A DNA stretch of 64,000 nt, taken from assembly GCF_900182655.1 (NCBI RefSeq), contig NZ_FXTC01000002.1:496001-560000 (forward strand). The letters are read 5' to 3'. The stretch is from Chryseobacterium rhizoplanae (lineage in GTDB: Bacteria > Bacteroidota > Bacteroidia > Flavobacteriales > Weeksellaceae). The notes under the pieces were generated by a model. That model was not told where the DNA came from and searched no databases. It saw only the letters and a list, made by a program, of their open reading frames with translations. Below are positions 1 to 64,000 of this stretch, piece by piece. A program made the position numbers and the translations under genes. Positions within the stretch are counted from its first letter, which is position 1, and every line of letters starts with the position of its first letter.

Positions 1-376
1 TAACGAAACCGCCCGTTATATTCCACCAATGCTCGAAGATGAATTTTACCTGACCTATGCCAGTGAAATGGAATCTTCTAAAAATGCTAAAAAATCAACT
101 ATGCTCACCAAAGCTCTTGTGCCTGTGGCGGGAATGAATCATACTTTATGGGCTGCCGCTAAAGATAATCAGGTTTCCATGGAAGGGAATATCAGCGGGC
201 AGATACGGGGTTACTTCACCTATCATTTCTGCAAAATATTACGTGCTACCAATGGTAATATTGTTAGAAAGACACTTGATAAACAAGTTGCTATTGCATT
301 GGCAGCGATGGGAGCAGCTCAGATCAACCAGACAGAGAGCATCACTGCAGAATTTTCACAAAAAATATTCACTTAA
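1..376 (+). CDS. Caspase-family (C14-like) peptidase, C-terminal part
   Basis: The reading frame is open from the window edge (first full codon at base 2), so the N-terminus, with the catalytic His and Cys, lies outside. What remains resembles the end of bacterial caspase-fold proteins: a segment reading HTLWAAAKDNQVSME, then a GYFTYHFCKIL segment matching the usual G-x-FTY strand and helix after the active-site Cys. No signal peptide can be judged. It lies 74 bases upstream of a trypsin-like protease on the same strand, and such pairings are known in bacterial conflict and cell-death loci. The fold is inferred from this short C-terminus only; no catalytic residue is visible. Confidence 0.55.
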   Translation, partial: NETARYIPPMLEDEFYLTYASEMESSKNAKKSTMLTKALVPVAGMNHTLWAAAKDNQVSMEGNISGQIRGYFTYHFCKILRATNGNIVRKTLDKQVAIALAAMGAAQINQTESITAEFSQKIFT

Positions 377-450
377 TCATATCATTATTACAGGCGGAAT
401 CCGAAAAGCCATTAAAAGAGTAGGAAAACACTAGATTAAAAATAATAATC

Positions 451-1461
451 ATGTCAAAAATCGAAAACAACAACCCAATGACAGCAGAAGAAGTTTTAAG
501 ACTTAGAACTGTTAAAGCAAAATCAACTGAAAAACCAGAAGCAGTTGAAAAATTATTTAAGCAGGCTCCCGCTATGGAAACCATCAACGGAAGAACTTTT
601 CCGAAAGGGATGAAAACAATAGGAATGCCTATGGATGAAAAAACAGCGGAAATCCGAGCTCTGGAAACTGATCACTTCTATCCTACCCATGCTGATTTTG
701 AATACAATCCAAAATTGGAACCGAAAAGAGACCGTAAACCAAAATTCATTGACAGAGATTCTTTCCTGACTCCGGAAAATGCAAGAACTATTTTTGGAGC
801 AGATCAGAGAAAAGTATATAATTCTACCGCTTATCCATGGAGATGCGTTGGCAGAGTAGAAAGTTCTTTAGGCTCAGGAAGCGGTGTAATGATCGGACCA
901 AGACACCTTCTTACCTGTTCTCATATTGTAGACTGGCAGCCTAATAATACTACAGGATGGCTGAAATTCACGCCAATGTATTATAACGGAAGTGCTCCTT
1001 ACGGAACAGCCTGGGGTACATTAACGTATTACAAGTATAAAGTAACAGGTCCATCTATTGATTCAACAGAGATACAATATGATTATGTAGTGATTGTATT
1101 AGACAGACCTATCGGAAACAGCACAGGCTGGTTAGGCTCAAAATCATATTCCGATTCATGGGACGGAGGAGCTTACTGGACTCACGCCGGATATCCGGGA
1201 GACCTTACAGGAACACAAAGACCAACATACCAAACAGGTATTGCACTGGATGGAGATTTCTGGAGTGCTGATGACAATGAAAGCATGAGCCATAAAGCAG
1301 ATATATGGCCTGGACAAAGCGGAGGTCCTTTTTGGGGATATTGGGACGGCTCTCCGTATGCCGTGGCTACTCAAAGCGCGCATAATCCAAGCGATAATTT
1401 TGCAAGTGGCGGCTCAGATTTAGTCAATCTGGTCATCAGAGCTAGAAATGAACATCCTTAA
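451..1461 (+). CDS. Trypsin-like serine protease, probably cytoplasmic
   Basis: 336 residues with the chymotrypsin-fold triad: His158 in LLTCSHIV, Asp211 in YDYVVIVLD and Ser290 in GQSGGPFWG, as in V8/glutamyl-endopeptidase-like enzymes. There is no signal peptide. The first ~130 residues are charged, rich in Lys and Glu, and precede the protease domain, so they may be a pro-region or partner-binding segment. Together with the upstream caspase-like gene it could form a two-protease cascade in which one cleaves the other; that is inference. A hairpin terminator follows the stop codon. Function as a protease is well supported, biological role is not. Confidence 0.8.
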   Translation: MSKIENNNPMTAEEVLRLRTVKAKSTEKPEAVEKLFKQAPAMETINGRTFPKGMKTIGMPMDEKTAEIRALETDHFYPTHADFEYNPKLEPKRDRKPKFIDRDSFLTPENARTIFGADQRKVYNSTAYPWRCVGRVESSLGSGSGVMIGPRHLLTCSHIVDWQPNNTTGWLKFTPMYYNGSAPYGTAWGTLTYYKYKVTGPSIDSTEIQYDYVVIVLDRPIGNSTGWLGSKSYSDSWDGGAYWTHAGYPGDLTGTQRPTYQTGIALDGDFWSADDNESMSHKADIWPGQSGGPFWGYWDGSPYAVATQSAHNPSDNFASGGSDLVNLVIRARNEHP

Positions 1462-1485
1462 TTTATTTTTTTAGTTTCAATCTAT

Positions 1486-1511
1486 AGCCTGCCTTTCGGG
1501 GTGGGCTTTTT
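1486..1511 (+). terminator. Rho-independent terminator after the protease gene
   Basis: AGCCTGCC and GGTGGGCT form an imperfect stem around a short TTTC-type loop, followed by a T run. It separates the protease gene from the peptide locus. Confidence 0.7.
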
Positions 1512-1873
1512 AATAATCATATAAAAAATTAAAAGGATTTACGATATCCAATTTAACAATATCTTAGGTATAAAAGATAAATTCTATTTTCATTTGGAAT
1601 TTACAACATCACTAAACCTAATATTACTACAAAAGAAACATGCTTATATTTTTATTTTCATTTCCATAATAACATAATGACGTTTTTTAATTCAACCAAA
1701 CAAAATCTATTTAGAATTGTTACAAATTTATTCAAGCAGTATGGATATATTGGTTTAATATCTATTTTTGAAAGACATTAAAAATCTTACAGAAGTAGAG
1801 TATTTGATAATAAAATTAATTTTTATCATATAATCTCGTAAGTAATTTTAAAAATCAATAAACTAATTTAACT
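1512..1873. other. AT-rich intergenic region upstream of the RiPP locus
   Basis: About 360 bases with no convincing gene. A TATTTTTG box at 1763-1770 fits the Bacteroidota -7 consensus, but no -33 TTTG stands at the expected spacing, and it lies ~100 bases from the first precursor start. The region probably holds the promoter and a long leader for the peptide operon. Confidence 0.4.
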
Positions 1874-2098
1874 ATGGAAAAAGTAATCAAAAGTAAACCA
1901 TCTGTGGTTTTAACTGGTTTTGAAAAAATTTCAGAATCACAAACGAAGCAGTTATTGGGCGGGTTTTCCAATACAATTACAAATCCAGATACAGGGCTCG
2001 ATCCTGATGATGGTACTACTAATAATTGCCAAGGAGGGAACTGCAGAGCAGGATGTGGAATATTACAGAACCTAAACTGCATCCAGTGTGGAAAATAA
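1874..2098 (+). CDS. RiPP precursor peptide 1, GGFS leader, five-Cys core
   Basis: 74 residues. A leader of about 30 residues (VVLTGFEKISES... QLLGG) ends in Gly29-Gly30, the site expected for a C39 peptidase. The 44-residue core starts FSNTITNP and holds Cys52, 57, 61, 69 and 72, in the pattern C-x4-C-x3-C-x7-C-x2-C. The leader is nearly identical to those of the genes at 2211 and 7176. A radical SAM maturase and a peptidase-containing exporter lie just downstream. It resembles the GG-Bacteroidales type of natural-product precursor. The final product and its activity are unknown. Confidence 0.85.
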   Translation: MEKVIKSKPSVVLTGFEKISESQTKQLLGGFSNTITNPDTGLDPDDGTTNNCQGGNCRAGCGILQNLNCIQCGK

Positions 2099-2126
2099 TG
2101 CATTCGCAATTCAATCATTTACACTA

Positions 2127-2149
2127 AAGCTGCTTTCAATTTGCAGCTT
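2127..2149 (+). promoter_or_regulatory. Hairpin between precursor genes 1 and 2
   Basis: AAGCTGC and GCAGCTT form a 7-bp stem with a 9-base loop. No T tract follows, so it is more likely an mRNA-stabilising or processing hairpin than a full terminator. Confidence 0.4.
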
Positions 2150-2210
2150 CTCAAAATTCTAAGATTTATTATAATAGATCATAATTAGTAATTTAAACAA
2201 AAGTTTAACC

Positions 2211-2438
2211 ATGAAAAAAGTAATCAAAAGTAAAACCACTGTGGTTTTAACTGGTTTTGAAAAAATTTCAGAATCACAAGGGAAACAATTATTGGGAGGA
2301 TTTTCCCATACAATCACTAATCCGGAAACAGGACTTGATGACGGTACAGGAACTACTAATAACTGTGCAGGAGGAAACTGTAAAGACGGGTGTGGACAGG
2401 GACAAAACGTGAACTGCGTATCAGGTTGTGGAAAATAA
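2211..2438 (+). CDS. RiPP precursor peptide 2, GGFS leader, five-Cys core
   Basis: 75 residues and a close paralogue of the gene at 1874. The leader is almost identical, ending QLLGG at Gly29-Gly30, and the core starts FSHTITNPETG. Cys52, 57, 61, 69 and 73 follow C-x4-C-x3-C-x7-C-x3-C, and the protein ends CGK. The core varies more than the leader, as expected for precursors sharing one maturase. It is separated from the maturase gene by ~350 bases that carry a long hairpin element. Confidence 0.87.
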   Translation: MKKVIKSKTTVVLTGFEKISESQGKQLLGGFSHTITNPETGLDDGTGTTNNCAGGNCKDGCGQGQNVNCVSGCGK

Positions 2439-2458
2439 GAATATAACTTTTCAGTCAC

Positions 2459-2792
2459 GTACTATTTAAGAACTGACAGTAATGAAATTTATATTTATAG
2501 CAATGATTCATAGTAGATTACACTATTTCAACCGTTAATACAAAAATTGTTAATGGTCTGAATTAAAACTACTATCCAGCGGATAGGTTAACAGTTGTAT
2601 GGAAACAAGTTTATCATACTATTGTGAGCAAAATTTTCTGGATTCATCTATAAGGTCAAATACCCCTGTTTTAAAACTCTTATGTTTAATTAAATTGAGG
2701 CTGTCTCAAAAGTATTTCCTTTAAATTCATTATTATCAAGAAATTCAAAGGGTAATATTTTGTCTTTTGAGACAGTCTTTTATCACTAAGTT
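2459..2792. other. Intergenic region between precursor 2 and the maturase
   Basis: About 330 bases with no gene seen. The first 230 bases are plain AT-rich sequence; the last 95 hold the inverted-repeat element listed separately. Any promoter for the maturase and exporter should lie here, but I see no full consensus. Confidence 0.5.
2697..2779. repeat. MITE-like inverted-repeat element or attenuator
   Basis: CTGTCTCAAAAG at 2701-2712 is matched by CTTTTGAGACAG at 2764-2775, a perfect 12-bp inverted repeat. A weaker inner pairing (CCTTTAAATTC with GAAATTCAAAGG) lies inside it. The right arm runs into TCTTTT, so the transcript could fold as a long hairpin just ahead of the maturase start at 2793. 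It may be an IS end or a small non-autonomous element, or an attenuator that lowers maturase expression relative to the precursors. Confidence 0.6.
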
Positions 2793-4115
2793 ATGAAATA
2801 TAGCCAATTTAACTCTATTGTATACATAGATGAAAGATATTATCTATATAATTCTTTCAATCAAAAATTTTTAGTAATTGATCCTATATTAAAGGATCTT
2901 CTTGAAGCTTCAAAAAGCGAAAATATAGAAAATCTACACGAAGTACATCCTACCTTTTATGATTATCTGGTTGCAGAGGAATTTATTATCTCTAGCGAAA
3001 TTGAGGAGGTTGAAAAAGTAAAGCAACTCGCAAAATCTGTTGATGAAAATCGATCTAACTTCTTACTTACGATTAATCCTACAATGAATTGCAATTTTAA
3101 ATGTTGGTACTGCTATGAAACGCATGTAAAAACATCTAAATTTTCTCAAAGTATGATTGATAAAGTGGGGAAATTTATTGAGAAAACAACAATAAACCCT
3201 GCAATGAAATATTTCCAGTTAGCATTCTTTGGAGGTGAACCTTTACTCTATTTTAAGAAAGATGTAGTTCCTGTTATTGAAAAACTTCAGGACGAATGTG
3301 TGAAAAATTCTGTAGACTATTCTGTTAGCTTTACCACAAATGGTTATCTGATAGATGACTACTTTATTGATTTTTTTAACTCACGTAAAATAACCCCTTC
3401 ATTTCAAATTACACTTGATGGTTACAAAGAAAAACATGATGAAGTAAGATTTGTAAATGCAAAAAAAGGATCTTATGTTGAAATTGTAAAAAATATAAAG
3501 CGCCTTATAAACAATTCCTTCTTTGTAAGACTTAGAGTAAATTACACATCAGAAAATATTGCTGATACCTATAAAATATCCGAAGAATTTCAAGATATCC
3601 CAGCCGATATTAAGAAAAAATACTTGTTAATGGATTTTCATAGAGTTTGGCAGGATTCACAAAATGATAATATAAATGAAGTTGTGGATGAAAATACAGA
3701 CAAAATCAAAGAGAATGGGATCCAAGTTAGTCATATGACTCCTGATAATGTTCGAAACTCATGCTATGCAGACAAAAGAAACAGTGCTGTTATTAATTAT
3801 AATGGTGATCTGTTCAAATGTACAGCCAGAGATTTTACAACAGCTAAAAGAGCCGGTTATATTAATGAATCAGGTGATTTGATATGGGAAGATGATTATC
3901 TTGAGAGAAGAATGAACACAAAATTCAAAAATAAACCATGCTTATCTTGCAGATTACTTCCAATTTGTAATGGAGGCTGCTCACAGCACGCTATGGAAGC
4001 AGAAGAAAGCCAAACAGAATACTGTGTATATTACGGTGATGATCGATTAAAAGATGACGTTGTAATATCTAAAATAAAAGGAATAGTAGAAGCTTTAGTT
4101 CTAGATGAAGTTTAA
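2793..4115 (+). CDS. Radical SAM/SPASM peptide maturase
   Basis: 440 residues. The radical SAM [4Fe-4S] ligands are Cys100, 104 and 107 in CNFKCWYC, with the SAM-binding GGEP at 147-150. A C-terminal SPASM domain supplies further cluster ligands: Cys324, 343, 383, 386, 392, 396 and 411, including CLSCRLLPICNGGC. The first ~85 residues could be a peptide-recognition domain. Family members install thioether or other cross-links in Cys-containing precursors, so the neighbouring GGFS peptides are the likely substrates. The stop codon overlaps the exporter start by 11 bases, implying translational coupling. No ATP-grasp partner is present, unlike grasp-with-SPASM systems. Confidence 0.9.
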   Translation: MKYSQFNSIVYIDERYYLYNSFNQKFLVIDPILKDLLEASKSENIENLHEVHPTFYDYLVAEEFIISSEIEEVEKVKQLAKSVDENRSNFLLTINPTMNCNFKCWYCYETHVKTSKFSQSMIDKVGKFIEKTTINPAMKYFQLAFFGGEPLLYFKKDVVPVIEKLQDECVKNSVDYSVSFTTNGYLIDDYFIDFFNSRKITPSFQITLDGYKEKHDEVRFVNAKKGSYVEIVKNIKRLINNSFFVRLRVNYTSENIADTYKISEEFQDIPADIKKKYLLMDFHRVWQDSQNDNINEVVDENTDKIKENGIQVSHMTPDNVRNSCYADKRNSAVINYNGDLFKCTARDFTTAKRAGYINESGDLIWEDDYLERRMNTKFKNKPCLSCRLLPICNGGCSQHAMEAEESQTEYCVYYGDDRLKDDVVISKIKGIVEALVLDEV

Positions 4116-6315
4116 ATTTGTTAATCAACTTGAAAGTAATGATTGTGGGCCGGCTTGTTTATCAATGGTTCTAAATTCTTATGGGGTAAATATTCCTGTA
4201 AAAGAATTAAAAGAAATTTGCGAAATAACAAGAATGGGGATATCAGTCAAAGACATTTTAGATGGTGGTGAAAAAGTAGGTTTTGAATCTCATGGTTTAA
4301 AACTTACTTTAGATCAGCTTGAAGAAATCCCCTTACCTGCAATTTTATTTTGGAAGCAAGATCATTATGTAGTGTTGTATAATATTATCACTAAAAAAGG
4401 TAAAAAACATTACTATATCGCAGATCCTGGCTATGGGAAAATTAAAATTGAAGAAGAACTGATAATAAGAGAATGGATTGGAAATGAGGCAAAAGGTGTT
4501 TGTCTGATCTTTCAACCTAAAGATGATTTTGAGCAAATTATTGAGAAAAATACTTTTACTGACTATAAAAAGAAGCCCTTTTACAGCAGTACTGTTATCA
4601 ATCATCTTATTAGTTTTCTTAAGAACAATAATTACAAATACATATTCTCACTTTTGCTATTGATTGTGGGGCTTGGTACTAACTGGCTCATTCCTATTAT
4701 TTTTAAAAGAATAATTGATGATGGAATAATCGCCAAATCACTCAACTTAGTTATTATTCTTTTGCTTACACAATTTCTGTTATTTATGGGAAATTTTGTA
4801 TCACAGTTTTTAAGCGATTTCATATTAACAAAACTAAACTTTAATTTATCAATAACTCTTAAAGAAAAATTTCTTAATAAACTGATAAAATTACCCGTCA
4901 ATTATTTTGATACCAGACTCAATACAGATACCCTGCTTAGATTAGGTGATTTATCAAAATTACAAACCTTTTTTACATGGAAGGGAATTAGTTTTTTTAT
5001 AAATACTCTTAATTTAATTGTTTTTAGTGGCATCCTGTTTTCTTTAAACAAATTAGTTTTTTTAATATTTGCTGTATTAAGCACCTTATCTGTTATTTGG
5101 ATATCATTTTTTTTAAAAAAGAGAGCTGCTTTAGAATATTCATTATTTATAAAGCAATCAGACAACAGTAATAACCTGTACGAGTTTATAATGAATATGC
5201 CTGAAATCAAAGTTAATCAGGCTCAGAATACTATTATATCAAAAATTTTAAAATTACAAAGAAGCCTCAATGAGTTAGAATTAAAGTCCTTATATCTCAA
5301 CGCTTACCAATTATCTGGTGCTAATTTTCTTTTGAAATTTAAAGAAATAACAATAATTGCAATTTGTGCCTATTTTATAATAAATTCACAGATGACTGTA
5401 GGTACTTTGTTAAGTATCTCATTTATTCTAGGTCAATTAAGCGGACCTATTATTAATCTGATTAACAACATAAAAGATGGTCAGGACGCTTTGATATCTC
5501 AAAAAAGAATTGAGGATGTCTTTAGGGTATCAAATGAAAATGACCAAGAGATTCCCGAAAGTGATATAGAGATTCATGATATTATTTTAAATAAAGTTTC
5601 TTTTAAATATCCAGGAAGTTTTAATCCCTTCGTAATTAACAATTTATCTTTTGCAATTCCTAAAAATAAAGTGACTGCAATTGTTGGTACCAGTGGAAGT
5701 GGTAAAACAACGTTAATGAAATTATTAATGAAATATTACCTTCCAACTTCTGGAAATTTATTTCTTGGTGAAGATAATTTTTCAAATTTAGATCCTGATC
5801 ATTGGAGAGATAAATGTGGCGCAGTCCTTCAGAACGGACATATTTTTTCCGGAACTATTAAATACAATATTGCTCTTTGTGAAAATGAATTTATAGATTT
5901 AGAGAAGCTTGAAAACGCAATAAAAGTAGCGTGCTTAGATAATTTCATTGAATCTTTACCCCTGGGTTCTGAAACAAAAATTGGGAATATTGGAATGCAG
6001 TTGAGCGGAGGGCAAAGCCAAAGGGTTTTAATAGCCAGAGCGGTTTATAAAAATCCTGAGTTTCTATTTTTTGATGAGGCTACCAGTTCTTTGGACGCCA
6101 ACACAGAAAAAGAAATTCTAAATAATTTAAGAGATTTTTTTGTAGGAAGAACAGTAGTTGTTGTAGCTCATCGTTTAAGTACAGTTAAAAATGCAGATCA
6201 AATCATTGTAATGGAGAAAGGAGAAATAACGGAAATAGGAACCCATGAAGAACTCATTGTGACAAGAGAAAAATATTTTTCTCTAGTAAAAAATCAATTA
6301 GAATTAGGAAATTAA
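4105..6315 (+). CDS. Peptidase-containing ABC transporter (C39 bacteriocin exporter)
   Basis: 736 residues. The N-terminal C39 peptidase has the catalytic Cys14 in NDCGPAC, His87 in WKQDHYVV and Asp107 in IADPGYG, the triad that cuts leaders after Gly-Gly. A six-helix transmembrane domain follows (about 175-460), then an ATPase with Walker A GTSGSGKTT near residue 526, signature LSGGQ near 633 and Walker B FLFFDEATSS near 653. It should cleave the GG leader and export the core across the inner membrane. It overlaps the maturase gene by 11 bases. It could also serve the GG-leader peptides at 31.5-32.8 kb, which have no exporter nearby. Confidence 0.93.
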   Translation: MKFKFVNQLESNDCGPACLSMVLNSYGVNIPVKELKEICEITRMGISVKDILDGGEKVGFESHGLKLTLDQLEEIPLPAILFWKQDHYVVLYNIITKKGKKHYYIADPGYGKIKIEEELIIREWIGNEAKGVCLIFQPKDDFEQIIEKNTFTDYKKKPFYSSTVINHLISFLKNNNYKYIFSLLLLIVGLGTNWLIPIIFKRIIDDGIIAKSLNLVIILLLTQFLLFMGNFVSQFLSDFILTKLNFNLSITLKEKFLNKLIKLPVNYFDTRLNTDTLLRLGDLSKLQTFFTWKGISFFINTLNLIVFSGILFSLNKLVFLIFAVLSTLSVIWISFFLKKRAALEYSLFIKQSDNSNNLYEFIMNMPEIKVNQAQNTIISKILKLQRSLNELELKSLYLNAYQLSGANFLLKFKEITIIAICAYFIINSQMTVGTLLSISFILGQLSGPIINLINNIKDGQDALISQKRIEDVFRVSNENDQEIPESDIEIHDIILNKVSFKYPGSFNPFVINNLSFAIPKNKVTAIVGTSGSGKTTLMKLLMKYYLPTSGNLFLGEDNFSNLDPDHWRDKCGAVLQNGHIFSGTIKYNIALCENEFIDLEKLENAIKVACLDNFIESLPLGSETKIGNIGMQLSGGQSQRVLIARAVYKNPEFLFFDEATSSLDANTEKEILNNLRDFFVGRTVVVVAHRLSTVKNADQIIVMEKGEITEIGTHEELIVTREKYFSLVKNQLELGN

Positions 6316-6374
6316 TCATTTCTCATTCAAATTTAAAAGCACGATTCTTACTTTAATTAATAAAAAATATAAAC

Positions 6375-7088
6375 ATGAAAAATTTTGTAGCAGTTTTTAT
6401 TTTTCTTATTGGAAATATGTTTCTTTCACAAGTGTATGCCAGCCAGCCAGAGAAAGAAAATATAATTAATATCTCAGGAATCGTTTTTGATTCAAAATCT
6501 CTCCTTCCTATAGAAAATGTGAATATTTATAATGAAAAAGGAGATGTTATTGCAAAAACTGATTCTAAGGGTTATTTTATAGGTAAGTTACAATATGCTA
6601 ATAAGGAAGGCATAAAATTTAAGATTAAGCTAGAAAAAAAAGGCTATCTATCTTTTACCCAAACTGAAAATTGGGCAGACTTTAAAAAAGGAAACATTAA
6701 CACAATATATTATTTTGGAATTAAGAAAGCCAATGAGGCTTCTGATGTAGATTCTTTTTCACAATTTATTTTTAGCAGTGACCTTTCATTTAAATCTGCT
6801 TCCAATAATTTCGAAAATGTTTTAGAAAAATTGAGGTTTAACAAAACCATTAATAATTTGAGAAAAAGCAGTCAAAAAAGTTTCTTTGAAATTAATAATT
6901 CTTATTATTTAATAAGTGATACGGGCTGGATAAAGCTAGAATCACCTAAAAGTTTAATTTACATTGATACTTTAAAAAAAATCTCAGCAGAAAACATCAA
7001 TTCTACTTTACAACGAAAAGACATTAAAGATATTCTTCATACGGACGATGGGGAGATAAAAATCACAATGTATACAGTTGAAAAATAG
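6375..7088 (+). CDS. Secreted protein with carboxypeptidase-regulatory-like domain
   Basis: 237 residues with a signal peptide (cleavage likely after QVYA, near residue 23). Residues ~30-110 look like a beta-sandwich regulatory domain of the CarboxypepD_reg type (ISGIVFDSKSLLPIENVNIYN). The remaining ~120 residues match nothing I recognise. No catalytic motif is visible. It sits inside the peptide operon, 59 bases after the exporter and 87 before precursor 3, so an accessory role is likely: immunity, periplasmic processing or surface retention. The choice between these is open. Confidence 0.6.
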   Translation: MKNFVAVFIFLIGNMFLSQVYASQPEKENIINISGIVFDSKSLLPIENVNIYNEKGDVIAKTDSKGYFIGKLQYANKEGIKFKIKLEKKGYLSFTQTENWADFKKGNINTIYYFGIKKANEASDVDSFSQFIFSSDLSFKSASNNFENVLEKLRFNKTINNLRKSSQKSFFEINNSYYLISDTGWIKLESPKSLIYIDTLKKISAENINSTLQRKDIKDILHTDDGEIKITMYTVEK

Positions 7089-7175
7089 ATAAGAAACTTC
7101 AATCCAAATTCATATCCTTTAAGCGTTTACAACATTCATAAAAAATTATAATTAACAATTTTAAAAACTATTGCT

Positions 7176-7397
7176 ATGAAAAAAGTAATCAAAATTAAAA
7201 CCACAGTGGTTTTAACTGGTTTTGAAAAAATTTCAGAATCACAAGGGAAACAATTGTTGGGAGGTTTTTCTCATACAATTACCAATCCGGAAACAGGAAT
7301 TGATGATGGCATCTCAAATAACTGCCAGGGAGGTAACTGTGCCATCAATTGCAGCATTCATCAAAATCTCAATTGTAGCGGAGCCTGCGGTAAATAA
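7176..7397 (+). CDS. RiPP precursor peptide 3, GGFS leader, five-Cys core
   Basis: 73 residues with the same leader as the genes at 1874 and 2211, GG at 29-30 and a core starting FSHTITNPETG. Cys50, 55, 59, 67 and 71 give C-x4-C-x3-C-x7-C-x3-C, ending CGK. The acidic linker is shorter by two residues than in its paralogues. Being on the far side of the maturase and exporter, it suggests duplication and spread of the precursor within the locus. Confidence 0.87.
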   Translation: MKKVIKIKTTVVLTGFEKISESQGKQLLGGFSHTITNPETGIDDGISNNCQGGNCAINCSIHQNLNCSGACGK

Positions 7398-7411
7398 ACT
7401 AGAATTGAATT

Positions 7412-7642
7412 ATGAAAAAAAATGAAAAGAGAAGTTTAAATACTGATCACCTGAAAGATCTAATTACCTCTGCAACAATTAAAAAAGATGCATCAATTGA
7501 TAAATTAATTGGTGGTTTCAGTCAAGCTGTATCAATAGGAATTGATGATACTATTTCTGATGGACAGACTAATAATTGTGATGGAGTGAATTGTCGTAAA
7601 TATTGCGGCGCAGATATCCCTCAGTTGCCTTTTAGATCATAA
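7412..7642 (+). CDS. RiPP precursor peptide 4, second leader class, three-Cys core
   Basis: 76 residues. The leader differs from precursors 1-3 (LNTDHLKDLITSATIKKD...) but ends in the same GGFS, with GG at 34-35. The core reads FSQAVSIGIDDTISDGQ and then NNCDGVNCRKYC, with Cys56, 61 and 65 keeping the C-x4-C-x3-C spacing of precursors 1-3; the last two cysteines of that pattern are absent. It begins 14 bases after precursor 3, so the two are probably cotranscribed. Confidence 0.83.
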   Translation: MKKNEKRSLNTDHLKDLITSATIKKDASIDKLIGGFSQAVSIGIDDTISDGQTNNCDGVNCRKYCGADIPQLPFRS

Positions 7643-7703
7643 TTCCCTCAATAACTACCGCGGAGCATTTCGTTAATGGTTCATTACTTAAAAATTAAAA
7701 AAT

Positions 7704-7958
7704 ATGAAAAATTTCAGTCTTGAGAATACTCGCCTAAACATGGAACGTTTACAGCAACTTATTGTTTCTGCAGAAATTGAAACAGATAAATCTGCTGATA
7801 AACTTATTGGAGGTTTCAGCCAATCTTTATCAATAGGAATTGAAGATACTATTTCTGATGGACAGTCTAATAACTGTAATGGAGCAAATTGTCATAGACA
7901 TTGTGGCGATTATCCCCCAGATACTCCAGTAGGACCAAATACGGTCTGTATTTTTTAA
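7704..7958 (+). CDS. RiPP precursor peptide 5, second leader class
   Basis: 84 residues and a paralogue of the gene at 7412: similar leader (LNMERLQQLIVSAEIETDKS), GGFS with GG at 36-37, and a core FSQSLSIGIEDTISDGQ. Cys58, 63 and 67 form NNCNGANCHRHC, and an extra Cys82 lies in a Pro-rich tail ending VCIF. It is the last gene before a strong terminator, so it closes the peptide operon. Confidence 0.83.
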   Translation: MKNFSLENTRLNMERLQQLIVSAEIETDKSADKLIGGFSQSLSIGIEDTISDGQSNNCNGANCHRHCGDYPPDTPVGPNTVCIF

Positions 7959-7978
7959 ATACCAATTATGAATGTTAG

Positions 7979-8000
7979 AAGCCTCTTTTTGAGGCTTTTT
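7979..8000 (+). terminator. Terminator of the RiPP operon
   Basis: AAGCCTC and GAGGCTT form a perfect stem with a T5 loop and a trailing T run, 20 bases after precursor 5. Confidence 0.85.
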
Positions 8001-8058
8001 AAGTATTTCTATTTCTCAATAATAATAACTTAATTTACCTGATAAAATTACAAATATA

Positions 8059-8115
8059 TTGTGAAATAATGGAACACAGCCATTCCATAATAAAATATTG
8101 AGAGCCATTTCACAA
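8059..8115. repeat. Nested palindrome in the convergent intergenic region
   Basis: TTGTGAAAT (8059-8067) pairs with ATTTCACAA (8107-8115), and inside it ATGGAA (8069-8074) pairs with TTCCAT (8083-8088). It lies between the end of the RiPP operon and the end of the receptor gene and may stabilise or end the receptor transcript. Confidence 0.45.
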
Positions 8116-8262
8116 CTATTTTACTGTACAAAAAATGGAGAGTATTTATAAATAGACCAATTAATACAAATAAAAAAGCTGAATAATAAATTATTATCCC
8201 GCTTTATATTATCAATTACTTTCTTATTTTCACAGAATTTCTGTAAATAAAACCAGACTCCC

Positions 8263-10353
8263 CTAGAATGTGGTTGCAGGTGCAGTATTGTTGTATAACT
8301 TTCTGTTGACTTCGTTCTTTTTCCCTTTAGCAAAATCATAGCCTATTCCCAAGATAAACATATTTTTGTTGTTGTAAATATTAGTAACTCCTGAATAGTT
8401 TACTAAACTTTCATTAAGTGTTTTCATCTTGTATCTTGATGGCATTCCCAACCAGTACATTCCAGTGGTAAATGTCCAGTCTTTCAGCTTATAATTGGCA
8501 AAAATATGGTTCTGGTTCTCATTAGTGTTTAAGAATGCTCCACTTAGGGTGTAGACAGGAATATTAAACATATAAGTCAAACTTAAATTTTTGTATTCAG
8601 AAGAAATTGTGAAATTATTTCCGAAATAATTATTTTTAAGCAAAGCTCCTGAAATCATCTTAACACGCTGCATTGTTGGATAAATATTGGCTTTAATAAC
8701 TAACAGCCTATTTCCAAATGGTTTTACAGATCCTGTCATCTGTATCCCTAAACGTGAACTAAACTGGGCATTTTCGTATGTTAATGCATATTGGGTATTG
8801 TTATTATACAAAACGTACATACTGTTTATAGCATTATCCAAATAATTATAGAAAAGATTAGCATTAAAATCAAAATACTTATTATTATAAGAATAATTTA
8901 AATTATTATTCCACGCCTTTTGTATTGTTAAAAAAGGATTCCCTGTAGAAACAATATTAGGAACAATCTGATTAATATTTGGACTTAGTGATGTACTACC
9001 CGGGCTATAAGGAGTGTAACTGCTCGTGAATCGCAAACTTTGATTCTTCTTCAACTCGTATCCTAAAATAATTTTAGGAGTTATCGTCCAGTCATCATTG
9101 CTCGTTGTAGCAGTCTTATTCTGTATATTAGTTAAACCCAATCCGATACGATACATCAGTTTTTTACTTTTACCTGCAAATTCTGAATATAAATATTGTG
9201 TCAAATAATTAACTGAAAAATCAAAATTTCCAGCCAGATTCACTAGACTATTATCAACATTGTTATTGTCAATTCTATAGCCTGCACTTAGCTTACCCAT
9301 TACAAAATCATGAGTGTAGGCTACCTCTCCTACAATACTCTTCTGTTTGGCTTTTAAATTCATATCATTATCAAAAATAATATTATCTGTATTGATTACC
9401 CATTCTTTATCAATTTCAAAGCTTTTACTGGTATATGCAGATCCTACTACATTAAAACTTATTTCATCTTTTTTGCCTAGTTTTTTGGAAAAGTAAATAT
9501 CTAGTTTTGGAGGACTATATTTTTCACCAGTATACTGTGAAGTTCCATGTTGTTCTGAAGCATTGTCTTTTGTGAAAATACTTTCTCCATTTCCCTTAGA
9601 GAAAGAATTATAAATATTCATTGAAAACTTTGTTTGAAAAACATAATTTCCGCTCAGGGAATTAGTATATCTTAAAGTAATATCCTGATCGGTATAGCCA
9701 AAATGATCTGTCTTATTTTCATTTGTATTGTAATGAGATCCCTGCAAATGATAATCATAGACTCTGTTGGTAGCCCGGTTATCATAATCTCTGAAATTAA
9801 TGGCATACTCTAGACCAATATTATTTCTTCCGTTGGTATAGTTTGCATAAGCCTGTCCATTTACAAACCCTGTCGTCAATGCAGTACTTACTGAAGTTCC
9901 TGCAGCAAAACCTACTTCAGGATTTCTTGTAATAATATTAACAACAGTATCCGCTCTATTGGCCCATCTTGTAGGAGGATTATCATAATACTCAACTCTC
10001 ACCACATTTTCTGGCCGGATACCTCTGGCTTGCAGCTCTGTAGATTCTATTCCGTTGATTAAAAGTAAAAATTTTCCACCTTTTATACTGGAAATCTTAC
10101 TGGAAATAGGATCGAATTGAAGTTCAGGCAAAGTTTGCAGTAAGTCATTGGCATATCTGGCTTTTTTTAAAGCTTCTTCATCGAAACTATAAACCGCTTT
10201 GTCTACATATTGTTTTTTACGTTGTGTTTTTATTAGAACCTCTTGAATTTCTTTTATTTTTTGAATTGAATCCTGGGGTTTTGGGGTATTATTTTCTTGT
10301 GCAAGAGTAAAGCTACCTATAGTTAATAGTGCTAAACTTATCTGTTTTCTCAT
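8263..10353 (-). CDS. TonB-dependent receptor / outer-membrane beta-barrel protein
   Basis: 696 residues with a Sec signal peptide (MRKQISLALLTIGSFTLAQ). A plug domain follows (about 30-155; ANDLLQTLPELQFDP, LLINGIES, VVRVEYYDNPPTRWANRADTV), then a long beta-barrel with repeated aromatic-ended strands to Phe696. It lacks the N-terminal carboxypeptidase-like domain of SusC-type receptors and resembles the short outer-membrane barrel family 3 type. The ligand is unknown. It is convergent with the peptide locus, so a link to uptake or sensing of the peptide is possible but unproven. A full consensus promoter precedes it. Confidence 0.85.
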   Translation of the reverse strand: MRKQISLALLTIGSFTLAQENNTPKPQDSIQKIKEIQEVLIKTQRKKQYVDKAVYSFDEEALKKARYANDLLQTLPELQFDPISSKISSIKGGKFLLLINGIESTELQARGIRPENVVRVEYYDNPPTRWANRADTVVNIITRNPEVGFAAGTSVSTALTTGFVNGQAYANYTNGRNNIGLEYAINFRDYDNRATNRVYDYHLQGSHYNTNENKTDHFGYTDQDITLRYTNSLSGNYVFQTKFSMNIYNSFSKGNGESIFTKDNASEQHGTSQYTGEKYSPPKLDIYFSKKLGKKDEISFNVVGSAYTSKSFEIDKEWVINTDNIIFDNDMNLKAKQKSIVGEVAYTHDFVMGKLSAGYRIDNNNVDNSLVNLAGNFDFSVNYLTQYLYSEFAGKSKKLMYRIGLGLTNIQNKTATTSNDDWTITPKIILGYELKKNQSLRFTSSYTPYSPGSTSLSPNINQIVPNIVSTGNPFLTIQKAWNNNLNYSYNNKYFDFNANLFYNYLDNAINSMYVLYNNNTQYALTYENAQFSSRLGIQMTGSVKPFGNRLLVIKANIYPTMQRVKMISGALLKNNYFGNNFTISSEYKNLSLTYMFNIPVYTLSGAFLNTNENQNHIFANYKLKDWTFTTGMYWLGMPSRYKMKTLNESLVNYSGVTNIYNNKNMFILGIGYDFAKGKKNEVNRKLYNNTAPATTF

Positions 10354-10387
10354 TATTAGTATTAGTTTTTTCGAAATATTTTATTAG

Positions 10388-10418
10388 CAAATTTAAAATT
10401 ACAGATTTTTTTTTCAAA
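10388..10418 (-). promoter_or_regulatory. Full-consensus promoter of the TonB-dependent receptor
   Basis: Read on the minus strand: TTTG (10418-10415), a 19-base spacer, then TAAATTTG (10395-10388). This is an exact match to the Bacteroidota primary sigma factor consensus, ~35 bases before the start codon. Confidence 0.8.
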
Positions 10419-10686
10419 GTAAAGTGATCTTTATTTTGAAAAATTTGAAAATGTATCTATATGAAACTGATCCAATCATAACTATGATTAATAAAGACAT
10501 TTCCTATCCGAAATATAATAAATTATTTTCATCAAAAGTATAAATAATTCGACAATATGTAAGTATAAGAAAACCTTTATTGAGAATTATAGCAAAATTT
10601 TTTAAGTGAAGTGGAAAAACGAAAATAATGCTTGTTTATTTTTACCCCTTAAATAATTAATGATCTGATAATTCTCAATATTTTAA

Positions 10687-10694
10687 TACATTTG
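10687..10694 (+). promoter_or_regulatory. -7 box for the 10712-12769 operon
   Basis: TACATTTG fits TAnnTTTG and lies 17 bases before the start codon at 10712. No -33 TTTG is seen at standard spacing. Confidence 0.5.
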
Positions 10695-10711
10695 TTTAAA
10701 ACATACTTCAG

Positions 10712-11221
10712 ATGAATTTCGAGCAGATCAACTTACACCTTGAGGCTTACAAAGAACACAACCAGATTCTGGATGCGGCTAAATACTTGATTCATTCTTT
10801 TGATCTGGAACATGAAAACTTTGCAGGGTTTGGATTCAGGGAGGAGCTTTCTCCTACATCAATGCTTCTTACTGCAGAAGGTGAATTGGGAGGACCGCAG
10901 ACTGTAATGATTCCACGAAATTTATTTGATTTTGACCTGAACCTTGTTCTTAATATGGTAGCTCATGAAATGCTTCACGTAAGGCAGAAAGCCCCCGGAC
11001 ATGTAATTGAAGACAAAAATGAAAGAGAATTTCAGGCGTATTATGAGATGCTTTTTCATAAAGTTTTCCCACAAGTTCCTGAGGTTTCGGATTTCCATAA
11101 AAAATTCTTTGGTGGAAAAGCGTTGGAATATTACAAAAGGATGGGTGAAGGTTCAGAACTACAACAAAAATATGCAGAACACAAAATAGAAGTAGAACAT
11201 TTAATCAACGCATTACCATGA
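10712..11221 (+). CDS. Putative HExxH zinc metallopeptidase-like protein
   Basis: 169 residues, no signal peptide. An HEMLH motif at residues 85-89 matches the HExxH zinc-peptidase signature and lies in a predicted helix. A second acidic helix (NEREFQAYYE, about 103-112) may give the third ligand. I do not recognise a named family; the substrate is unknown. Its stop overlaps the next start (ATGA), so it is translationally coupled to the tRNA-binding protein. Confidence 0.55.
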   Translation: MNFEQINLHLEAYKEHNQILDAAKYLIHSFDLEHENFAGFGFREELSPTSMLLTAEGELGGPQTVMIPRNLFDFDLNLVLNMVAHEMLHVRQKAPGHVIEDKNEREFQAYYEMLFHKVFPQVPEVSDFHKKFFGGKALEYYKRMGEGSELQQKYAEHKIEVEHLINALP

Positions 11222-11565
11222 CAATAAAACCAGAGATCACCTGGGCAGATTTTGAAAAAATAGACATCAGATGTGGAACCATCCTTTCAGTAAATGATTT
11301 TGAAAAGGCCAGAAACCCGTCTTACCAGCTGGAAATAGACTTTGGAGACTTAGGAATCAGAAAATCCTCTGCTCAGATTACCTCTCTTTATGAAAAAGAA
11401 GACCTTGTAGGAAAGCAGATCTTGGCGGTAGTCAATTTCCCTAAAAAACAGATTGCCAACTTCTTCAGTGAGTGCCTGGTGTTGGGATTATATGGTGAAG
11501 ACAAAAAAGATGTCACTCTTTTAGCCCCTTCATTACCTGCAAAAAACGGAATGCAGGTAGGATAG
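11218..11565 (+). CDS. csaA: CsaA-like tRNA-binding domain protein
   Basis: 115 residues, the full length of the stand-alone EMAP II / tRNA-binding OB-fold family. Typical features are DFEKIDIRCGTILSVNDF, the central NPSYQLEIDFG and RKSSAQI segments, VVNFPKKQIANFFSECLVLG, and the closing NGMQVG. CsaA proteins bind tRNA-like RNA and have been linked to chaperone-like activity in Bacillus. It overlaps the preceding gene by four bases (ATGA). Confidence 0.85.
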   Translation: MTIKPEITWADFEKIDIRCGTILSVNDFEKARNPSYQLEIDFGDLGIRKSSAQITSLYEKEDLVGKQILAVVNFPKKQIANFFSECLVLGLYGEDKKDVTLLAPSLPAKNGMQVG

Positions 11566-11582
11566 ACAGCAAATAAACACAT

Positions 11583-12284
11583 ATGATACAGAACATACCT
11601 TTAGAAAGAGTTTTATTCCTTGATATTGAGACCGTTCCACAGGCAGGATCATGGGACGACTTATCTGAAACTGAACAATATCTCTGGGATAAAAAGACCA
11701 GATTTCAGAGAAAAGAAGATATCTCCGCAGAAGAGTTTTATGACAGGGCCGGTATTATGGCTGAGTTTGGAAAAATCATCTGTATCTCCATCGGAATGCT
11801 TGAAAAGAATGAAACACTTAAAATAAAAAGCTTTTCCGGGCACGATGAAAAGAAAATGCTTCAGGAATTTGGCGAAATCTTTAACAGTCCAAGGCTTCAC
11901 AATGTGATTCTCTGTGCTCATAATGGAAAAGAATTTGATTTCCCATGGATTGCCAGACGATATCTTATCAACGGGATGCTGCCACCTGCCCCATTTCAGA
12001 TGTTTGGAAAGAAGCCCTGGGAGATTCCTCACATAGATACTATGGAACTGTGGAAGTTTGGGGATTATAAAAGTTTTGTATCATTGGAATTACTGGCTCA
12101 TGTCTTTGGTATTCCTACCCCGAAAGATGATATTGACGGCTCAATGGTTTCATCAATTTACTACATAGAAAAAGACTTGCAGAGAATTGTAGACTATTGT
12201 GAAAAAGATGTCTTAACTTTGGCAAATATTTTCCGGCGCATGCGTCAGGAAGATTTGTTGAAAAGGAATATCAATCTAGATTAA
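11583..12284 (+). CDS. 3'-5' exonuclease related to the PolB exonuclease domain
   Basis: 233 residues of the RNase H-like fold. Motif I is LFLDIETVPQ, motif II AHNGKEFDFPWI, and motif III lies in a C-terminal YCEKDVLTLANIF, giving the DEDD-type acidic residues. This is the predicted exonuclease family related to DNA polymerase B (DNA_pol_B_exo2). It probably trims DNA in repair. It is third in an operon starting at 10712. Confidence 0.82.
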   Translation: MIQNIPLERVLFLDIETVPQAGSWDDLSETEQYLWDKKTRFQRKEDISAEEFYDRAGIMAEFGKIICISIGMLEKNETLKIKSFSGHDEKKMLQEFGEIFNSPRLHNVILCAHNGKEFDFPWIARRYLINGMLPPAPFQMFGKKPWEIPHIDTMELWKFGDYKSFVSLELLAHVFGIPTPKDDIDGSMVSSIYYIEKDLQRIVDYCEKDVLTLANIFRRMRQEDLLKRNINLD

Positions 12285-12287
12285 AAA

Positions 12288-12614
12288 ATGAAATTTACAG
12301 ACGATCAAATTGCTGACATTGGTGAGGAAATCATTGGTGTACTGAAAACCGTATATGACCCCGAAATTCCGGTAGATATTTACGAATTAGGACTGATTTA
12401 CGATGTTCAGATCTCCGATGATGCTGACGTAAAAATTATAATGACCCTTACTACTCCCAACTGTCCTGTTGCAGAAACTCTTCCTCAGGAAGTAAAAGAT
12501 AAAGTGGCTGAAGTAGAACATGTGAATAGTGTAGATTTAGAGCTGACTTTTGAACCGAGCTGGAATAAGGATATGATGAGTGAAGAGGCGAAGTTTGAAT
12601 TAGGAATGCTATAA
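12288..12614 (+). CDS. DUF59/MIP18-family Fe-S assembly protein (SufT-like)
   Basis: 108 residues with the family signature DPEIPVDIYELGLIYDV and the NCPVAETLP segment with its conserved Cys. Members assist iron-sulfur cluster maturation or delivery. It starts three bases after the exonuclease stop. The paaD-type alternative is less likely because no phenylacetate genes are near; sufE is elsewhere, at 61.5 kb. Confidence 0.82.
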   Translation: MKFTDDQIADIGEEIIGVLKTVYDPEIPVDIYELGLIYDVQISDDADVKIIMTLTTPNCPVAETLPQEVKDKVAEVEHVNSVDLELTFEPSWNKDMMSEEAKFELGML

Positions 12615-12625
12615 TTCAGGAAATA

Positions 12626-12769
12626 ATGGCAAAGAAAATTGGAGCGATAGTTCTTGCTTTTCTCGGTATTTATATGCTCTATTTAGGAGCGCAGATGAAA
12701 GCACAGCCTCCTTTTATTACAGGAATCGGCTTCATCATTATTTCTTTGTTTCACTTGAGTAAAAAATAA
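12626..12769 (+). CDS. Small two-helix membrane protein
   Basis: 47 residues, starting at an ATG 11 bases after the DUF59 stop. It has two hydrophobic stretches (IGAIVLAFLGIYMLYLGA and FITGIGFIIISLF) joined by a short polar turn and ends in Lys-Lys. It is probably the last gene of the operon, just before a bidirectional terminator. Function unknown. Confidence 0.6.
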   Translation: MAKKIGAIVLAFLGIYMLYLGAQMKAQPPFITGIGFIIISLFHLSKK

Positions 12770-12794
12770 GTACAACGTAATATGTACCCATAAA

Positions 12795-12820
12795 AAAGGA
12801 TGTCTTATCGGACATCCTTT
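12795..12820. terminator. Bidirectional terminator
   Basis: AAAGGATGTC and GACATCCTTT form a perfect 10-bp stem with a 6-base loop, with A and T runs outside. It separates two convergent genes. Confidence 0.85.
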
Positions 12821-12834
12821 CTTGTTTTCTATAA

Positions 12835-13671
12835 TTATATTTCTTTTGCTATTTCTTTTCCTTCTCTCCTGCTCCATTCGCTCCATGAACCTACATACAG
12901 ATCCGGCATCGGGAATCCTGCATAATCCAGGGCTAAGATCGTATGACATGCAGTGACACCTGAACCACAGTGAATGATCAGGTGCTCAGGTTTATTTTCT
13001 AATAACTTTCTATATTTTTCTTTTAAAATTTCCGGACTCAGGAAATTTCCGTTCTCATCAAGATTTTCAGAAAAAGGAATATTGATTGCTCCTGGAATAT
13101 GACCGGCAACAAGATCAATCGGTTCTGATTCCCCTTTATAGCGATAGGCATCTCTTACATCAATAACAGTCGAAGAATCGTTTTTAAGCTCATTTTCAAC
13201 AATTTCCAAACTGGAAACAGGAAGAAGCCACTGATCCTTTTTTATTAAAGAAGCTTTCTCAAATGCTTCCTCTCCGGAAGAAAATTCCACTCCGTTTTTT
13301 TCAGCAGCCTGCATTCCGCCATCAAGAACCTGAACGTTCTCAAATCCAAAAGATCTTAACATCCACCAGGCTCTTGCCGCTGCATTTGAAGCATTTTTAT
13401 CATCATACACAATGATGTGAGAATTCTCTGCAATTCCTAGATTTGAAAGTGTTTCCGCAAATTTTTCTACGGAAGGAAGCGGATGTCTTCCTCCAAAAGC
13501 GGCATCCTGTCCAATCTCAGCCAAATCTTTATCCAGATCAATGAATCTGGCTCCTTTAATATGTCTTTCAAGGTAGCTTTGTTTTACCTCTTTTCCCGTT
13601 CTTGCATCAAGAATGACAAGGTTTTCTGTCGGGATATTTTTAAGTTCGGATGGGGAGATTATTGGAGACAT
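12835..13671 (-). CDS. sseA: 3-mercaptopyruvate / thiosulfate sulfurtransferase
   Basis: 278 residues with two rhodanese domains. The first (about 10-130) lacks a catalytic Cys; the second carries the active-site loop CGSGVTA with Cys235. That loop is typical of mercaptopyruvate sulfurtransferases rather than thiosulfate-specific rhodaneses. The enzyme moves sulfur from 3-mercaptopyruvate to thiol acceptors in cysteine catabolism and sulfur trafficking. Confidence 0.88.
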   Translation of the reverse strand: MSPIISPSELKNIPTENLVILDARTGKEVKQSYLERHIKGARFIDLDKDLAEIGQDAAFGGRHPLPSVEKFAETLSNLGIAENSHIIVYDDKNASNAAARAWWMLRSFGFENVQVLDGGMQAAEKNGVEFSSGEEAFEKASLIKKDQWLLPVSSLEIVENELKNDSSTVIDVRDAYRYKGESEPIDLVAGHIPGAINIPFSENLDENGNFLSPEILKEKYRKLLENKPEHLIIHCGSGVTACHTILALDYAGFPMPDLYVGSWSEWSRREGKEIAKEI

Positions 13672-13705
13672 TTTGTTGATTTTGGGTTTAAGATTAATAT
13701 GTTTT

Positions 13706-13755
13706 GGCTGAAGCCTATTGTATTTTTAATATAATAAAGCGGGCTAAAGCCCGCT
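13706..13755. repeat. REP-like palindromes
   Basis: AGCGGGCT (13738-13745) and AGCCCGCT (13748-13755) form a perfect dyad with a two-base loop. A smaller related dyad, GGCTGAAGCC, lies at 13706-13715. Both are followed by CTATTG or CCTATTGATG, so they look like two copies of one short interspersed repeat. No T run fits a terminator. Confidence 0.55.
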
Positions 13756-13822
13756 CCTATTGATGTTTTTCTCACATATTTTGAAACCTGAGCAGACCTC
13801 TTTTTCTCTGTGAGATTTATTC

Positions 13823-14671
13823 TTAAAAATGAAAAATATCCTTTGCTTTATTGTAAGAGCTTTCAAAGTTCAGTAAATTCAGCTTATGTTCTGCTTTTTC
13901 AACGCTCATAAAATTGATCACTTGTTCAGTAGGCATATTTCCTACAAGATCATCTTTAGCCATAGGGCATCCTCCGATACCTTTGATAGCACTGTCAAAT
14001 CTTCGGCAGCCTTTATCATAAGCTGCTTTTAATTTTGAATAAGAATCTTCATAACGGTTATGAAAATGCCCACCGAAGTTAATTTCAGGATATTTTGAAG
14101 GTATTTTTTCAAACAAAAGAGCAATTGTTTCGGGAGTTGCCACCCCTGTTGTGTCTGACAATAAGATATCTTTCACTCCGATATCTGAAAATCTTTGTGC
14201 CCACTGGTCTACATCTTCCCACTTCCACATTTCACCGTATGGGTTTCCAAAAGCCATGGAGAAATAGATATTAAGCTGCTTGCCTTCGCTTTTTACCAGT
14301 TCAAGCATTTTAATAATTTCATCAAAAGCTTCTTCCTGACTTTTATTCGTATTTCTATGCTGAAAAGTTTCGGAGATAGAAAACGGAAAACCCAGGATAT
14401 CAACGGACTGGTGTTTCAATGCTTTTTCAGCGCCTCTGTAATTGCCAATAATCGCAGAAACTTTCGTCTTAGAACGCGATTTGTCAATATTTTCGGCTAC
14501 CTCATCAGAATCAGCCATCTGTGGAATTGCTTTCGGAGAAACAAAACTCAGACAATCCAATACATCAAAGCCAACATCCATCAAGGAGTTGATATAATCT
14601 ATTTTTTTATCGGTAGGGATAAATTCGCCCCATCCCTGCATGGCATCTCTAGGACATTCGGTAAGAAACAT
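13823..14671 (-). CDS. mvaB: Hydroxymethylglutaryl-CoA lyase
   Basis: 282 residues of the HMGL-like TIM barrel. An ECPRDAMQG segment opens the protein, the metal ligands His202 and His204 lie in GGHFHNR, and the catalytic Cys235 lies in GIGGCPMAKDDLVGN. The enzyme splits HMG-CoA into acetyl-CoA and acetoacetate at the end of leucine degradation. No other leucine-catabolic gene is adjacent. A TATATTTG box precedes it. Confidence 0.9.
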   Translation of the reverse strand: MFLTECPRDAMQGWGEFIPTDKKIDYINSLMDVGFDVLDCLSFVSPKAIPQMADSDEVAENIDKSRSKTKVSAIIGNYRGAEKALKHQSVDILGFPFSISETFQHRNTNKSQEEAFDEIIKMLELVKSEGKQLNIYFSMAFGNPYGEMWKWEDVDQWAQRFSDIGVKDILLSDTTGVATPETIALLFEKIPSKYPEINFGGHFHNRYEDSYSKLKAAYDKGCRRFDSAIKGIGGCPMAKDDLVGNMPTEQVINFMSVEKAEHKLNLLNFESSYNKAKDIFHF

Positions 14672-14690
14672 TGTTACTTTTTGATTTTCT

Positions 14691-14698
14691 CAAATATA
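14691..14698 (-). promoter_or_regulatory. -7 box of mvaB
   Basis: TATATTTG on the minus strand, 20 bases before the start codon. No -33 box at standard spacing. Confidence 0.5.
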
Positions 14699-14831
14699 AT
14701 AAAACTAAACTACTTAGTATACTGTACATACAAAGCTAACACTATTTTGATTTTCAAAGATTTATATCTCATTTATAATTTCAATAACTGATATTAAATC
14801 GCAAATAACGTATTCTCAGCATCAAATTTGC

Positions 14832-14839
14832 TAACTTTG
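14832..14839 (+). promoter_or_regulatory. -7 box of pepT
   Basis: TAACTTTG fits TAnnTTTG and ends 19 bases before the pepT start codon. Confidence 0.55.
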
Positions 14840-14858
14840 TTAAAATTTATGATATCTG

Positions 14859-16106
14859 ATGAGTACAATAGAATTCAACCCATTGTGGAAAGAAAAATTA
14901 CTGAACCGTTTTCTTAGCTATGTAAAAATATATTCAACCAGCGATGCAGAGAGTGAGACAACACCTTCTACTCCCCGCCAGTGGGATATTGCCAATTACA
15001 TTACTGAAGAGCTGAAAACGATCGGCCTGGAAAATGTTTCAATTGATGAGCATGGTTATATTATGGGATATGTTCCTTCTAACCTTGAAAATGATGACAG
15101 ACCTACCATCGGATTTATTTCACACTATGATACTTCACCGGATTTCAGCGGAGAAAATGTAAAGCCTCAGGTTTGGAAAAATTATGACGGAAATGATCTT
15201 CTTTTGAACCAGACTACAGGATTCACGTTATCCCCTTCAAGATTTGAAAGTTTAAAAAAATATATCGGTCAGACGTTAATTACTACTGATGGGAATACGC
15301 TTCTTGGTGCCGATGATAAAGCGGGCTGTGCAGAGATTGTAACGGCTGCTGAATATCTTATCGCTCACCCTGAGATCAAACACGGAAGAATTGCTATAGG
15401 ATTTACTCCGGATGAAGAGATCGGAAGAGGAGCGCATAAATTTGATGTAGCTAAATTTGGCGCAGAATGGGCTTATACAATGGACGGTGGAGAAGTTGGA
15501 GAATTGGAGTATGAAAATTTTAATGCTGCCGGAGCTGTGGTAAAAATCCACGGATTGAGCGTTCACCCAGGTTATGCTTACGGAAAAATGATCAATGCGG
15601 CGCTTTTAGCGGCTGAGTTTGCTCAAACGCTGCCGGCGAATGAAACGCCTTCAACAACAAAAGGTTTTGACGGATTCTATCATTTAATGGATATTACAGC
15701 TGATATCTCTGAAGCTAAACTTCAATACATTATCCGTGATCATGATGCAGATAAATTTGAAGCCAGAAAGAAATTCATGGAAGAGAAGATTGCTGAATTC
15801 AATCAAAAGCACGGTGAAGGGACTGCTGAAGTGGAGATCAAAGAGCAATACAGAAATATGAAGCAGCAGTTTGAAGGTAAAATGCACATTGTGGATCTTG
15901 CTGCAAAAGCAATGACTGAAGCTGGTATTGAGCCTAAAATCAAAGCGATCAGAGGGGGAACGGATGGAGCCCAGCTTTCTTATATGGGACTTCCATGCCC
16001 AAATATTTTCGCAGGAGGAATCAACTTCCACGGCCCCTACGAATATGTAGCTTTGGAAAGTATGGAAAAAGCAACTGAAGTAATTATTAATATTGTAAAA
16101 GCTTAA
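14859..16106 (+). CDS. pepT: Peptidase T (tripeptide aminopeptidase)
   Basis: 415 residues, M20 family. Zinc-site residues are visible: His89 and Asp91 in SHYDTSPDFSG, Asp152 in LLGADDKAGCAEI, and Glu186-Glu187 in TPDEEIGRGAHKFD; the late GGTDGAQLS and NFHGPYEYV segments are also typical. It is a cytoplasmic enzyme removing the N-terminal residue of tripeptides. Length matches the family. Confidence 0.95.
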   Translation: MSTIEFNPLWKEKLLNRFLSYVKIYSTSDAESETTPSTPRQWDIANYITEELKTIGLENVSIDEHGYIMGYVPSNLENDDRPTIGFISHYDTSPDFSGENVKPQVWKNYDGNDLLLNQTTGFTLSPSRFESLKKYIGQTLITTDGNTLLGADDKAGCAEIVTAAEYLIAHPEIKHGRIAIGFTPDEEIGRGAHKFDVAKFGAEWAYTMDGGEVGELEYENFNAAGAVVKIHGLSVHPGYAYGKMINAALLAAEFAQTLPANETPSTTKGFDGFYHLMDITADISEAKLQYIIRDHDADKFEARKKFMEEKIAEFNQKHGEGTAEVEIKEQYRNMKQQFEGKMHIVDLAAKAMTEAGIEPKIKAIRGGTDGAQLSYMGLPCPNIFAGGINFHGPYEYVALESMEKATEVIINIVKA

Positions 16107-16112
16107 TAAATC

Positions 16113-16679
16113 ATGAAAAAGGTCTTAGCATCAGCATTCATTTTCACTTTTATTTTCGGCAGTGCCCAGATTTCTGAATTTCAAAGGGCAGATTCACGCT
16201 ATGAAAGAAAGAAAACGGCTCTGTATAACAAATATCCTAAGCCTAATGATTTAAGAACGAAGAAAGAATGGCTTTTGACAGAAGATAAAATAGCAGCTTA
16301 CAAAGAGGCTTTGGATAAAGCTTCTCTTGAAGATCAGAAGATGATCGCTGCAGATCCTCCTTCAAAAGCAAAAGTTACTAAAGAAGCTGAATATGATAAA
16401 GGCAAAGCAGGCTTTCAAAAATTATTATATGAAGCTTTGGAACTTGATTTTTTAAACTTTTCTCCGGATACCTACAAAGCAACAATAACTTTTGTTGTTG
16501 ATTCTAAAGGAAATGCGCTGGATCCTAATGTAAAAGGGAATAATGAAGATGTAAATGCATTTATTGAAGCGGCTTTCTACCGTATGAAAGATAAAGGCAA
16601 ATGGAAACCCGCAGAAGACAAAGGAAAACCAGTCTCGTCAAATGTTTCTGTTCCTTTAACATTGACTTTTAAAAAATAA
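16113..16679 (+). CDS. Secreted TonB-C-terminal-like protein
   Basis: 188 residues with a signal peptide (FTFIFGSAQ, cleavage near residue 20). The C-terminal ~90 residues (ATITFVVDSKGNALDP..., GKWKPAEDKGKPVSS..., VPLTLTFKK) resemble a TonB C-terminal domain, but there is no membrane anchor or Pro-rich spacer. It starts six bases after pepT. The paralogue-like gene at 28835 has the same layout. Role unknown. Confidence 0.65.
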   Translation: MKKVLASAFIFTFIFGSAQISEFQRADSRYERKKTALYNKYPKPNDLRTKKEWLLTEDKIAAYKEALDKASLEDQKMIAADPPSKAKVTKEAEYDKGKAGFQKLLYEALELDFLNFSPDTYKATITFVVDSKGNALDPNVKGNNEDVNAFIEAAFYRMKDKGKWKPAEDKGKPVSSNVSVPLTLTFKK

Positions 16680-16685
16680 TACACG

Positions 16686-16712
16686 AACCCGCTATAGTGA
16701 TAGCGGGTTTTT
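16686..16712 (+). terminator. Rho-independent terminator
   Basis: AACCCGCTAT and ATAGCGGGTT form a perfect 10-bp stem with loop AGTG, then TTT. Confidence 0.9.
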
Positions 16713-16831
16713 CTTTTCTATATTAAAAAAACATCATTGAATTCATTATGTTATTGACACTAATTTAACATTATTCTTTTGTATGTGTTAAATAATTCAC
16801 CTAATTTAGATAAAACTTAAAATCACTGTAT

Positions 16832-18139
16832 ATGAAAATGAAATCTAACCACTTCAAAATCAACAGAAAATTTTACTTTACCTTTCTTTTATCTATTTTC
16901 TGTTTATTTCTTTTAACGTCTTGTTCTCAGGATGATCCCGCCGATCAGCCCGTTGAAAAACCTGCAGAGTCTGCTCAAATGAAGACTTTGGGAAGTCTGA
17001 CTTTACAGAAGAATGTTATTATTCTGAATGATGAATCGGTCAATGCAATTTCTACCCATAATGACGGAGAAATCACATTTAGCCGTATGACCCCGCAAAC
17101 AGACAGTATTTCGGTAGGAACCGTTCTTGTAGGGACTAAAATAGAAGGCGATCAGGTGAACACCATTCTTTCAAAAGTGAGTGCTGTTTCAAAATTGAAT
17201 AACCAATTTAAAGTGCAAACTTCCAGTGCAAAACTTGAAGAATTTATCTATAGCGGAACACTGAGCGGAGTGTATGATCCATCTGGTAAAGCTCCCGTTA
17301 ATATTGATGGAAGAATGGTTAATTACATCCCTGTAGAAGGTATGGTCTCTGAGCAAATCAACCAAAAAATACTTTCTATTGAAGCAAAAAACATTCAAAA
17401 CCAGAAAATAATTGCTTTCAACCGTTTTGATTTTAATAAAACCTTTTCATTTCCATTATCTTCAGCAGGCACATCCACTGTAAATGTAAAAGGAGGATTT
17501 ACACCAAAAATTGATTATAATATCACATTCTCATGGGGACACTTATCCAACTTCTATGTTAATCTCATTATGGATGACATCAAGCTTCAGAGCACTGCAA
17601 GTATTGTTGGAAGCTTAGGATATACAGCAAGCACAACAGATTATCTGAATATTCCTATTGTTCCTATCGTTTTAGGACCTACAGGACTGATCTTAAGCCC
17701 TACTCTTTCTGCTGGTCCTTTTCTTGGAATACAGGCTACAGGAAAAGTACAGGCACAACTTCTGGATCTTGAAGGAAATGCTAACTTCCTTGTAAGCAAA
17801 AATCCGGCGATTAATATTAATCTTCAAAAAAAATCAGAACCTGCTATAACTGGCGCAGAAGGAAACTTATCTGCTGAAGCAGGCCTAGAAGCAAAAGGAG
17901 CGGTAGGGCTGATGTTTATTTCTATTCCTATTGCCAATTCCGGATTAAGAGGAAGAGCTTCTGCCCTTTCGTCCTTAGGATTGACATTTATTCCTGAAAG
18001 GAAAGGTGTTATTTCTGTAAAAGGTAAAATCCAGGCTGATATGTTTTATGGTTTTGGGATAGCTCCTCTCAGATATGAAGGTACCATTCCTCTTTTCAAA
18101 AAAGAATATATGCTGTATCAAAAGAATTTCAGCTTCTAA
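16832..18139 (+). CDS. Lipoprotein of unknown function
   Basis: 435 residues. The signal peptide ends in a lipobox (LLLTSC, Cys about residue 31) followed by SQDDPADQP, which should sort it to an outer membrane. The rest is rich in Ser, Gly and beta-type segments with long hydrophobic stretches (IPIVPIVLGPTGLILSP, AGPFLGIQATG), suggesting a large beta-sheet domain. I do not recognise the family. It is monocistronic, with terminators on both sides. Confidence 0.75.
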   Translation: MKMKSNHFKINRKFYFTFLLSIFCLFLLTSCSQDDPADQPVEKPAESAQMKTLGSLTLQKNVIILNDESVNAISTHNDGEITFSRMTPQTDSISVGTVLVGTKIEGDQVNTILSKVSAVSKLNNQFKVQTSSAKLEEFIYSGTLSGVYDPSGKAPVNIDGRMVNYIPVEGMVSEQINQKILSIEAKNIQNQKIIAFNRFDFNKTFSFPLSSAGTSTVNVKGGFTPKIDYNITFSWGHLSNFYVNLIMDDIKLQSTASIVGSLGYTASTTDYLNIPIVPIVLGPTGLILSPTLSAGPFLGIQATGKVQAQLLDLEGNANFLVSKNPAININLQKKSEPAITGAEGNLSAEAGLEAKGAVGLMFISIPIANSGLRGRASALSSLGLTFIPERKGVISVKGKIQADMFYGFGIAPLRYEGTIPLFKKEYMLYQKNFSF

Positions 18140-18162
18140 AAACAGAATATTTACATTATAAG

Positions 18163-18190
18163 GAAGCCATTTCAAGAATGGCTTCTTTTT
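18163..18190 (+). terminator. Rho-independent terminator
   Basis: GAAGCCATT and AATGGCTTC form a 9-bp stem with a 5-base loop and T5. Confidence 0.9.
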
Positions 18191-18293
18191 GTTCAGAAGC
18201 TACATGTAATTCATTTACAATCCATTAAGACAATTTTACTATATTTACAGGGATATACAAATTAAACGATAACATTTAATACCAAATTGAACC

Positions 18294-18536
18294 ATGAAAA
18301 AAATCAAAAAACTTTTGAGAAAAGACTTGTCTACAATTCTGGGCAGCGGAATAGACGGCTGTCATATGGGAGGCAACTCTTATAATTGTCAGGACGACTG
18401 CCAGTGTGCTTGGGGATATGCATGCGAAATGTATGAAGACGGAAATCCCGGACAATGTATCGCTGTAGGTGGCGGCGGAAATCCCGGCGGCGGTGGATGT
18501 AATCCTCCTTCCATTTGTGAAGAGCAGCCTTATTAA
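18294..18536 (+). CDS. Cys-rich GG-leader-like secreted peptide
   Basis: 80 residues. A short basic leader (KKIKKLLRKDLSTILGSG) resembles double-glycine bacteriocin leaders, with GSG in place of GG. The putative core has eight cysteines (Cys23, 32, 36, 38, 44, 55, 69, 75) and a glycine-rich stretch near residues 59-68. The even cysteine count suggests a disulfide-bonded product after export. A terminator follows. No maturase is near; the exporter at 4105 could serve in trans. Alternatively it is a non-processed small protein. Confidence 0.65.
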   Translation: MKKIKKLLRKDLSTILGSGIDGCHMGGNSYNCQDDCQCAWGYACEMYEDGNPGQCIAVGGGGNPGGGGCNPPSICEEQPY

Positions 18537-18543
18537 TAAACAG

Positions 18544-18574
18544 AAACCGGGAGTAGTAATATTTCCGGTTTTTT
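18544..18574 (+). terminator. Rho-independent terminator after the Cys-rich peptide
   Basis: AAACCGG and CCGGTTT form a 7-bp stem with a 14-base loop followed by T residues. Confidence 0.7.
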
Positions 18575-18686
18575 ATTTTCATCCGGAAACGGGTCTTGGT
18601 CCAAGCATCTCTGCCATTCATCAAATAAAATTTCATACTGCGCTTCATCATTGTTGTTTTGCATCAGATTTTTAACACAATTAATT

Positions 18687-19283
18687 ATGAAGCAGCAATT
18701 TTTGGCTCTGAGCTCCCTGTTATTATGCATCTTTTGCACTGTAGAAACCAAAGCACAGCAGACACCGGCTTTTCACATCGGGGTCAAGGGAGGAACAAAT
18801 TTTACAAAAACGTCAACGGCATCTTCTTCCTTGGAAGGGAAATACGGGCTAGGCTATCAGGCAGGAGTAATGACAAGAGTAGATCTCGGAAAGCTATATG
18901 TACAGGGAGAAGCTCTGTTCAACAAAAGAAAGACATCATACACCTCCCAAGACGGAAGCTCTTCAAAACTTTCCTGGAACGCTATTGACATTCCTGTAGT
19001 AGTAGGATATAAATTCATTAAAACCGATGATTTTAATGTAAGAGCATTTGCCGGAGGTGTTTATAGCTATGCCTTTAATAATAATTTATCTTCTTCCAAG
19101 GCTTTGCAGGAAGGTTTTAAAAAGTTCGACAAATCCAATATTGGAATTACTGGAGGTATTGGGGTAGATTATAAAAACTTCACGGTAGATCTTAGGTATG
19201 AAACAGGTCTTTCCAGCATCAGTAAAGAGTTTAAGTCCAAACCCCACAGTTTTTCCCTCGGAATAGGTTATTTCCTGTTCTAA
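18687..19283 (+). CDS. Outer-membrane beta-barrel (PorT/porin-like) protein
   Basis: 198 residues when started at the ATG that opens a Sec signal peptide (MKQQFLALSSLLLCIFC...KAQ); an upstream in-frame ATG would add a non-signal extension, so it was not used. Repeated amphipathic strands (FHIGVKGGTNF, KLYVQGEALFNK, VDLRYETGL, FSLGIGYFLF) and the C-terminal Phe fit a small outer-membrane barrel of the beta-barrel 2 type. Function unknown. Confidence 0.8.
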   Translation: MKQQFLALSSLLLCIFCTVETKAQQTPAFHIGVKGGTNFTKTSTASSSLEGKYGLGYQAGVMTRVDLGKLYVQGEALFNKRKTSYTSQDGSSSKLSWNAIDIPVVVGYKFIKTDDFNVRAFAGGVYSYAFNNNLSSSKALQEGFKKFDKSNIGITGGIGVDYKNFTVDLRYETGLSSISKEFKSKPHSFSLGIGYFLF

Positions 19284-19306
19284 AAAACTTAAATTATCTT
19301 TACCCA

Positions 19307-19342
19307 TTAGAAACTGTTTTCCCTGCAGTTTCTAATTTTTTT
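19307..19342 (+). terminator. Rho-independent terminator
   Basis: TTAGAAACTG and CAGTTTCTAA form a 10-bp stem with a 9-base loop and T7. Confidence 0.85.
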
Positions 19343-19362
19343 ATCAAATTATTTCCAGTTCC

Positions 19363-20424
19363 ATGACAAAATCTTTTGTTTTTAAAGAATACATATTTAC
19401 TTTTATTTTCTGGCTTGTATTGGCTATTGTATTGTGGTTTAATTTCCAGAGTGCCACAGAAAGTTATCTTGCGATGATTCAGGCTGCGATTATTGCAGCA
19501 TTCTCGTTTACATTTACTCATTTTTTAACCAATAAGCTTCTTCCGAAAGCTCTTCGGGAAAAGAAAATGAAACGGTTTCTGATACAGTTGATAATCGTTA
19601 TTTTCTTGCTTAGTCTGGTTTTTTCTGTCATATTCACCTATCTTGAGGTGGAGCCCAAAGAACAGCTTCCGGAAAACTTCAGAGATCAGTTGCCTTTTTT
19701 GTGGAAGGGCTTTTATATGTCTCTGCCTGCCTCATTTCTGATTAATGGAGCAGCATGTGGGGTAAAATTTTATAATGAACACGGAAGAATAGAGCGTGAT
19801 CACATTCTTCTTCAGCAGGCACATCTGGAAAACCAGCTTAAACTTTTGCAGGATCAGATTAATCCGCATTTGGTATTCAATATCCTGAACCATATCCATA
19901 TTCTGATGAAAACGGATACCCAGCTTGCAGATTTTTTACTGATGAAATTTTCGGATATTCTGAGGTATCAGCTGTATCATTGCAATCAGCCTCTGGTTCA
20001 TTTAGATAAAGAGATTGAGTATCTTCAGAATCTCGTTGAGGTAGAAAAACTGAGATGGGGAAATGAACTGGATGTAAAGGCTTCATGGGAAATGGATAAC
20101 AGGAAAGCTTTTATTGCTCCTTTGCTTCTGGTTCCTTTTATCGAAAACGCCTTTAAGTATGTCTGCAGGCTTCCCGGCCATAAAGGATATGTGAAAATCT
20201 CCTGTAAAGAAAAAGACAACAATCTCTATTTCTATGTTGAAAATTCCTATTCTGATATGGCAACCTATAAAAAGAAAGACGGAGCAGGCGGAATTGGCCT
20301 TCAAAATGTAAAAAAACGTTTAAAGCTGCAATATCCTGACTCCCACGATCTGAAAATTGAAACGGATCATCATATCTTTAAAATAACTTTACGACTAACA
20401 CTATCTGACCATTATGAGCTCTAA
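19363..20424 (+). CDS. LytS-type sensor histidine kinase
   Basis: 353 residues. Four hydrophobic segments (about 8-27, 37-57, 70-93, 115-133) anchor it in the inner membrane, followed by a coiled region and the His_kinase domain with phospho-acceptor His169 in QINPHLVFN. The ATP-binding part carries VPFIENAFKYV and GGIGLQNVKKRL. It belongs to the family that pairs with LytTR regulators, and one is encoded next, overlapping by 11 bases. The signal is unknown. Confidence 0.9.
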   Translation: MTKSFVFKEYIFTFIFWLVLAIVLWFNFQSATESYLAMIQAAIIAAFSFTFTHFLTNKLLPKALREKKMKRFLIQLIIVIFLLSLVFSVIFTYLEVEPKEQLPENFRDQLPFLWKGFYMSLPASFLINGAACGVKFYNEHGRIERDHILLQQAHLENQLKLLQDQINPHLVFNILNHIHILMKTDTQLADFLLMKFSDILRYQLYHCNQPLVHLDKEIEYLQNLVEVEKLRWGNELDVKASWEMDNRKAFIAPLLLVPFIENAFKYVCRLPGHKGYVKISCKEKDNNLYFYVENSYSDMATYKKKDGAGGIGLQNVKKRLKLQYPDSHDLKIETDHHIFKITLRLTLSDHYEL

Positions 20425-21148
20425 TATCCCCAAAATGAAATGTCTGATTATAGATGATGAACCTCTTGCAAGATTCCATCTTAAAGAACTGGCTGGTCAA
20501 ATTGATTTTTTATCGGTTGAGGGAACCTGTGCCACCGCACTGGAAGCAGATGCCAAAGTAAAGGAAAGCGAAATCGATCTTCTTTTCCTGGATATCAATA
20601 TGCCTTATCTTACCGGTCTGGAATTTCTGGAACAGCTGGAAAATCCACCGTTATGCATCCTTACCACAGCCTATTCTGAATATGCTTTGGAAGGATTCCG
20701 TCTGCAGGTAGTGGATTATCTTTTAAAACCCATTGCTTTTAACCGTTTTTATCAGGCGGTAAACAAGGCTCAGCAAAAATTTATCATCAGTGAAAAATTA
20801 AAAAAGAATAGTCCTCTGGATGATCCGTTTCTGTATGTAAGGCAATCTGACTCCTTTATTAAGGTTTCCTGGGTAGATATTCTGTACATTGAAAGTATGC
20901 AGAATTACACCAAACTTCATTTTAAAGACAAGTCACTGGTTATTCATCAGACGATGAAAGCGATTGAAGAATCTCTTCCTTCAGATCATTTTTTCAGGAT
21001 TCACAAATCTTACCTCATCAATATCACCCATATCGATATGATCTCCGGAGGACGGCTTTTCATTAATAAAATTGAGCTTCCTATTTCCCGTACCCGAAAA
21101 GAAGAATTGCTTAATCAGGTCGTTTATAAGAAACTGATCAGCAAGTAA
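20414..21148 (+). CDS. LytTR-family response regulator
   Basis: 244 residues. The receiver domain has the acidic pair in LIIDDEP and phospho-acceptor Asp60 in LLFLDINMP. A LytTR DNA-binding domain follows (about 140-240; VSWVDILYIESMQNYTKLHF, FFRIHKSYLINI, LPISRTRKEELL). It works with the upstream kinase. A second start at Met8 is possible and would shorten the overlap. Confidence 0.92.
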   Translation: MSSNIPKMKCLIIDDEPLARFHLKELAGQIDFLSVEGTCATALEADAKVKESEIDLLFLDINMPYLTGLEFLEQLENPPLCILTTAYSEYALEGFRLQVVDYLLKPIAFNRFYQAVNKAQQKFIISEKLKKNSPLDDPFLYVRQSDSFIKVSWVDILYIESMQNYTKLHFKDKSLVIHQTMKAIEESLPSDHFFRIHKSYLINITHIDMISGGRLFINKIELPISRTRKEELLNQVVYKKLISK

Positions 21149-21165
21149 ATAAATAACTTATCGTA

Positions 21166-21204
21166 AAAAAGGAAGGCGTATAAAAATTATACGCCTTCCT
21201 TTTT
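21166..21204. terminator. Bidirectional terminator
   Basis: An 18-bp perfect stem (core GGAAGGCGTATAA with TTATACGCCTTCC) and a 3-base loop, flanked by A5 and T5, lies between convergent genes. Confidence 0.95.
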
Positions 21205-21209
21205 AGTAT

Positions 21210-22118
21210 TTATGGCAGATTCCAGCGCAGTGATACCGCAGCGTAGAATGTACTTGCAAATCTTGGATCCGCTATTTTTTTGTCTCTGAAAATGCTGCTG
21301 ATTTTCCTGTCATTTTCGCTGAAACTTCTCAATATTGCCGTTCCTCCTGTGACACGTAACGTAAGTTTATCATTAATTTTCAATTCCGGTCTGAGTCCTG
21401 CGGTGATCTGCTGATAACCCAGCAGCATAGATTTTCCGCCTACATTTCTCTCTGCCGTCATCCCGTTAAGGTCTACAACAGCTTTTAAAGCAAATTTGTC
21501 TGAAAACAGATACCCGGCTTCCATGCCTTGCGGGAAATTGATGTTGAATTTAATTTTTCCGTTGGTTTTCCAGTCAAAATAAATCCATGGTAAAATCATA
21601 GGAACTCCAAAAGCCGTGGTAAGCACCGGCCCTCCTCCCAATGAAAGATTAGGATTAAAATGCCTGATAAACAAAATTCCTCCCTGCCCCAGCAAATCAT
21701 CAAAATTGACTCTTTCAAGGTCTGTATACACTCCCACGGATGCATTCAGCATCATACTCCACTTTTTGCCTAAAGGTCTCATATGCTGTATTCCCACCTG
21801 CGCATTCAGCATCTCATCCGGAAATAACTGGGTTTCGTAATTCTTGTGGGTCATCTTTGCATAAGATCCGCTCAGCAGCATAGACCAGGACCTTACTTTC
21901 CCATCAGTATCTTTTTTTACGGATAACGGAATACTCAGGTTAAGATCTATTCGTTTAAAATCACTTTTAGAATTCGTCTTTGTGCTGTCTTCAGGACGGA
22001 TATAATTGGAGCCCGGAATATATTCTGTTTTCAGTTCTGCAGAGATTCCGGATTGTGCATTTACCCAATATCCTAATGGCAATAAACAACATAAAACCGT
22101 CGAAAGGGTTCTTTTCAT
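21210..22118 (-). CDS. DUF6268-type outer-membrane beta-barrel protein
   Basis: 302 residues with a signal peptide ending WVNAQ. The mature part is a series of beta strands (ISAELKTEYIPGSNYI, FKRIDLNLSIPLSV, AAVSLRWNLP), consistent with a small outer-membrane barrel. It matches the DUF6268 pattern common in Flavobacteriia. Function unknown. Confidence 0.75.
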   Translation of the reverse strand: MKRTLSTVLCCLLPLGYWVNAQSGISAELKTEYIPGSNYIRPEDSTKTNSKSDFKRIDLNLSIPLSVKKDTDGKVRSWSMLLSGSYAKMTHKNYETQLFPDEMLNAQVGIQHMRPLGKKWSMMLNASVGVYTDLERVNFDDLLGQGGILFIRHFNPNLSLGGGPVLTTAFGVPMILPWIYFDWKTNGKIKFNINFPQGMEAGYLFSDKFALKAVVDLNGMTAERNVGGKSMLLGYQQITAGLRPELKINDKLTLRVTGGTAILRSFSENDRKISSIFRDKKIADPRFASTFYAAVSLRWNLP

Positions 22119-22203
22119 ATTTTAAATTTTATGCAAAGAGAACCCTTTGGTTATTTTTCACAAAAATTACTTGATTAAGTGTCCGGATCGTATGACAACA
22201 GGA

Positions 22204-23439
22204 TCAAATAAGAGGATGAGTTTCCTGACTAGAACCGGCAGGTAAGCTTTCCCTTTTTTGAGTTTTAAAAATACGACACCCGAACCACACCGCAATTAAT
22301 GCCATTGCGGAACGTGTTACCACCATCGGGATGATAGAGTCTGCTTCTAAAAATCCTAGTAATGCCGACATTAAGAATGTAACCATCAACTGCATGAATC
22401 CAAGTAAAGCCGCTGCTGTTCCTCTTCCTTCTTTAAACGGAGAAAGTGCATGGGCGGATGTAATTGGAAATAAAATACCAATAGCCAGCAATGACAGATA
22501 CAGCATTGCAATCTCCAGAACTATAGAAACGTTTTCAGCAGCAATCAGAATATGAAGGGAACATACCACGAATAATACAATAGTAGCTGTAAATAACAGT
22601 GCTGAATTGCTTATTCTTTTGATCAGTTTAGGGGTGATATAGGCAGCCGTTATCAAGGCCAGGGAATTAAAAGCAAAAATAAAACTGAATGTACTGCTCG
22701 AAAACCCATGGATTTCCATGAATAAAAACGGTGCATTCGAGATGTAGATAATAAGGGATGCAAACGCAATACTTCCTACCATGGTACTGTTGATAAAATC
22801 TTTGTTGGAAATGATCATTTTCAGCTGATCTTTTAATCCTTTTTCATTTATCAGTTCTTCGTCAGGAAGATTGATTCTGCTATTGGTTTCCGGCACATAT
22901 TTGTATACCATGAAAAACGTGATGAGTCCCATAATGCATAAAAAGGCAAAAGAACTGTTCCAGCCCCAGAATTTAAGGAAAACACTTCCCAGTAACGGAG
23001 CCACAATGGGAGCGATACCACTGATCTGAGACTGCTGGGAAAAGATGGTTACCGATTTCTGTTTATCATAAAGATCAATAATGATCGCTCTGCCAATTAC
23101 AATGCCTGCACTTCCTCCAAATGCCTGCAGAAAACGCATTGCCCATAAAACATAAATATCAGAAGTAAAATAGATGGCCGTAGCACCTATAATAAAAAGT
23201 AAAAGCCCGCAATACAGCATAGGTTTTCTTCCTTTTTTGTCTGATAAAGGTCCCCATAATAATTGCCCGAAAGCAAATCCGGCAAAGAACACCGAAATGG
23301 ATATCTGGATATGGCCGATATCGGTATTAAAGATTTTAGCCATACTTGGGAAAGCGGGAAGATAAAGATCTATACTTAGCGACTCCAGGGTGTTGAGCAG
23401 TGCCAAAATAAACACTACAATATTCAAATTCTTCTTCAT
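22204..23439 (-). CDS. Bcr/CflA-family MFS multidrug efflux transporter
   Basis: 411 residues and about 12 transmembrane helices. The first helix carries SIDLYLPAFPSM, and the loop between helices 2 and 3 has GPLSDKKGRKP, both typical of Bcr/CflA drug:H+ antiporters. MRFLQAFGGSAGIVIGRAII in helix 4 is also diagnostic. An AraC regulator gene lies upstream on the same strand and probably controls it. The substrate is unknown. Confidence 0.9.
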   Translation of the reverse strand: MKKNLNIVVFILALLNTLESLSIDLYLPAFPSMAKIFNTDIGHIQISISVFFAGFAFGQLLWGPLSDKKGRKPMLYCGLLLFIIGATAIYFTSDIYVLWAMRFLQAFGGSAGIVIGRAIIIDLYDKQKSVTIFSQQSQISGIAPIVAPLLGSVFLKFWGWNSSFAFLCIMGLITFFMVYKYVPETNSRINLPDEELINEKGLKDQLKMIISNKDFINSTMVGSIAFASLIIYISNAPFLFMEIHGFSSSTFSFIFAFNSLALITAAYITPKLIKRISNSALLFTATIVLFVVCSLHILIAAENVSIVLEIAMLYLSLLAIGILFPITSAHALSPFKEGRGTAAALLGFMQLMVTFLMSALLGFLEADSIIPMVVTRSAMALIAVWFGCRIFKTQKRESLPAGSSQETHPLI

Positions 23440-23605
23440 AAATAATATAAACCTTCACAGGCGGTTTTTCAGCTGCAAAGTTGCTTTAAAAAGCGTCATA
23501 TTTCAATAAAAGAACTGAAGGAAGTATAGGACAAACTGAGGATTTAAATCAAAAAATAAATGAAAATTATTAATTTAAGCCAATCATTATAGTAAATATT
23601 GAAGA

Positions 23606-24427
23606 TTATCTTTTTTCATTATTCTTAAAGCTGTCAGGATTTTGGTTAGTATGTTTCTTGAAAAACCTTGAAAAATATGAAGCATCATTAAAACCGAGCT
23701 TAAAAGCAATTTCCTTCACCGTAAGAGCTCCAAAGCTAAGTTCTCTTTTGGCTTCCAGGATAAGACGCTGGGAAATCATTTTTTTGACTGTTGTTCCTCT
23801 CAAACGGCGCACAATATCATTAAGATGGTGTGTACTTATCTTTAATTGACCAGCGTAGAAACCTGTTTCTCTGTGCACTATATAATGTTTCTCAATAAGC
23901 CCTACCAGTTCCTGAATGCGTTGACGGTCATTCAATAAAGATTCCTGAGGATGAATTTGTTCTCCGATGATGATACAGAATGCTTTCAGATATGCCTTTA
24001 AGAGTTCCGTCCTTGATGAAGCTTTATATTCCTGCTCTATCAGAGATATAAGTGTACTGCAGGTCTTTTCATTTTCCGGATTTAAAAAAAAGGGAAGCTC
24101 ACCTCCTGTAAGTACAGATTCTATATCGCAGGCCTCGTTGAAAATCTCCCTGCTTATGGCCATTGCATATCCCTCTTCTCCTTCCAGCTTCATATTGAAT
24201 GCCTGTCCCGGTGCAATGATACAGATCTGATTGTTCTCAAGTTGATAGCTTTCAAAATCCAGTTCTAAACGGCTGTTTTCATACACGCTCCTGAACCAGA
24301 TGATTTCAAAAAAATTATGCCGGTGAACATCATGAAAATTCTCCGGGCCTGCAGCACTCAAAGTGCTCATCTGAAATTCTTCAGAAGTGAGATGGTGAAC
24401 CGGGATTTCTTTTTCTGGTGTAAACAT
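23606..24427 (-). CDS. AraC-family transcriptional regulator
   Basis: 273 residues. An N-terminal cupin-type sensing domain (HRHNFFEIIWF near residue 35) is followed by two helix-turn-helix motifs, the second reading TVKEIAFKLGFNDASYFSRFFKK. The gene is 166 bases upstream of the efflux pump and co-oriented, so the pump is its likely target. The ligand is unknown. Confidence 0.9.
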   Translation of the reverse strand: MFTPEKEIPVHHLTSEEFQMSTLSAAGPENFHDVHRHNFFEIIWFRSVYENSRLELDFESYQLENNQICIIAPGQAFNMKLEGEEGYAMAISREIFNEACDIESVLTGGELPFFLNPENEKTCSTLISLIEQEYKASSRTELLKAYLKAFCIIIGEQIHPQESLLNDRQRIQELVGLIEKHYIVHRETGFYAGQLKISTHHLNDIVRRLRGTTVKKMISQRLILEAKRELSFGALTVKEIAFKLGFNDASYFSRFFKKHTNQNPDSFKNNEKR

Positions 24428-24458
24428 TACTTTATTGCAAAATAATCAGTGATAAACA

Positions 24459-24489
24459 AAAACCACAGCAAAAAAAGTGCTGCGGTTTT
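24459..24489 (-). terminator. Terminator after thiL
   Basis: On the minus strand AAAACCGCAGCA pairs with TGCTGTGGTTTT with one mismatch, followed by T residues. It isolates thiL from the AraC gene. Confidence 0.75.
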
Positions 24490-24525
24490 CTTACAATATT
24501 TAAAATTAAATATAATTTTTCAGTT

Positions 24526-25578
24526 TTATTTATTTAAAAAGGCATCCCAACCTTGAGCAGTCAATGCTACCAACTGGTTAGATCCTCTTGCTACCATAAA
24601 GTTTCCATCTTCTTTTTCTACAGCATGGCCTATAATGGTAAAATCCGGGTGATTTTTAATTTTATCAAAATCATTTGGCGAGATCGTGAACAAAAGTTCA
24701 TAATCTTCACCACCGCTTAAAGCAGTCATTACCGGATTCAAATTCATTTCATCCGCGGTAGAAATTGTAAGATTATCCAATGGTACTTTTTCTTCATACA
24801 ATCTGAATCCTACTTTTGACTGATCTGAAAGGTGAAGGATTTCTGAAGCCAGGCCATCTGAAATATCAATCATAGAAGTTGGTTTTATATCCAGTTCTTC
24901 CAGAATCGCTTTCACGTCTGTTCTTGCTTCAGGCTTCAATTGTCTTTCCAGGATATAGTCGTAGCCTTCCATTTCCGGCTGCATGTTCGGATCTGCAAGA
25001 TATACAGCATGTTCTCTTTCCAGAATCTGTAATCCCATGTAAGCACCGCCCAAATCTCCGGTTACCACAAGAAGATCATTAGGTTTTGCTCCGCTTCTTT
25101 TTACGATATTTTCTTCATTTTCAATTCCTACAGCGGTAATGCTCATTACCAGCCCTGAATTGGAACTTGTAGTATCTCCTCCAATCAGATCAACTTTGTA
25201 TCTTCCGCAAGCGGCCTGAATTCCGGAATAGATTTCTTCTAAAGCTTCTACCGGAAAACGGTTAGAAACGGCAAGGGATACCAATATCTGTGTAGGAGTT
25301 GCATTCATTGCTGCAATATCACTAAGGTTTACTACCACCGCTTTATATCCTAAGTGCTTCAATGGTACATACCCAAGATTGAAGTGTACTCCTTCCGCCA
25401 GCACATCTGTGGTAAGAACTACTTTTTTGTTGCCAGGATTGATAACTGCTGCGTCGTCTCCTACTCCAAGCTCCGAAGATTCATTGGAAAGCGGAAAATA
25501 TTCTGTCAAATGTTTAATAAGACCGAATTCTCCTAGTTTTGAAATGGGCGTCAGCTCCTGTGATTTATCTTCAAACAT
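24526..25578 (-). CDS. thiL: Thiamine-phosphate kinase
   Basis: 350 residues of the AIR-synthase-like fold. ELGVGDDAAVI and TTDVLAEGVHFNL are the N-terminal nucleotide and substrate motifs, followed by VVNLSDIAAMNATP and the GGDTT and DISDGL segments. It phosphorylates thiamine monophosphate to the diphosphate cofactor. It appears monocistronic, with a terminator after it. Confidence 0.95.
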   Translation of the reverse strand: MFEDKSQELTPISKLGEFGLIKHLTEYFPLSNESSELGVGDDAAVINPGNKKVVLTTDVLAEGVHFNLGYVPLKHLGYKAVVVNLSDIAAMNATPTQILVSLAVSNRFPVEALEEIYSGIQAACGRYKVDLIGGDTTSSNSGLVMSITAVGIENEENIVKRSGAKPNDLLVVTGDLGGAYMGLQILEREHAVYLADPNMQPEMEGYDYILERQLKPEARTDVKAILEELDIKPTSMIDISDGLASEILHLSDQSKVGFRLYEEKVPLDNLTISTADEMNLNPVMTALSGGEDYELLFTISPNDFDKIKNHPDFTIIGHAVEKEDGNFMVARGSNQLVALTAQGWDAFLNK

Positions 25579-25671
25579 AATTTCTGTTTATAAGTGATCG
25601 TTGATAAAAATGATAATTGATCCAATAAGAATGTAATTCAACAACATCATTGATCAATCATTATTTATCAT

Positions 25672-26166
25672 TTATATATTAATTTCTGCCGGGTCGATAT
25701 TGTGTGGGTGGAAAGGAAATTTTTTGAAATCTTCTTTCGATAATACAACAGTTTCCGGGCTTTTATACTTATTCATTGCTTCCACTACATCATCCGGTGG
25801 AGTAGTCATTTTTCTAAGCATCATATCAATCCATACTCCCGTAGCTTCTGCAGTGGCACAGTGCATTCCATCCGGTGTATAGAATTTGTGTACGAAGCGG
25901 TAGATAGAAGAATCTTCAGCACATCCGTCTATTTCCACACTTACAATTACAATCTGATCGGCATAGATCTCTTTGAAGAAAGAATATCTTTCGTGCAGGA
26001 TTACAGGACCAATTCCCCATCTGCTTAGCTGGGTTACTCCCATTTTTTCTTTAGTCATAAAAGCCATTCTGGCTTGCGCACAATATTGTACATATGATGA
26101 ATTGGCTAAGTGCTTATTAGCATCAAGATCGCTCCATCGCACTTCAAATTTATGGTAGAAAATCAT
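25672..26166 (-). CDS. Acyl-CoA thioesterase (4HBT hot-dog fold)
   Basis: 164 residues when started at 26166. The first segment, RWSDLDANKHLANSSYVQY, is the 4-hydroxybenzoyl-CoA-thioesterase signature with the catalytic Asp. An upstream in-frame ATG at 26217 was rejected because a TATTTTTG promoter box lies between it and the hot-dog domain. It probably hydrolyses acyl-CoA thioesters; the substrate is unknown. Confidence 0.85.
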   Translation of the reverse strand: MIFYHKFEVRWSDLDANKHLANSSYVQYCAQARMAFMTKEKMGVTQLSRWGIGPVILHERYSFFKEIYADQIVIVSVEIDGCAEDSSIYRFVHKFYTPDGMHCATAEATGVWIDMMLRKMTTPPDDVVEAMNKYKSPETVVLSKEDFKKFPFHPHNIDPAEINI

Positions 26167-26204
26167 TTGAAAATCGTTTTTGGGTATTATAAAATAATAA
26201 TCTT

Positions 26205-26212
26205 CAAAAATA
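26205..26212 (-). promoter_or_regulatory. -7 box of the thioesterase gene
   Basis: TATTTTTG on the minus strand puts transcription start near 26198, downstream of the alternative ATG at 26217, so it decides the start at 26166. Confidence 0.55.
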
Positions 26213-26239
26213 CTCAAATAAGATGGTTTATAAAAATTG

Positions 26240-26247
26240 TACTTTTG
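26240..26247 (+). promoter_or_regulatory. -7 box of the HI0933-type flavoprotein gene
   Basis: TACTTTTG fits TAnnTTTG, 34 bases before the start at 26281. It is divergent from the thioesterase box. Confidence 0.55.
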
Positions 26248-26280
26248 AAAAAATAATCTTCCGCATAGGATTACATATAC

Positions 26281-27483
26281 ATGAAACAGATCATTATTAT
26301 CGGAGGCGGTGCTGCAGGCTTTTTCTGCGCATCCAATCTTGACGAAAAGAAATATACAATTACAATTTTAGAACAGAATTCGGATGTCCTTCAGAAAGTT
26401 AAAATTTCCGGAGGCGGACGTTGCAATGTTACTCATGCATGTTTTGATCCGAGAGAACTTGTTCAATTTTATCCTCGTGGAAACAAGGAACTGCTGAGTG
26501 TTTTCAGCAAATTTCAACCCGGGGACACCATGGAATGGTTTGACCAGCGTAATGTTCCGTTGAAAATTGAAAATGACAACAGAACTTTCCCTGAAAGCAA
26601 CTCTTCTCAGACGATCATCAATACTTTTCTGAATGAAGCGCAAAAGAAAAAGGTCTCTGTAAAAACAAAATGTACGGTAAAAGAGATTGAAAAGCAGGAT
26701 GAAAAATATCTCGTAAAAACCAATTCAGGGGATTTTGAAGCAGATTATATCGTATATACCACCGGAAGCTCTCCAAAATCTTTAAAAATGGTTGAAAATC
26801 TGGGACATAAGATTATAGACCTTGTCCCTTCCCTTTTTACTTTTAATATTAAAGATGAATTGCTGAAAGACCTTCCGGGAACAAGCTTTGAAAATGCAGG
26901 AATTTCTATTCCTACACTCAAAACCGAAGAAAGCGGACCTTTACTTATTACACATTGGGGACTTTCCGGGCCTGCTGTTCTGAAAATTTCCGCATGGGAA
27001 GCCATAAGTCTGGCAAAACTTAAATATAACTTTGAAATTGAGGTTAATTTTATTTCGATAGAAATGGATGAGGCTGAGGAAATCTTTCATCATTTTAAAC
27101 AAAGTAATCCTAAGAAAACTATCGGACAGTCTAAGATCTTTGATATTACCAATAGGTTCTGGCAGAAAATTTTAGACATTTCAAAAGTTGACCTCAACAA
27201 ACAGGTGGCTAATATTTCCGGAAAAGAAATGCAGAAAATATTAGAAAATCTCTGCAAAAAGAAGTTCCAGGTGACCGGAAAATCAACTTTTAAAGATGAA
27301 TTTGTGACAGCCGGAGGTGTTGATTTAAAGGAAATTAACTTTAAAAACATGTCTTCAAAACTGCTACCTAATTTCTATATTGCCGGAGAGGTTTTGAATA
27401 TAGATGCTGTGACAGGCGGGTTCAATTTCCAGGCATGCTGGAGTGAGGGATGGCTGATTGCACAGGATCTCAACAACTTATAA
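26281..27483 (+). CDS. FAD-dependent oxidoreductase, HI0933/YhiN family
   Basis: 400 residues. The N-terminal dinucleotide motif is IIGGGAAGFFCA, followed by KVKISGGGRCNVTHA, the hallmark of the HI0933 family. LITHWGLSGPAVLKIS and the closing NIDAVTGGFNFQACWSEG complete the family pattern. The reaction is not well established for the family, although some annotations call it an aminoacetone oxidase. Confidence 0.9.
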   Translation: MKQIIIIGGGAAGFFCASNLDEKKYTITILEQNSDVLQKVKISGGGRCNVTHACFDPRELVQFYPRGNKELLSVFSKFQPGDTMEWFDQRNVPLKIENDNRTFPESNSSQTIINTFLNEAQKKKVSVKTKCTVKEIEKQDEKYLVKTNSGDFEADYIVYTTGSSPKSLKMVENLGHKIIDLVPSLFTFNIKDELLKDLPGTSFENAGISIPTLKTEESGPLLITHWGLSGPAVLKISAWEAISLAKLKYNFEIEVNFISIEMDEAEEIFHHFKQSNPKKTIGQSKIFDITNRFWQKILDISKVDLNKQVANISGKEMQKILENLCKKKFQVTGKSTFKDEFVTAGGVDLKEINFKNMSSKLLPNFYIAGEVLNIDAVTGGFNFQACWSEGWLIAQDLNNL

Positions 27484-27514
27484 AAAAATATTACTTTTAC
27501 TAAAAACTAAATAC

Positions 27515-28816
27515 ATGAAAAAAAAATTCGGTTTCTTTCTTCTACTCTTGTTCTGTTTAGGATACAGCCAGGAAAAAACAATTGTCTCTGACTGGACTTC
27601 ACTTACACAGGCTGTCAATATAGAGAATAAGCCCAACTGGAACTTCCGTATAACGGCAAAAATCAGAAAAGATAATGAGGATAATGGTTCCAATTGTGGG
27701 TTATGGTGCAGAATAGATAATAAAGATGAGTCTATCAGTTTCTTTGAAAATCAATATTATGGAATCCAAGTAACCCATGAATGGAAAACCTACGAAATAA
27801 AAGGAACCATCAATCCATCTGCGAAGACCATGAATATCGGAGCTTTTGCACAAAGCAACGGGGATTTTTATTTTGACGATTTTAAGTTGGAAATCAATGA
27901 TGGAAAGTCAAAAAAATGGACTGAAATTCCGCTGGAAAACTCGGGTTTTGAAAAAGACATTGCATCTTCAAATGGTTGGTTTGAAGGAATCCGTTCTCAG
28001 AAATTAAAGCACGTAAAACATTTTACAATTGAAACTTCAGATTACAAACCATTCAGTGGCAGCAAATCTTTGTTGATCAAAGGTCGTGGTATTATCGGAG
28101 CAATGCCGGAAGGAAAATTTATGGATGTTAATGGTATCAAATTATACTATGAAGTCTATGGAGAAGGTGAGCCGGTTCTTATGCTTCATGGCAATGGCCA
28201 ATCCATCAGTGCCTTTATGAACCAAAAAGATACTTTTGCTAAAAAATATAAAGTGATCATTGTCGATTGCCGTGAAAGGGGAAGATCTACGTATGATAAA
28301 ACGAAAGAACTTACTTTTGATATTCAGACAGAGGATCTTAAGCAGTTTTTAGAGAAGCTGAACATCAAAAAAACAAAAATTCTTGGCTGGAGTGACGGAG
28401 GAATTCTTGCGCTGTCTATGGCAATGAAATATCCGGAGATGGTAGACAAAATAGCATGTTCAGGAGCCAATATATTTCCGGAAGGAGTTAAAGATAATGA
28501 TTTAAAATCCATGAAAGAAATGCTCGTGAGCCTTACTAAAGAGAATAAAGACCATAAAAATGATATCTTTATTGATCTTCTCAATCTGGATTTGAAGTAT
28601 CCTCAATGGAAGTATGAAGATCTGAATAAAATTCAGTGCCCATCATTGATCATTGCCGGTGATAATGATCTTATAAAAACAGAACATACGGTAAAAATCG
28701 CAGAATCTATCCCAAAAGGACAATTAGCTATTATCCCAAATGCAAATCATTATGTTCCTGAAGAAAAACCGGAATTGTTCAATGAACTGGTCATCGATTT
28801 CTTTGAAAATAAATAA
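27515..28816 (+). CDS. Secreted alpha/beta hydrolase with N-terminal accessory domain
   Basis: 433 residues, started at the ATG opening a signal peptide (FFLLLLFCLGYSQ); an upstream ATG inside the previous gene was not used. Residues ~20-200 form a beta-rich, carbohydrate-binding-like region. The hydrolase domain follows: oxyanion region MLHGNGQS, nucleophile Ser293 in GWSDGG, acid in IIAGDNDLI and His in NANHYVPEE. It is probably an esterase or peptidase acting in the periplasm or outside. The substrate is unknown. Confidence 0.85.
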   Translation: MKKKFGFFLLLLFCLGYSQEKTIVSDWTSLTQAVNIENKPNWNFRITAKIRKDNEDNGSNCGLWCRIDNKDESISFFENQYYGIQVTHEWKTYEIKGTINPSAKTMNIGAFAQSNGDFYFDDFKLEINDGKSKKWTEIPLENSGFEKDIASSNGWFEGIRSQKLKHVKHFTIETSDYKPFSGSKSLLIKGRGIIGAMPEGKFMDVNGIKLYYEVYGEGEPVLMLHGNGQSISAFMNQKDTFAKKYKVIIVDCRERGRSTYDKTKELTFDIQTEDLKQFLEKLNIKKTKILGWSDGGILALSMAMKYPEMVDKIACSGANIFPEGVKDNDLKSMKEMLVSLTKENKDHKNDIFIDLLNLDLKYPQWKYEDLNKIQCPSLIIAGDNDLIKTEHTVKIAESIPKGQLAIIPNANHYVPEEKPELFNELVIDFFENK

Positions 28817-28834
28817 CCTGAATACCCTGTAATC

Positions 28835-29239
28835 ATGAAAAAAATAGTAACCTTCGCTTTGTGTCTTGGTTTTGGACTCACATTTTCACAAACCAACCAG
28901 CCAGAAACCACTTATAATCCAGACAATAATACAGAAAATACATTTACTACACCTGTTGAATATCCAGGAGGAATGACTGCCCTAAGGCAGGATATCAGTA
29001 AAATCTTTGATCTTTCCTGTATGGAGAAAGCATCTGGTACATCGAAATCATTAACATCTTTTGATGTTAATACTGACGGAAGCATAAGTTCTATTTCAAC
29101 AACAGGAAACAACCCTGCTCTGAATAAAGAAATGGATCGTGTGATGAATGCTTCAAAAAAAAGATGGAAACCCGCCACTAAAAATGGGCAATCCATTAAA
29201 TCAACATATAACGTTCCTATGACTTTTAAAAATTATTAA
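28835..29239 (+). CDS. Secreted TonB-C-terminal-like protein
   Basis: 134 residues with a signal peptide (FALCLGFGLTFSQ). The mature part has the start VEYPGGMTALRQDI and the end KKRWKPATKNGQSIKSTYNVPMTF, typical of TonB C-terminal domains, but no transmembrane anchor. It resembles the 16113 gene in layout. It probably acts in the periplasm; role unknown. Confidence 0.65.
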   Translation: MKKIVTFALCLGFGLTFSQTNQPETTYNPDNNTENTFTTPVEYPGGMTALRQDISKIFDLSCMEKASGTSKSLTSFDVNTDGSISSISTTGNNPALNKEMDRVMNASKKRWKPATKNGQSIKSTYNVPMTFKNY

Positions 29240-29240
29240 A

Positions 29241-29879
29241 ATGCTATCAGTCAAAAGAAGTACTGCAGTTTTCTTTAAAATCCTTTTAGTTCTTGGATTT
29301 GCATATTTCTTTTGGCTGATGTTAAAAATTACTTTAGAATATATTCCTTTTAATCCTGAAGTCAGTTTCTTGATGATTAAGCAGACGGAAGTGGTAGAAA
29401 GGCCGGAATATCTTATATTTTTCTATACTCACGTTTATACAAGTATCTTTGTTCTTCTTTCAGGGTTTCTGGCTATTCTCAGACGGAATTTTGGATTAAA
29501 AAACTTCCACCGGAATATGGGAAAAGTGTATATTTTCCTTATCCTGTTTCTTGCGGCGCCATCAGGAATTTATATGGGAATCTTTGCCAACGGAGGTATT
29601 TTATCAAAGATATCGTTTGTCATTTTAGGCTTTTTATGGTGGTTTTCAACGTTTAAAGCCTATCAGCTGGCGAGACACAAAAAGTTTAAAGAACACAAGC
29701 AATGGATGTGGCGCAGTTTTGCTTTTACACTGTCTGCAATTACCCTGAGAATGTGGAAAGTAATTATTGTATATTTATTTCATCCCAATCCTATGGATGT
29801 GTATCAGATCATTGCATGGCTGGGCTGGATCCCCAATATCCTTATTATTGAATATTTAATCACAAAAAAACATCTATGA
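29241..29879 (+). CDS. DUF2306-type membrane protein
   Basis: 212 residues with about six hydrophobic segments. FHRNMGKVYIFLILF and the KFKEHKQWMWRSFAFTLSA region, with conserved His and Arg, fit the DUF2306 family of small integral membrane proteins. It starts two bases after the previous gene. Function unknown. Confidence 0.75.
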   Translation: MLSVKRSTAVFFKILLVLGFAYFFWLMLKITLEYIPFNPEVSFLMIKQTEVVERPEYLIFFYTHVYTSIFVLLSGFLAILRRNFGLKNFHRNMGKVYIFLILFLAAPSGIYMGIFANGGILSKISFVILGFLWWFSTFKAYQLARHKKFKEHKQWMWRSFAFTLSAITLRMWKVIIVYLFHPNPMDVYQIIAWLGWIPNILIIEYLITKKHL

Positions 29880-30796
29880 AAATTGTAAATTACACATTGA
29901 TTTCTTTACTGGCAGTTTCTTTGGCAAGCTGTAAAAAAGAGGGAAAGATCAATGAATCGGGGAAAGATTCTCTGACCGCAAAGAAAGATTCTGTTGTTAT
30001 TCCTGAGGTTCACAAAGAATATTACGGAATTTATACCGGAGAATTTGCCGGAATGGAAAAGGTAGTTGACGAGACAGATGGCTCGGAATATGATGTTGAT
30101 AATTACAAAAGAATTTCTTTAAAGATCAACAGAATTACCAAGGACAGCGTTTACGGACAAAGTATTGTGAATGGCAATCAGCGCCCGTTCAGAGGAGTTT
30201 TCAATGAGACTTCAGCGTCTTTTATACTGGATGAGCCTGGCAATGATAAAACAGACGGGAGATTTGAAGTAAAACTAAAAGGAGACAGCCTGACCGGAAA
30301 GTGGAACGCCTTTGATAAAACAAGCGTTAAAGCACCTTCAAAAACACTTAAACTGACTAAAAAAGAGTTTGTTTATAATCCTAATTTTATGTTGAATAAA
30401 GATTCTGATCTTGTAGACTGGTCCAATCCTAAGGAGTTTACAGAAAAGTACACGGATGAAGAAACCGGAAAGACAGAAAGCTATAAAACATCTAAAAACC
30501 GTATCGCTTCAGAAGCAATTTTCAAACTGAATGCCTCTAAGCAGAAACTGACGGAAAAGGATCTTAAAAACTTAAGAAAACTTGATCTTGAGATCATCAA
30601 AAATTCCGTATTTGCAAGACATGGCTATTCTTTCAAAAAAGAAACCTACAGAAATTTCTTTGAACAAACAGACTGGTACATTCCTGTTTCCAGCAATGTA
30701 GACAATGATCTTTCTCCTATGGAAAAGGAAAATGTTGCTTTATTGAACCGCTTTACCAAGTATGCAGAGGATAAGTATGACAGTTTTGGGAGATAA
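29876..30796 (+). CDS. Lipoprotein with C-terminal YARHG domain
   Basis: 306 residues. The signal peptide ends in a lipobox (SLASC, Cys about residue 19). Around residues 40-150 a beta-rich domain is seen. Near the C-terminus, NSVFARHGYSFKKETYRNFFEQTDWY is the YARHG signature, an extracellular domain of unknown function. It overlaps the DUF2306 gene by four bases. Confidence 0.85.
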   Translation: MKIVNYTLISLLAVSLASCKKEGKINESGKDSLTAKKDSVVIPEVHKEYYGIYTGEFAGMEKVVDETDGSEYDVDNYKRISLKINRITKDSVYGQSIVNGNQRPFRGVFNETSASFILDEPGNDKTDGRFEVKLKGDSLTGKWNAFDKTSVKAPSKTLKLTKKEFVYNPNFMLNKDSDLVDWSNPKEFTEKYTDEETGKTESYKTSKNRIASEAIFKLNASKQKLTEKDLKNLRKLDLEIIKNSVFARHGYSFKKETYRNFFEQTDWYIPVSSNVDNDLSPMEKENVALLNRFTKYAEDKYDSFGR

Positions 30797-30820
30797 ACAG
30801 TAGGGATTAGGTTGCGGGTG

Positions 30821-31222
30821 TTAGGGATTAGGGGTTGAGGTTAAGGTTTCACTTTTTGTCATCTTTACGAAAAGATAAAGCAGCAGGCAGCCTACAGCAT
30901 AGCACAGGTTATCAATCCATGAAAAAGAATTTCCGATAACAATATACATCAGGCTTCCAGGACGGAAGCCTAGTTTTTCTGCAATATGGAAATACTGTGC
31001 AAATTCTATCAGAAAGGAAAAAATAAGAATCCCAAGAATCAGTTTCTCATTATTTATTTTTACAAAACTCTTTACGAAAGTATAAAGAAGCATCACCACA
31101 ATAACATCCCCCAGATAAGCTCTTACGAAGAAAATATGGCTCAGTTTGGTGGCAATCAATACTTCTACAAGAAAAATAAACAGGGTCAGAAGGAGATATT
31201 TCAGGCTGAATTGTAATTTCAT
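30821..31222 (-). CDS. DUF2809-type membrane protein
   Basis: 133 residues when started at 31222; an upstream in-frame ATG at 31258 would add a short polar extension. Four hydrophobic helices are seen, with the conserved AYLGDVIVVMLLY and FLIEFAQ motifs of the DUF2809 family. Function unknown. Confidence 0.75.
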   Translation of the reverse strand: MKLQFSLKYLLLTLFIFLVEVLIATKLSHIFFVRAYLGDVIVVMLLYTFVKSFVKINNEKLILGILIFSFLIEFAQYFHIAEKLGFRPGSLMYIVIGNSFSWIDNLCYAVGCLLLYLFVKMTKSETLTSTPNP

Positions 31223-31243
31223 TTCAAAAGGAATTAGGCATAA

Positions 31244-31272
31244 AAAATCGGTATTCAAGGAACACCGATTTT
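31244..31272 (-). terminator. Orphan terminator on the minus strand
   Basis: AAAATCGGTATT pairs with AACACCGATTTT with one mismatch, loop CAAGG. On the minus strand a T run follows. It belongs to the thioredoxin-family remnant just upstream, not to any intact gene. Confidence 0.65.
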
Positions 31273-31293
31273 ATTTTTATAGGAGCAAATATA

Positions 31294-31380
31294 TTATTTC
31301 TTTACTTTAATTGTACATCCGATAGCTACTGTTTTTGTCATTTTCACCGGTTCATCTTTTATCAGGGCATTTACGGCATC
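31294..31380 (-). pseudogene. Remnant of a thioredoxin/redoxin-family gene (last 28 codons)
   Basis: On the minus strand the last 28 codons before a TAA read DAVNALIKDEPVKMT followed by KTVAIGCTIKVKK. This resembles the C-terminus of thioredoxin-family (AhpC/TSA-like) proteins, with the conserved ALI/ALL-x-G/D and IGCTIK end. A stop codon (TAG at 31383-31381) stands just before it and no longer frame continues, so only the tail survives. It still has its terminator. Confidence 0.5.
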
Positions 31381-31529
31381 CTAAGAGCATAATATTCGTT
31401 TCTTTAAGCGATTTTAAGACTGCAAAAAGGATTCATTGTGGTATTTACATGGAGCTTAATCCTCTTTTTATTTTGTTACACAGATATGTTAATTTTTTCA
31501 CAATTAGTAGAATTATGCAAATTGTTTTT

Positions 31530-31537
31530 TATATTTG
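31530..31537 (+). promoter_or_regulatory. -7 box of the CC-terminal peptide array
   Basis: TATATTTG matches the consensus exactly, 24 bases before the first peptide start. Confidence 0.55.
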
Positions 31538-31561
31538 AATTGAATCAAAACTAAAATTACC

Positions 31562-31717
31562 ATGAAAAAATCAATCATTCAAAAGAGAAAATTGACAAAA
31601 AACGAATTGAAACAAATTAATGGAGGCAGCGGACCACTTTGTCCGGGAACCTGTTTTTGTAATATTGATGGTGAGATGACAATAGGCTCATGTACTCCTA
31701 AAGGACAATGCTGTTAA
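31562..31717 (+). CDS. GG-leader peptide A1, CC-terminal
   Basis: 51 residues. The leader KKSIIQKRKLTKNELKQINGG has the classic ELxxIxGG bacteriocin pattern, with GG at 21-22. The 29-residue core has Cys27, 31, 33, 44, 50 and 51 and ends GQCC. It is first of six tandem paralogues. It was not recognised by the usual length cut-off because of its size. Leader removal by a C39 peptidase is expected; no maturase is local. Confidence 0.78.
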   Translation: MKKSIIQKRKLTKNELKQINGGSGPLCPGTCFCNIDGEMTIGSCTPKGQCC

Positions 31718-31742
31718 TAAAATTCTAATACTCAATTAAATC

Positions 31743-31904
31743 ATGAAAAATTCAAACACTCAAAAGAGAAAGCTTTCCAAAAGCGAATTAAAAGAAATTA
31801 ACGGTGGAGCGCTTCCTCCAAGATGCCTTCGCGGGTTCTGTACACATCCTGACTCAGGAGAAATGGTTCCAGGTCTGGTGGGAAAAGATGGATTCTGCTG
31901 CTAA
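31743..31904 (+). CDS. GG-leader peptide A2, CC-terminal
   Basis: 53 residues; leader ends LKEINGG at 21-22. The core reads ALPPRCLRGFCTHPDSG and ends KDGFCC, with four cysteines (28, 33, 52, 53). It begins 25 bases after A1. The DG-aromatic-CC ending is shared with A4, A5 and A6 and, in the form NGFCC, with A3. Confidence 0.78.
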   Translation: MKNSNTQKRKLSKSELKEINGGALPPRCLRGFCTHPDSGEMVPGLVGKDGFCC

Positions 31905-31947
31905 TCAAAAAACTTCAAGAAAAATCAAATCAAAACTAAAAATTACC

Positions 31948-32103
31948 ATGAAAAAATCAAACATTCAAAAGAGAAAATTGACAAAAAACGAATTGAAAGA
32001 GATTAAAGGAAGCGGAAGATTATGCTTTGATGGATTCTGCCGCATGGGAGAATTTGAAGAATGGCAGCTTGGTGCTGGTGACAAAAATGGATTTTGCTGC
32101 TAA
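31948..32103 (+). CDS. GG-leader-type peptide A3 with altered GS site
   Basis: 51 residues. The start at 31948 was chosen because it restores the shared leader; a longer frame upstream overlaps A2. The leader ends LKEIKGSG, so Gly-Ser replaces the Gly-Gly cleavage site. The core has Cys26, 31, 50 and 51 and ends NGFCC. Cleavage may be less efficient or shifted. Confidence 0.75.
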   Translation: MKKSNIQKRKLTKNELKEIKGSGRLCFDGFCRMGEFEEWQLGAGDKNGFCC

Positions 32104-32132
32104 TCAATTAAAAATCTAATAATCAAATTACT

Positions 32133-32291
32133 ATGAAAAAATCAAATATTCAGAAAAGAAAGCTTACCAAAAACGAATTGAAAGAAATTAACGGAGGTAA
32201 CGGGCCTGTTGTATGCCCGGAAGGTCTTTGTGACAGGGGTGACGGCGAGTTTGTAATAGGACCGGTAGGAAGAGACGGATATTGCTGTTAA
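32133..32291 (+). CDS. GG-leader peptide A4, CC-terminal
   Basis: 52 residues; leader ends LKEINGG at 21-22. The core has VVCPEGLCDRGDG, Cys28 and Cys33, and ends RDGYCC with Cys51-Cys52. It is the last peptide before an internal terminator. Confidence 0.78.
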   Translation: MKKSNIQKRKLTKNELKEINGGNGPVVCPEGLCDRGDGEFVIGPVGRDGYCC

Positions 32292-32321
32292 TTTCAAAAA
32301 AAGCTCAGTTAGATAAATAAG

Positions 32322-32350
32322 GATTGAGGAAGCCCCTCAATCTTTTTTTT
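32322..32350 (+). terminator. Terminator inside the peptide array
   Basis: GATTGAGG and CCTCAATC form an 8-bp stem with a 5-base loop and T8. It divides the array into A1-A4 and A5-A6. Confidence 0.85.
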
Positions 32351-32450
32351 ATAAAATAGATTTCGTGAAAAAAAGTTAACAATTTGACTCACAATATTTT
32401 GCAAATATTAAAATAACTTGTAAATTAGCTTTTACCAAATTAAAATTATT

Positions 32451-32618
32451 ATGAAAAATTCAAAAAATCAAAAAAGAAAGCTTAGTAAAAATGAGCTTAA
32501 AGAAATCAGCGGAGGAGCTAACAGACCCATCTGCCCTAGAGTAATAAGCTGCACAGATCCTCACACCGGAGAAGAGCGCTCAGGAGTGCCTGGCATGCAG
32601 GATGGATTTTGCTGTTAA
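32451..32618 (+). CDS. GG-leader peptide A5, CC-terminal
   Basis: 55 residues; leader ends LKEISGG at 21-22. The core reads ANRPICPRVISCTDPHTG, with Cys28 and Cys34, and ends QDGFCC. It follows the internal terminator, so the AT-rich ~100 bases before it should hold a second promoter; only weak -7 candidates are seen. Confidence 0.78.
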   Translation: MKNSKNQKRKLSKNELKEISGGANRPICPRVISCTDPHTGEERSGVPGMQDGFCC

Positions 32619-32647
32619 CCAAGTTATACAAGATAAACTTGGAAAAT

Positions 32648-32806
32648 ATGAAAAATTCAAACCTCAACACAAGAAAACTCGCCAAAGCCGAGCTTAAAGA
32701 AATCAACGGAGGTATAGCAGCCTGCGCAGAAGGTTTATGCAAGCTAAGAGGAGTAAGCCACTTCCTTATTATCGGCCCAAGGGGTAAAGACGGCTATTGC
32801 TGCTAA
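32648..32806 (+). CDS. GG-leader peptide A6, CC-terminal
   Basis: 52 residues from the ATG at 32648, which restores the shared leader (RKLAKAELKEINGG, GG at 21-22). The core has ACAEGLCKL with Cys26 and Cys31 and ends KDGYCC. It begins 29 bases after A5 and is followed by the terminator shared with mutS. Confidence 0.78.
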   Translation: MKNSNLNTRKLAKAELKEINGGIAACAEGLCKLRGVSHFLIIGPRGKDGYCC

Positions 32807-32826
32807 TCAAGCTTTTTAACATTATT

Positions 32827-32864
32827 AAAAAAAATGATTGGATTAACCTCCAATCATTTTTTTT
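32827..32864. terminator. Bidirectional terminator between the peptide array and mutS
   Basis: A 16-bp A/T-flanked stem with core ATGATTGGA and TCCAATCAT and a 6-base loop. The last mutS codons (MIGG and stop) lie inside it. Confidence 0.85.
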
Positions 32865-35434
32865 ATTGCATTCAGCTTCATCAAAGCTTCAATAGGTGTC
32901 AATGTATTAATATCTATTTTCGTCAGCTCCTCACGGATATTTTCCAGAACAGGATCATCCAGCTGGAAGAAAGAGAGCTGCATATTTTCCTCCGTCACTC
33001 TTTTGATACTCTCAGAAGTACCTTCACTTCCCTGCGTTCTGCTCGCTTCAAGGGTTTTAAGAATTTCATTGGCCCTGTTCACCACTTTGGCAGGCATTCC
33101 CGCCAGTTTTGCTACATGAATACCGAAACTGTGTTCACTTCCACCAGGAACCAGCTTTCTCAGGAAAATGATGTTTCCTTTGTTTTCCTGAATAGAAACG
33201 TGGAAGTTTTTTACCCTTTCAAAATTGACAGTCATTTCATTCAGTTCATGATAATGCGTGGCAAACAACGTCTTGGATTGTGTTGGATGCTGATGAAGGT
33301 ATTCTGCAATTGCCCATGCAATAGAAACCCCGTCATAAGTGGAAGTTCCACGACCAATCTCATCCAGCAGAATAAGGCTTCGCTCTGAAATATTGTTCAA
33401 AATATTAGCTGCTTCGTTCATTTCTACCATGAAAGTGGATTCTCCTGCCGAGATATTGTCTGTAGCACCTACCCTTGTAAAGATCTTATCCAGCATTCCT
33501 ATTTCAGCATGTTTTGCAGGAACAAAACTTCCTATCTGAGCCAAAAGACAAACAATAGCAGTCTGGCGCAGAATGGCAGATTTACCGGCCATGTTCGGTC
33601 CTGTCACCATAATGATCTGCTGGGAATCTTTATCCAGGAAGATATCATTCGGAATATACTTTTCACCCAGTGGAAGTGCATTCTCAATGATTGGGTGTCT
33701 GGCTTCTTTTAAATCGATAGCATAACCGTCATTTAAAACAGGTTTTGTATAGCTCTCAGAAACAGCCAGTTCAGATAATCCAGCAGCTACATCAAGCTGA
33801 GCAATGATATTGGAGTTTCCCTGGATCTGGTCAATATAAACCATCGTTTCTGAACATACATTTCTGTACAGCGAAGTTTCCAGAACTCCTATTTTTTCTT
33901 CAGCACCAAGGATCTGGCTTTCGTATTCCTTTAATTCTTCGGTTATATATCTTTCAGCATTCACCAAGGTCTGCTTTCTTACCCAATCATCAGGAACTTT
34001 ATCTTTATGGGTATTCCGGACTTCAATATAGTATCCGAAAACATTATTAAAATCAATTTTAAGGCTTGTAATACCTGTTCTTTCAATCTCTCTCTGGCAC
34101 ATTTCGTCCAGGAATCCACGTCCTTTATTCTGTAGATTTCTCAATCTGTCCAGTTCTTCAGAAACACCTTCTTTAATGATATTTCCTTTGGCAATACTTA
34201 CCGGAAGTTCTTCATTAAGATGATTCTGAAGGAATTTAATCAGTTCTTCAAGATCAAACAAAGGTTCCAGCCAAGCCAGCACATCCGCATGAGGATGCAA
34301 TAAAGATTTGATTTTGTGAATATTAATTAAACTTTGACGAAGATATCCCAGTTCTTTAGGTGAAATTTTCTCTGCAGCAAGTTTTCCCATTAATCGGTCA
34401 AGATCAGAAATCGATTTCAGAAGCTGGCAGATCTTATATTTCAGTTGATCATTTTCGTTTAAGAAATCAATCAGAGAAAGTCTTCTCATAATTTCATCCA
34501 CTGATTTTAAGGGAAGAATGATTCTTCTTCTCAAAAGCCTTCCTCCCATTGGAGTAGAAGTTTTATCAATAATATCCAGCAGAGATTTTCCCTGTGGATT
34601 GCTTGGATAAACAATTTCAAGGTTTCTCAGGGTAAAATTATCCATCATCAGATAATCTTCCTGTGGAATGATCTGAAGCTTTGTAATATGGGCCAGCAGA
34701 TTATGATGGGTATCTTCCACCAGATATGCAAAAATAGCTCCTGCTGCAGTAATGGCCAGCGGAAGGTTTTCTACACCAAATCCTTTTAAGGAATTGGTTT
34801 TGAAGTGATTCGTTAATTTTTCATAAGCAAAATTATATTGGAAAGCCCAGTCTTCCAGTTTAAAGGCACTTCTATTCTTTATCTGCTCCGGGATCTGTAC
34901 ACTTCTCTGATAAATAATCTCGCTGGGATCAAAAGTATTGACAATGTGCAACAGCTTTTCCAGATTCCCTTCACTTACCAGGAACTCACCGGTAGAGATG
35001 TCCACTAAAGCGATTCCATATTTCTCTTTTTCTTTGTGTAATGAAAGCAGGAAATTGTTCTTTTTTGAATTTAAAACCTGATCATTGAAGGTAACTCCCG
35101 GTGTAACCAACTCAGTCACACCACGTTTTACAATTCCCTTCACCATTTTAGGATCTTCCAGTTGATCACAGATGGCCACTCTCATTCCTGCTCTTACCAG
35201 TTTCGGAAGATAAGAATCTATTGAATGGTGCGGAAATCCTGCCAGCTCCACACTTCCTTCCCCGTTGTTTCTTTTGGTAAGAACAATGCCAAGAATCTGG
35301 GATGTTTTCACAGCATCCTGCCCAAAAGTTTCATAAAAGTCCCCTACTCTGAAAAGTAATAGCGCATCCGGATATTTACCCTTGATGGTATTGTACTGCG
35401 TCATTAATGGGGTTTCCTTCTTCGATTTTGCCAT
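32843..35434 (-). CDS. mutS: DNA mismatch repair protein MutS
   Basis: 863 residues, the usual length of MutS. The N-terminal mismatch-binding domain includes FRVGDFYETFGQDA. The C-terminal ATPase has Walker A VTGPNMAGKS near residue 612, the LLDEIGRGTSTYDG Walker B and signature region, and the ATHYHEL motif. It recognises mismatches and recruits MutL. It is monocistronic. Confidence 0.97.
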   Translation of the reverse strand: MAKSKKETPLMTQYNTIKGKYPDALLLFRVGDFYETFGQDAVKTSQILGIVLTKRNNGEGSVELAGFPHHSIDSYLPKLVRAGMRVAICDQLEDPKMVKGIVKRGVTELVTPGVTFNDQVLNSKKNNFLLSLHKEKEKYGIALVDISTGEFLVSEGNLEKLLHIVNTFDPSEIIYQRSVQIPEQIKNRSAFKLEDWAFQYNFAYEKLTNHFKTNSLKGFGVENLPLAITAAGAIFAYLVEDTHHNLLAHITKLQIIPQEDYLMMDNFTLRNLEIVYPSNPQGKSLLDIIDKTSTPMGGRLLRRRIILPLKSVDEIMRRLSLIDFLNENDQLKYKICQLLKSISDLDRLMGKLAAEKISPKELGYLRQSLINIHKIKSLLHPHADVLAWLEPLFDLEELIKFLQNHLNEELPVSIAKGNIIKEGVSEELDRLRNLQNKGRGFLDEMCQREIERTGITSLKIDFNNVFGYYIEVRNTHKDKVPDDWVRKQTLVNAERYITEELKEYESQILGAEEKIGVLETSLYRNVCSETMVYIDQIQGNSNIIAQLDVAAGLSELAVSESYTKPVLNDGYAIDLKEARHPIIENALPLGEKYIPNDIFLDKDSQQIIMVTGPNMAGKSAILRQTAIVCLLAQIGSFVPAKHAEIGMLDKIFTRVGATDNISAGESTFMVEMNEAANILNNISERSLILLDEIGRGTSTYDGVSIAWAIAEYLHQHPTQSKTLFATHYHELNEMTVNFERVKNFHVSIQENKGNIIFLRKLVPGGSEHSFGIHVAKLAGMPAKVVNRANEILKTLEASRTQGSEGTSESIKRVTEENMQLSFFQLDDPVLENIREELTKIDINTLTPIEALMKLNAIKKMIGG

Positions 35435-35450
35435 AGTAAAAAATGAGCCC

Positions 35451-35458
35451 CAAATTTA
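35451..35458 (-). promoter_or_regulatory. -7 box of mutS
   Basis: TAAATTTG on the minus strand, 17 bases before the mutS start. Confidence 0.5.
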
Positions 35459-35560
35459 GAAAAATAAATTCAGGGTAAGAGAATTGTTTAGGGGTTAATC
35501 TTCCATACTTTTCTTTATCAGTAATTAATCGTACTTTTCACCCATCAAATCACATTATTT

Positions 35561-36091
35561 ATGGAATTTCCTGTCTTAGAGACTGAAAGGCTTATTTTAC
35601 GTCAGCTTACTTTTAATGATACCCAAGATCTGTTCGAATATTTTTCGCTGGACGAAGTTATGGAATATTATGATCTGGAAACCTTCAAAACAGAAGAGGA
35701 CTCCCGACGCATTATTCAGCACTTTAACAATGAATTTGAAAAAGGGAAAGGATTCCGATGGGCACTGGAACTTAAATCTGAAAAGAAAGTTATTGGCACC
35801 TGTGGCTACCACAACTGGTACAGGGAGCATTTCAGGGCTGAAATCGGCTATGAGCTCAATCCAAAATTCTGGCAGCAGTCTTATATGAAAGAAGCCATTC
35901 TTCCCATCCTGACTTATGGATTTGAAACCATGAGACTGCACCGCGTAGATGCATTCATTGATCCTTCCAATATCTCTTCTGAAAGGCTTTTATCTTCTTT
36001 AAATTTCAGCAAAGAAGGAACGTTGAAAGATTATTTTTTTGAAAAAGGAAAATTCGTAGACGCAACAATCTTTGGTCTTATCAATAAATAA
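35561..36091 (+). CDS. GNAT-family N-acetyltransferase (RimJ/RimL type)
   Basis: 176 residues. It opens with TERLILRQLTFNDTQDLFEYF, typical of RimJ/RimL-like acetyltransferases, and has the strand-4 to helix-3 region GYELNPKFWQQSYMKEAI, which binds acetyl-CoA, and DPSNISSERLLSSLNF near the end. The acceptor is unknown. Confidence 0.88.
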   Translation: MEFPVLETERLILRQLTFNDTQDLFEYFSLDEVMEYYDLETFKTEEDSRRIIQHFNNEFEKGKGFRWALELKSEKKVIGTCGYHNWYREHFRAEIGYELNPKFWQQSYMKEAILPILTYGFETMRLHRVDAFIDPSNISSERLLSSLNFSKEGTLKDYFFEKGKFVDATIFGLINK

Positions 36092-36100
36092 AATCCAAAA

Positions 36101-36253
36101 TTTAACGCTAAGAGGCAAAAAAAATTGATATTGATTCCTTTAATTTTCGTTCGCAAAGGCATTTCATTTGAGCAACCGAAAGCTTTCTTCGCTGGGTGAA
36201 ACGCCTTTGCGAACCCTTATCAGCAAATAAAAGTTTGCGTTCCCTGCGTTAAA
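36101..36253. repeat. Interspersed palindromic element, copy A
   Basis: Terminal inverted repeats TTTAACGC (36101-36108) and GCGTTAAA (36246-36253) bound ~153 bases. Inside, an 18-bp stem starting GTTCGCAAAGGC (36149) and ending GCCTTTGCGAAC (36214) has one mismatch. Copy B at 44464 and a short copy at 52242 share this layout. No coding capacity is seen. Confidence 0.7.
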
Positions 36254-36271
36254 ATAATCTAAAGTAAATGC

Positions 36272-37150
36272 CTATTGTCCGGACTTCATGTGTTTTTCCA
36301 ATGCTTCGGAACTTTTCTTATAGGCCCATTTCTGTTTATAATTCACCCATTTTGCTTTGAATAATTTTCTCATAAGCTTATCCGTATATCTCATAATGAA
36401 AACATGATACAGCATATTGGCAAATACATTCGGCTTATTCGGAAGCGCTCTCAATGAAAGTGAAAAACCTGGCTCCAGATATCTGTTGAAGTGCCAGAAA
36501 GCTCCCGGAATAAAAAGGGCATCACCATGTTCCATAAAGATTTCATAGCCTTTCGCATATTTCAGTGCCGGAAACTTTACGTAATCCGGATTTTCATAAT
36601 CTACCTCATATATTGTATGAACAGATAAAGGAACTTTATATAAAAATGGGGACTGCTTCTGATCAAACAAAAGAATTCTTTTCTTTCCTTCAAAATGGAT
36701 ATGCATAAAATCACCCAAATCCACATCATAATGCATTAAAACATGGGCTTCACTTCCCCCAAAGAATAATGTTGGTAATCTCTTAAAAAATTTCATTCCC
36801 AGGTCCGGATAGGTGAAGTTTTTCAACAGCTCAGGAAGCCTGTCTGTTATGATATAGAAAAAGATACGCAGATCTGAAGGTTTACTTTTTATGGTATCTA
36901 TATACTCCTTCATTTTCATCTGAGCCACTGGAGCATCAGAGCTTTTAGCAGCATCTGCAGGCTTATTATCATACAGCGGAACTTCCTGATCTCCTGCTTT
37001 TTCCCGGATGTAAGCCAGATTCCATTTGTCGAAAGCATCCCATCTTCTGGCAAAATTCTTGATTAAAAGAGGTTTTTGCTTCTTAAAATAATTTTTCTGA
37101 AAATCTTCTTTACTGATATCATTTACAATATCTACGTTTTCGAGGATCAT
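36272..37150 (-). CDS. Cupin-8/JmjC-like Fe(II)-dependent oxygenase
   Basis: 292 residues of the JmjC-like cupin fold. The metal-binding HxD motif is HYD in VLMHYDVDLGDF and the distal His lies in FIPGAFWHFNRY, with FEGKKRILLF between, as in FIH-like hydroxylases. Such enzymes may hydroxylate a protein residue. The substrate is unknown. Confidence 0.85.
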   Translation of the reverse strand: MILENVDIVNDISKEDFQKNYFKKQKPLLIKNFARRWDAFDKWNLAYIREKAGDQEVPLYDNKPADAAKSSDAPVAQMKMKEYIDTIKSKPSDLRIFFYIITDRLPELLKNFTYPDLGMKFFKRLPTLFFGGSEAHVLMHYDVDLGDFMHIHFEGKKRILLFDQKQSPFLYKVPLSVHTIYEVDYENPDYVKFPALKYAKGYEIFMEHGDALFIPGAFWHFNRYLEPGFSLSLRALPNKPNVFANMLYHVFIMRYTDKLMRKLFKAKWVNYKQKWAYKKSSEALEKHMKSGQ

Positions 37151-37207
37151 GTATTTTGTATTTAATGCGAAATAAAAATAGTGTTTTTTTGAAACCTGAG
37201 AAAATTA

Positions 37208-37339
37208 AGATTAAAAGAGCTGGAAGCTGGAAGTGGGATGCTGGAAGTTAAGATTTGTTCTGCAAACATCTATATATCATTCTATAATTTTTTTTATAAA
37301 AGCTTATACCTCTTCCAGCTTCAGACTTCCTTACTTTAT
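37208..37339. repeat. Inverted GCTGGAAG-type repeat element without cargo
   Basis: Left: GCTGGAAGCTGGAAG and a further GCTGGAAG nearby. Right (near 37312-37330): CTTCCAGCTTCAGACTTCC, the inverse. About 80 AT-rich bases lie between. The same style of repeat, with different words, flanks the four-helix gene at 46205. Confidence 0.5.
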
Positions 37340-37362
37340 TAGCAGAGCTCAGATGAAAAATT

Positions 37363-37370
37363 TATATTTG
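37363..37370 (+). promoter_or_regulatory. -7 box of the bestrophin gene
   Basis: TATATTTG is an exact -7 match. Transcription from it would start near 37377, so a GTG at 37370 cannot be the start codon. Confidence 0.55.
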
Positions 37371-37387
37371 TGGTAACAAGTGAATTT

Positions 37388-38266
37388 ATGAGAGTCTACA
37401 ATACCAAACATTTCCTTAAAATCCTTTTCAGTTTACATAAAAGTGATACGCTGAAGATCCTTTTTCCAAGCATGGTTCTTATAGGATTGTATTCCTGGGG
37501 AATTCAGTATCTGGAAGTGGAATATCTGCATCTTACCTCAAAATCAGGAATCAGTAATGTGGGAATGATTCACTCTCTGCTGGGTTTTGTGCTTTCACTT
37601 TTACTGGTTTTCAGAACCAACACAGCTTATGACAGGTGGTGGGAAGGCAGAAAGCTTTGGGGAAAACTGGTTAATGACACCAGAAATTTTGCTGTAAAAA
37701 TTAATACTATACTTGGGGATAACCGTCAGGATGCTGAACAGATTGCGAGATATTTAAAATATTTCCCGCACTTTTTAGCCAAACATCTTTCCAAAGAATC
37801 TACAAGACTGGCTTTGGATGAAGATTATTCTGAAATAGAAAGTTCATTAAAAAATCATGGCCCAAGTGAAATAGTTATCCTGCTGACTCACAAATTGAAC
37901 GTATTAAAAAAAGAAGGTAAAATTTCAGAAATTGAAATGCTGTATTTAGACACACAGCTTTCAGGGTTTCTGGATGTGTGCGGAGGCTGTGAGAGAATCA
38001 AAAACACTCCGATCCCTTATTCTTACTCTTCTTTCATCAAAAAATTTATTATCCTGTACGTTTTTGCACTGCCCATTGCGTATGTGATCACTATTGGTCT
38101 TTTCATGATTCCGCTTACCGTTTTCGTCTATTATGTTTTAATGAGCCTTGAGCTGATTGCGGAAGAAATTGAAGATCCTTTCAACAATGATGAAAATGAT
38201 ATTCCTATGGAAACATTAGCGCAGAATATTGAAAAAAATGTGCATCAGATTATGATCAGAAAATAA
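37388..38266 (+). CDS. Bestrophin-family anion channel protein
   Basis: 292 residues from the ATG at 37388; a GTG at 37370 overlaps the -7 box and was rejected. Typical segments are VFRTNTAYDRWWEGRKLWGKLVNDTRN and PIPYSYSSFIKKFI, and four membrane helices are seen. Bacterial bestrophins are pentameric channels; both cation- and anion-selective forms occur. It is convergent with the gene at 38279, sharing a terminator. Confidence 0.88.
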   Translation: MRVYNTKHFLKILFSLHKSDTLKILFPSMVLIGLYSWGIQYLEVEYLHLTSKSGISNVGMIHSLLGFVLSLLLVFRTNTAYDRWWEGRKLWGKLVNDTRNFAVKINTILGDNRQDAEQIARYLKYFPHFLAKHLSKESTRLALDEDYSEIESSLKNHGPSEIVILLTHKLNVLKKEGKISEIEMLYLDTQLSGFLDVCGGCERIKNTPIPYSYSSFIKKFIILYVFALPIAYVITIGLFMIPLTVFVYYVLMSLELIAEEIEDPFNNDENDIPMETLAQNIEKNVHQIMIRK

Positions 38267-38267
38267 A

Positions 38268-38292
38268 AAATCAAGCTTTTAAAGCTTGATTT
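38268..38292. terminator. Bidirectional terminator
   Basis: AAATCAAGCTTT and AAAGCTTGATTT form a 12-bp stem with a single-base loop and A/T flanks, overlapping the stop of the minus-strand gene. Confidence 0.75.
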
Positions 38293-38878
38293 CTTTGAGT
38301 TCGCCGTCCTGTTTTATCTCTACAAACTTGCTTTCCCTGTTGGCTGCAGAATATCCGTAGAAAAACGTACTGTATATTGGTGTTGAATACAGGTAAGCTC
38401 CATACCCGTTATAAGCATCTGAAGTTCCTGTCTGCTGCTGATAACTTGCCGTCGCTGTAAAATTGACGATCGTTTCAAGATAGTACTTCCCGGGTTTCAG
38501 TTTTTCGAATTTAAATCTGCCATGATCATCCGTTAAAGCTTCCACTCTGTATTTAAAAGCTTCTTCAGACATATACACTGTTGTCTTTTTATTTTCATAC
38601 TTTCTTCTCATGTCATAAAATTCCTCGAAATAAGGCGTTACAGGAAAAAGCATGATCACAGTTCCTTTGGGTGCATAATGTTTTTCTCCAAGCAATGGCT
38701 TGATCCCCCAATTGTTTTTTTGTTTGGTGGAAGCAACGCCTTCAATGGTAGAATTTCCGAATCCCAGCATGTCTCTGGCCAATTTTTTATCAAAAAAAGC
38801 TTGAGGATAATACGTATTTTGTGCCTCAAGACAGATAAATCCCCATATCAATATGAATAAGGTGAATATTTTTTTCAT
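38279..38878 (-). CDS. Secreted protein with prealbumin-like domain
   Basis: 199 residues from 38878, which opens a signal peptide (MKKIFTLFILIWGFICLEAQ); a longer frame exists but would start upstream of the -7 box. A central domain with LTDDHGRFKFEKLKPGKYYLETIVNF resembles carboxypeptidase-regulatory or transthyretin-like folds. Function unknown. Confidence 0.72.
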   Translation of the reverse strand: MKKIFTLFILIWGFICLEAQNTYYPQAFFDKKLARDMLGFGNSTIEGVASTKQKNNWGIKPLLGEKHYAPKGTVIMLFPVTPYFEEFYDMRRKYENKKTTVYMSEEAFKYRVEALTDDHGRFKFEKLKPGKYYLETIVNFTATASYQQQTGTSDAYNGYGAYLYSTPIYSTFFYGYSAANRESKFVEIKQDGELKEIKL

Positions 38879-38893
38879 AGTATATTTTTGAGT

Positions 38894-38901
38894 CAAATAT
38901 A
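38894..38901 (-). promoter_or_regulatory. -7 box of the secreted-protein gene
   Basis: TATATTTG on the minus strand, 15 bases before the start at 38878. It forms a tight divergent pair with the plus-strand box at 38912. Confidence 0.6.
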
Positions 38902-38911
38902 AGTATTTTAC

Positions 38912-38919
38912 TATTTTTG
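38912..38919 (+). promoter_or_regulatory. -7 box of the YwqK-like gene
   Basis: TATTTTTG fits TAnnTTTG, 14 bases before the start at 38934. Confidence 0.55.
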
Positions 38920-38933
38920 AAGTAAAAATAGCT

Positions 38934-39554
38934 ATGAAGTACATGTTTTTATTGTTTTTTTCCACTTCTGTCATGATTCTGGCACAGAAACCATGTGGAT
39001 ATAAAAACGGATTACAGGAGGGATCCTGCAAAGAATTCTATGATAACGGGCAGGTAAAAAATACAGTAGAATGGGAAAAAGGGAAACTGGACGGAGATGC
39101 TGTTTTTTATTACGATAACGGAAAAATACAGTCTAAAGGAGAATATAAAAAGGGATTCAAAGTAAAAGAATGGTCCTATTTCGATAAGAACGGAGTACTT
39201 ACTTCCAAGGAAGCTTTCAGAAACGGAGAAAAGAATGTTTATGATAACAGCCTTACCGCTACTTTTTATTCTCCAGCCGGCAAAATAACTGAAATTTCGA
39301 ATTATAAATTCAATAAATTACAGGGAGAAAGCAAAACCTTCCATGAAGACGGAAAATCCGTGAAAGACATCGGCCAGTATGACAACGGCCTTGCGACCGG
39401 AAAATGGAAAGTGTTTTATCCTTCAGGAAAATTACAACGTGAAACAGAGTTTGCCAACGACAAGAGAAATGGCAACAGGGTTCATTACCGTGAAGACGGA
39501 AGCATAGAAAAAACAGAGGTCTATAAAGACGGAAAATTAATCTCAACAAAATAA
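38934..39554 (+). CDS. YwqK-like MORN-repeat protein, secreted
   Basis: 206 residues with a signal peptide (FLLFFSTSVMILAQ). It is built of ~23-residue repeats of the form F-Y-x-N-G-x-x-x-x-x-x-x-x-x-G-x-x-x-G, e.g. FYDNGQVKNTVEWEKGKLDG and YYDNGKIQSKGEYKKGFK. This is the MORN-like pattern of YwqK-family proteins, some annotated as antitoxins. No partner toxin gene is adjacent. Function unknown. Confidence 0.8.
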   Translation: MKYMFLLFFSTSVMILAQKPCGYKNGLQEGSCKEFYDNGQVKNTVEWEKGKLDGDAVFYYDNGKIQSKGEYKKGFKVKEWSYFDKNGVLTSKEAFRNGEKNVYDNSLTATFYSPAGKITEISNYKFNKLQGESKTFHEDGKSVKDIGQYDNGLATGKWKVFYPSGKLQRETEFANDKRNGNRVHYREDGSIEKTEVYKDGKLISTK

Positions 39555-39559
39555 TACAA

Positions 39560-40090
39560 TTGGTACAGAAACTAAAACTGGAAGAACTTAACAGAATAGA
39601 TGTAGAAACATTTAAGAAGGTTGAAAAAATTCCGGTGGTCATCATTTTAGATAATATCAGAAGTATGCACAATGTAGGTGCAGCCTTCAGAACGGCAGAT
39701 GCCTTTTTAATTGAAAAAATAATTCTTTGCGGGATCACGCCGCAGCCACCCCACCGTGAGATTCATAAAGCGGCATTGGGAGCAACAGAAAGTGTAGACT
39801 GGTCTCATGAGACAGAAACCAATACAGCGATTTCTGATCTGAAAAGCAAAGGATATGAAATCATCGGAATTGAGCAGACTACCGGAAGCCAGCTTATTAC
39901 TGATTTTACGATTGACAGGTCGAAAAAATATGCCTTGATTTTAGGAAACGAAGTGGAAGGAATCAGTGATGAAGCTCTCCCTAATATTGATGTATTTTTA
40001 GAAATTCCACAGCTTGGAACAAAGCATTCTCTGAATGTAAGTGTATGTGCCGGAATTGTAATGTGGGAATTTGCAAAAGCGTTAAAATAA
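39560..40090 (+). CDS. SpoU/TrmH-type RNA 2'-O-methyltransferase
   Basis: 176 residues. The three SPOUT motifs are clear: NIRSMHNVGAAFRTAD, LILGNEVEGIS and IPQLGTKHSLNVSVCAGI; the knot binds S-adenosylmethionine. The frame appears to start at a TTG at 39560, with no ATG before motif 1. It follows the YwqK-like gene by five bases. The exact RNA target (tRNA Gm18 or rRNA) cannot be told. Confidence 0.88.
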   Translation: MVQKLKLEELNRIDVETFKKVEKIPVVIILDNIRSMHNVGAAFRTADAFLIEKIILCGITPQPPHREIHKAALGATESVDWSHETETNTAISDLKSKGYEIIGIEQTTGSQLITDFTIDRSKKYALILGNEVEGISDEALPNIDVFLEIPQLGTKHSLNVSVCAGIVMWEFAKALK

Positions 40091-40277
40091 AAAAACTGCA
40101 TATGTCCTTAGTAGACAGTGCAGTTTGAAATAAATCTAATAAAAAGTAAAAATGAAAGGCGACAAAGGTACTTTTTTTTTCATTACAAACAAATTTTGAT
40201 GGCATTTTTTTTGTTTCAGCTTAAAAAAAGTCGCGTTTTCAGAAAAAGTTTCATTTAATTTTTTATAAATTAGCACA

Positions 40278-40931
40278 ATGTTTATCAAGGACTATATCTC
40301 AAAAGACTTTCCATGTTTTAGCTTGTCTGACTCTATAGAGTCGGCCAGAAATATGTTGGAAGATTTTGGATATTCCCATGTTTTTATCAAAAAATCCCAC
40401 CATTTTTACGGAGCCCTTGCAATGGATTTTCTGTATGAAGAAGATGGCGGGACTTTGAAGGACCTTGAGCATCAGATTGAGCGGTTTGCTATTCTGGAGG
40501 ACAGTAATATTATGGACAGTATCCGTCTGTTTTATACCTTCAGCAGCAATGTGATCCCGGTGATTAATAAAAATGAAAAATATCTGGGGTATATCACCTG
40601 TGAAGATGTTTTCCAGGACCTTTCCCGTTATCCTTTATTTTCAGAAACAGGTGCCATTCTTACGGTAGAAACTCCTGCCAGAAAATATTCTATGACGGAG
40701 ATTACCAATATCGTAGAAAGTAACAACTCAAAATTTTATGGAGGATTTATAAGCTTTATGTCTGAAGAAGTGGTTCAAATCACCATAAAGATCAGCAATG
40801 AAAATCTGGCCTCGATAGACTCAACTTTTGACCGGTATGACTACAGAATTGTTGAAAAATACTATTCTGATGAGAAATCCGATCTGTTTAAAGACCGATT
40901 TGGGTTTTTACAAAAATTCATAGAAATATAA
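40278..40931 (+). CDS. CBS-domain protein
   Basis: 217 residues with a pair of CBS motifs (about 1-60 and 65-125; SVIPVINKNEKYLGYITCEDVF) and a C-terminal ~85-residue ACT-like part (VVQITIKISNENLASIDS). CBS pairs bind adenosyl nucleotides. Its stop precedes the NAD kinase start by one base, so coupling to NAD metabolism is likely. Confidence 0.82.
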   Translation: MFIKDYISKDFPCFSLSDSIESARNMLEDFGYSHVFIKKSHHFYGALAMDFLYEEDGGTLKDLEHQIERFAILEDSNIMDSIRLFYTFSSNVIPVINKNEKYLGYITCEDVFQDLSRYPLFSETGAILTVETPARKYSMTEITNIVESNNSKFYGGFISFMSEEVVQITIKISNENLASIDSTFDRYDYRIVEKYYSDEKSDLFKDRFGFLQKFIEI

Positions 40932-40932
40932 C

Positions 40933-41799
40933 ATGAAGGCAGCCATATATTCTCAGAAAAAAGATCTTGATACTTTTTTATATTTAAGCAAGTTTATCTC
41001 TGAACTTGAAGCCAGAGATGTAAAATCTGTTCTGTACGATGAAATGGCTGAAGCACTTCAGTTCTCAAAAATTTTCGAAACCTTCAACTGTAAGCAGGAT
41101 CTTCTGGATAAGGAAGTTGATCTGTTTTTCACTTTTGGTGGAGACGGAACGATTGTAAATTCTTTAACGTTCATTGAAGATCTTGAAATTCCTGTTGTAG
41201 GAGTGAATACCGGAAGACTTGGATTTTTAGCCTTTTTCACTAAAGAAGAAGCTTTTAAAGAACTGGATTCCATTTTAAAAGGAGATGTAAAAACAAGCCG
41301 CCGATCGGTCATTGAAGTTGTTTCTCCCAATCTGGAGGGATCTTTCCCTTATGCCCTGAACGACGTTACGGTTTCCAGAAAAGAAACCACCTCAATGATT
41401 ACAGTAGATTCTTATATTAATAATGAGTTTTTGAATGTATTCTGGGGTGACGGTGTTATCATATCAACTCCTACAGGTTCTACCGCTTACTCTTTGAGCT
41501 GTGGCGGGCCCATCATTTCTCCAAACAACGAAAATTTCGTCATCACTCCCATTGCACCTCACAATCTGAATGTGAGACCATTGGTGGTCAATGACAAAGT
41601 AGAAATAAAATTCAGGGTGGAAAGCCGTGTTCCTCAATATTCACTTTCTCTGGACTCCCGACTGATCCATATAGAAACCGATAAGGAAATTATCATCAAA
41701 AAAGCAGCATTCCAGCTTCTTCTGGTACAGCCCAACAGTTTGAGTTTCTATGAGACGATCCGTCAGAAGCTACTTTGGGGAAGAGATAAAAGAAATTAG
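40933..41799 (+). CDS. nadK: NAD kinase
   Basis: 288 residues. The GGDGT motif is at 69-73 in FFTFGGDGTIVNS, followed by GVNTGRLGFLA and STPTGSTAYSLSCGGPI. The enzyme makes NADP from NAD and ATP. Cotranscribed with the CBS gene. Confidence 0.95.
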   Translation: MKAAIYSQKKDLDTFLYLSKFISELEARDVKSVLYDEMAEALQFSKIFETFNCKQDLLDKEVDLFFTFGGDGTIVNSLTFIEDLEIPVVGVNTGRLGFLAFFTKEEAFKELDSILKGDVKTSRRSVIEVVSPNLEGSFPYALNDVTVSRKETTSMITVDSYINNEFLNVFWGDGVIISTPTGSTAYSLSCGGPIISPNNENFVITPIAPHNLNVRPLVVNDKVEIKFRVESRVPQYSLSLDSRLIHIETDKEIIIKKAAFQLLLVQPNSLSFYETIRQKLLWGRDKRN

Positions 41800-41870
41800 T
41801 AATTTCTTAAAAATGATTACCTTTACACGAAATTAAAAACACCTAATAAATTTATAACAAAAAGTAAAAC

Positions 41871-42941
41871 ATGAGCAGAATTTTTCCGGCAGGAGTTGCC
41901 ACAGGTCAGTTAGTTACTGATATCTTTCAGTATGCTAAAGAAAACAAGTTTGCATTACCTGCAGTAAACGTAATTGGATCAAGCAATGTAAACGCTGTGA
42001 TGGAAACTGCAGCGAAGTTGAACTCTCCTGTAATTATTCAGTTTTCAAATGGTGGAGCTGCATTCAACGCAGGGAAAGGATTAAACAATGACGGACAAAA
42101 GGCTGCCATCTTAGGATCTATCGCTGGCGCAAAACATATCCACACTCTTGCTGAAGCTTACGGAGCAACAGTAATTCTACACACAGACCACTGTGCAAAG
42201 AAATTACTTCCTTGGATTGATGGATTAATGGATGCTAACGAAGATTTCTTCAAGCAGACAGGAAAATCTCTTTACTCTTCTCACATGTTAGACCTTTCTG
42301 AAGAGTCTTTAGAAGAAAATCTTGAGATCTCAGCTCAGTATTTCGAAAGAATGGCTAAGCTTCAGATGACTCTTGAAGTAGAAATCGGGGTTACAGGAGG
42401 TGAAGAAGACGGTGTTGACAATTCAGACGTTGATAACTCTAAATTATATACTCAGCCTGAAGATATAGCTTACACGTATGAAAAACTAAAAGCTATTTCT
42501 GATAACTTTACCATTGCTGCTGCTTTCGGTAATGTACACGGAGTTTACAAGCCAGGAAACGTAGTTCTTACACCAAAAATCCTTGACAATTCTCAGAAAT
42601 ATGTTCAGGAGAAATTCGGAACAGCTGCTAAACCTATCAACTTTGTATTCCATGGAGGTTCAGGATCTACTTTAGAAGAGATCAGAGAAGCTATCGACTA
42701 CGGAGTAATCAAAATGAATATCGATACTGACCTTCAGTTTGCATATACAGAAGGCGTTAGAGATTATATGGTAAATAATATTGATTATTTAAGAGCTCAA
42801 ATCGGAAACCCTGAAGGAGAAGAAAAACCTAACAAGAAATTCTATGACCCAAGAGTTTGGGTAAGAAAAGGTGAAGAAACATTCTCTACAAGATTGGTGA
42901 AAGCATTTGAAGATTTAAATAACGTAAATACTTTAAAATAA
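41871..42941 (+). CDS. fbaA: Class II fructose-bisphosphate aldolase
   Basis: 356 residues. The zinc and active-site region VILHTDHCAKK gives His104, Asp106 and His107; later GNVHGVYKPG and FHGGSGS carry the other metal and phosphate contacts. It is a zinc enzyme of glycolysis and gluconeogenesis, of the E. coli FbaA type by length. Confidence 0.95.
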   Translation: MSRIFPAGVATGQLVTDIFQYAKENKFALPAVNVIGSSNVNAVMETAAKLNSPVIIQFSNGGAAFNAGKGLNNDGQKAAILGSIAGAKHIHTLAEAYGATVILHTDHCAKKLLPWIDGLMDANEDFFKQTGKSLYSSHMLDLSEESLEENLEISAQYFERMAKLQMTLEVEIGVTGGEEDGVDNSDVDNSKLYTQPEDIAYTYEKLKAISDNFTIAAAFGNVHGVYKPGNVVLTPKILDNSQKYVQEKFGTAAKPINFVFHGGSGSTLEEIREAIDYGVIKMNIDTDLQFAYTEGVRDYMVNNIDYLRAQIGNPEGEEKPNKKFYDPRVWVRKGEETFSTRLVKAFEDLNNVNTLK

Positions 42942-42945
42942 GAAC

Positions 42946-43023
42946 TGTACATTTGTACCGATGTAAAAAGTATTCATAAGAAATACATTTACATTGGTAC
43001 ATTTTACATTTATACATTAATAC
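42946..43023. repeat. Inverted TGTACC-type repeat between fbaA and accD
   Basis: TGTACCGATGTAAA (42954-42967) and TTTACATTGGTACA (42988-43001) form a 14-bp inverted repeat with one mismatch. Further TACATT words follow. Another member of the short-word repeat elements in this window. Confidence 0.5.
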
Positions 43024-43031
43024 AAGCAAAA

Positions 43032-43886
43032 ATGGCATTCGACTGGTTTAAAAGAAAAGCAAAAAACATTACCACTTCTACTGATGAAAAAAAGGACGTT
43101 CCCAAAGGACTTTGGCATCAGACTCCATCCGGAAAAGTTGTGGAACATGATGAACTAAAGAGAAATAACTATGTTTCTCCTGAAGACGGATTTCATGTAA
43201 GAATAGGAAGTGCCGAATTTTTTGACATCCTTTTTGACGGTGGTAAATTTACCGAACTGGATGCCAATGTTGAAAGTATTGATATCTTAAACTTCAAAGA
43301 TACAAAGCCTTACAAAGACCGTTTGAAAGAGGTAAAAGCAAAGACCAAGCTTACTGATTCTATCAGAAATGCTGTAGGAACTGTAAAGGGAACTGAAATG
43401 GTAGTTTCTTGTATGGATTTTGCTTTCATTGGTGGATCTTTGGGTTCTGTAATGGGAGAAAAGATCAGAAGAGCAATAGACTACTGTATTAAGCACAAAC
43501 TTCCTTACATGATTATCTGTCAGTCCGGAGGAGCGAGAATGCAGGAAGCCACTTATTCTTTGATGCAGCTGGCAAAAGTTCAGGCTAAATTGGCTCAGCT
43601 TTCTGAAGCAGGACTTTTATACATCGCTTATCTTTGTGACCCTACATTCGGAGGAATTACTGCTTCTTTCGCAATGACCGCTGATATCATCATGGCAGAG
43701 CCGGGAGCATTGATCGGTTTCGCAGGACCAAGAGTAATCCGTGAAACAATCGGTAGAGACTTACCGGAAGGATTCCAGACATCAGAATTCTTACAGGAAA
43801 AAGGATTTGTAGATTTCATCGTAAAAAGAACTGAAATTCAGGATACTGTTGCAAAAACAGTAAATTTATTAGCTGTAAAAGCATAG
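43032..43886 (+). CDS. accD: Acetyl-CoA carboxylase carboxyltransferase beta subunit
   Basis: 284 residues with [51 protein letters not shown], and [13 protein letters not shown]. It pairs with AccA to move carboxyl from biotin to acetyl-CoA. The N-terminal zinc-ribbon cysteines are missing: residues 1-60 contain no Cys. I believe this is shared by Flavobacteriia, not a defect. Confidence 0.93.
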
Positions 43887-43907
43887 TATCTGTAACAAAA
43901 ACAATAC

Positions 43908-43937
43908 AATCTCTCTCTAATTAGGGAGAGATTTTTA
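43908..43937 (+). terminator. Terminator after accD
   Basis: AATCTCTCTCTAA and TTAGGGAGAGATT pair with one mismatch and a T run follows. It ends just before the next start at 43941. Confidence 0.7.
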
Positions 43938-43940
43938 TTT

Positions 43941-44450
43941 ATGAGGACTTTTAAGATATTTTTCAATACCATCAGAAGTATGAGTTTTAAAAAGATTATC
44001 CGTCTTTTATCACTTATCCTTCCCCATCCTCTTTTTGCCCTGCTGAGCTTTCATGCCACGGTAAAGGCGTTTACCATAGCTCAGAAAAAATTTCCTAAGA
44101 CAGCCTCCACAAATGGAATTGGAAATGCATTCAGGCACGCTCTCTGGTGCTGTTTCATTATGATGTACTGCTGTAAAATTTCTTCCCCTAAAAAGGCGCT
44201 TGATTTCTGCAAAAGAATCACAGACATGCATGAAGAACTTTTCCCGAATGAGCCTTTGGAAACCAAAATGGATCTCCATAACAACAAAATCGGAATGGAT
44301 TATTTCATGGAACTTTTACCCGGAATCCACCGCCAGTTTTTTGAAAAAAGCTTTTTTGTAGAAGCCCTGGTCAAAAAAATGGATGATGCAAAGGTTCTGA
44401 AAAATCTTGATGATGATTTTGAAGGGCATCTTGTTTATCTGGAAGAGTAA
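43941..44450 (+). CDS. DUF6973-like protein
   Basis: 169 residues. A motif series NGIGNAFRHALWCC, DMHEELFPNEPLETKMDLHNNKIG suggests a helical domain with conserved His, Glu and Asn; I associate it with DUF6973. No signal peptide is certain. Function unknown. Confidence 0.6.
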   Translation: MRTFKIFFNTIRSMSFKKIIRLLSLILPHPLFALLSFHATVKAFTIAQKKFPKTASTNGIGNAFRHALWCCFIMMYCCKISSPKKALDFCKRITDMHEELFPNEPLETKMDLHNNKIGMDYFMELLPGIHRQFFEKSFFVEALVKKMDDAKVLKNLDDDFEGHLVYLEE

Positions 44451-44463
44451 ATAATTCAGTTTA

Positions 44464-44637
44464 TTTTAAACGCTAAGGATCGCAAGGAAAATATAAAAAC
44501 TTTGCACATACTTTTTGTTCGCAAGGGCATTTCAATATTTCCTGATTGTCGTTATTTGCTTAGTGTTAACGCCTTCGCGAACAAAAAATCATATTTATCT
44601 TCATTAGAAACTTGCGAACATTGCGTCAAAATAATTT
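44464..44637. repeat. Interspersed palindromic element, copy B
   Basis: Shares the words AACGCTAAG, GTTCGCAAGGGCATTTCA (44517-44534), GCCTTCGCGAAC (44571-44582) and the end TTGCGTCAAAATAATTT with copy A at 36101. The two stem arms have two mismatches. It fills most of the ~295-base gap before 44746; the rest holds -7 candidates. Confidence 0.65.
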
Positions 44638-44692
44638 GAAATCAGTAAACCATCATTAGTTCTCTCATTCCAGAATAACAAAAGACTTTAGT

Positions 44693-44718
44693 TATTTTTG
44701 TGGTTTAAAGTATTTTTG
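44693..44718 (+). promoter_or_regulatory. Possible -7 boxes of the spore-maturation-like gene
   Basis: Two TATTTTTG boxes at 44693-44700 and 44711-44718 lie 28-53 bases before the start at 44746. No -33 element is clear. Confidence 0.4.
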
Positions 44719-44745
44719 ATAAGTTTAAACAATTAAATCAATCAG

Positions 44746-46149
44746 ATGGTTCTCAGCAGAATTTGGTCGGCTTTCATTATCATTGCCATTGCCATTGCCA
44801 GTATAAAATATGTTTCGTCAGGTCACTACAAAACCATTTTCAATGATATGGTAGTGGGAAAAGGAGGTGATACGGTGAAGATTGCATCCCAGCCGATGAA
44901 CAGCCTTTCCCCAGTTGTAAGAGACAGCCTGATGAAAAAGAATGATTTTGCAGACAGCAGAATTCATTATAAAACAGATTCTTTAAAACAAAATGTAAAC
45001 GTTTACCGTGTTCAGGAAGCTGATGGAGTGATTGGAACTTCAGAAACTGCGGTGAAGATCTGTCTTGGTCTTATCGGGATTATGACGTTGTTTATGGGAT
45101 TCATGAGTATTGCAGAAAAAGCCGGGGGTATCAATCTTCTAAGCCGTCTGATACAGCCTTTTTTCTCAAAACTATTTCCTGATATTCCTAAAAACCATCC
45201 CGCATTCGGGCATATGCTGATGAATTTCAGTGCCAACCTTCTGGGACTGGATAATGCAGCGACTCCTTTTGGACTAAAAGCGATGGAAAGCCTTCAGGCT
45301 TTAAATCCAAATAAAGACACGGCCAGTAATTCACAGATTATGTTCCTGTGTCTTCATGCCGGAGGAATGACTTTAATTCCCGTATCCATTATTGCCATCA
45401 GAGCATCAATGGGCTCCAAAACCCCTACAGACATTTTCCTGCCCTGTATGATTGCTACTTTCGCGGCTACTTTGGCGGCAATGATTATTGTTTCTTTATA
45501 TCAGAAAATCAATCTTCTCCGTCCCGTAGTAATCGCTTATGTAGGGGGAATTTCAGCCATTATCGCTTTATTGGTTCTGTACCTTGTACAATTGAGTAAA
45601 GACCAATTGGATGATTTCAGTAAAGTATTAAGCAATGGTTTAATCCTTTTCATATTCCTTGCTATTGTGCTTGGAGCCGTTTATAAGAAGATCAACGTTT
45701 TTGATGCCTTTATTGAAGGTGCAAAAGAAGGATTCACAACCTGTGTCAAGATTATTCCTTACCTGGTTGGGATGCTGATTGCCATTTCCCTGTTACGAAC
45801 TTCCGGAGTTTTTGATGTGATCATTGACGGAATGAAATGGGTTGCGAATGTCGCGAATATGGATCCAAGATTCGTGGACGGGCTTCCGACAGCTTTAATC
45901 AAGCCTTTATCCGGTTCAGGAGCCAGAGGAATGATGGTGGATACGATGAGTACTTTCGGGGCTGATAGTTTCCAAGGGAAATTGGCAGCCGTACTTCAGG
46001 GAAGCTCAGATACGACGTTTTATGTGATTGCAGTCTACTTTGGCGCCGTAGCCGTTAAGAATACGAGATATACTGTAATTGCCATGCTTCTGGCCGATTT
46101 GGTGGGCGTTATTACAGCAATTGCATTGGCGTATTTATTCTTTGCTTAA
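44746..46149 (+). CDS. SpmA/SpmB-type nucleoside-recognition membrane protein
   Basis: 467 residues with about ten transmembrane helices. Two gate-type domains can be seen, in an SpmA-SpmB-like fusion: one near 95-250 (LGLDNAATPFGLKAM) and one near 335-460 (LIKPLSGSGARGMMVD and GSSDTTFYVIAVYFG). The family is named for spore maturation in Bacillus, but this organism is not a spore former. Transport is inferred; the substrate is unknown. Confidence 0.85.
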   Translation: MVLSRIWSAFIIIAIAIASIKYVSSGHYKTIFNDMVVGKGGDTVKIASQPMNSLSPVVRDSLMKKNDFADSRIHYKTDSLKQNVNVYRVQEADGVIGTSETAVKICLGLIGIMTLFMGFMSIAEKAGGINLLSRLIQPFFSKLFPDIPKNHPAFGHMLMNFSANLLGLDNAATPFGLKAMESLQALNPNKDTASNSQIMFLCLHAGGMTLIPVSIIAIRASMGSKTPTDIFLPCMIATFAATLAAMIIVSLYQKINLLRPVVIAYVGGISAIIALLVLYLVQLSKDQLDDFSKVLSNGLILFIFLAIVLGAVYKKINVFDAFIEGAKEGFTTCVKIIPYLVGMLIAISLLRTSGVFDVIIDGMKWVANVANMDPRFVDGLPTALIKPLSGSGARGMMVDTMSTFGADSFQGKLAAVLQGSSDTTFYVIAVYFGAVAVKNTRYTVIAMLLADLVGVITAIALAYLFFA

Positions 46150-46156
46150 TAAAAAA

Positions 46157-46584
46157 GTTGCTGGTTGATGGTTTCTAGTTTTTTAACCGTGAAAAAATAT
46201 ATTAATGAGCTACGAAAAACTTGACATTTATAATATTGCTTTTGAATTATTTATTGAAACACATAAATTATCGCTCAAACTACCCAACTATGAATTATAT
46301 GAATTGGGTAGCCAATTGAGGCGATCTGCCGATTCCGTTGTTACGAACATTGCAGAAGGTTATGGAAGAAACCATTACAAAGGTGATTTTATCAGATTCC
46401 TTACTTACTCTCAGGCAAGTTGTGACGAAACAGTTTGTCACTTGTCAAAAATCAACCGTCTCTATCCGGATTTAAGCTCAGACTTTAAAGAAAAATCAGA
46501 ACAATACAAACTCTTAGGAGGAAAAATCAATAACTTTATAAAATACGTCCAATTAAGCTGGCGAACCTAATCCAAACCAGCAAC
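46157..46584. repeat. Inverted GTTGCTGGTT repeats around the four-helix gene
   Basis: GTTGCTGGTT (46157-46166) and AACCAGCAAC (46575-46584) are exact inverse copies; the nearby bases CTAGTTTTT and CTAGCAAC also resemble each other inverted. They flank the four-helix gene closely, suggesting a mobile cassette. Confidence 0.55.
46205..46570 (+). CDS. Four-helix-bundle S23 (23S rRNA IVS-type) protein
   Basis: 121 residues with the family pattern LDIYNIAFELFIETHKLS, LRRSADSVVTNIAEGYGR, FIRFLTYSQASCDETVCHL and an amphipathic last helix. These proteins were first found in intervening sequences of 23S rRNA and are related to the Avd protein of diversity-generating retroelements; no reverse transcriptase is nearby. 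It lies within inverted repeats. Confidence 0.9.
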   Translation: MSYEKLDIYNIAFELFIETHKLSLKLPNYELYELGSQLRRSADSVVTNIAEGYGRNHYKGDFIRFLTYSQASCDETVCHLSKINRLYPDLSSDFKEKSEQYKLLGGKINNFIKYVQLSWRT

Positions 46585-46604
46585 TAGCAACAAAATATAC
46601 TATT

Positions 46605-46997
46605 ATGATTACCGATAAAGAATTCACCCTAAGACTCATCCGCCAATTAACCCAGGCACTGGAAAAACTAATTCTGGACAAACCTGAAGAAAGTTTAATG
46701 CAGAAAGAACTGGATTTTGATACTTTGATGAGAGACATTTTCAAGATGAGCTTCACAGAAGTTTCTTCTAAAACGAAGGAAGAAATGATTGCCCTTGTCA
46801 ATGAAAGACAGGAAAGGGATCACAAAGATTATTATGAAATGCTGGGAAACCTTTTCTATTTCAATAGCAGACATGATCAGAATAAAGATTTTCAGGATAA
46901 AGCAAAGACATTTTACGAGCTGTATCTTCAGACCAGCGGTATTTTTGCCCTTCCGATTATTAACAGAATCAATGAATTAAAAAAAGCACTTGAATAA
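46605..46997 (+). CDS. Conserved helical protein, possibly DUF6483-like
   Basis: 130 residues, nearly all predicted helix, with a start DKEFTLRLIRQLTQALEKLIL reminiscent of DUF6483. No signal peptide, membrane helix or catalytic motif is seen. Function unknown. Confidence 0.6.
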   Translation: MITDKEFTLRLIRQLTQALEKLILDKPEESLMQKELDFDTLMRDIFKMSFTEVSSKTKEEMIALVNERQERDHKDYYEMLGNLFYFNSRHDQNKDFQDKAKTFYELYLQTSGIFALPIINRINELKKALE

Positions 46998-47006
46998 AGT
47001 GCTTTT
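46982..47006. terminator. Bidirectional terminator
   Basis: AAAAGCACTT and AAGTGCTTTT form a perfect 10-bp stem with loop GAATA, overlapping the stop of the plus gene and lying just past the TonB gene. Confidence 0.8.
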
Positions 47007-47012
47007 GTATTT

Positions 47013-47897
47013 TTAGAATGTAATTTTATAAGTTCCGGTGGAAGAAGTATTGGCTTTCTCTGCTTTTACATATTTCTTTACCCAGGCCACTGATGTAGAT
47101 GACACGCAAGGATCTGAAACACCTCCTGCCCTTCTTGCAGACACCACATTTCCTGCTTTATCTACAGTATAGGCGATGGTAATTGATCCACTTGCAGTAC
47201 AGCTGTGAGAAGGTTGTGCTCCTCCCCTTCCCATTGTCCCGGGAATATATCCTACCAGCTTTCTGTCTATTCCTACTTTGCTGTCTCCGTTTCCGTCACC
47301 TCCTAAAGGATCTCCTGCATTTCCTATACCCTCACCTGTTCCCTGGCTTCCGGCTTTTGTTCCTCTTCCTTTGATCAGGTTTCCAATAGCGGCATTTCCT
47401 TTTCCATCTCCATTTCCTGTTTTTGAATTGGCTGTTGCAGCGCCGGATTTTTTAGTATTCTTAGAAGCGCTGGTGCTTGTTGCTTCCTTTTTTTCAGCTT
47501 TTTTTGATTCCTCTTTTTTAGGAACTGTTGCTTTTGAATTATTTCCTGTAATGACTTTCTCCTTTGCCTCTACTTTCTTCGGTTCAGGTGCCGGTTCTGG
47601 TTTTACAATAGTTTTTGTTTCCGGAACAGGTGTTTCTGCTGGTTCAGGTGTTACTTCTTCTGTAGCTGCTGCAAGACTTCCCGGCTGTTCAGCAGGTTCT
47701 TCAATCCCTTTCCCGTTTCTGTTATCCCCGAAGTTGACCAACATGGTAGTAACCACTTCAGGATCTTTATCCAACTCAGGTTTTAGTTTATACAAAAAAA
47801 CAAAAAGCAAAATAGCAGCCCAGATAAGAACAGAAAGCAGGGCGCTCTTTATTCTATCTTTGTTTTCTTCGTTTCTGTTTGCTGTATAGCTTCTCAT
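47013..47897 (-). CDS. TonB-family energy transducer
   Basis: 294 residues. An N-terminal transmembrane helix (about 18-38) is followed by a Pro/Glu- and Lys-rich spacer (PEPAETPVPETKTIV, PEPAPEPKK), a Ser/Gly/Asn-rich region, and a TonB-like C-terminal domain (SITIAYTVDKAGNVVSARRA). It is encoded after exbB and exbD, so it should carry proton-motive energy to outer-membrane receptors, possibly including the one at 8263. Confidence 0.8.
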   Translation of the reverse strand: MRSYTANRNEENKDRIKSALLSVLIWAAILLFVFLYKLKPELDKDPEVVTTMLVNFGDNRNGKGIEEPAEQPGSLAAATEEVTPEPAETPVPETKTIVKPEPAPEPKKVEAKEKVITGNNSKATVPKKEESKKAEKKEATSTSASKNTKKSGAATANSKTGNGDGKGNAAIGNLIKGRGTKAGSQGTGEGIGNAGDPLGGDGNGDSKVGIDRKLVGYIPGTMGRGGAQPSHSCTASGSITIAYTVDKAGNVVSARRAGGVSDPCVSSTSVAWVKKYVKAEKANTSSTGTYKITF

Positions 47898-47932
47898 CTT
47901 AACAAGTAATTCTTTCCGGAAATCCGGATTTG

Positions 47933-48331
47933 TTATTTATCTTTAACGGTCGCAATTGCAATGTTAAACTTATGTTTTTCAGCAATTTCCATTACAAAAA
48001 CAACATCTTTATGCAATGTGTTTTCGTCAGCTCTGATTGTGAACGATTGATTGGTCTGACCAGCCAGTTTATCTACAATACTTTTCTCCAGTTCCCCTTT
48101 ATTAACAGGATTGTCATCTATAAAGAATGAGCCGTCCGGCTTAATGCTTACTGTGACAGGATTAGGAATATTATCGTCAACAGCTCCGGCTTTCGGCAGA
48201 TTCACATCAATAGCACTTTGATTGGCTGCAGAAGATGTGATCATAAAGAAAATCAGCATCAACAGGATAACGTCTGTCATCGCTGCTAAACTGAATTCCG
48301 GGTTTGCTTTATTTCTTCTCTGAATTTTCAT
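47933..48331 (-). CDS. exbD: ExbD/TolR biopolymer transport protein
   Basis: 132 residues: an N-terminal transmembrane helix with the key Asp20 in AMTDVILLMLIFFM, and a periplasmic domain. It forms the proton channel with ExbB. It lies 12 bases after exbB and 35 before the TonB gene. Confidence 0.92.
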   Translation of the reverse strand: MKIQRRNKANPEFSLAAMTDVILLMLIFFMITSSAANQSAIDVNLPKAGAVDDNIPNPVTVSIKPDGSFFIDDNPVNKGELEKSIVDKLAGQTNQSFTIRADENTLHKDVVFVMEIAEKHKFNIAIATVKDK

Positions 48332-48343
48332 CTTAAGAAAGAT

Positions 48344-49048
48344 TTATAAAGGTTTGTTGATAAGGTCTAAAAATTCGCCTGACATATTCTGAGCCTTCAG
48401 TACAAACTTATCAATCCTTGTCAATAAAATATTGTAACAGAAGTTAGCAGGAATAGCTACTGCCAGACCTACAGCGGTCTGTCCTAATGCGGTATAAATA
48501 CCTTCTGAAAGTGTTTTCGGAGAGAAAGATCCAGTGGCATGGGATAAATTAAAGAAAGCGATAATCATCCCTATTACTGTACCCAAAAGTCCTAACATCG
48601 GTGCAATACTCGGTACTACAGCCAAAAGGTTCAGATTTTTCTCCATATTGGCAACCTCTACCTGAGCCTGCGCTTCCATAGCACTTACGATATCAGAAAC
48701 AGGACGTCCCAATCTTGAGATTCCTTTTTCTAAAATTCTTCCTTCGGGAGAATTCTGTGTTTTGCAATAATCTGTTGCAGCCTCTATTTTTCCAGCTTTG
48801 ATAAAGTCTTCAATATTGTTCATAAAGTTGGAATCCGTTTTTGAAGTCAGCCTTTTGATAAAGAAAAATCTTTCAAAAAACAGATACAGAGAAAATATAC
48901 CTAACAGCAATACCGTGACCATCACTATTTTAGCGAAAGCTCCTCCGTGGAACATGATTTTCCAGAATGAGAACTCTAAGTTGTCTGCAGCAACTGCAGG
49001 TGTAGCGATTTGTGCAAATAAAATCTGAGAAAGTTCCGTTAACAGCAT
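48344..49048 (-). CDS. exbB: ExbB/MotA/TolQ proton channel protein
   Basis: 234 residues with three transmembrane helices; LLAVVPSIAPMLGLLGTVIGMIIAF and ALGQTAVGLAVAIPANFCYN are the conserved MotA/TolQ/ExbB helices. First gene of the exbB-exbD-tonB operon. A TACATTTG box lies upstream. Confidence 0.93.
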   Translation of the reverse strand: MLLTELSQILFAQIATPAVAADNLEFSFWKIMFHGGAFAKIVMVTVLLLGIFSLYLFFERFFFIKRLTSKTDSNFMNNIEDFIKAGKIEAATDYCKTQNSPEGRILEKGISRLGRPVSDIVSAMEAQAQVEVANMEKNLNLLAVVPSIAPMLGLLGTVIGMIIAFFNLSHATGSFSPKTLSEGIYTALGQTAVGLAVAIPANFCYNILLTRIDKFVLKAQNMSGEFLDLINKPL

Positions 49049-49078
49049 TAAATGTGAATTTTATTAAATTTTCAACGA

Positions 49079-49086
49079 CAAATGTA
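49079..49086 (-). promoter_or_regulatory. -7 box of the exbB operon
   Basis: TACATTTG on the minus strand, 30 bases before the exbB start. Confidence 0.5.
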
Positions 49087-49221
49087 ATAGAATATTATGA
49101 ATTGAACTCTTAAAAATTGCTTAAAAACAACTTAAAATTTGTTACAATTCTATCAATAGCAAATTTCTCTCCAAAAATAATTTGAAAAGAAATCCGGTAT
49201 AAAAAAGGATGAAGACGATCG

Positions 49222-49683
49222 TTAATCTTCGTCTACCTCAATATCATCCTGCTTAAATTCGCATTTTAATCTAAAAGGAATCGGTGTATCAGATCCGGTA
49301 TAGAAATCATCAATGGTCCCCTTCCAGATGACCTGAAGCTCTCCTTCCTCATTTTTTTCGAAAAGAAGCTCATTGTCATAGATATAGGCATCTTCGTCGT
49401 CGAAAAGGTCTACTTCTGTGTAGGTTTCTTCATCAGAGTCATTGATTGTGATAGTTTTTCCTTCTATTTCCGCTGATTCTATAGGAAAATCAAAAACTTC
49501 AAGTGAAAGCTGCGGAAAGTTGTACTGTAGTGAATCATCGTCTACGTGATCCAAACTGTCATCCGTAATAACTTCAACCTCTAAAAAATGTTGTTGGTTA
49601 CTGTAAACCGCCTTACAATAAGTATTTCTGATATTGTATTTTAGCGTCTCCTCCGGATGGTAAATTTTTAAAATCCCTTTCAT
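49222..49683 (-). CDS. Acidic protein of unknown function
   Basis: 153 residues, very acidic (DSLDHVDDDS, NDSDEETYTEVDLFDDEDAY), with beta-type hydrophobic segments and no signal peptide. I do not recognise a family. It is monocistronic between the exbB operon and the divergent DUF885 gene. Confidence 0.65.
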   Translation of the reverse strand: MKGILKIYHPEETLKYNIRNTYCKAVYSNQQHFLEVEVITDDSLDHVDDDSLQYNFPQLSLEVFDFPIESAEIEGKTITINDSDEETYTEVDLFDDEDAYIYDNELLFEKNEEGELQVIWKGTIDDFYTGSDTPIPFRLKCEFKQDDIEVDED

Positions 49684-49731
49684 TATTTCTTAAAAAAGAG
49701 CTGTAATAATATGATTGTTAAACGTTTTAGA

Positions 49732-49739
49732 CAAAGATA
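49732..49739 (-). promoter_or_regulatory. -7 box of the acidic-protein gene
   Basis: TATCTTTG on the minus strand, 49 bases before the start. Confidence 0.45.
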
Positions 49740-49824
49740 AAAAATTGATTCAATGTTGAAAGGATTTTAAAAATAATTTTTTAAAATCAACTCCTACCAT
49801 AAGTCTGAATATCCCAATAATACT

Positions 49825-49832
49825 TACTTTTG
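49825..49832 (+). promoter_or_regulatory. -7 box of the DUF885 gene
   Basis: TACTTTTG fits TAnnTTTG, 20 bases before the start at 49853. Confidence 0.5.
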
Positions 49833-49852
49833 TTTTCATAAAGATTCTGAAA

Positions 49853-51649
49853 ATGAAAAACATTTTATCAAAAGGTATTCTTGGATTAGGATTGATAATC
49901 GGTCTTGCCTCGTGCAAAAAAACGGATTCTCCCCTTACGAAAGTGACTCCCAGCAACCTGGATTCCATTGCTTCCAACTATTATGAGCAATATCTTAAGC
50001 TATACCCTTTAGATGCTACCTCTCAGGGAGATACGAGATACAATGACCAGCTTCCCATCAATATTGATAAGGATTTTATTTCAGGAGAAGTGGCTTTTTA
50101 TAATTCTGTACAGAAACAGCTGGAACATGTAGATTACAAAAACCTTTCTGATGAAGATAAGGTGGTATATGATGTACTGGATTATTCTTTAAAAGATAAA
50201 ATTGAGGCCTATGCCTATCATCCGGAATATATTCCTTTCACACAATTCGGGGGTCTTCCGCTTACTTTTCCGCTGTATGGGAGCGGACAGGGCAGCCAGC
50301 CTTTCAAAACCGAAAAGGATTACAGCGACTGGCTGAAAAGGATGGAAAAATTCCCGGAATGGATGGATGCCGCAGCAGACAACTTCCGTGAGGGAATCAA
50401 CAATAAGGTAGTACTACCTAAAAAACTGGTTATCAAAATGATTCCTCAGATGAAAGCTGAGGAAATCACAACCTCTGATATGGAAAAGAATATTTTCTAC
50501 GGACCGATTAAAAACTTCCCGAAAAGTTTCACTCAGGATCGGAAAGATAAATTTTCAGCACTTTATAAGGAAGCAATTACGAAAAAAATTATTCCTGCCT
50601 ATACTAAAATGGGCGTGTTTTTAGAAAAAGATTATCTTCCTAAAGCCAGAGATACAGACGGATACAACAGTCTTCCCAATGGAAATGAAATTTACAGCTA
50701 TTACGTAAAAACCTGGACAACAACTAAGAAATCTCCTGATGAAATCAATAAAATTGGTCAGCAGCAGGTAGCTATGCTTCGTGCAGAAATGGAAAAAGTA
50801 AAGAAACAGGTAGGTTTTTCCGGAAGTCTGGAAGAATTTATCACTTTTGTGAAGACAGATCCAAAGGCAATGCCTTATAAGACTTCTAAGGAGGTTTTAA
50901 ATGCCTTCAACGGTATTCTGACGAAGATTACTCCGAAACTGAAAACAATGTTTAATGTAACTCCAAAAACAAAGTTTGAAATCAGGCAGACGGAAAAATT
51001 CAGAGAGGCAAGCGCCAGTGCAGAATATATTCCGGGAACTCCTGACGGGAAGAGAGCGGGTATATTTTATGTTCCTCTTCCTGACCCTACAAAATTCAAT
51101 GTTACTTCAGGAATGGAGTCTCTTTTCCTTCATGAAGCGATTCCAGGGCATCATTACCAGGTTTCTTTACAACAGGAAAATACTAAGCTTCCAAAGTTCA
51201 TGAGATTCGGATGGTTTGGAGCGTATGGCGAAGGATGGGCCCATTATTGTGAAACACTAGGTCCTGAATTTGGTTTGTATACAGATCCTTACCAGAAAAT
51301 GGGATATCTGAGCGATCAGATGCTGAGAGCGGTACGACTTGTAGTGGATACAGGACTTCATACCGGAAAAATGTCAAGAGAAGAAGCCATTAAATATTTC
51401 TTAAGTAATATTTCTTACGATGAAGGATCTGCCACTGCAGAAGTTGAAAGATATATGGCGATGCCGGGACAGGCTTTAGGCTACAAAATAGGTTCTTTAA
51501 GAATCCGTGAACTGAGAGAAAAGTACCAGAAAGAACTTGGAAACAAATTCAATCTGGCAAGCTTCCATGATGAAGTATTAAGCCAGGGATGTCTTCCTTT
51601 AGACGTTCTGAATAGAAAAATGGAGCTTTGGGCTCAAAAACAAAAATAA
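49853..51649 (+). CDS. DUF885 metallopeptidase-like lipoprotein
   Basis: 598 residues. The signal peptide ends in a lipobox (GLASC, Cys about residue 22). The DUF885 domain carries the HEAIPGHHYQ motif, with His427 and Glu428, typical of a zinc-dependent carboxypeptidase-like enzyme, and AYGEGWAHYCE downstream as a second metal or catalytic site. The usual name is DUF885; members have been proposed to be peptidases. Confidence 0.85.
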   Translation: MKNILSKGILGLGLIIGLASCKKTDSPLTKVTPSNLDSIASNYYEQYLKLYPLDATSQGDTRYNDQLPINIDKDFISGEVAFYNSVQKQLEHVDYKNLSDEDKVVYDVLDYSLKDKIEAYAYHPEYIPFTQFGGLPLTFPLYGSGQGSQPFKTEKDYSDWLKRMEKFPEWMDAAADNFREGINNKVVLPKKLVIKMIPQMKAEEITTSDMEKNIFYGPIKNFPKSFTQDRKDKFSALYKEAITKKIIPAYTKMGVFLEKDYLPKARDTDGYNSLPNGNEIYSYYVKTWTTTKKSPDEINKIGQQQVAMLRAEMEKVKKQVGFSGSLEEFITFVKTDPKAMPYKTSKEVLNAFNGILTKITPKLKTMFNVTPKTKFEIRQTEKFREASASAEYIPGTPDGKRAGIFYVPLPDPTKFNVTSGMESLFLHEAIPGHHYQVSLQQENTKLPKFMRFGWFGAYGEGWAHYCETLGPEFGLYTDPYQKMGYLSDQMLRAVRLVVDTGLHTGKMSREEAIKYFLSNISYDEGSATAEVERYMAMPGQALGYKIGSLRIRELREKYQKELGNKFNLASFHDEVLSQGCLPLDVLNRKMELWAQKQK

Positions 51650-51661
51650 ACTTACATTAAT

Positions 51662-51693
51662 AAAAGGGGACATTGAAAAAAGTCCCCTTTTTA
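51662..51693 (+). terminator. Terminator after the DUF885 gene
   Basis: AAAAGGGGAC and GTCCCCTTTT form a perfect 10-bp stem with a 10-base loop and T residues. Confidence 0.9.
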
Positions 51694-51721
51694 TTTACTC
51701 TTCTAAATAAACAAAATTGAT

Positions 51722-52168
51722 ATGATCACAGAAAGCCTTAAATCTCTCTACAGCAGAGATTTGAACAAATTAAGAACAGAGATAGAAGCCTATCAAAATG
51801 AAGAAAATCTATGGAAAATTGATAAAAACATAGCCAATTCTGCGGGTAACCTGGTTCTTCATTTGGTTGGAAACCTCAACCATTTTATAGGAACGCATCT
51901 TGGAAACACAGGATATGTAAGACAACGTGACCTGGAGTTTTCCTTAAAAGATGTTCCAAAAGCCGAACTTATTGAAAAAATTGAAGCCACTGCAGCCATG
52001 ATAGACTCTGTGCTGCCACAATTATCAGAAGACGATATAAAAAAAGAATATCCGCTGGTAGTTTTTGAAAATAAAATGTCCACAGATTACTTTCTGATTC
52101 ACCTGATTGCACACCTGGATTATCATTTGGGGCAGATCAATTACCACAGAAGGTTGTTGGATTATTAA
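51722..52168 (+). CDS. DinB/DUF1572-family protein
   Basis: 148 residues, a four-helix DinB-like bundle. The metal-binding histidines lie in LVLHLVGNLNHF and HLIAHLDYHLGQINYH, spaced as in the DinB/YfiT fold. Family members are often thiol-dependent metalloenzymes. Function here unknown. Confidence 0.8.
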   Translation: MITESLKSLYSRDLNKLRTEIEAYQNEENLWKIDKNIANSAGNLVLHLVGNLNHFIGTHLGNTGYVRQRDLEFSLKDVPKAELIEKIEATAAMIDSVLPQLSEDDIKKEYPLVVFENKMSTDYFLIHLIAHLDYHLGQINYHRRLLDY

Positions 52169-52199
52169 ATACACTTCCTTTATCTCACATGATGTTTTT

Positions 52200-52236
52200 T
52201 AAACCATGTCAAGGTTCTGAACCTTGACATGGTTTA
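52200..52236. repeat. Perfect 17-bp palindrome
   Basis: TAAACCATGTCAAGGTT and AACCTTGACATGGTTTA pair exactly around the loop CTG. No T run follows, so it looks like a REP-type dyad more than a terminator. It lies between convergent genes. Confidence 0.7.
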
Positions 52237-52241
52237 TTAAA

Positions 52242-52308
52242 ATAAACGCAGCGATAACAAAGTAATTGCTGCATTTTATTTTTTAACCCTTCGCGAGTTT
52301 AGCGTTAA
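52242..52308. repeat. Interspersed palindromic element, short copy C
   Basis: Starts TAAACGCAGCG and ends TTCGCGAGTTTAGCGTTAAA, the terminal and inner words of the elements at 36101 and 44464, with the middle missing. Confidence 0.5.
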
Positions 52309-52319
52309 ATCAGAACAGG

Positions 52320-52940
52320 TTATTTCTCAAACATCATTTTCGTAATAAAATCCTTCTCTCCTTTTCCCCTTGCGGGAGAATATTCTCTTCCATAGAAAAT
52401 GATCTGAAGATGAAGCTTATTCCATACTTCTTCAGGGAACAAACTTTTTGCATCACGCTCCGTTTCTACTACATTTTTTCCTGACGTAAGCTTCCACTGC
52501 GTCATCAGACGGTGAATGTGGGTATCCACAGGAAAAGCAGGAAATCCGAAACCCTGGCTCATTACTACTGAGGCTGTTTTGTGTCCTACACCCGGAAGAG
52601 CTTCCAATTCTTCATAAGTCTGGGGAACGACGCCATTATGTCTTTCCAACAGAAGTTCGGCCATTCTTTTCAGGTTTTTGGCTTTCGTATTGGATAATCC
52701 TATTTCTTTGATTAGTTCTTTGATTTCAAATTCTTCAAGCTTAGCCATTCTTTGCGGTGTTCCTGCTACCGCAAAAAGTTCGGGCGTAACCTGGTTTACT
52801 TTTTTATCTGTAGTTTGTGCAGAAAGCGCTACGGCAACCATCAATGTATACGGATCAGTGTGATCTAACGGAATAGGTGTGGTGGGATATAATTTATCCA
52901 GTTCTCGCTGAACGAGCTCAGCTCTTTGTTTTTTTGTCAT
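52320..52940 (-). CDS. nth: Endonuclease III-like DNA glycosylase without Fe-S cysteines
   Basis: 206 residues from the ATG at 52940; a TTG at 52961 falls inside a promoter box. The HhH motif LPGVGHKTASVV contains catalytic Lys121, and Asp139 follows in FPVDTHIHRL. The C-terminal four-Cys cluster loop of E. coli Nth is replaced by REYSPARGKGEKDF, and the protein has no Cys at all. I believe the loss is common in Flavobacteriia. It should excise oxidised pyrimidines. Confidence 0.92.
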   Translation of the reverse strand: MTKKQRAELVQRELDKLYPTTPIPLDHTDPYTLMVAVALSAQTTDKKVNQVTPELFAVAGTPQRMAKLEEFEIKELIKEIGLSNTKAKNLKRMAELLLERHNGVVPQTYEELEALPGVGHKTASVVMSQGFGFPAFPVDTHIHRLMTQWKLTSGKNVVETERDAKSLFPEEVWNKLHLQIIFYGREYSPARGKGEKDFITKMMFEK

Positions 52941-52948
52941 GTAACCCT

Positions 52949-52956
52949 TAAATTTG
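52949..52956 (+). promoter_or_regulatory. -7 box of bcp
   Basis: TAAATTTG fits the consensus, 17 bases before the bcp start. Confidence 0.55.
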
Positions 52957-52958
52957 AA

Positions 52959-52966
52959 CAAAATTA
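52959..52966 (-). promoter_or_regulatory. -7 box of nth
   Basis: TAATTTTG on the minus strand, beside the bcp box in a 33-base divergent gap. It includes the rejected TTG start at 52961. Confidence 0.5.
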
Positions 52967-52973
52967 AATCATT

Positions 52974-53423
52974 ATGCTGAAAGTTGGAGATAAATTACCT
53001 GAATTTGAAGAACTCAATCAGGACGGAGAAACAGTAACCTCATCAAAATTAATTGGAAAAAAACTAGTGGTTTTCTTCTATCCGCAAGCCAATACACCAA
53101 CCTGCACGGTGGAAGCCTGCAACCTGAGTGATAATTATACTAAGCTAAAAAAAGCAGGATTTCAATTATTGGGAATAAGCGGTGATTCTGTAAAAAAGCA
53201 GAAGAATTTCCACAGCAAGTTTGCTTTTCCTTATGATCTTATTGCGGATGAAAAACGTAATATCATTGAGAAATTCGGGGTATGGCAGGAGAAAAAAACA
53301 TTTGGAAAAACCTACATGGGAATTGTAAGAACCACTTTTATCTTTGATGAAAATGGCATTTGTACAAGAGTGATTGAAAAAGTGACTTCAAAGACTGCTG
53401 CCGAGCAGATTCTGGAGGGATAA
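52974..53423 (+). CDS. bcp: Thioredoxin-dependent thiol peroxidase (BCP-type peroxiredoxin)
   Basis: 149 residues of the PrxQ/BCP family. The peroxidatic Cys44 lies in ANTPTCTVEACN and the resolving Cys49 is five residues on, as in atypical BCP enzymes. It reduces hydrogen and organic peroxides with thioredoxin. Its promoter overlaps that of nth, pairing DNA repair with peroxide defence. Confidence 0.93.
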   Translation: MLKVGDKLPEFEELNQDGETVTSSKLIGKKLVVFFYPQANTPTCTVEACNLSDNYTKLKKAGFQLLGISGDSVKKQKNFHSKFAFPYDLIADEKRNIIEKFGVWQEKKTFGKTYMGIVRTTFIFDENGICTRVIEKVTSKTAAEQILEG

Positions 53424-53445
53424 CTTCTTTTTGAAACACAGATAT

Positions 53446-53481
53446 AAAAAAGCTTTCACAAATAGTTATGAAAGCTTTTTT
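53446..53481. terminator. Bidirectional terminator
   Basis: AAAAAAGCTTTCA and TGAAAGCTTTTTT form a 13-bp stem with a 10-base loop between convergent genes. Confidence 0.9.
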
Positions 53482-53492
53482 TATAATTCTTA

Positions 53493-54026
53493 TTATTCTG
53501 TTTCGTAATAGTTTAATTCTTCAGTTTCTCCGGGAAGAGTGACATGTTTTTTAAACCTTAGTCCCAACTTTTCAATTAGCTTTTGGGAAGAAACATTATC
53601 TTTTGAAATGATCGCTGATATTTTTGATAACCCGAATTCATCCATTCCTATGGATTTGACCTTCTGAGCCGCTTCAAAAGCATATCCTTTACCTTCAAAC
53701 TCTTCCAGCAGAGAATATCCGATATCCACAATATCCAGGCCTTCTCTTTCAAAGATTCCTACGGCACCCACTTTTTCATTTCCTTCCTTCGTCACTAAAA
53801 GATAGTTTCCGAATCCCAGCCTTTCAATCTGTGGAGCAAACCTGTTTAAGATATAATTTTCAGCATCTTCAATGCTATTAACATTGCGGTTACCGATATG
53901 TTGAATAAATTTCGGCCTGTTATAAAGCTCAAAAACAAAGTCTTTGTCTTCACGGGACATCGGACGAAGTATTAATCGTTCAGTCTCGTAGGTTTTATTT
54001 GCGCTTGGGTGTTTTTCTGGGCTCAT
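53493..54026 (-). CDS. GNAT-family N-acetyltransferase
   Basis: 177 residues, RimJ/RimL-like: TERLILRPMSREDKDFVFELY at the start, a central DIGYSLLEEFEGKGYAFEA acetyl-CoA loop and KDNVSSQKLIEKLGL near the end. It overlaps the upstream gene by 32 bases on the same strand. The acceptor is unknown. Confidence 0.87.
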   Translation of the reverse strand: MSPEKHPSANKTYETERLILRPMSREDKDFVFELYNRPKFIQHIGNRNVNSIEDAENYILNRFAPQIERLGFGNYLLVTKEGNEKVGAVGIFEREGLDIVDIGYSLLEEFEGKGYAFEAAQKVKSIGMDEFGLSKISAIISKDNVSSQKLIEKLGLRFKKHVTLPGETEELNYYETE

Positions 54027-54657
54027 CTTTCTTTGGTTCTTCTTTTTTTTCGATTTTTAAAAGTCTCGGGTTATTAGCACATTTTTTATTGTAAAGCTCA
54101 ATATAGGTTCCATTGTCCTTCACATTACTTACAGCACCTGTTGATTTATTTACAGTCACCGTATAATGCGTTTTCTGGTAAGGACACTCCTTTGAGGTCA
54201 GTTTTCCAAGGTCCAGATAATAATTAGATTTGTCTTCATGATAATTACCCGCAAGGTCTTTGAATTCCTCATCCACCATATATCCTTCGGCAGCCAGCAT
54301 TACAGCAGCTTCCTGCGCATTATCAATCCGGTCTATAAACTTCTTAAGCCCCTCAACATCGGTAACATAATTAACTTTTCCACCTTCTGAATAAGCAATA
54401 TAATAAAAGCTGTCTTCATTAGGGAAAAGATTGAATCCGGAGAACTGCGGGGTATAATCCACCTTACCCGAAATTTTTATTTCTTCACCTTTTCCATAGC
54501 TGTTGTATACCAATATCCATGAATCTACCCTGTTGCTCGGGTTGATCTGCTGTAAAATATTCGGAATGCTTGAAAATTTTTTCTTCTCCTGAGAAAATCC
54601 TAAGACTCCCAAAAGTAAGAATGTAAGAATTGTAAATCGGGTTGCAGCTTTAATCAT
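53995..54657 (-). CDS. Secreted protein of unknown function
   Basis: 220 residues with a signal peptide (FTILTFLLLGVLGFSQ). The mature part is a mixed domain with one Cys pair (KECPYQKTHYTVTV, NKKCANNPRLL) and ends in a Lys/Pro/Glu-rich tail (KKEEPKKDEPRK). Family not recognised. Confidence 0.65.
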   Translation of the reverse strand: MIKAATRFTILTFLLLGVLGFSQEKKKFSSIPNILQQINPSNRVDSWILVYNSYGKGEEIKISGKVDYTPQFSGFNLFPNEDSFYYIAYSEGGKVNYVTDVEGLKKFIDRIDNAQEAAVMLAAEGYMVDEEFKDLAGNYHEDKSNYYLDLGKLTSKECPYQKTHYTVTVNKSTGAVSNVKDNGTYIELYNKKCANNPRLLKIEKKEEPKKDEPRKTPKRK

Positions 54658-54689
54658 AATTTAAAAATCAGCAGAAAATATACCAAATA

Positions 54690-55772
54690 TTACATAAACT
54701 TATCTCCCTTCTTAAAGTTTTTTAAGTCAAGAACATAATCTTTTATAAGCTGGTCGTTATCCCGCGGGCAGATAAGAAGTGCTTTATCGGTATCTACAAC
54801 AATGTAGTTTTCAAGACCGTCAATGATGACCGCTTTGTTATTATTTCTCAGACGGATAATGTTTCCTTTTGAGTTATAGGAAAGTAAATGTTTTAGCTTC
54901 ACAGCATTTCCGTCTTTATCTTTTTCTGTATTTTCGTAAACAGAGGTCCATGTTCCCAGATCGCTCCATCCTAAATCTGATGGAATCACATATACATTTT
55001 TTGCTTTTTCCAAAATCCCGTTATCAATAGAGATTTTCTGAACTTTTGGATAAATAGTTTCAATACAGTTGTTTTCCTTTTCAGAATTGTATTCGCAAGC
55101 CATAAAATGCTGCATCATCTCAGGAAGATAAAGGTCAAAAGCATGGTGAATACTTTTTACATTCCAAATAAAAATACCTGCATTCCAAAGGAAGTCACCA
55201 CTTTCCAGGAAGCTTTGGGCAATTTCAAGAATAGGCTTTTCTGTGAATGTTTTCACTTTAAAATAGTCAGAACCCTTCTTTTCTACAAATTGAATGTAAC
55301 CGTAGCCCGTATCAGGCCTTGTTGGAGTAATTCCTAATGTTACCAGATAATCATGTTTTGAAGCTACCTCAAATGCCAGCTCCACTTTTTCCAAAAATAC
55401 ATCCTCTTTAAGGATCAGGTGATCTGCCGGAAGCACAATCATTGTAGCATCCGGATTGATCTCAGCAATCTTATTGGCCATGTATAAGTTACATGCAGCC
55501 GTATTTTTCATAAGCGGTTCTCCCACAATGTTTTCTTCAGGAATCTCCGGAAGCTGCTGATGGGAAAGAGCCACATACTCTTTATTCGTAATCACGAATA
55601 TTTGCTCTTTAGGAATTACCTTGCTGATTCTGTCATAGGTCTGCTGAATCATAGTACGCCCGGTACCTAAAATATCCTGAAACTGTTTTGGAAATTTCTG
55701 CGTGCTCATCGGCCAGAACCGGCTCCCGATTCCTCCCGCCATTATAACGCAGTATCTATCTGATTTTAACAT
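54690..55772 (-). CDS. manC: Mannose-1-phosphate guanylyltransferase
   Basis: 360 residues with the nucleotidyltransferase signature MAGGIGSRFWPMSTQKFPKQF and LPADHLI and FLWNAGIFIW segments. It makes GDP-mannose for glycan synthesis. It lacks the C-terminal isomerase domain of bifunctional ManC enzymes. It is last in an operon with tolC and sprT-like genes (gaps of 1-2 bases). Confidence 0.93.
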   Translation of the reverse strand: MLKSDRYCVIMAGGIGSRFWPMSTQKFPKQFQDILGTGRTMIQQTYDRISKVIPKEQIFVITNKEYVALSHQQLPEIPEENIVGEPLMKNTAACNLYMANKIAEINPDATMIVLPADHLILKEDVFLEKVELAFEVASKHDYLVTLGITPTRPDTGYGYIQFVEKKGSDYFKVKTFTEKPILEIAQSFLESGDFLWNAGIFIWNVKSIHHAFDLYLPEMMQHFMACEYNSEKENNCIETIYPKVQKISIDNGILEKAKNVYVIPSDLGWSDLGTWTSVYENTEKDKDGNAVKLKHLLSYNSKGNIIRLRNNNKAVIIDGLENYIVVDTDKALLICPRDNDQLIKDYVLDLKNFKKGDKFM

Positions 55773-55774
55773 TC

Positions 55775-56368
55775 TTAACTACATTTTTCTACCCTGGCTA
55801 ATGGCTTGAAAGAATACTTCCTTCCAGTAGCCAGGTTCTTACAAAGATAGTTTTTTTTAACCAGACCTTCTAATAAATACTTTTCGTTGCGGTATATAAA
55901 AAACTCCCCCTTCTGAAGTTCCTCGATAAAATGAAGAGTATCATCTTGTTTCTCAGTATGAAAATACCTTACCAGATCAGGGCTGGCCATGAAGTTGGCT
56001 TTGGGCGATTTTGAAAATTTTATAATGATAGGTTTTAACTCTTCATCATAAATTTCAAGACTTTCAAGAAGCATATTTCTGAAGGTTTCTTTCCATTCAT
56101 TGCCATGGGGAGAGATTTTTCGTCCATATTTTTCAAACGCAATCAGGTGTGCAAGCTCATGGGTCAGTACAAAGAAAAAAAGTTGCGGGGTAAGCGTGGA
56201 GTTTACCGTTATTTCATGGGAATTGTCCGGAAGTTTTCTGTAATCTCCCAGTTTTGAATTCCTGTTTCTAGTAACCTTTATATGTATATAGTAATCTGAA
56301 AACCAGTTTCTTAAATATTTAAGAGTATTGTTTTTAGGTAAATATTTTTCTAATGATTGAATTGGCAT
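55775..56368 (-). CDS. SprT-like zinc metalloprotease
   Basis: 197 residues. HELAH at residues 70-74 and His88 in SPHGNEWK give the zinc site of the SprT-like family, related to the human DNA-protein crosslink protease. No signal peptide is seen. It lies between tolC and the guanylyltransferase gene, but no functional link is known. Confidence 0.85.
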   Translation of the reverse strand: MPIQSLEKYLPKNNTLKYLRNWFSDYYIHIKVTRNRNSKLGDYRKLPDNSHEITVNSTLTPQLFFFVLTHELAHLIAFEKYGRKISPHGNEWKETFRNMLLESLEIYDEELKPIIIKFSKSPKANFMASPDLVRYFHTEKQDDTLHFIEELQKGEFFIYRNEKYLLEGLVKKNYLCKNLATGRKYSFKPLARVEKCS

Positions 56369-56369
56369 T

Positions 56370-57692
56370 TTACAAACTTAATGGAATTCCTGCATAGAAA
56401 TTCAATAGTTTAAGACTAAAAAGATAATTATATTTTGCCTGCGCTACTGATCCCTGTGCATTTGCATAATTATTTCTCGCTACATTGACGTCATAAATGG
56501 TTGTTCTTCCTGCAGCATAACTTTTGTCAGCAAAATCAAGAGCCAGTTTAGAACTTTTTTCTGCTTCCACAGCTGCAAGATAGTTTTCATAATTGGCATC
56601 GGCATCAAACTGAGCTTTCTGTACATTTTGTCTTACCGTTTGTTTCTGCTGCTCAAGGGTAATTTTACTAACACTTTCATTTAATTTGGACTGCTCAACC
56701 TGTAGTTTTGTTTTTCCTTTATTGAAGATAGGAATATTAAGTGACAATCCAACATTTTGTCCAAACTGATCTTTATATTGTTCAAAAAAAGTTCCCTGTA
56801 CAACTCCCTGAGGAACATTAAATTGCTTATTATAGAAAGTGTTAAGACCGGCACTCGCTGTTAAAGTAGGCCAGAATGCTGTTTTGCTTACCTCAGTTTG
56901 TGCTTCGGCAGATCTTATCCTGCTTTCCGCTGCTTTTATCTGAGGCTGCACATCATAGGCTTTTGTAAGAACATCATCAGCAGTTATCAACTGGGATTCT
57001 AATGTTTCAGGAATCTCTACGTTTTCCACATCAAAATCCTTATAATCTGAAAGTTGCAAAAGCTGAGCGATTGCAAACAGAGCTCTTCCTACGTTAACCT
57101 CTGCTGTCTTAAGATTTTGTTTTTCTCTCGCCCAGGCTGCATCGGCTTCCGCTAAAACAGTCTGTGCAGTAGTCCCGACCTGAGTGGTGATCTGTGCTCT
57201 GTCACGCTGTTTTTTAGCATTTTCTACAGCGCTTTGAGAAATCTTCACAATTTCTTTGTTCAGTAAGGCGGTTAAATATTGTTGCGCTATTTGTACTGAG
57301 ATATCATTTTTGATGGCTTCAATATCATATTGGCTGGCTTCTACATCAAACTGGAGTTTTCTTACATTCTTCTCCAATCTCCCGTTATTATAGACCAAAA
57401 CATCGGCACCTACACCAACACTGTTATTGAATCTGTCGTTTCTATAGCTTCCTGCTCCTAAAGATCCTTGTCCGAAACTCACTCCAGTAGTAACACTCCC
57501 CGATACGGAAGGCAAATAGTCTTTTTTGGCCGCTTTAAGGTTGTATTCCTGGTTTTCTTTAGTATACTGATTTTGGATAACCTGAAGATTATGCTCCACT
57601 GCATAGCTTACGCATTCTTTTAAGGACCATTTCTTCTGAGCGCTTAAACCCAGATAACCTAATCCAAAAACGATGATCCAAACTTTTTTCAT
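56370..57692 (-). CDS. TolC-family outer-membrane efflux protein
   Basis: 440 residues with a signal peptide ending LGLSAQ, and the two repeated helical hairpins of TolC (WSLKECVSYAVEHNLQV; QPQIKAAESRIRSAEA). It forms a trimeric channel with an inner-membrane pump that is not encoded here. Confidence 0.9.
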   Translation of the reverse strand: MKKVWIIVFGLGYLGLSAQKKWSLKECVSYAVEHNLQVIQNQYTKENQEYNLKAAKKDYLPSVSGSVTTGVSFGQGSLGAGSYRNDRFNNSVGVGADVLVYNNGRLEKNVRKLQFDVEASQYDIEAIKNDISVQIAQQYLTALLNKEIVKISQSAVENAKKQRDRAQITTQVGTTAQTVLAEADAAWAREKQNLKTAEVNVGRALFAIAQLLQLSDYKDFDVENVEIPETLESQLITADDVLTKAYDVQPQIKAAESRIRSAEAQTEVSKTAFWPTLTASAGLNTFYNKQFNVPQGVVQGTFFEQYKDQFGQNVGLSLNIPIFNKGKTKLQVEQSKLNESVSKITLEQQKQTVRQNVQKAQFDADANYENYLAAVEAEKSSKLALDFADKSYAAGRTTIYDVNVARNNYANAQGSVAQAKYNYLFSLKLLNFYAGIPLSL

Positions 57693-57876
57693 ATTATGTA
57701 GATGTTTATTTGTTTTTAATGGTCATATGGAATCGTGTTATCTTCATCAGTATTGTAAATGCAAATCACAGCGACTTCATATTAAGATTTTTCAATATTA
57801 GACGAATTAAATATAAAAAAGTTACAGATTGAAAAATTATATTTTTTTTTAAGAAAACTTTTGGGAATTTTGCACC

Positions 57877-59121
57877 ATGACAAATGAACAATATCAGGAA
57901 GCTATTGACTGGCTTTTCGTGCAGATGCCCAACTATCAGATAGATGGACAGAAGGCTTATAAACCCGGGCTTGACAATATTACAAAGCTTTGTGCTTTCT
58001 TTGGAAATCCACAGGATAAAATAAAATGTATCCATATCGGCGGGACCAACGGAAAGGGCTCTTCAAGCAATATGCTCGCATCCGTTCTCCAGGAGGCTGG
58101 TTATAAAACCGGATTATACAATTCTCCTCACCTGATAGACTTTACGGAACGCATTAAGGTTAACGGAAAAAACTGTAATAAAGAATTTGTCTTTGAGTTT
58201 ATTCAAAAATTAAGAACACTTCCGGAAGATATCCGTCCTTCTTTCTTTGAATTTACCACAATCATGGCTTTTGAATATTTTTATCAGCAACAGGTAGATT
58301 TTGCCATTATTGAAGTCGGATTGGGAGGAAGACTGGATTCAACAAATATTATTAAACCCCTGATCTCTGCGATTACAAATGTTCAGCTGGATCATCAGAA
58401 TATTTTGGGAGATACCATTGAAGAAATTGCCACTGAGAAAGCGGGAATTATTAAAAATAATATCCCTGTTATTTCAGGTGACGAGAATGAAGCTGTCAAA
58501 AATATCATCCGAGAGAAAGCGATTAAAGAAAATGCACCGTTTATCGATGCTACTCTTATTCATACAGACCTTGAATCTGATCTGAAAGGAAATTACCAGA
58601 AGAAAAATATCAGAGTTGTACTGGCCGCAGTAGAAGAATTAAGAAAACTGGAAGTACATATTTCTGAAGAAGATCTTGAAAACGGACTCCTTCATGTTCA
58701 TCAGAATACCGCATTCATTGGCCGTTGGTTTGAATTTTCAAAAAATCCGCTTACAATTTGTGATACGGGACACAATCAGGCTGGCTTGGAGTATGTTTTT
58801 TCACAATTAAATTCAATTAATAGGCATAAGCATGTCATTTTGGGGTTTGTGAATGACAAAAAAATAGATGATGTGATGAAATTACTTCCTGGAAATTCTG
58901 AGTTCTATTTTGCAAAACCATCTGTCAGCAGAGGAAGACACCCGGAAGATTATGAAAATCTGCTTCAGGAGGCGAAAATTTTTTATGAAATTTTTGATTC
59001 TGTACAGGAAGCCTATCTTGCTGCAAAAGAACGATGTACAAATGAAGAAATGATTTTTATCGGCGGAAGCAACTTTGTAGTGGGAGATTTTTTAGAAAAA
59101 AATTTGGAGATTAAAGAATAA
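57877..59121 (+). CDS. folC: Folylpolyglutamate synthase / dihydrofolate synthase
   Basis: 414 residues with the Mur-ligase-type P-loop GGTNGKGSS (55-63), YNSPHLIDFTERI and IIEVGLGGRLDSTN. It adds glutamate to folates and may also form dihydrofolate. Downstream lies a tRNA promoter. Confidence 0.94.
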   Translation: MTNEQYQEAIDWLFVQMPNYQIDGQKAYKPGLDNITKLCAFFGNPQDKIKCIHIGGTNGKGSSSNMLASVLQEAGYKTGLYNSPHLIDFTERIKVNGKNCNKEFVFEFIQKLRTLPEDIRPSFFEFTTIMAFEYFYQQQVDFAIIEVGLGGRLDSTNIIKPLISAITNVQLDHQNILGDTIEEIATEKAGIIKNNIPVISGDENEAVKNIIREKAIKENAPFIDATLIHTDLESDLKGNYQKKNIRVVLAAVEELRKLEVHISEEDLENGLLHVHQNTAFIGRWFEFSKNPLTICDTGHNQAGLEYVFSQLNSINRHKHVILGFVNDKKIDDVMKLLPGNSEFYFAKPSVSRGRHPEDYENLLQEAKIFYEIFDSVQEAYLAAKERCTNEEMIFIGGSNFVVGDFLEKNLEIKE

Positions 59122-59133
59122 GTCGTATATTTG
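59103..59133 (+). promoter_or_regulatory. Full-consensus promoter of the tRNA-Val pair
   Basis: TTTG (59103-59106), exactly 19 bases, then TATATTTG (59126-59133). The -33 element lies inside the end of folC. Confidence 0.88.
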
Positions 59134-59163
59134 CACCACTCTAAACAAGAGAACAAGTCTAGA

Positions 59164-59238
59164 GGGTTCTTAGCTCAGTTGGTTCAGAGCATCTGGTTTA
59201 CACCCAGAGGGTCGGGGGTTCGAATCCCTCAGGACCCA
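59164..59238 (+). tRNA. tRNA-Val (UAC), copy 1
   Basis: Acceptor arms GGGTTCT and AGGACCC, D-arm TAGCTCAGTTGG, anticodon stem TCTGG/CCAGA with loop TTTACAC and anticodon TAC (59199-59201), and T-arm GGTTCGAATCC. 75 bases; CCA is not encoded (ACA follows). Confidence 0.97.
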
Positions 59239-59271
59239 CAGAAAAGGAAACGAAACCTTTCAAAAAAATTC

Positions 59272-59346
59272 GGGTTCTTAGCTCAGTTGGTTCAGAGCAT
59301 CTGGTTTACACCCAGAGGGTCGGGGGTTCGAATCCCTCAGGACCCA
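59272..59346 (+). tRNA. tRNA-Val (UAC), copy 2
   Basis: Identical to copy 1 over its full 75 bases, starting 33 bases after it, anticodon TAC at 59307-59309. The two are cotranscribed and end at the terminator at 59351. Confidence 0.97.
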
Positions 59347-59350
59347 CAAA

Positions 59351-59379
59351 AATCTCTCAAGAAATTGGGAGATTTTTTT
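59351..59379 (+). terminator. Terminator of the tRNA pair
   Basis: AATCTCTCAA and TTGGGAGATT pair with one wobble around loop GAAA, then T6. Confidence 0.85.
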
Positions 59380-59433
59380 ATTTTATTTCTAAGCTATTTA
59401 AGAGTACTTCCTGCATTTCTTCTCATATTTATT

Positions 59434-59441
59434 TACCTTTG
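59434..59441 (+). promoter_or_regulatory. -7 box of the glycosyltransferase gene
   Basis: TACCTTTG fits TAnnTTTG and puts transcription start near 59448, so the coding start must be downstream, at the GTG 59464. Confidence 0.6.
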
Positions 59442-59463
59442 TCTGCGACTGAATTTGCCTGAC

Positions 59464-60585
59464 GTGAAGGAACTCCATATCATATCATTCAATTATCCCT
59501 ACCCTCCTTCTTATGGCGGGATCATTGATGTGTATTATAAGATCAAAGCTCTATCTGACCTGGGAATAAAAATCCACCTTCATTGCTTTGTAGACAAAAT
59601 TCCTGTAAAGATTGATCCGGAAGTTGAGGAAAGTACTGAAAATGTCTTTTTTTATGAAAAGAAAAAGAATCCGCTCCTCTACTTTTCAGAAATTCCTTTT
59701 GCTGCTGTAATAAGAGATTCTGATCTCCTACTTAAAAATCTGGAAAAGATCGATGCTCCTATATTATTTGAAGGGCTGCAGACAACATCCGTCATCAGAT
59801 TTCTGAAAAATAACAGGCGTGAACTATATCTCCGCCATCACAACAACGAAGCAGAATATTATAAAGGTCTTTCAATATCAGAAAAAAACATCTTCAAAAA
59901 GATTGTTTACAGAATTGAATCTTTAAAGTATAAAGAATATCAGAAAAAGCTTTTAAAGAAGTTTGAAGCGGTATTCTGTCTGTCTGAAAAGGAATATAAT
60001 GAAGTAGAAACTTATTCGAAAAACGCACAGTTAATCCATATTTTCCATGGCAATCAATCGGTAAAGCAACTTGATAAAAAAGGAAATTATTTTCTTTTTC
60101 ATGGAGACCTTACCACGGCTGATAACAAAAGAGCACTGGTTGAAACTATTGATTTATTTAAAACACTTCCACAGTATAAACTTGTTGTTGCCTCCGACCG
60201 CGCTGGTGAAGATATTAAAAAGAGGATTTCAGCGGTTAAAAATATCACCCTCACTCCTATCCTTACCACGGAAAACCTTCACCATCTTCTGGAAAATGCC
60301 CATGCCAACATCCTGATTTCCTACCAGAATTCAGGAACCAAGGTGAAACTTTTCAACACCCTTTACAACAGTCGTTTTGTGATTATTAATGGAAATATTA
60401 CAGATGATCCTGCTTTGACGGATTTATGTCTGTATGGGGCTGATATGGCCGAAATTCGCCAACAGATTATCACCTCAGCAGAAAAAGATTATAATGATTC
60501 TGAAAAGAGAAAGGAAATCTTAGAAAAAACACATTCGGACCATGCTAAGGCCGAAGAGATGGTAAAGATTATTTTTAAAAATTAA
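59464..60585 (+). CDS. Glycosyltransferase (GT4-like)
   Basis: 373 residues from a GTG that begins KELHIISFNYPYPPSYGGI, the glycine-rich N-terminus of GT-B enzymes. The open frame extends upstream through both tRNA genes, but that part is not coding. The C-terminal half has NYFLFHGDLTTADNKRALVE and ILISYQNSGTKVKLFNTLY, which fit GT4-type donor-binding regions. Sugar and acceptor unknown. It overlaps the convergent GT9 gene by 11 bases. Confidence 0.78.
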   Translation: MKELHIISFNYPYPPSYGGIIDVYYKIKALSDLGIKIHLHCFVDKIPVKIDPEVEESTENVFFYEKKKNPLLYFSEIPFAAVIRDSDLLLKNLEKIDAPILFEGLQTTSVIRFLKNNRRELYLRHHNNEAEYYKGLSISEKNIFKKIVYRIESLKYKEYQKKLLKKFEAVFCLSEKEYNEVETYSKNAQLIHIFHGNQSVKQLDKKGNYFLFHGDLTTADNKRALVETIDLFKTLPQYKLVVASDRAGEDIKKRISAVKNITLTPILTTENLHHLLENAHANILISYQNSGTKVKLFNTLYNSRFVIINGNITDDPALTDLCLYGADMAEIRQQIITSAEKDYNDSEKRKEILEKTHSDHAKAEEMVKIIFKN

Positions 60586-61546
60586 CCCTGTCTATCACCT
60601 TCTGGATATTAAACTCTTCAAGACAAGCCCAATCTCCTCTGTAGCACTCTTTATCTCCAAAAACAGAACATGGCCTGCAGGTAAGGTCTTTTACCTGAAC
60701 AACATCTTCTTCACTCTGCCCGAATCCTAAAAATCCGGCATAGGGATGAGTAGCTCCCCAAATAGAAACACATCTTGTTCCTACAAGACTCGCAAGGTGC
60801 ATATTCGCAGAATCCATGGAAATCATCAGTTCCAGCCCGGCAATATGATTCAGTTCTTCGGTAAGATTTAATTTTCCGGCAAGATTTTTTGTATTAGGAA
60901 TCTCGCTTTCCCATCTTTCAAGGGTTTCAGTTTCTTTTTTACCTCCACCAAAGAAATATACCGTATGTTTCTGAGCCAGGATTCTGACCAGTTCATAGGA
61001 TTTTTCCAGAGGAAGCATCTTTCCTTTGTGTTGGGCAAAAGGGGCAAAGCCAATTCCTGATTTTTGTTCCGAAGTCGGTCTGAGTTGATGTGAAAGTTCA
61101 ACCTTGAATCCCATTTTACGAAATACGTCTGCGTAACGCTCCACGGTTTTCTTCAGCTGTACTTTCTCAAGGTTCCATACATCTGTGAGGTGTTCTTTCT
61201 CCTCTTTACCCTTATCTATTTTGAAAACTTTAAGTCCTTTTCTTCTATATATTCTGTCTAAAACTTTGGTCCGGATTACGTCATGAAGGTTGGCAATACA
61301 ATCCGGATTAAACTCCCGAATTAGTTCATTGCTCAATTTCCTCAATCCAAAGAGACCTTTATAGTCATCAAGATCAATTCCTTTGAAAGTCACATTGGGA
61401 ATTTCCGCAAACAGCGCTTCGAAATTCTTTCTGGACACCATAATAATCTCCACACCGGGGTTCTGCTCCAGAAATTCTCTGAAAACAGGTACAGTCATCG
61501 CAACATCTCCGAATGCGGAAAAACGATATGCTAAAATTTTTGTCAC
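60575..61546 (-). CDS. GT9-family glycosyltransferase (heptosyltransferase-like)
   Basis: 323 residues, GT-B fold. The N-terminus ILAYRFSAFGDVAMTVPVFRE and the C-terminal ISMDSANMHLASLVGTRCVSIWGATHP are GT9 hallmarks. A Cys-rich segment follows (DLTCRPCSVFGDKECYRGDWAC). It probably adds a sugar to lipopolysaccharide or a related glycan. It follows sufE with a two-base gap. Confidence 0.9.
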   Translation of the reverse strand: MTKILAYRFSAFGDVAMTVPVFREFLEQNPGVEIIMVSRKNFEALFAEIPNVTFKGIDLDDYKGLFGLRKLSNELIREFNPDCIANLHDVIRTKVLDRIYRRKGLKVFKIDKGKEEKEHLTDVWNLEKVQLKKTVERYADVFRKMGFKVELSHQLRPTSEQKSGIGFAPFAQHKGKMLPLEKSYELVRILAQKHTVYFFGGGKKETETLERWESEIPNTKNLAGKLNLTEELNHIAGLELMISMDSANMHLASLVGTRCVSIWGATHPYAGFLGFGQSEEDVVQVKDLTCRPCSVFGDKECYRGDWACLEEFNIQKVIDRVNF

Positions 61547-61548
61547 GG

Positions 61549-61968
61549 CTATGATTTCAGTTGGTAAGCAACTGCATAAAACTTGATCTGTTTGGTCATT
61601 GCCATCAATCCATTAGCTCTGGATGGCGAAAGAAATTCCTGCAATCCTATTTCCCCGATAAAATCAAAATCAGAATCCAGAATTTCCTGAGTGGAATGTC
61701 CGCTATAAATACTTACTAAAAGAGAAACGATTCCTTTGGGTAAAATACCGTCAGAATCTGCATTAAAGAAAAGTTTCCCATCTTTAAATTCAGCATCGAT
61801 CCAAACTTTACTCTGGCAGCCTTTAATCAGATTTTCTTCCGTTTTTCTATCTTCCGGTAAGCCTTTCAGTTCTTTTCCGAGATCAATAATATACTCGTAC
61901 TTTTGCTCCCAATCTTCAAGAAAAGCGAATTCGTCGATTATTTCCTGCTGTTTTTCTTTAATGGTCAT
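61549..61968 (-). CDS. sufE: SufE-family sulfur acceptor protein
   Basis: 139 residues from the ATG at 61968, which is the family start and lies 13 bases after the predicted transcription start. Cys51 in IKGCQSKVW accepts persulfide from a cysteine desulfurase. The gene is grouped with glycosyltransferases, away from other suf genes. Confidence 0.93.
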   Translation of the reverse strand: MTIKEKQQEIIDEFAFLEDWEQKYEYIIDLGKELKGLPEDRKTEENLIKGCQSKVWIDAEFKDGKLFFNADSDGILPKGIVSLLVSIYSGHSTQEILDSDFDFIGEIGLQEFLSPSRANGLMAMTKQIKFYAVAYQLKS

Positions 61969-61988
61969 TTTTAATAAAATTTCTTTTG

Positions 61989-61996
61989 CAAAGATA
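61989..61996 (-). promoter_or_regulatory. -7 box of sufE
   Basis: TATCTTTG on the minus strand, 20 bases before the sufE start; it overlaps an upstream in-frame ATG region that was not used. Confidence 0.5.
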
Positions 61997-62015
61997 ACCA
62001 ATTTTGTAAAATTTA

Positions 62016-63110
62016 TTATCGGGATGCTTTTTCAAAAAGCTGAAGGATTTTTGTTTCCTCATTCTCCCAACAAAATACATCTGCAGCTTTGTTAAGTTCG
62101 CTCTGATAATACAGTCTTCCTCTTTCAAGAACAAGGTTAACCGCTTTTTCAATAGTTTCAGGTTTGTGATCCGAAACAATTTCTCCTACATTGAATTGAT
62201 TTCTTATCCGCTGCATCTCCGGGAAATTAATCATAACAAGCGGTACTCTGGACTGAATGTAGTCACAAACTTTATTGGGTAAAGAATAATAATAGCTGAC
62301 CCCGTTATTTTCTTCAAGACTGAAACCCATATCTGCTGTTTTGGTTACTTCTCTCAGGTTTTCGGGCTTCAGTTTACCAAGGAAAAAGACTTTGTCCTGC
62401 AGCTTTTCCTGAATGACAAGTTCTTCATATGCTTTTTTCTTCGGTCCGTCACCAGCGATTTTCAGAACGGCATCTTTAATATGATGCATGGCGGCAATCA
62501 TTTTTTCAATTCCTCTGGACTGGTTAATGGCTCCCTGATACAGAATAATTTTAGGATGGTTTTCAGGAATTTCAGGAGCGGAAAGAATTTTTCTCGGGAT
62601 ATTTCTGACAACTACCGGATTGACATTATATTTTTCGTGAAACCATTCAGCGTAGCTTTCACTTTCTGTCATCATAAATTTCACATGAGGAACCAGCTTT
62701 CTTTCCAGCACCCTCCAGAATTTTTGTGAAAACCTTTTTTGTACCGATGGCATTTCCGTGAAAATTTCATGACTGTCAAAGACCAATGGGATGTTCAGTT
62801 TTTTGGCAATGAGATAATTTGGCAGAAGTGCATCAATATCATTGGCATGAAGGATAGTATCTTTGTCAGCTTTTTTCTTAAGTTCATGGTATAATTTCCA
62901 GTTGAACTCAAAATAAGCTGTCTTTAGGCTTTTTGACGAAAGTCCAATTCTTGAAAAAGGATAAGGACGTTCCATTTTCTCATTTCCTTCCCAATCGTTT
63001 CCGATCAGTTCAATGGGATATCCGTTGTCAAAAAGGGTTTTGCATACCTTCTCTATTCGCTGATCGGTATACAAACTGCTAAAGGCAGACACTAGTATTT
63101 TTTTCTTCAT
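62016..63110 (-). CDS. Glycosyltransferase family 4
   Basis: 364 residues from 63110; a longer frame upstream covers the gene before it. GT-B features include DSHEIFTEMPSVQKRF in the N-terminal half and IILYQGAINQSRGIEKMI and the late GVSYYYSLPNKVCDYIQSRVPLV in the donor domain. Its ATG overlaps the stop of the upstream gene by one base (TAATG). Sugar unknown. Confidence 0.88.
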   Translation of the reverse strand: MKKKILVSAFSSLYTDQRIEKVCKTLFDNGYPIELIGNDWEGNEKMERPYPFSRIGLSSKSLKTAYFEFNWKLYHELKKKADKDTILHANDIDALLPNYLIAKKLNIPLVFDSHEIFTEMPSVQKRFSQKFWRVLERKLVPHVKFMMTESESYAEWFHEKYNVNPVVVRNIPRKILSAPEIPENHPKIILYQGAINQSRGIEKMIAAMHHIKDAVLKIAGDGPKKKAYEELVIQEKLQDKVFFLGKLKPENLREVTKTADMGFSLEENNGVSYYYSLPNKVCDYIQSRVPLVMINFPEMQRIRNQFNVGEIVSDHKPETIEKAVNLVLERGRLYYQSELNKAADVFCWENEETKILQLFEKASR

Positions 63111-63334
63111 TAATTTTTCTTGTCTAATATTAAATAATAGATCTGAATGAAACAAATGAGCCCGTTTGGAATGATAACCGGCCAAAGCATTCCATTGAAG
63201 ATACCATAAATGACAAAACAAATACAGCCGATCATGTTGACTACTCTTATTTTTCTTACATCTTTCAGTATGAAACTCAATACGATAAAAAGAGATGCAG
63301 AATAGCCGACATAGGTGGTAATTTCAGTATTCAT
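63110..63334 (-). CDS. Small YgjV-like membrane protein
   Basis: 74 residues with three hydrophobic segments (ITTYVGYSASLFIVLSFIL, VNMIGCICFVIYGIFNG, VIIPNGLICFIQIYYLIL). The GY..S..F.LSF..KD..K.R..N..G pattern resembles YgjV-type and SemiSWEET-like inner-membrane proteins. It is translationally coupled to the glycosyltransferase gene. Function unknown. Confidence 0.65.
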   Translation of the reverse strand: MNTEITTYVGYSASLFIVLSFILKDVRKIRVVNMIGCICFVIYGIFNGMLWPVIIPNGLICFIQIYYLILDKKN

Positions 63335-63353
63335 GGGGAAAATTTAAGGATAA

Positions 63354-63361
63354 CAAACTTA
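63354..63361 (-). promoter_or_regulatory. -7 box of the YgjV-like/GT4 operon
   Basis: TAAGTTTG on the minus strand, 19 bases before the start at 63334. Confidence 0.5.
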
Positions 63362-63485
63362 ATCATTTTCAATAAGATAATAAAATTTTTTCTGCCATAA
63401 AGTCATTAATTGATTTTTGGTAAAATATTTGTAATTTAGATAATGAATAAAAGGTAATGTTGCCTTTGTTCTAATGAGATATATT

Positions 63486-64000
63486 ATGGATTATAAGTTT
63501 TCACAAGGTTTGAGCCAGGTGTTCAAACAAAGCAAAAGCGAAGCTAAACGGCTGAAAAGTGAATTTCTTAATACAGAACATCTACTTTTAGGTATTATAA
63601 AAACGGAAAACTCTGCAAAAGAAATCCTTCAAAACCTTAATGCGGATTTAACACAAATCAGAAGAAAAATTGAAACTTTAAATACAGCAAGTCTAAATCC
63701 TATTTCTGAGGAGGTTACCAATATTTCTTTCACCAAGATGGCAGATCATGCCATTAAGCGTGCGGAGTTAGAATGCCGACAATATAAAAGCAATGAAATT
63801 AATACCGTTCACCTGCTTTTAGGTATTCTTTATAAATATGAGGACCCTACTTCAAATATTCTGGGAGCTTATGACATCGACTATGAAGGAGTTTCAAGAG
63901 AATACCAGACTATGCTTAAAAATTCAGGCCAGTCTCCACAGATGAGTGCTTATGACGATGATGATGAGAGAGAAGAATTTGAGCAAATGAGAAAGCCTAC
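63486..64000 (+). CDS. clpC: ClpC-type ATP-dependent protease ATPase subunit, N-terminal part
   Basis: 171 codons from the ATG at 63486 to the window edge, with no stop. It contains the duplicated Clp N-domain (LKSEFLNTEHLLLGII and NEINTVHLLLGILY) that binds adaptors and substrates, followed by an acidic linker (DDDDEREEFEQM). The AAA+ domains lie beyond the window. It could be ClpA or ClpC; ClpC is the usual Bacteroidota form. Confidence 0.85.
   Translation, partial: MDYKFSQGLSQVFKQSKSEAKRLKSEFLNTEHLLLGIIKTENSAKEILQNLNADLTQIRRKIETLNTASLNPISEEVTNISFTKMADHAIKRAELECRQYKSNEINTVHLLLGILYKYEDPTSNILGAYDIDYEGVSREYQTMLKNSGQSPQMSAYDDDDEREEFEQMRKP

Follow-up and report, generated by a model that had tools for sequence, protein, structure and literature searches.

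The locus at positions 1874-8000 of the window, by which we mean the whole 64,000-nucleotide stretch of Chryseobacterium rhizoplanae DNA analyzed here, is on sequence evidence a member of a widespread Bacteroidota RiPP family that has no existing name. The peptides of this family very probably receive cysteine crosslinks, which perhaps go onto asparagines. The best explanation of the system as a whole, and one toward which we lean with some reserve, is that a leader-guided maturase makes Asn-Cys thioethers (N-X2-4-C), a PCAT transporter cuts and exports the product, and a barrel protein acts at the outer membrane. Bacteroidota radical SAM RiPPs are poorly charted, and the family offers more than 80 loci and 160 counted precursors.

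Organization of the locus

The whole precursor-maturase-exporter set lies on the forward strand, with precursors P1 and P2 located 5' of the modification genes and P3-P5 located 3' of them, the same two-and-three split that was given in a preliminary description of this DNA. The features are as follows.

1874-2098, + strand: precursor P1, 74 aa; leader 1-30 ending LLGG; core FSNTITNPDTGLDPDDGTTNNCQGGNCRAGCGILQNLNCIQCGK (ORF; homologs in loci L029-L031; alignment A2)
2211-2438, + strand: precursor P2, 75 aa; core FSHTITNPETGLDDGTGTTNNCAGGNCKDGCGQGQNVNCVSGCGK (ORF; repeat family with P1 and P3)
2793-4115, + strand: radical SAM/SPASM peptide maturase, 440 aa; RRE-like N-terminal region at about 1-85; CxxxCxxC at 100/104/107 (Pfam, profiles, AF2)
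4105-6315, + strand: PCAT exporter, 736 aa; C39 peptidase, ABC membrane and ATPase domains (PF03412/PF00664/PF00005)
6375-7088, + strand: secreted protein, 237 aa; predicted signal helix, transthyretin-like CarboxypepD_reg domain, helix and strands (accessory)
7176-7397, + strand: precursor P3, 73 aa; core FSHTITNPETGIDDGISNNCQGGNCAINCSIHQNLNCSGACGK (ORF; homologs in other loci)
7412-7642, + strand: precursor P4, 76 aa; leader of a different type; core FSQAVSIGIDDTISDGQTNNCDGVNCRKYCGADIPQLPFRS (ORF; homologs; repeat-family comparison)
7704-7958, + strand: precursor P5, 84 aa; leader of the P4 type; core FSQSLSIGIEDTISDGQSNNCNGANCHRHCGDYPPDTPVGPNTVCIF (ORF; homologs)
8263-10353, - strand: outer-membrane beta-barrel of the TonB-dependent-receptor type (PF14905), 696 aa (Pfam)

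The five small genes had been described as having GGFS leader ends, and all five ORFs, 73-84 residues in length, do have leaders ending L(L/I)GGFS, followed by cores that are rich in Asn, Gly and Cys and contain NNCxGxNCxxxC. Used as a DNA pattern, this motif has five matches in the 5.18-Mb genome, all of them P1-P5, and the reversed control pattern has none. Short precursors with leaders and variable cores are kept as a unit with a modifying enzyme and a transporter, the arrangement expected of a RiPP pathway. No ATP-grasp or YcaO-type/cyclodehydratase gene is present among the flanking genes scanned, in agreement with the preliminary description, and its characterization of a Cys-rich pathway whose product could not be named is also supported: P1-P5 have no significant match in NCBIfam or Pfam and no family name there, and the maturase lies below all NCBIfam maturase cut-offs. 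The TIGR04149 model (GG-Bacteroidales rSAM targets) matches none of the window precursors and gives only two weak matches among 86 relatives. The pathway was further said to look complete; precursors, maturase and exporter are indeed all there, but most relatives add a PF14905 outer-membrane barrel to the gene set. Neither the 237-aa protein, encoded within the operon, nor the barrel gene was mentioned, and both probably belong to the system.

The 105-base stretch at 2688-2792, which contains a 12-base inverted repeat, was considered as a MITE or IS remnant and rejected; it is single-copy in the genome and absent from the IS in genome G198, where an IS interrupts the P2 ortholog. A plasmid location was likewise rejected, as there are only two plasmid matches of >40% identity.

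The maturase and exporter

The radical SAM/SPASM assignment and the Cys100/104/107 cluster proposed earlier are borne out. In addition to CxxxCxxC, the enzyme has the full seven-Cys SPASM pattern CX9-15GX4C-gap-CX2CX5CX3C-gap-C (Cys 324, 343, 383, 386, 392, 396 and 411), which is invariant or nearly so among 61 relatives, and both PF04055 and PF13186 score above cut-off. In the AF2 model (pLDDT 89.5) residues 7-84, the putative RRE, form three strands and then helices with pLDDT >90.

The nearest curated models, aligned near full length, are those of maturases of Cys-rich peptides, with TIGR04463 (162 bits, cut-off 525) ranking first, followed by Clo7bot (TIGR04334; 153 bits, cut-off 600), CefB (NF038107; 141 bits, cut-off 600) and PapB (NF047865; 119 bits, cut-off 340); the SCIFF maturase model TIGR03974 scores 66 bits (cut-off 425). 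Membership of a curated NCBIfam maturase family was therefore rejected, and because every cut-off is missed, the tight clustering with a family known to act on unrelated substrates that the preliminary description had named as evidence against its reading is not found. Among solved structures the best sequence-profile match is CteB (PDB 5wgg), which has the same domain order, although the structural alignment gives 18-19% identity; the window-type cores have 3-5 Cys, and none is the six-Cys-in-45 precursor that defines SCIFF. In the order of its NCBIfam matches, its CteB profile match and its full SPASM pattern the maturase resembles thioether formers. The locus appears to work like a ranthipeptide pathway, the ranthipeptide class itself being set by bond chemistry, namely an S-to-C-beta or S-to-C-gamma thioether. 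The best PDB folds are TigE, SuiB and CteB, and the TigE match (PDB 8vpo, 17% identity) spans the full length; TigE forms poly-cyclopropylglycine rather than a Cys crosslink (PMC9062424), so the fold leaves the bond type undecided.

The peptidase-containing ABC transporter was correctly recognized. Residues 2-729 align to solved PCAT-type relatives (4ry2), and a putative triad, Cys14/His87/Asp107, was assigned by eye. The locus combines double-glycine leaders with a C39 ABC transporter, as GG-leader/PCAT export requires, with cleavage putative.

Distribution of the family

The maturase is common to 80 further loci across the Bacteroidota; of the resulting 81, 80 have a PCAT exporter and 76 a PF14905-type barrel gene, and 160 Cys-containing GG-leader precursors were counted in 75 loci. 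Within the genus Chryseobacterium the locus is present in only 17 of 173 genomes. The GRASP-with-SPASM and BGC8/itf loci (PMC8939145, PMC10352776) are also from Bacteroidota and have GG leaders, PCAT, a SPASM enzyme and sometimes an outer-membrane protein; however, they require an ATP-grasp or YcaO enzyme, and the window locus has neither. A literature search found no paper on the family, the 2022 JACS atlas of rSAM RiPPs (Clark and Seyedsayamdost), which may list it, being outside its scope.

Asparagine and cysteine in the precursor cores

All 160 precursors contain N-X2-4-C, that is, an Asn three to five residues before a Cys (shuffle mean 117, maximum 130), Asn is at -3 to -5 of 430 of the 611 Cys where 203 are expected, and 23 of the 27 cores with one or two Cys place it at -4 relative to the first Cys (1.9 expected, maximum 7); these shuffle statistics ignore shared ancestry, for which the clade count (7 of 8 clades) compensates only in part. 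Cores of the C-x4-C-x3-C type have Asn at +4 in 100% and at -1 in 97%. Asp, Ser and Gly have no comparable excess before Cys in the 160 precursors. In the window cores only some Cys have an Asn at -3 to -5, and the first two Cys of NNCxGxNC are without it. From the Asn three to five residues before Cys in every precursor and the Asn at -4 in the one- and two-Cys cores, we therefore propose Asn-Cys thioethers, as in the Streptococcus beta-thioether ranthipeptide NxxcA, in which Asn20, the acceptor, lies three residues before its partner Cys23 (PMC8326336). NxxcA/NxxcB share with the family a conserved Asn-before-Cys pair (Asn-X2-Cys there) and a radical SAM/SPASM maturase, whereas in the Bacteroidota family the spacing is usually N-X3-C or N-X4-C and a core holds several such pairs, alongside multiple precursors, PCAT and an outer-membrane barrel.

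A doubtful but serious alternative is a PapB-like ranthipeptide or sactipeptide topology, with Cys as the N-terminal partner in C-X3-N (within NNC-x-G-G-N), or with a Gly, Thr or Ala C-alpha as acceptor, and Asn used for recognition. PapB joins Cys-X3-Asp, and PapA crosslinks are Cys-X3-Asp/Glu (PMC9413430); PapA/PapB (freyrasin) also share a several-Cys core and a SPASM maturase similar in sequence to that of the window, but the PapB score is far under its cut-off and Asp near Cys is not enriched in the window family. The alternative draws on the Asn found four residues after the first Cys in 100% of C-x4-C-x3-C cores, on CX3N in 46 of 63 loci (29.5 expected) and on the enrichment of Gly adjacent to Cys. 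Against it, CX2-4N, though also enriched (134 of 160 precursors versus 109), is not universal as N-X2-4-C is; moreover, in the one-Cys cores (L077, L085, L086, L088 and L095) an Asn precedes the Cys and for the most part no counterpart follows it. The L088 core, for example, reads ...ITINIYQCGKK.

That the maturase makes some other modification (cyclophane, cyclopropylglycine, epimer or ether), leaving Cys free or disulfide-bonded, is improbable. Such a reading draws on the TigE fold match and on sub-cut-off matches to the cyclophane formers YhhB and GrrM and to DynA, but apart from the Phe next to the leader the cores are nearly without aromatic residues (W 0.1%, Y 1.1%, H 1.1%), and Cys and Asn are the sole conserved reactive residues across clades.

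Proposed pathway and role

Under the Asn-Cys proposal, the maturase would bind the precursor leader and its radical would take a side-chain hydrogen from a core Asn; a Cys lying three to five positions further downstream would then bond to that carbon through its thiol. Each resulting thioether would cost 2 Da, and C-beta is the probable site of the bond, as it is in NxxcA. PCAT would then cleave after GG and export the core, which may, with less support for this step, cross or be recognized at the outer membrane via the PF14905 barrel protein. Tentatively, the family could represent a phylum-wide unnamed RiPP class in which one SPASM enzyme installs several N-X2-4-C Asn-Cys thioethers on NNCxGGNCxxGCG arrays, and PCAT export with a dedicated outer-membrane receptor makes a secrete-and-recognise system. 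The sharp Asn-before-Cys rule and the natural one-Cys substrates make the crosslink chemistry directly testable, and if the rule is true, asparagine thioether macrocycles would become easy to obtain genetically from one enzyme family.

Candidate roles for the peptides are rivalry with kin, signalling and ligand uptake; competition between related bacteria is favoured by the patchy distribution and the diversified multi-precursor arrays. We give little credence to a metallophore-like role, in which metal-binding peptides would be re-imported, loaded, by the TonB-type barrel, as at methanobactin loci. The Cys-rich cores and the frequency of the barrel are consistent with it, but metal exporters, FecI/FecR pairs and periplasmic binding genes are not recurrent among the neighbours, one-Cys cores are poor ligands, and crosslinks would consume most of the cysteines. 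Although class II bacteriocins need no more than a GG leader and a C39 exporter, it is scarcely credible that these are bacteriocins of that unmodified kind with an unrelated radical SAM gene next to them, as the precursor-maturase-PCAT order is maintained in dozens of genera, precursor type within large clades tracks the maturase phylogeny, changing nine times over 81 rows, and the maturase has an RRE-like N-terminus.

The outer-membrane barrel and the 237-aa secreted protein

The recurrent barrel may serve the secreted crosslinked peptide as its exit, as its receptor or as immunity against it. In the window its gene lies just beyond the locus and on the opposite strand, and it is likely, though not certain, to be a partner of the system. 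In L152 and L153 relatives with 84% and 55% identity immediately precede the precursors; near copies (86-88%) also occur in genomes without the cluster, which weakens the link to the window locus. Because of orthologs in such genomes the gene was at first accepted as an unrelated neighbour, a reading withdrawn because a barrel of the same type occupies the usual slot in genomes G198 and G173.

The gene for the 237-aa protein is in the operon in the window, L029, L030, L031 and L152, and is an operon member only in the window clade. The idea that its product is a detached N-terminal barrel domain acting in trans is not supported, since it coexists with a full-length barrel in L030 and does not accompany the short barrel of G173. 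Chromosomal paralogs, at about 40%, are located near a serS-like gene.

Organization of the locus

Five precursor ORFs (P1-P5, 73-84 residues) lie around a radical SAM/SPASM maturase and a C39-peptidase ABC exporter (PCAT), with a gene for a PF14905-type outer-membrane barrel beyond them:

1874-2098, small ORF, precursor P1
2211-2438, small ORF, precursor P2
2793-4115 (+), maturase, 440 residues, with Cys100/104/107 and a complete seven-Cys SPASM pattern
4105-6315 (+), PCAT exporter, 736 residues, with C39 peptidase, membrane and ATPase domains
6375-7088, 237-residue protein: signal helix, transthyretin-like domain and C-terminal part of unknown fold
7176-7397, small ORF, precursor P3
7412-7642, small ORF, precursor P4
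7704-7958, small ORF, precursor P5
8263-10353 (-), barrel, of a subgroup unlike most cluster barrels

The preliminary description had proposed five small genes with GGFS leader ends, a radical SAM/SPASM enzyme with Cys100/104/107 and a peptidase-containing ABC transporter, and all are present. Every leader ends in L(L/I)GGFS (one leader type in P1-P3, another in P4-P5) and every core carries NNCxGxNCxxxC; as a DNA pattern this motif has exactly five matches in the 5.18-Mb genome, all on the P1-P5 genes, and its reversed control has none in the same 5.18 Mb. The exporter can be aligned along its whole length with PCAT-type transporters, and neither an ATP-grasp nor a cyclodehydratase was found among the genes scanned, as had been noted.

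An AF2 model of the maturase (61 sequences, pLDDT 89.5) opens with strands and then helices, in the order seen in an RRE; the catalytic and SPASM parts come next, and the radical SAM cysteine loop is modelled at low confidence. The comparison with known SPASM enzymes that the preliminary description proposed yields only distant relatives: the nearest solved folds are TigE, SuiB and CteB (16-19% identity), CteB is the nearest solved sequence by profile, and the closest NCBIfam models (TIGR04463, Clo7bot, CefB and PapB, also top-ranked across all 61 relatives) give the window enzyme scores far below each cut-off.

Between P2 and the maturase gene, a single-copy stretch (2688-2792) contains two 12-base arms, CTGTCTCAAAAG and CTTTTGAGACAG, which form a perfect inverted repeat with a spacing of about 50 bases, a possible hairpin. 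The P2 ortholog of genome G198 (locus L152, reversed, at 4629) has its core split by an IS-like insertion containing a transposase-like ORF (4788-6128), with both halves recognizable. Operons outside the window's clade lack the 237-residue protein, which is paralogous to a chromosomal gene; the protein's transthyretin-like domain also fronts many barrels. Directly upstream of the locus, in the window (1-1461) and in L028 (9531-11461), a caspase-domain gene (PF00656) precedes a trypsin-like gene (PF13365), for which PADLOC returned only a generic caspase match and a weak RT-protease match.

Distribution and mosaicism

A profile scan matched 130 candidate loci, and the best 80 of these, from Chryseobacterium, Flavobacterium, Tenacibaculum, Mucilaginibacter, Chitinophaga, Niastella, Pedobacter, Prevotellaceae and others, were retained with the window as a set of 81. 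PCAT is present in 80 of the 81, and after removal of one spurious ORF we counted 160 precursors in 75 loci (at most ten per locus), diverse yet related. Among the neighboring genes in this set we saw no recurrent regulator, metal exporter or known immunity gene.

The Chryseobacterium panacisoli locus (L029) is 97% identical to the window in the maturase and 93.8% identical over about 12 kb of DNA, and groups with the window, L030 and L031 in the maturase tree with full support; the remaining Chryseobacterium copies are placed elsewhere. Precursors switch type at least nine times over this tree, and of 173 genomes searched in the genus only 17 gave a maturase match (E ≤ 1e-60), a pattern that fits horizontal spread of the locus.

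Two records with Proteobacteria titles, the 'Limnohabitans' (L067) and 'Beijerinckiaceae' (L105) MAGs, hold clearly Bacteroidota-type loci and are probably misbinned contigs. At L074, L075, L077-L081, L083, L086, L095 and L108 the N-X3-C precursors and maturase adjoin a second short-peptide set (...PPIYE..., ...HWPT...), many with a LanB-like dehydratase and an HlyD protein as well, which suggests joined RiPP pathways.

An Asn-before-Cys rule

N-X2-4-C occurs in all 160 precursors, against 117 expected (maximum 130) in letter shuffles of the cores that fix the Cys positions and leave shared ancestry in. No other tested residue behaves like Asn; V is nearest, with 97 versus 66 expected. Relative to Cys, Asn is enriched at -4, -1, -5 and +4 in these shuffles. 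The simplest substrates, with one or two Cys (e.g. ITINIYQC, DINLIAC, DVNVIAC, EINISKC), are the most telling as to the probable crosslinked residues: 23 of the 27 such cores have Asn exactly at -4 of their first Cys, versus 1.9 expected with ancestry retained, and in seven of eight clades every member has it at -4 or -3. The C-x4-C-x3-C type, which includes the window, has the consensus [N/T]N-C-x-G-G-N-C-V-A-G-C-G, its second Asn at 100%.

NxxcA links an Asn acceptor to a Cys three residues later (Asn20–Cys23, at Cβ; PMC8326336), and PapB forms a Cys-X3-Asp linkage (PMC9413430). Because of the enrichment and these precedents we favor Asn–Cys thioethers with the Asn upstream, probably attached at Cβ, a sequence-based proposal as to residue types that leaves aside specific Cys/Asn pairs in the NNC core.

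What is established for the locus lies at the level of genes, motifs, conservation and predicted fold. By analogy with what is known of these families, the maturase would recognize the leader, a SAM-derived radical would then act on the core, thioether closure would remove 2 Da, and PCAT would cut after GG and export the peptide.

The component parts are of known kinds. The product had been described as one that could not be named. We found no curated family or paper for the combination of NNCxGGNC peptide arrays that follow the Asn-before-Cys rule with one SPASM enzyme, a PCAT exporter and a barrel, though an atlas of such RiPPs may include it; plasmid records that hold members label them simply 'radical SAM protein'. 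The interest of the locus lies in its proposed chemistry and in the putative pairing of secreted peptide and barrel.

The probable barrel partner

A PF14905-type barrel accompanies 76 of the 81 loci (the window and the best 80 of 130), mostly immediately upstream on the same strand; since the window's own genome has about eleven such barrels, this adjacency is not chance. In two other loci the barrel gene lies immediately upstream of the precursors and shares their strand: in G198, whose maturase is 90% identical, the barrel is 84% identical to the window's, and in G173 it is a more distant relative (55%). With moderate confidence we regard the window's barrel gene as a displaced partner of the locus. 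Copies 86-88% identical to it, with neither maturase nor precursor nearby, occur at L133, L134 and L135 (genomes G018, G011 and G001), and are possible orphan receptors. More speculatively, the peptide may pass through, or be recognized by, the barrel, and might serve in competition between related bacteria. In Apibacter mensalis (L060) and Thermoflavifilum (L040) three barrel genes stand in a row or flank the locus, and two of the three in the latter each adjoin one precursor, hinting at peptide-specific barrels.
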